From the NCBI GenBank assembly GCA_020216745.1, contig JAIWNQ010000130.1:1-10000 (forward strand): a stretch of 10,000 nucleotides of DNA. Direction: 5' to 3'. The position numbers and the translations under genes are program-made. Below are positions 1-10,000 of the stretch, one piece after another. Below the pieces are notes generated by a model, which was not told the origin of the DNA, did not search any database, and was given only the letters and a program-made list of their open reading frames with translations. The stretch comes from Candidatus Hydrogenedens sp. GTDB lineage: Bacteria; Hydrogenedentota; Hydrogenedentia; Hydrogenedentales; Hydrogenedentaceae. Each line of letters begins with the position of its first letter. Position 1 is the stretch's first letter.

Positions 1-3000
1 GCCCAACCTATCGGATTGTGCTTGACTTACATCCGGCTCTGCCCTGGCTGTCCATTTCCGTAATCGGTCGTTATATGCCCAGTAGCGATAAATTAACGGC
101 TCTTTAAAGAAACTAATAAATCCTAAGGCACGATTACCCCATGGAAATTCGGAATATAACATAAATAATCCATCAGATAAATCTGCAGACGGAGGATAAA
201 CGCGAACAAAATTGTCAGGGTCCGGCTCTGTCGGTGTATCAGGACCAAAGGATACAATTGCTGATTGGAATGAATCGCCTGGACTAATTGACGGTGAAGT
301 CCGAATCACTACAAAGAAGTCCGGTCCATATCCATTCTCACTTGGACAATCTCCAAAACATACTGGAATCGGCTGACGAAGACGGGGTTGAGATACGTAA
401 GGCGTTCCACCTTGAGATGAATCCCGACCAGTACTATTATCTGTCCCCGGAGAAGAGAATACAAATCGTACCTGATATCTCGGGTCACCAGGACGTGAAT
501 ACCATACCGGAGCTGAATCCAGTCGTAAAGGCAAGTCAATATATTCAATTTCACCGTTTGAACCTATTATAGGCGGGTCAAATACACCATTTGTATTCTT
601 TGGGTTCCAATCATTATCACGCCATATAGAAACACCGCTCAATTTATCATTAGCAGGGTCTTCTTCATTCAAAGGCAACAAATCTGTATACGGGTCAAAA
701 CTTTGATTCGCTTGTAAATCTACAGAATAAAACTCAACGATAACCTGTTCTAAAAACGTCGGGTCCTTTACAATATACCACGGACTTCCATTCCTTGGTG
801 TTCCTGCTCGAAGACTCAATGTCCTACTTTGGGCACCAGTTATTTCAAAGGCTTCCACACGTTTATCGACGTCTCTCTCAGTATTGCCGTACGCAACCAG
901 CCATAAACCGGTTACATTTTTCGTCCATGCACCATTAGAGAAATACGTTGTATCACCTACATTAGGAATAACTATATCATTTGTATCCGGTGCAAATGAT
1001 TTATCTCCACCAGCAGCACCAGTTCCATTTCCATAAGCAATTAAATTGTTAACTCGGTTCATCGAAGCATCGATACCTAATATGGAAATAGGCTGTCCAC
1101 CTGGGGTTATCACTGGTGTTGTAATACCACTGGTTGACGGGGGAAGTAACGCATCTGTTAAATCTACAACTCGTGCAGGAACACTCACTTGAAGCATATC
1201 ATGACCATAAAAATCCTGCAATCCGCCTTCTTCGGGATTCGTCTTCCATGCTCCACCACGGGACGTTAAACCACCTTGTGATAAAATGATTCCAGCAAAT
1301 TGAGACGACGTTGGAGATCTGTCGGGCAATCGTGCCGGAATAACACAACGAAACTCTTCAAAAGCACTTACCGTATCTGATGTGCGAATAACAACAAATA
1401 AATCATCACCTCGGTGACCACCTTCAGTAAGGGCTTTGGCACTCTTCTCATACGGAACAACATTTGCAACACCGTTATCGTTAAAATCAGCATTTAAAAT
1501 ATCCAAAAGTAGAGATTTCTTTTTAGAAAACGCAAGTTTTTCAGTTTCTTTTATGTCTTTCACAAGTTCTAAAGGTATAGGTGATACGGTTTCTTCATTA
1601 GCACCTGAATCTAAACTCTTAGCACTACTTGGCGGATTGGCTCCACCAGCACGAAAATCTGATTGTGGGACTGTCCATGGCTTTGCTGGAGTTAACTGCA
1701 ATACCCATGCAAGGTCCTTCAATCCATCCCAGACTTTCCTTTGTGCTGATGATAATTGTGGACGTTCCGGATCTGATAAATCGACAACACCATCCGTTAC
1801 AATTCCATCACCACTCAAATCATCCGGGATATTATCACCATCTAAATCCACAGGTTCTGGAGCAATCCCCCATTCTAATGACCCCGGAACTAATGGCACA
1901 ATTTTATCTATAAATGTAGGGATTGGGGCTTTATCAAAGAAAAGCGGTCCTGTAAAAACACCATCATTGTTCGTATCCTCATAAAGCAGAACACCAGATG
2001 AGGGCAATGTGCCTCCAGTGCTATCCAGAGGTGTTAAATCAGATGGGTCAAACTCCGGCCCCCAAAACGCTATATACATACTATTTAATGCTACCGGTCC
2101 TAATTTATTAACAACTGGGTCATCTGCACCGGCAAGATTTAGTCCTAACACCGCTACTGGCTGGGACTTATATTCCACTTTTTGTCGTAAAATTCGTGCC
2201 GCCCTTGCTTCTCCATTAGCACCCGAAATCACCGTATTGCTACCCCAACCCAAAGGCCAATCTGCCATTTGCGGATATCGATTTCGAGACATAGCGTTCT
2301 TCGTTACTAACCACGGTCCCCTCTCTACTGCATTAGCTTTACCACCCTTTACACCATAAGGATACTGAGATACAACTAATTTATTTCCATTTGTTAAATA
2401 TGGTGCAACATATGCTGAATGAGCATTTTCAAGAGTTAAGACATTTCCATTATTACTAACGATATAATATCTTCCACCATTATTATCAATAAACCACCAA
2501 CCTGAAAGGTCGACTCCACCAAAATTGCCATCTAATAACTCCGCATAGTAAATATCATTCTTGTAAGTGTCCCATACTTCGCTCCATGTTTCAATATCAT
2601 TTGGGTCCTCGTTAGGGTCAAAATGGTAATACTCAAGGTTATCTGTTAAACTCCCCTCATCAGCATAAATAATGCACCGTGTTCCAAAATTAGTTAAATC
2701 CAACCTTATAGGCCATGTTGTATAATCTGGGAGTGTCGGTTGGATAAACGGCTTCGGATAATATATACTCCGAGGAACAAGTGCACGTGGTAATAATGTG
2801 TCATCAAATGTCGGTTCAAATGGCACGGTTTCAAACGAATATTGGAATGACGTCAACTCATCAAGATTCGGTATCTGATAACCTGTCCAGAAAACACCTT
2901 CCGAATAATCAGGCAAGAATCCAGGATTGTATATATACTTTACCGCATTAGTTGGACGTAACAAAGGATTATCTGTAGTATCTAAAACGAAGTCTCCAGG

Positions 3001-5874
3001 AGGTGCAAGACCAAGAAGGAATCTTTGGTTAAAAATACCAAACACATCAAAACCAGTATTTAAATTCATAGGTGGATCTATCCATAATCCGAGATACGTC
3101 ATCCCCCTTGTCCCCCTCCAATCATACCAAAGAAAATTTGCATAATTCTGAAGGACATAATGATTGCCAACACCAATAGGAAGCGGTTGTGTTGGATGTA
3201 TATATGTTTCCCTTCCAAATGTATTATCGGTGCTGTAGGTCATGACAAGGTCATGGACTTCAAATCCAATTCTTTGTGGCTTTACGTTATCCTGTATATG
3301 TTCTCGTTCATGCCACCACGGCCGATTTATCTTGCGATTCACTTCCGACGTAGAACCAATAGGATATGTATCATCTATCCACGGCGTATCCTGTACATAT
3401 TTCTTTGTCTTGGCTAAATACATATTTGAGAACCAAATTCCTCCATCCCAGTGCCCCCCATCTCTCGGATTCCAACGACGTGGCTCAATAAACGCACGGA
3501 AATCACCTCCAAAGGTAGCCCCCGGACCTGAAGTCCTACCCGATATGTCCTTCTTACCACTATTGGTTCTTAACACTACAAAGTAGTCAGGTTTCTCTAT
3601 AGCGGTATTAGGCACACCAGGTTTATAATAATCTGCAACAGGTTCAAAATATCCTGTGGGATCATCGTCTGGACATCTCCTTCTACCTCCCGAAAATCTT
3701 AACCGCACTTTCCACCACGGGTCACCACCACCTGGTGGGAAAGGTTCGTATTCCCAATAAATCTTTGTATCAACTAAACCTCCCTGCTCATAAGTGGCAG
3801 GGTACATTGGACAATCAAGAAACGAAACACCATATGTGCTACCAGAACTATCAAGTGGCACCGGAGGGTCAAATATTCCGTTTCCTCCTTCCGATTTTTC
3901 ATGAGTATCGTGATAGAGCCACACACCACTAAATGCATAATCGTTCTGAACAGCTATAGAACAATCTCCTGCAGATGAAGTTGTTATTGGCTCCAAAGCA
4001 TAATTGGGATTAAATCCTCCATTTCCTGGTGGACCAAATGGGTCTCCACCTATATCGGTCAATATTAGATTTAGTTCCCAAATTTGTGCTGAAGGGTCTC
4101 CATGAGCATTAATACCTAACACCGGTATCCATGAATCTACAGGTAAAACATGTCTTAAATCCAATATTTCCCCCGTAACTGCTTCTATAAATGTGTCGGA
4201 AATATCCCACCTTGGTCTTGTATGCTCAGGCACAGGAGTATACATAAAGAAGGGCCAAGATGATATATTCCGTTCTGTTCCAGGACGGTAACCAAAAATA
4301 GTATCACCTGTCAAATCATAAACATTAAAATGCCCTGTATATTGGTTATTCTCATTCATCACTTCACCCTGATAAAAGTTCGGACTATATGAATCCACAG
4401 GCTCACCCGTACTTTGAGTTAGAAAACCCCCAACCCCATATTGCCAATACGGGAATGGGATTGAATCCACAATAGATGATAAGTTAGGACCACTATATGG
4501 TTGCATTCTCGCCATCAAAAGAGACGTTCTCATTGTATTCTCATTATTCCACTTAAAACTCATCCGCACCGCTACAATGTAACTCAACCCAGGGTCAGGA
4601 CCAGCGGTCACCCATTGTTTTGAAGCATATCCACCAGCGAAATCAACACTGCCATCCGTATTATTAATCTTTACGAATGGGAATAACTCCGTGGGTGGAC
4701 TATTCCGTGGATTTACGGCTGCAAATGGGTCAATTGGGTCATACAATGAACTTTGAGGATTCATAGTAAAATTAAGGTTATAAGTTAAGTCTTCTGAAAA
4801 CTGACCATATGAATTAGGCATTTCATAAGGATACCCATACCTATCCCACGTTAACATAGGCGTTCCAGGGTCTACTCGAAATGCATTTGCAGTCCCTCGA
4901 ACATAAACCAGCCTACCATCATACATCAGGTTAAACTCATCATCAGGCTTATTTTCAGGTCCCCAATCAACAAACAAACCAAACTCTAAAATGTCTTCCG
5001 GTTCTAAAGTCCCTTCCAACTTATAATAAAGTTGAGTTAATGCTCTCGGTGCAGGCTGGTCAGGATTGTATTTCATATTAAACCTGAAAAGGGGAAGCCA
5101 ATCATTTAGAGGAACAACACCTTGTCCATTTGGAATTAAATCTTTTGCCTCAAACGAAGCAGAAGGAACTTGTTCACCTTCTCGAACAATTATATAATCC
5201 GACTTATAAATAGGTGGCTGGCCAACTGGAGGGCAATCAACATATGTATTCCCTGTAGGGTCATTGGGGTCTTTAATCCGAACACGCATACCTATCGTAT
5301 ATCTTCCCCCGGATTGAAAATAGGGAGTATTTTGCCCACCTATAAGAAATACTTGATTTTCAGGGGTCACTAATGGTTGATACGATTGATTTACCCGAAA
5401 TTCCCACCACGCCTCTGTATAATTTGTAGTAGGAGGCACACCTCCAACATTCGTGCTAATGTACCATGTAATATTCGTAATGTTAGGGACATCATTAGGA
5501 CCAAACGATGGGTCAAGTCTATAAACCAATTTAAACCCCACAGCCAAAGGTGCCGCACCATCTGTCGGTTCCCCAATAAAATTAAGGTCTATCTGGCCAC
5601 AATTAGCAAATACAGGATTTCCTATCTGGCTCTGTGTTAATGAGGGGAGGATTTTCACTAATGCATCTGTCGGAGCTGACGATGCAACTTGTATTCTGTT
5701 CTCAATACCCTTGGTTTCTGCATTCGTATTTACCGTTACTGATAAGTTCTGTCTAAAATCATCTGCCCTTGTATATTTCTCTACAAAAAAATCGTAGCTT
5801 ATGTCTAATGCAATAAATAAAATCAAAACTATAAAAAACAACATCGGCAGGGAAAATATACTTATCCGTTTCAC
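1..5874 (-). CDS. Giant modular exported or surface protein, 3' end beyond the window
   Basis: I read this frame line by line: there is no stop in 1958 codons from GTG at 5874 to the left edge, so the protein exceeds about 210 kDa and its C-terminus is missing. Residues 1-25 have a basic start (MKRIS) and a hydrophobic stretch (about 8-24), which suggests a signal peptide or membrane anchor; no clear cleavage site is visible. Residues about 94-232 resemble a PKD-type beta domain. From about 580 onward a large module recurs three times, marked by V-L-G-I-N, S-G-V-x-L-Y-x-D, V-R-L-x-F-S and F-V-V-I-R-T. The protein is rich in Pro, Gly, Asp, Asn and aromatic residues, as in extracellular beta-rich repeat proteins. 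No catalytic motif is convincing. It has its own promoters and follows the transporter operon. I recognise no family for the main module; adhesin, sheath or surface-layer roles are guesses. Confidence 0.9.
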   Translation of the reverse strand, partial: MKRISIFSLPMLFFIVLILFIALDISYDFFVEKYTRADDFRQNLSVTVNTNAETKGIENRIQVASSAPTDALVKILPSLTQSQIGNPVFANCGQIDLNFIGEPTDGAAPLAVGFKLVYRLDPSFGPNDVPNITNITWYISTNVGGVPPTTNYTEAWWEFRVNQSYQPLVTPENQVFLIGGQNTPYFQSGGRYTIGMRVRIKDPNDPTGNTYVDCPPVGQPPIYKSDYIIVREGEQVPSASFEAKDLIPNGQGVVPLNDWLPLFRFNMKYNPDQPAPRALTQLYYKLEGTLEPEDILEFGLFVDWGPENKPDDEFNLMYDGRLVYVRGTANAFRVDPGTPMLTWDRYGYPYEMPNSYGQFSEDLTYNLNFTMNPQSSLYDPIDPFAAVNPRNSPPTELFPFVKINNTDGSVDFAGGYASKQWVTAGPDPGLSYIVAVRMSFKWNNENTMRTSLLMARMQPYSGPNLSSIVDSIPFPYWQYGVGGFLTQSTGEPVDSYSPNFYQGEVMNENNQYTGHFNVYDLTGDTIFGYRPGTERNISSWPFFMYTPVPEHTRPRWDISDTFIEAVTGEILDLRHVLPVDSWIPVLGINAHGDPSAQIWELNLILTDIGGDPFGPPGNGGFNPNYALEPITTSSAGDCSIAVQNDYAFSGVWLYHDTHEKSEGGNGIFDPPVPLDSSGSTYGVSFLDCPMYPATYEQGGLVDTKIYWEYEPFPPGGGDPWWKVRLRFSGGRRRCPDDDPTGYFEPVADYYKPGVPNTAIEKPDYFVVLRTNSGKKDISGRTSGPGATFGGDFRAFIEPRRWNPRDGGHWDGGIWFSNMYLAKTKKYVQDTPWIDDTYPIGSTSEVNRKINRPWWHEREHIQDNVKPQRIGFEVHDLVMTYSTDNTFGRETYIHPTQPLPIGVGNHYVLQNYANFLWYDWRGTRGMTYLGLWIDPPMNLNTGFDVFGIFNQRFLLGLAPPGDFVLDTTDNPLLRPTNAVKYIYNPGFLPDYSEGVFWTGYQIPNLDELTSFQYSFETVPFEPTFDDTLLPRALVPRSIYYPKPFIQPTLPDYTTWPIRLDLTNFGTRCIIYADEGSLTDNLEYYHFDPNEDPNDIETWSEVWDTYKNDIYYAELLDGNFGGVDLSGWWFIDNNGGRYYIVSNNGNVLTLENAHSAYVAPYLTNGNKLVVSQYPYGVKGGKANAVERGPWLVTKNAMSRNRYPQMADWPLGWGSNTVISGANGEARAARILRQKVEYKSQPVAVLGLNLAGADDPVVNKLGPVALNSMYIAFWGPEFDPSDLTPLDSTGGTLPSSGVLLYEDTNNDGVFTGPLFFDKAPIPTFIDKIVPLVPGSLEWGIAPEPVDLDGDNIPDDLSGDGIVTDGVVDLSDPERPQLSSAQRKVWDGLKDLAWVLQLTPAKPWTVPQSDFRAGGANPPSSAKSLDSGANEETVSPIPLELVKDIKETEKLAFSKKKSLLLDILNADFNDNGVANVVPYEKSAKALTEGGHRGDDLFVVIRTSDTVSAFEEFRCVIPARLPDRSPTSSQFAGIILSQGGLTSRGGAWKTNPEEGGLQDFYGHDMLQVSVPARVVDLTDALLPPSTSGITTPVITPGGQPISILGIDASMNRVNNLIAYGNGTGAAGGDKSFAPDTNDIVIPNVGDTTYFSNGAWTKNVTGLWLVAYGNTERDVDKRVEAFEITGAQSRTLSLRAGTPRNGSPWYIVKDPTFLEQVIVEFYSVDLQANQSFDPYTDLLPLNEEDPANDKLSGVSIWRDNDWNPKNTNGVFDPPIIGSNGEIEYIDLPLRLDSAPVWYSRPGDPRYQVRFVFSSPGTDNSTGRDSSQGGTPYVSQPRLRQPIPVCFGDCPSENGYGPDFFVVIRTSPSISPGDSFQSAIVSFGPDTPTEPDPDNFVRVYPPSADLSDGLFMLYSEFPWGNRALGFISFFKEPLIYRYWAYNDRLRKWTARAEPDVSQAQSDRLG
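238..1092 (-). repeat. Module copy R3 of the giant protein
   Basis: Residues about 1595-1879. Landmarks are PISILGIDAS (1595-1604), SGVSIWRD (1746-1753) followed by TNGVFDPP, YQVRFVFSS (1800-1808), GPDFFVVIRTS (1850-1860) and SFQSAIVSF (1868-1876). It contains the second S/T-G-x-W element between the first two landmarks. A possible disulfide or turn is CFGDC at 1839-1843. Whether further copies follow cannot be seen because the gene leaves the window. Confidence 0.6.
1336..2160 (-). repeat. Module copy R2 of the giant protein
   Basis: Residues about 1239-1513. Landmarks are PVAVLGLNLAGADD (1239-1252), SGVLLYEDTNNDGVF (1293-1307), a worn WVLQL (1390-1394) where R1 has VRLRFS, GDDLFVVIRTSDT (1489-1501) and EFRCVIP (1507-1513). 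R2 is longer than R1 because of an insert holding an acidic calcium-type loop and a lysine-rich linker (1439-1453). Confidence 0.6.
1777..1848 (-). other. Acidic calcium-type loop in the giant protein
   Basis: Residues about 1343-1366 begin DLDGDNIPDD and continue SGDGIVTDGVVDL. Aspartates at 1343, 1345, 1347, 1351 and 1352 give the D-x-D-x-D spacing of thrombospondin type 3, dockerin and EF-hand loops. A second similar spot is DTNNDG at 1300-1305, and a third is DFNDNG at 1463-1468. Calcium binding is inferred from these spacings; it would stabilise an extracellular repeat protein. Confidence 0.45.
2380..2529 (-). repeat. Short S/T-G-x-W element, copy a
   Basis: Residues about 1116-1165: VDLSGWWFIDNNGG (1121-1134), YYIVSNN and NVLTLENA. 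A related block is at about 1653-1691 (NVTGLWLVAYGN, then VEAFEIT and RTLSLRAG), inside module R3. Both pair a G-x-W strand with a closing L-x-L strand. The similarity is weak but ordered, and R1 has no clear equivalent. Confidence 0.35.
3475..4131 (-). repeat. Module copy R1 of the giant protein
   Basis: Residues about 582-800. Ordered landmarks are WIPVLGINAHGD (582-593), SGVWLYHD (649-656) with GNGIFDPP after it, WWKVRLRFSGG (720-730), PDYFVVLRT (762-770) and DFRAFIEP (791-798). The same order recurs in R2 and R3. The copies differ greatly between landmarks, so the duplication is old and visible only at protein level. Confidence 0.6.
5179..5592 (-). other. PKD-like beta domain in the giant protein
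   Basis: Residues about 95-232. GAAPLAVGF at 106-114 resembles the opening strand of PKD domains (G-x-x-P-L-x-V-x-F). WY at 137-138 sits where the core tryptophan strand is expected. SGGRYTIGMRV (188-198) and SDYIIVRE (225-232) match the closing strands (G-x-Y-T-V and a terminal I-x-V). The domain is longer than a usual PKD unit of 80 to 90 residues and lacks the common W-D-F-G-D core, so it would be a diverged copy. PKD domains are typically extracellular, which supports export. Confidence 0.4.
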
Positions 5875-5882
5875 AGTAATGT

Positions 5883-5888
5883 TCTCCT
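5883..5888 (-). promoter_or_regulatory. Ribosome binding site deciding the GTG start of the giant gene
   Basis: AGGAGA lies eight bases before GTG at 5874-5872, the same motif and spacing as the DUF4340 gene. An in-frame TAA at 5895-5893 closes the frame upstream, so no ATG, GTG or TTG lies further out. The next in-frame ATG, ten codons later, would cut away the basic N-terminus before the hydrophobic segment. Confidence 0.7.
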
Positions 5889-5900
5889 TCTTTTATCAAT

Positions 5901-5929
5901 ACTATACATTACAACACTTCTATTTCCAA
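5901..5929 (-). promoter_or_regulatory. Candidate proximal promoter P4 of the giant gene
   Basis: TTGGAA (5929-5924; four of six) is followed after 17 bases by TATAGT (5906-5901; five of six). Transcription from here would begin around 5895 and give a short leader that just includes the AGGAGA ribosome binding site. Position is its strongest support. Confidence 0.35.
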
Positions 5930-5968
5930 AAATAAAATTTATTTTATATGTTATCAAATTCTTACTGT

Positions 5969-6040
5969 CTATATAAAACCTTTCCTTCTTAAATATTTTT
6001 TTCTAAAATAGTTTATCATGTTTGAGTAAGCAATATACAA
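5969..6040 (-). CDS. Possible 23-residue leader peptide
   Basis: AGGAGA at 6051-6046 stands five bases before a TTG codon that opens a 23-codon frame ending in TAG. The predicted peptide starts MYIAYSNMINYF and has a strongly basic end (RKKYLRRKGFI). It lies downstream of P3 and upstream of the giant gene, where a leader ORF could tune expression. The good ribosome binding site is the only positive evidence. A TTG start and a short length in AT-rich DNA make chance likely. I recognise no family. Confidence 0.22.
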   Translation of the reverse strand: MYIAYSNMINYFRKKYLRRKGFI

Positions 6041-6070
6041 TTTTTTCTCCTAAAAAAAATCTTTCTTATC

Positions 6071-6100
6071 ATCATAACTATTTCTTTATAATTATGTCAA
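6071..6100 (-). promoter_or_regulatory. Best-matching candidate promoter P3 for the giant gene
   Basis: A perfect TTGACA (6100-6095) is followed after 18 bases by TATGAT (6076-6071), five of six matches to the consensus. This is the best box pair in the gap. Transcription would begin near 6064 and give a leader of about 190 bases before the GTG at 5874. That leader would contain the possible short ORF at 6040-5969. Confidence 0.5.
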
Positions 6101-6160
6101 GAATTCATTTCATTTTCAAGTCTATTTCTTTTTTTATTCTACTTTTTTAAATAAATTTAC

Positions 6161-6190
6161 TTTACAGCATATTTAACACCTATTTGTCAA
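6161..6190 (-). promoter_or_regulatory. Weak candidate promoter P2
   Basis: A perfect TTGACA (6190-6185) is followed after 18 bases by TGTAAA (6166-6161), which matches TATAAT at four of six positions. Its -35 box sits in one arm of the flanking inverted repeat. The -10 box is poor, so this is the less certain of the upstream pairs. Confidence 0.3.
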
Positions 6191-6209
6191 GAAAAAACCT
6201 CTGACAAAT
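6182..6209. repeat. Inverted repeat with 8-bp arms beside promoter P2
   Basis: The arms ATTTGTCA (6182-6189) and TGACAAAT (6202-6209) are perfect complements separated by 12 bases. One arm overlaps the TTGACA box of P2. It could be a two-half-site operator or a weak hairpin. It has no following T-run suited to a terminator for the minus-strand transcript. Confidence 0.35.
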
Positions 6210-6211
6210 TC

Positions 6212-6226
6212 AGTATAATTTATACT
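6212..6226. repeat. Perfect 7-bp inverted repeat, possible operator
   Basis: AGTATAATTTATACT has arms AGTATAA and TTATACT around a single central base. It is symmetric on both strands and overlaps the -10 box of P1. A dimeric repressor binding here would block that promoter. No regulator gene is visible in the window, and AT-rich palindromes can arise by chance. Confidence 0.4.
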
Positions 6227-6250
6227 ACAATTTTTTTGATTAAAAGTCAA
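6222..6250 (-). promoter_or_regulatory. Candidate promoter P1 with an operator-like palindrome at its -10 box
   Basis: TTGACT at 6250-6245 is followed, after 17 bases, by TAGTAT at 6227-6222 (four of six matches to TATAAT). The -10 box lies almost wholly within a perfect inverted repeat, the classic position for a repressor site. The box match is moderate and the region is AT-rich, so chance hits are possible. Confidence 0.4.
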
Positions 6251-6328
6251 CATATTTTATATTTCACAAAATAAAATGATTAGGCATAAAAAAATAAATA
6301 GAGTGTTTTTTACAAAGTATTTACAACT

Positions 6329-8221
6329 CTATCTTTCTTCTACATGTTGAATAGACTTCATGAGGTCTTTAATCAAATCCAATACCTCTTGCTTAATGAG
6401 ATACACCCCGTCTTTGCCCTCTTTTTTAGCCCATCGATAACGAGAGTCTTTTTCATCAGGCAAACCAATAATTAATGCACCTGTTATCATAGGTACACCT
6501 TTCCCCTCATTATTCTGTATAACTGAAAGTTTTGCAATCGGTTCTGTAATTTTATTTTCCGCTTCTTGATGTTGAACTTCAACTGCACTCATTGATGATA
6601 AATATCGTAATAGTCGTAATAAATCCCCCTGATTTTTTAACACCTTATTTTCAGGTTGTTTTACAGTCCAATTTTTATCTATTTGCTGGAAAACATATTC
6701 ATTTGATTCATAATTTAAATGGAATTCTGTTATTTCGGAGGGCGAGAAACGATACAAAATTAAACTTCGGAAATTCTCTGGCAATACCCATAATTGAGAA
6801 ACAATATCATTTGAAACAATCCCAATCTCTCCTGTGTCCTGGTTTATATAACTATGGAGATTATCATCTGGAATAGGCATATAACGGATTTCGATTGTAT
6901 CCTGATTTGCCATTGTAAATTTTAAAACATCTTTACACTTATCCAATCCACGAGATTCCACCGTTCCACCTGGGAAACTTTGTAGTTCAAGGATTTTTAA
7001 CCTGCTAATATAATCATTTATTTTTAATGAATCAATATCATCTATCGATGGCTGTGTCATCATCCAGCCTTTCTCTGTGTTCTTTTCAAGTGAGAATACA
7101 ATAGTATTTTCATCTAACCGTTCAATTTTTACTATATTCGTAAGATCTTTTGTAAAAATATGGCGATTCCGAAAACTTTCAGGTGAATGTGGTAACAATT
7201 CCAAAATATGAGGGTCTAATAAAAATACAGAATTCTGCCCTGAAAGTTTTGCAAAGACACCTGTGCAATCAGAAAGCTTTAATCGTTTCCTTTTCTCTTT
7301 ATCCTTCTCCTGTGTACTCTGCCCTGCGGTTTGCAAACCTCCTAAAAATAAAGTCTGTGGTCTCTTTTCTTTTGCATCATAATACGTTAGTCGGCATCTT
7401 GGAGGTTCCAATCCGTAATCGGATAAACTCTCGGGTTTGTCAATAAAGTCTCTACCAATTCCAAATTGTATTTCTGATGATAATGCATTAACTGCTTCCT
7501 GGTCTGCAAGTCCCTGAGAAGGAGATACAAGAAACCATGGTTCATTTTCATTTTTTCGCTCCATTATCACAATTACTGATTCCTCTCCTACCTTAGGCAT
7601 ATATTCTGAGTTTTGCATTTCATCGTCTTCCGTCCATATTCTTGCAAACTCAATTCGCACAAGTGGAACTTCCCTCACCGCAACAAGAAAACGAAATCGC
7701 AAATCCTCCAATGAGCGATTTAACTCAAAAAACTGTTTATCGTCAACAAGAAAAACCTTACCTTTTAATCCCATAGCATATCGATATGTATTAGTTGGAT
7801 CTAAAAAGCCGAAATCAAGTTCTATTGGTTCGTTAATTCCATCTACTACCGCTTTCAATTTTAATGTTGGCTTGTCCAAACCATAAGCTGATTTATCATC
7901 CACTTTTTCAATTATCGTCCGCTGATTTTTTAACTCTGATAAATGTTTTGCTATACGGTCCCACATTAATTGAAATGCTGGTATATCTGGTGAAGGTTTT
8001 TCAAAACTCCATTTTCCGTCAATATCTTTTTTCCCCACACACAAAGGTCCTCCTGCCTGTTGGAGATGAAGTTCCCGTACCGATTCTGGTGCAAATGAAA
8101 ATATCTTCTTTGCTTCTTCATAAACAACCTTCTGCTCTTCCTTCCACCAATTTGAAAACCAATATAGGAGGATTAACACGGATAAAATTAAAACTAAAAT
8201 TATTGTATTACGCCACTTCAC
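6329..8221 (-). CDS. DUF4340 domain-containing protein with four diverged repeat units
   Basis: Complete 630-residue protein starting at GTG. Residues 7-24 form one transmembrane helix; the rest is soluble and probably outside the cytoplasmic membrane. DUF4340 units typically open with a W-x-x-x-x-P strand, carry a Y-G-L-x-x-P motif and close with a Phe/Leu-Arg-rich strand. I see four: W71-P76 with YGLDKP (113-118) and LRFRFLV (174-180); W229-P234 with YGLEPP (269-274) and FRNRHIF (350-356); W386-P391 with a worn SRGLDK (423-428) and FRSLILY (484-490); and W518-P523, where Y-G-L-x-x-P is lost. The family is known mainly from its position beside GldF/GldG-type ABC genes and has no proven function. 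Here it is translationally coupled to the GldG-family gene, so it is most likely a subunit or accessory of that transporter. The domain call is confident; the role is inferred from context. Confidence 0.85.
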   Translation of the reverse strand: MKWRNTIILVLILSVLILLYWFSNWWKEEQKVVYEEAKKIFSFAPESVRELHLQQAGGPLCVGKKDIDGKWSFEKPSPDIPAFQLMWDRIAKHLSELKNQRTIIEKVDDKSAYGLDKPTLKLKAVVDGINEPIELDFGFLDPTNTYRYAMGLKGKVFLVDDKQFFELNRSLEDLRFRFLVAVREVPLVRIEFARIWTEDDEMQNSEYMPKVGEESVIVIMERKNENEPWFLVSPSQGLADQEAVNALSSEIQFGIGRDFIDKPESLSDYGLEPPRCRLTYYDAKEKRPQTLFLGGLQTAGQSTQEKDKEKRKRLKLSDCTGVFAKLSGQNSVFLLDPHILELLPHSPESFRNRHIFTKDLTNIVKIERLDENTIVFSLEKNTEKGWMMTQPSIDDIDSLKINDYISRLKILELQSFPGGTVESRGLDKCKDVLKFTMANQDTIEIRYMPIPDDNLHSYINQDTGEIGIVSNDIVSQLWVLPENFRSLILYRFSPSEITEFHLNYESNEYVFQQIDKNWTVKQPENKVLKNQGDLLRLLRYLSSMSAVEVQHQEAENKITEPIAKLSVIQNNEGKGVPMITGALIIGLPDEKDSRYRWAKKEGKDGVYLIKQEVLDLIKDLMKSIQHVEER

Positions 8222-9882
8222 TTTACCCTTCTCCTAACAAAATACGCAATCAAACCTGCAATTAAAACTAATTGCGGTGTTAACATTACAGAACACCAAA
8301 TAAGCCATCGCTTTTGCATATCAGACAAAACAATAGGCTTATCTTCTTTTATCGACGGACGAATTGAAATTAGTTCATCATGTTCTGTAAGCCATGCAAG
8401 ACTATTTAGAAGGAAATTGATATGACCACCAATACTAATACGTTCATTTGTTATAAAATCAGCATCCCCAACCACTACAAATCGGCTCCTTTTTTTTGAA
8501 CCATCAGATAGTTCTTTACTACATGTTCCAGCCACAGCAATAAACAAAGGACCTTGCTTCTCTTCAGGTTCATACTTAACAGCACCCCCTTCCGCAAGCC
8601 TTGACAAATCCGTCTCTGCCCAATATTCTGGTGGTGTTCTCAATATAGGAACTACATTGGTATTCTCTGGCAAATTTTCTATTGGTTCTATTGTCCGTAC
8701 GGCCCTTAACAACAATGGCTGGTCCATTCGCTGTGTAATAGGATGGTCAGAACGAAAGGAACCCCGATACTCAAATAACCCTTCTTCTACATTTTCAAAC
8801 GGCTTTGGGTCAGAACGTAATTCAATCTCCCATGGATTTTTTTTCTGCGTCGTAAATGCAATGTTTGAACCAACATCTACTCCTAATTTTTCTTTCAACC
8901 ATGGACGAAGATATTCTACACCACTCCTACCTAAACGAACATCTACCCACGGCTCAAAAAACACAATAAGTCGTCCACCATTATCAAGGAAATCCTGAAT
9001 TGCCTTTAATTCTTCACGACTTAAATCCCCTTTCGGATTATGTATTATAACAACCTCATAACTTTTGGGAACTTCTGGCAGGTCAATCCGAATCTGAAAA
9101 GGTTCTATCTTATAAGATTCTCCTTCAATAATAGCCCTTGCCATAGAAATACCATTCGGATTCGAATCATCAAGGGGCGTTTCATCATGTCCAGTAAGAT
9201 AACCTATTTTTGTTTCCGTTTCTTTTAGAACACTAATAAGAGCCTGCGTAAAATCCCGTTCTTCCATCCGTGGATTGGCACCGCTTAACATAATAACACG
9301 TTGACGATTTCCACATTTTAGCACTACCGTTCCCTGGGTCGAAGCATGGGTAATGGACAATGCCTCTAAACGTGCTCGGTCAATCTGTGGGTCTAATAGT
9401 TCAACATTCAAAAAGGGTGTATGCCTTTTACATTGTTCAAGAAACCGTAATGTTTTATCTTTTGCAATTACTACAGACTCTTCATCAGTATTAATAAAAA
9501 AGCATAATACCTTTACTTCTTTGTTCATAGTCTCTAAAACTTTGACTGTTTGAGGAGATAACGTTCTACGACCTTCCTTTGTCAAGTCCACAGAAATATC
9601 CCACCGCAAAACAAAAGCATAGATAACGATACATATCCCTAAAAAAGACAAGGATGAAATCAATGCACTCAAACCCGAACCTGCCCTACCTGACCAGCCC
9701 GATTCTACTATAATACCCCGAATTACAAAACCTAACCACAAAATGCCTGTAATTAAAAAAACACCACCTACTAAAAGAGCCCACACATTAAAAATCTCTT
9801 GCTTCCACACTAAAAAATTTAAAACGCCTAATAGACTGATTACAGATATAACACCACAAAGTCTCTTCAATGACCATTTCAT
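8218..9882 (-). CDS. GldG-family ABC transporter auxiliary protein
   Basis: Complete 554-residue membrane protein. Residues 8-25, 32-56 and about 70-93 are hydrophobic helices; one more helix is at about 525-548, followed by a basic tail (RRRVK). The large middle part should lie outside the cytoplasm. Family signatures are visible: DLTKEGRRTLSPQT at 99-112 (the D-L-T-x-x-x-R-x-T-L-S-P block), YLTGHDE at 228-234 (matching the family's G-H-x-E) and VVVGDADFITNE at 469-480. GldG proteins accompany GldA/GldF ABC transporters. In flavobacteria they are needed for gliding; in other phyla the substrate is unknown. The gene lies 17 bases after the permease and overlaps the DUF4340 gene by four bases (GTGA), so the three should be co-transcribed. 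Three N-terminal helices are more than a simple GldG needs. Family membership is firm; a gliding role is not implied. Confidence 0.85.
   Translation of the reverse strand: MKWSLKRLCGVISVISLLGVLNFLVWKQEIFNVWALLVGGVFLITGILWLGFVIRGIIVESGWSGRAGSGLSALISSLSFLGICIVIYAFVLRWDISVDLTKEGRRTLSPQTVKVLETMNKEVKVLCFFINTDEESVVIAKDKTLRFLEQCKRHTPFLNVELLDPQIDRARLEALSITHASTQGTVVLKCGNRQRVIMLSGANPRMEERDFTQALISVLKETETKIGYLTGHDETPLDDSNPNGISMARAIIEGESYKIEPFQIRIDLPEVPKSYEVVIIHNPKGDLSREELKAIQDFLDNGGRLIVFFEPWVDVRLGRSGVEYLRPWLKEKLGVDVGSNIAFTTQKKNPWEIELRSDPKPFENVEEGLFEYRGSFRSDHPITQRMDQPLLLRAVRTIEPIENLPENTNVVPILRTPPEYWAETDLSRLAEGGAVKYEPEEKQGPLFIAVAGTCSKELSDGSKKRSRFVVVGDADFITNERISIGGHINFLLNSLAWLTEHDELISIRPSIKEDKPIVLSDMQKRWLIWCSVMLTPQLVLIAGLIAYFVRRRVK
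8230..8235 (-). promoter_or_regulatory. Ribosome binding site deciding the GTG start of the DUF4340 gene
   Basis: AGGAGA stands eight bases before a GTG codon at 8221-8219, inside the end of the GldG-family gene. The start and the upstream TGA stop share the four bases GTGA, which suggests translational coupling. The ideal spacing supports GTG as the true start. Confidence 0.7.
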
Positions 9883-9894
9883 TATAATCTAAAT

Positions 9895-9900
9895 TCTCCT
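9895..9900 (-). promoter_or_regulatory. Ribosome binding site of the GldG-family gene
   Basis: AGGAGA reads on the minus strand and shares one base with the TAA stop of the permease. It lies 12 bases before the ATG at 9882, which is longer than usual. An in-frame TAG at 9891-9889 excludes an upstream ATG, GTG or TTG start, so 9882 is the most likely start. Confidence 0.6.
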
Positions 9901-10000
9901 TATTTTCGCCAATTTCGCGACTCCAGCGACCTGAATGTCAAAAACACAAAAAACGCAGTACAGAGTAAATAAAATGCAATATCTTTAGGTTCGAATATCC
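9900..10000 (-). CDS. ABC-2 type (GldF-like) permease, C-terminal end only
   Basis: Only the last 32 codons and the TAA stop are in the window; the start is beyond the right edge. The tail begins with a short polar stretch (IFEPKDI), followed by one hydrophobic helix (about AFYLLCTAFFVFLTF) and a basic end (LESRNWRK). This is the usual ending of the last transmembrane helix in GldF-type ABC-2 permeases, which commonly finish in L-E-x-R-x-W-R. Such permeases form the membrane channel of an ABC exporter whose ATPase (GldA-like) is normally encoded next to them. The stop codon touches the ribosome binding site of the GldG-family gene, which fits one operon. The call rests on a short tail plus its neighbour, so the family is likely but not proven. 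Confidence 0.65.
   Translation of the reverse strand, partial: IFEPKDIAFYLLCTAFFVFLTFRSLESRNWRK

Follow-up and report, generated by a model that had tools for sequence, protein, structure and literature searches.

The closest described systems are surface-layer proteins encoded beside a type II secretion system (T2SS). The S-layer genes slr4 of Pseudoalteromonas tunicata (PMC7821379) and npdA of Paracidovorax citrulli (PMC10765051) each adjoin a T2SS cluster, and in both cases the authors regard dedicated export as possible. Mature NpdA has a mass of 52 kDa, and VapA of Aeromonas salmonicida is cited in the same paper as a further T2SS-linked S-layer protein (PMC10765051). Two C-terminal sorting systems, both concerned with the surface display of T2SS cargo, form a second point of reference: the MYXO-CTERM/myxosortase system, whose tripartite tail has an invariant Cys, a transmembrane (TM) helix, and a basic end (PMC11980579), and the GlyGly-CTERM/rhombosortase system, with a short motif, a TM helix, and a basic end (PMC3237569). 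For the phylum Hydrogenedentota, a genome paper predicts a Gram-negative wall (PMC11406978), and the word "secretion" is absent from the searched text of that paper and of PMC10866078. In the literature on the phylum as covered by title and opening abstract, with subscription papers mostly outside this scope, no report of the protein described here was found.

The window, that is, the whole analyzed stretch of 10,000 nucleotides from a Candidatus Hydrogenedens sp. genome, carries the N-terminal part of a giant gene. It is our assessment that the giant is probably a structural cell-surface protein, most likely a component of a coat (S-layer-like), which would be exported by the T2SS and anchored through its C terminus. 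The features of the window are as follows:

1..5874, minus strand: gene of the giant putative surface protein, N-terminal 1,958 codons, 3' end missing at the contig edge
5800..5874, minus strand: signal-like N terminus, a basic start and then a hydrophobic run (by eye)
10..5181, minus strand: unit 1, residues about 232-1955; unit 2 is its recurrence in the missing C-terminal half
4435..5178, minus strand: segment D1 of unit 1, residues 233-480
3175..4197, minus strand: segment D2 of unit 1, residues 560-900, with a D-Y-F-V-V-L-R-T motif
2305..2697, minus strand: stretch in unit 1 that is absent from unit 2, residues about 1060-1190
1150..2202, minus strand: segment D3 of unit 1, residues 1225-1575, with DTNNDG and DLFVVIRT motifs
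10..957, minus strand: segment D4 of unit 1, residues 1640-1955, with a DFFVVIRT motif
5884..5889, minus strand: ribosome-binding site AAGGAG, 9 nt before the GTG
6071..6100, minus strand: candidate sigma-70 promoter, TTGACA/TATAAT, 11/12
6329..8221, minus strand: DUF4340 protein of 630 aa, directly upstream of the giant
8218..9882, minus strand: ABC_transp_aux/GldG-like protein of 554 aa

From the GTG at position 5874 to the contig edge at position 1, the minus strand is free of stops over 1,958 codons; in this interval, its other two frames contain 131 and 189 stops. An open frame of this length has a chance of about 10^-63 at the window's 38.8% GC, and simulation of 300 sequences of 10 kb gave open runs of 269 codons at most, in agreement with the first-pass annotation, which had held the frame to be beyond chance. 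The good start described there is borne out by the position of the GTG behind its ribosome-binding site and by its conservation in the same-genus genomes G002 and G003. The stop codon and the C-terminal part had been placed outside the window, and the same-genus orthologues P0095 and P0096 indeed have 3,819 codons, with about 73% identity across the whole window protein. There was no sign of the sequencing or assembly join that had been considered as a refutation: the frames of these relatives are uninterrupted, so that an assembly artefact was rejected, and none of the giant matches among the matches listed contains an internal stop. The frame is genuine and lies inside a gene whose same-genus counterparts have the full 3,819 codons. 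As the contig (G000:C29) is exactly 10,000 bases long and ends at the window edge, this assembly offers no sequence into which the gene could be continued, and no further match to the giant was detected elsewhere in G000. A scan of the window with Rfam gave no match.

Additional insight is gained when the window is placed into the context of the complete orthologues. Here, a hydrophobic N terminus is followed by unit 1 (about residues 227-1960). Two PKD domains and a linker rich in Gly and acidic residues lead over to unit 2 (about residues 2187-3559), behind which come IPT/TIG-like segments and, at the end, the Cys-TM-basic tail. The two units can be aligned over two long stretches with 31 to 35% identity (E 3e-92 and 1e-105), and unit 1 has an insertion at about residues 1050-1192. 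The protein-level repeats that had been noticed within the window are real, though diverged, as D2, D3, and D4 are related by profile comparison, with HHalign probabilities of 97% for D2/D4 and D3/D4; the D2/D3 pair reaches 82%, over a short stretch, and the similarity of D1 is weak (26% to D4). In an unrooted tree of 35 segments, labeled by frame position except for the truncated unit 1 of G026 (by similarity), 14 unit-1 rows form one group (100/100) and 11 unit-2 rows another (90/92), with eight single-unit rows on the unit-2 side and two rows unlabeled. This topology fits a single, old duplication of the unit, and the single-unit forms of family f5 (and f3) may either have lost unit 1 or have diverged before the duplication. 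Among such forms, P0045, P0062, P0072, and their relatives are giants of about 2,400 to 2,550 residues joined to further domains, and the Pfam accessions precomputed on single-unit relatives include PF01344 and PF13229, which we take to be kelch and right-handed beta-helix families.

As the part of the giant inside the window comprises the N terminus and unit 1, this part matches no family over cut-off. In the Pfam and NCBIfam searches, its one sub-threshold Pfam match was NAGPA (E 0.11, 13.1 against 25 bits), and profile searches of PDB sequences gave no relative for unit part A1 and one chance-level match for unit part A2 (E 0.096). The view that the frame belongs to no recognised family is thus upheld, as these searches yielded no full-length characterized match. 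The only parts of the giant that match known domain models, namely, the PKD and choice-of-anchor/IPT-like segments, all lie outside the window. NF058597 ("choice-of-anchor Z") matches two stretches of P0095 with 30.8 bits, against a cut-off of 30, and one stretch of P0096 with 27.5 bits, or 31.5 when the last 200 residues are taken alone. The Pfam IPT/TIG model has no match on P0095 or P0096 and is precomputed for many relatives.

The distribution of the giant is broad within one phylum. The full window protein was matched in 51 of 60 relatives, and residues 466-1956 were matched in 56 of 68 Hydrogenedentota genomes, all of one order, including 35 of the 38 of good quality; such a spread argues for a coat. 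A species-representative collection contained 13 loci, with MAG labels of Hydrogenedentota or Hydrogenedentes for 10 and "uncultured bacterium" for 3. When a profile of 18 single-unit proteins was compared with 5.8 billion proteins, scoring the 7,990 candidates with the most shared words, 97 matches were obtained, the last of which (P0146) covers 8% of the query. Organism names are absent from most of these matches, and the named ones are all from Hydrogenedentes/Hydrogenedentota except P0099 and P0036. These two are MAG proteins labeled Bathyarchaeia and Nitrospiraceae, respectively, both giants of the Hydrogenedentota type, and the labels probably reflect mis-binned MAGs. Restriction of the family to the phylum Hydrogenedentota is, from these searches, well supported, if not proven. 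The expectation that homologues would be confined to a few related genomes did not hold, as the family is phylum-wide. Of the proposal of a lineage-specific surface or secreted protein, lineage specificity is supported, with the whole phylum as the lineage, and the secreted or surface location fits the evidence as an interpretation.

A second conserved element is the gene that follows the giant. Gene order was checked at 54 loci in 50 genomes, and 41 loci (40 genomes) were counted whose sequence runs at least about 500 bases past the stop of the giant. For this count, L099 of G021 was taken and L098, where the upstream detection was wrong, dropped, duplicates in G009 and G033 were counted once, and G056b (19 bases of room) and giants without a stop in the stretch were left out. 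In 39 of the 41 loci, the next gene encodes a matrixin-like membrane protein of about 830 residues, here called the partner, and this constancy favors the coat reading. The partner is a separate gene in 37 cases, with a gap of -142 to +230 nt by match position and an interrupted match in G033, and it is fused in frame to the giant in two, as counted after removal of CFI-box and other ends common to both proteins. Examples of the partner gene are found at L010:20764-23265 and L062:8369-10825. The exceptions to adjacency are G020, whose giant has a dockerin-like C terminus by eye and no partner within 5 kb, and one of the two copies in G025. The fusions, in G027 (L083/L084) and G035 (L081/L082), are confirmed by open-frame lengths and correspond to P0092 (100% to G027) and P0052 (99.5-99.7% to G035). 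At their joint, the Cys-TM-RRR tail of the giant runs straight into a signal-like segment belonging to the partner, and as the two stand back to back, the fusion products may still be separated by processing.

At a presence threshold for the partner of E under 1e-25, 52 of the 68 genomes have both genes, 4 the giant alone (G000, where the contig ends, G020, G056, and G062), 5 the partner alone (G030, G034, G039, G061, and G064), and 7 neither. In all five partner-only genomes, the contig breaks off either within the partner gene or no more than about 150 bases upstream of it, where the giant would be expected; that contig ends accompany 5 of the 12 giant misses in this way is again a point in favor of a coat. 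Pfam analysis of the partner in G002 gave sub-threshold matches to matrixin (PF00413, 21.9 against 24 bits) and to an EF-hand stretch, and PF00413 is precomputed for some database relatives. The CFI-box-CTERM model (NF041770) also matches this protein, with 42.9 bits against a cut-off of 40, at a place that precedes a hydrophobic segment. A search for the partner family, with the same 7,990-candidate scoring as for the single-unit giants, gave 156 matches, and the organism-named ones among the 120 listed are all from Hydrogenedentes, Hydrogenedentales, or Hydrogenedens.

The linkage extends to the T2SS. Of the 35 loci with room, 23 have GspC as the next gene behind the partner; the count excludes G004, G005, G041, and G054, where the contig ends after the partner. 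This arrangement supports a coat exported by that route. The adjacency holds for 23 of the 24 loci outside family f10 (the exception is G011) and for none of the 11 inside it, and its absence in f10 and G011 is a point against. Three same-genus genomes show the kind of T2SS adjacency known for slr4 and npdA, and the window's contig ends before this position. In G002, GspC, GspD, and GspE were identified by Pfam. The frames of G003 follow on in gsp-cluster order as far as GspM, with names assigned from position and the look of the N terminus only. Nine of the 11 f10 genomes have a full-length GspC elsewhere, on another contig in eight and about 12 kb away on the opposite strand in G057; G027 has pieces of GspC only and G018 a PDZ-like match only. 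Downstream of the pair, two f10 genomes without an adjacent T2SS have genes for an MFS transporter and a peptidyl-arginine deiminase (PAD_porph) (L010:23567-27235 and the counterparts in L009). A further point against comes from G019, G024, G028, G032, and G038, which keep GspC and seem truly to lack both giant and partner. It follows from these five genomes that the T2SS has other cargo and that the coat is not essential to the phylum. The other genomes with neither gene are G040, without a GspC match, and G065, with a PDZ-like match only.

As read by eye, the C termini of the giants fall into two main types, with three giants showing neither and the end of f8 lying outside the available sequence. 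Type A, represented by 26 distinct tails in families f1, f2, f3, f6, f7, f9, f10, and f11, combines a Cys, present in every case, with a loosely kept GD, a hydrophobic stretch, and basic residues (by eye). Type B consists of a CFI-box-type end and a hydrophobic stretch, in 11 tails (one f4 and ten f5). The curated CFI-box-CTERM model (NF041770, cut-off 40) was exceeded in all three single-unit giants scanned, with 84-88 bits, and was found in none of the five scanned two-unit giants, which are all Cys-tailed and include one from the window's genus. The replacement of the Cys tail by CFI-box-CTERM in the f4/f5 forms is in keeping with a coat. When NCBIfam CTERM models were applied to five type A tails, none scored over cut-off; the best sub-threshold model was MprA_tail (14.7 against 19.7 bits), and GPS-CTERM also remained below threshold on the same single tail.

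A 46-position profile built from 11 type A tails was compared with eight genomes at E up to 1, and 55 matches were found, namely, 8 giants and 47 others. Among the best 20 of the 47 (E up to 0.007), 18 end 0-11 residues before a stop, 12 of them in frames of over 1,000 residues, and one of the other two matches has a stop inside it. These tail-bearing C termini (L153-L170) belong to frames in G002, G003, G012, G016, G022, G037, and G047; L160, in G016, is a frame of 4,417 residues. When the bodies of the tail-bearing proteins were compared with three giants, two matched around the PKD region only and the rest not at all, and several bodies are related to one another. A motif, a TM helix (by eye), and a basic end thus stand together at the C termini of several unlike proteins. 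This recurrence is a further point for the coat reading, and, by analogy with known tails, it is the pattern of a candidate sorting signal. Searches for rhombosortase and CPBP proteins did not identify a sorting enzyme for the type A tail, which counts against the reading: CPBP/Rce1-like proteins occur in 8 of 8 genomes and also in 11 of 14 controls, and rhombosortase was over cut-off in 0 of 8 and sub-threshold in 8 of 8 genomes as well as in 14 of 14 controls.

The giant may be transcribed from a promoter of its own. The candidate in the window has counterparts at the aligned position in G002 and G003, which score 12/12 with a 17-nt spacer, and in all three genomes the TTGACA/TATAAT pair ends 196-235 nt before the start; simulations produced an equally good candidate in 45 of 1,000 cases for the window, 0 of 1,000 for G002, and 1 of 1,000 for G003. 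The perfect consensus in G002 and G003 is a further point for the coat reading. The giant ranks third of 25 frames in G003 and second of 26 in G002 by codon adaptation, with all genes close together, so that codon usage speaks weakly for high expression. Upstream of the locus, a protein of 987 residues with a signal-like start (L002:383-3343, minus strand) is conserved in G003 and matches no Pfam family.

These observations may also be read without a regular coat. The giant could be a surface adhesin or biofilm-matrix protein with the same export and anchoring, a possibility to which we give a modest chance. Its size, its modular build with PKD and IPT/TIG-like segments, and its internal duplication would suit an adhesin, and the further domains joined to the single-unit relatives are what a binding protein would be expected to have. 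The distribution of adhesins tends to be patchy, whereas the giant is widely conserved at a fixed locus. A more specific variant, which we consider improbable, is that the giant is the moving adhesin of a gliding-type machine, similar to SprB, the moving adhesin of the gliding machine, and powered by a GldA/F/G-like ABC transporter with DUF4340. The genes immediately upstream indeed encode an ABC ATPase, an ABC-2 permease, a GldG-like protein, and DUF4340 in 17 of 50 genomes, not counting the window's own, where the last two are present; in the remaining genomes, the set is absent or too little upstream sequence is available. The GldG-like gene of the window exceeds the cut-off of ABC_transp_aux (PF09822, 94.9 against 34.7 bits) but falls far below that of the NCBIfam GldG equivalog (51.8 against 389.85 bits). 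Moreover, the full set stands beside none of the f5 loci examined, some of which have little upstream sequence, whereas the partner stays.

Many T2SS cargoes are enzymes, and it could be speculated that the giant is a very large extracellular enzyme, or the substrate of a protease, with the matrixin-like partner as the processing protease. The zinc motif HExxHxxGxxH, intact in 17 of 37 partners, would be in line with this idea, which we nevertheless rate as quite unlikely, as no enzyme family scores over cut-off in the giant and the motif is lost in 20 of the 37 partners. The losses comprise 11 of 11 partners in f10, 8 of 10 in f5, and the single one in f6. TPLNN, which follows the zinc motif, is kept in the 11 f10 partners and the f6 one and changed in 7 of the 8 f5 partners that lack the motif. 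By their sequences, the partners without the zinc motif are likely pseudoproteases.

Returning to the coat as the preferred reading, we infer an export route, an anchoring, a coat function, and a role of the partner from the observed gene with its architecture and internal duplication, its occurrence across the phylum, its linkage to the partner and (outside f10) the T2SS, and the recurrence of its tail. Sec would carry the giant through the inner membrane, where its C-terminal Cys-TM-basic tail (or the CFI-box-TM tail in f4/f5) would hold it, and it would fold in the periplasm. The T2SS, encoded just downstream in most families, would then move it across the outer membrane, and the processed tail might keep it attached to the surface, with the matrixin-like membrane partner acting on or binding the giant during export. 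Given the loss of the zinc motif in 20 of 37 partners, a conserved role of the partner in binding or quality control is more likely than one in cleavage. A more far-reaching version, which we put forward only tentatively as a whole, is conceivable: a phylum-specific coat could have arisen from an ancient, internally duplicated giant and use a dedicated pathway of Sec, a new Cys C-terminal sorting tail, a processing enzyme yet to be discovered, a matrixin-derived partner that is a non-catalytic assembly factor in several lineages, and, in most families, a T2SS in the same gene cluster.

Knowledge of cell envelopes in uncultured phyla is scarce, and the Hydrogenedentota would gain here a widespread marker surface protein and an export locus that can be tested. 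The Cys-TM-basic tail adds a candidate C-terminal sorting signal that has no model in NCBIfam release 20. Loss of the zinc motif within a fixed gene pair offers a natural case of a protease possibly turning into a binding partner, and the in-frame fusion of the partner to the giant in one genus is part of the same case.

In comparison with matrixins (peptidase M10, PF00413), the partner shares the zinc motif in the intact cases; it has in addition a CFI-box, a hydrophobic segment, and a C-terminal part that is conserved and matches no family. CFI-box-CTERM is common to the single-unit giants scanned and the G002 partner, whereas the two-unit giants scanned carry the Cys tail. That tail is likewise tripartite when placed beside MYXO-CTERM and GlyGly-CTERM, with, in rough outline, an invariant Cys, a loosely kept GD, a TM segment, and R/K, and differs from both in that no curated tail model is matched over cut-off in the five tails scanned. 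With Slr4 and NpdA, the giant has in common that the gene of a (here putative) surface protein stands beside a T2SS cluster (outside f10); its hydrophobic, basic N terminus, seen by eye, may be a Sec signal. It differs in its length of about 3,800 residues, its duplicated unit, its PKD and IPT-like modules, its C-terminal tail, and its matrixin-like partner. As no sequence relation to these proteins was detected in the Pfam/NCBIfam searches or the PDB profile searches of the unit, membership in their family is not claimed; by analogy of gene neighborhood outside f10, the giant likely works like a T2SS-linked surface-layer protein.
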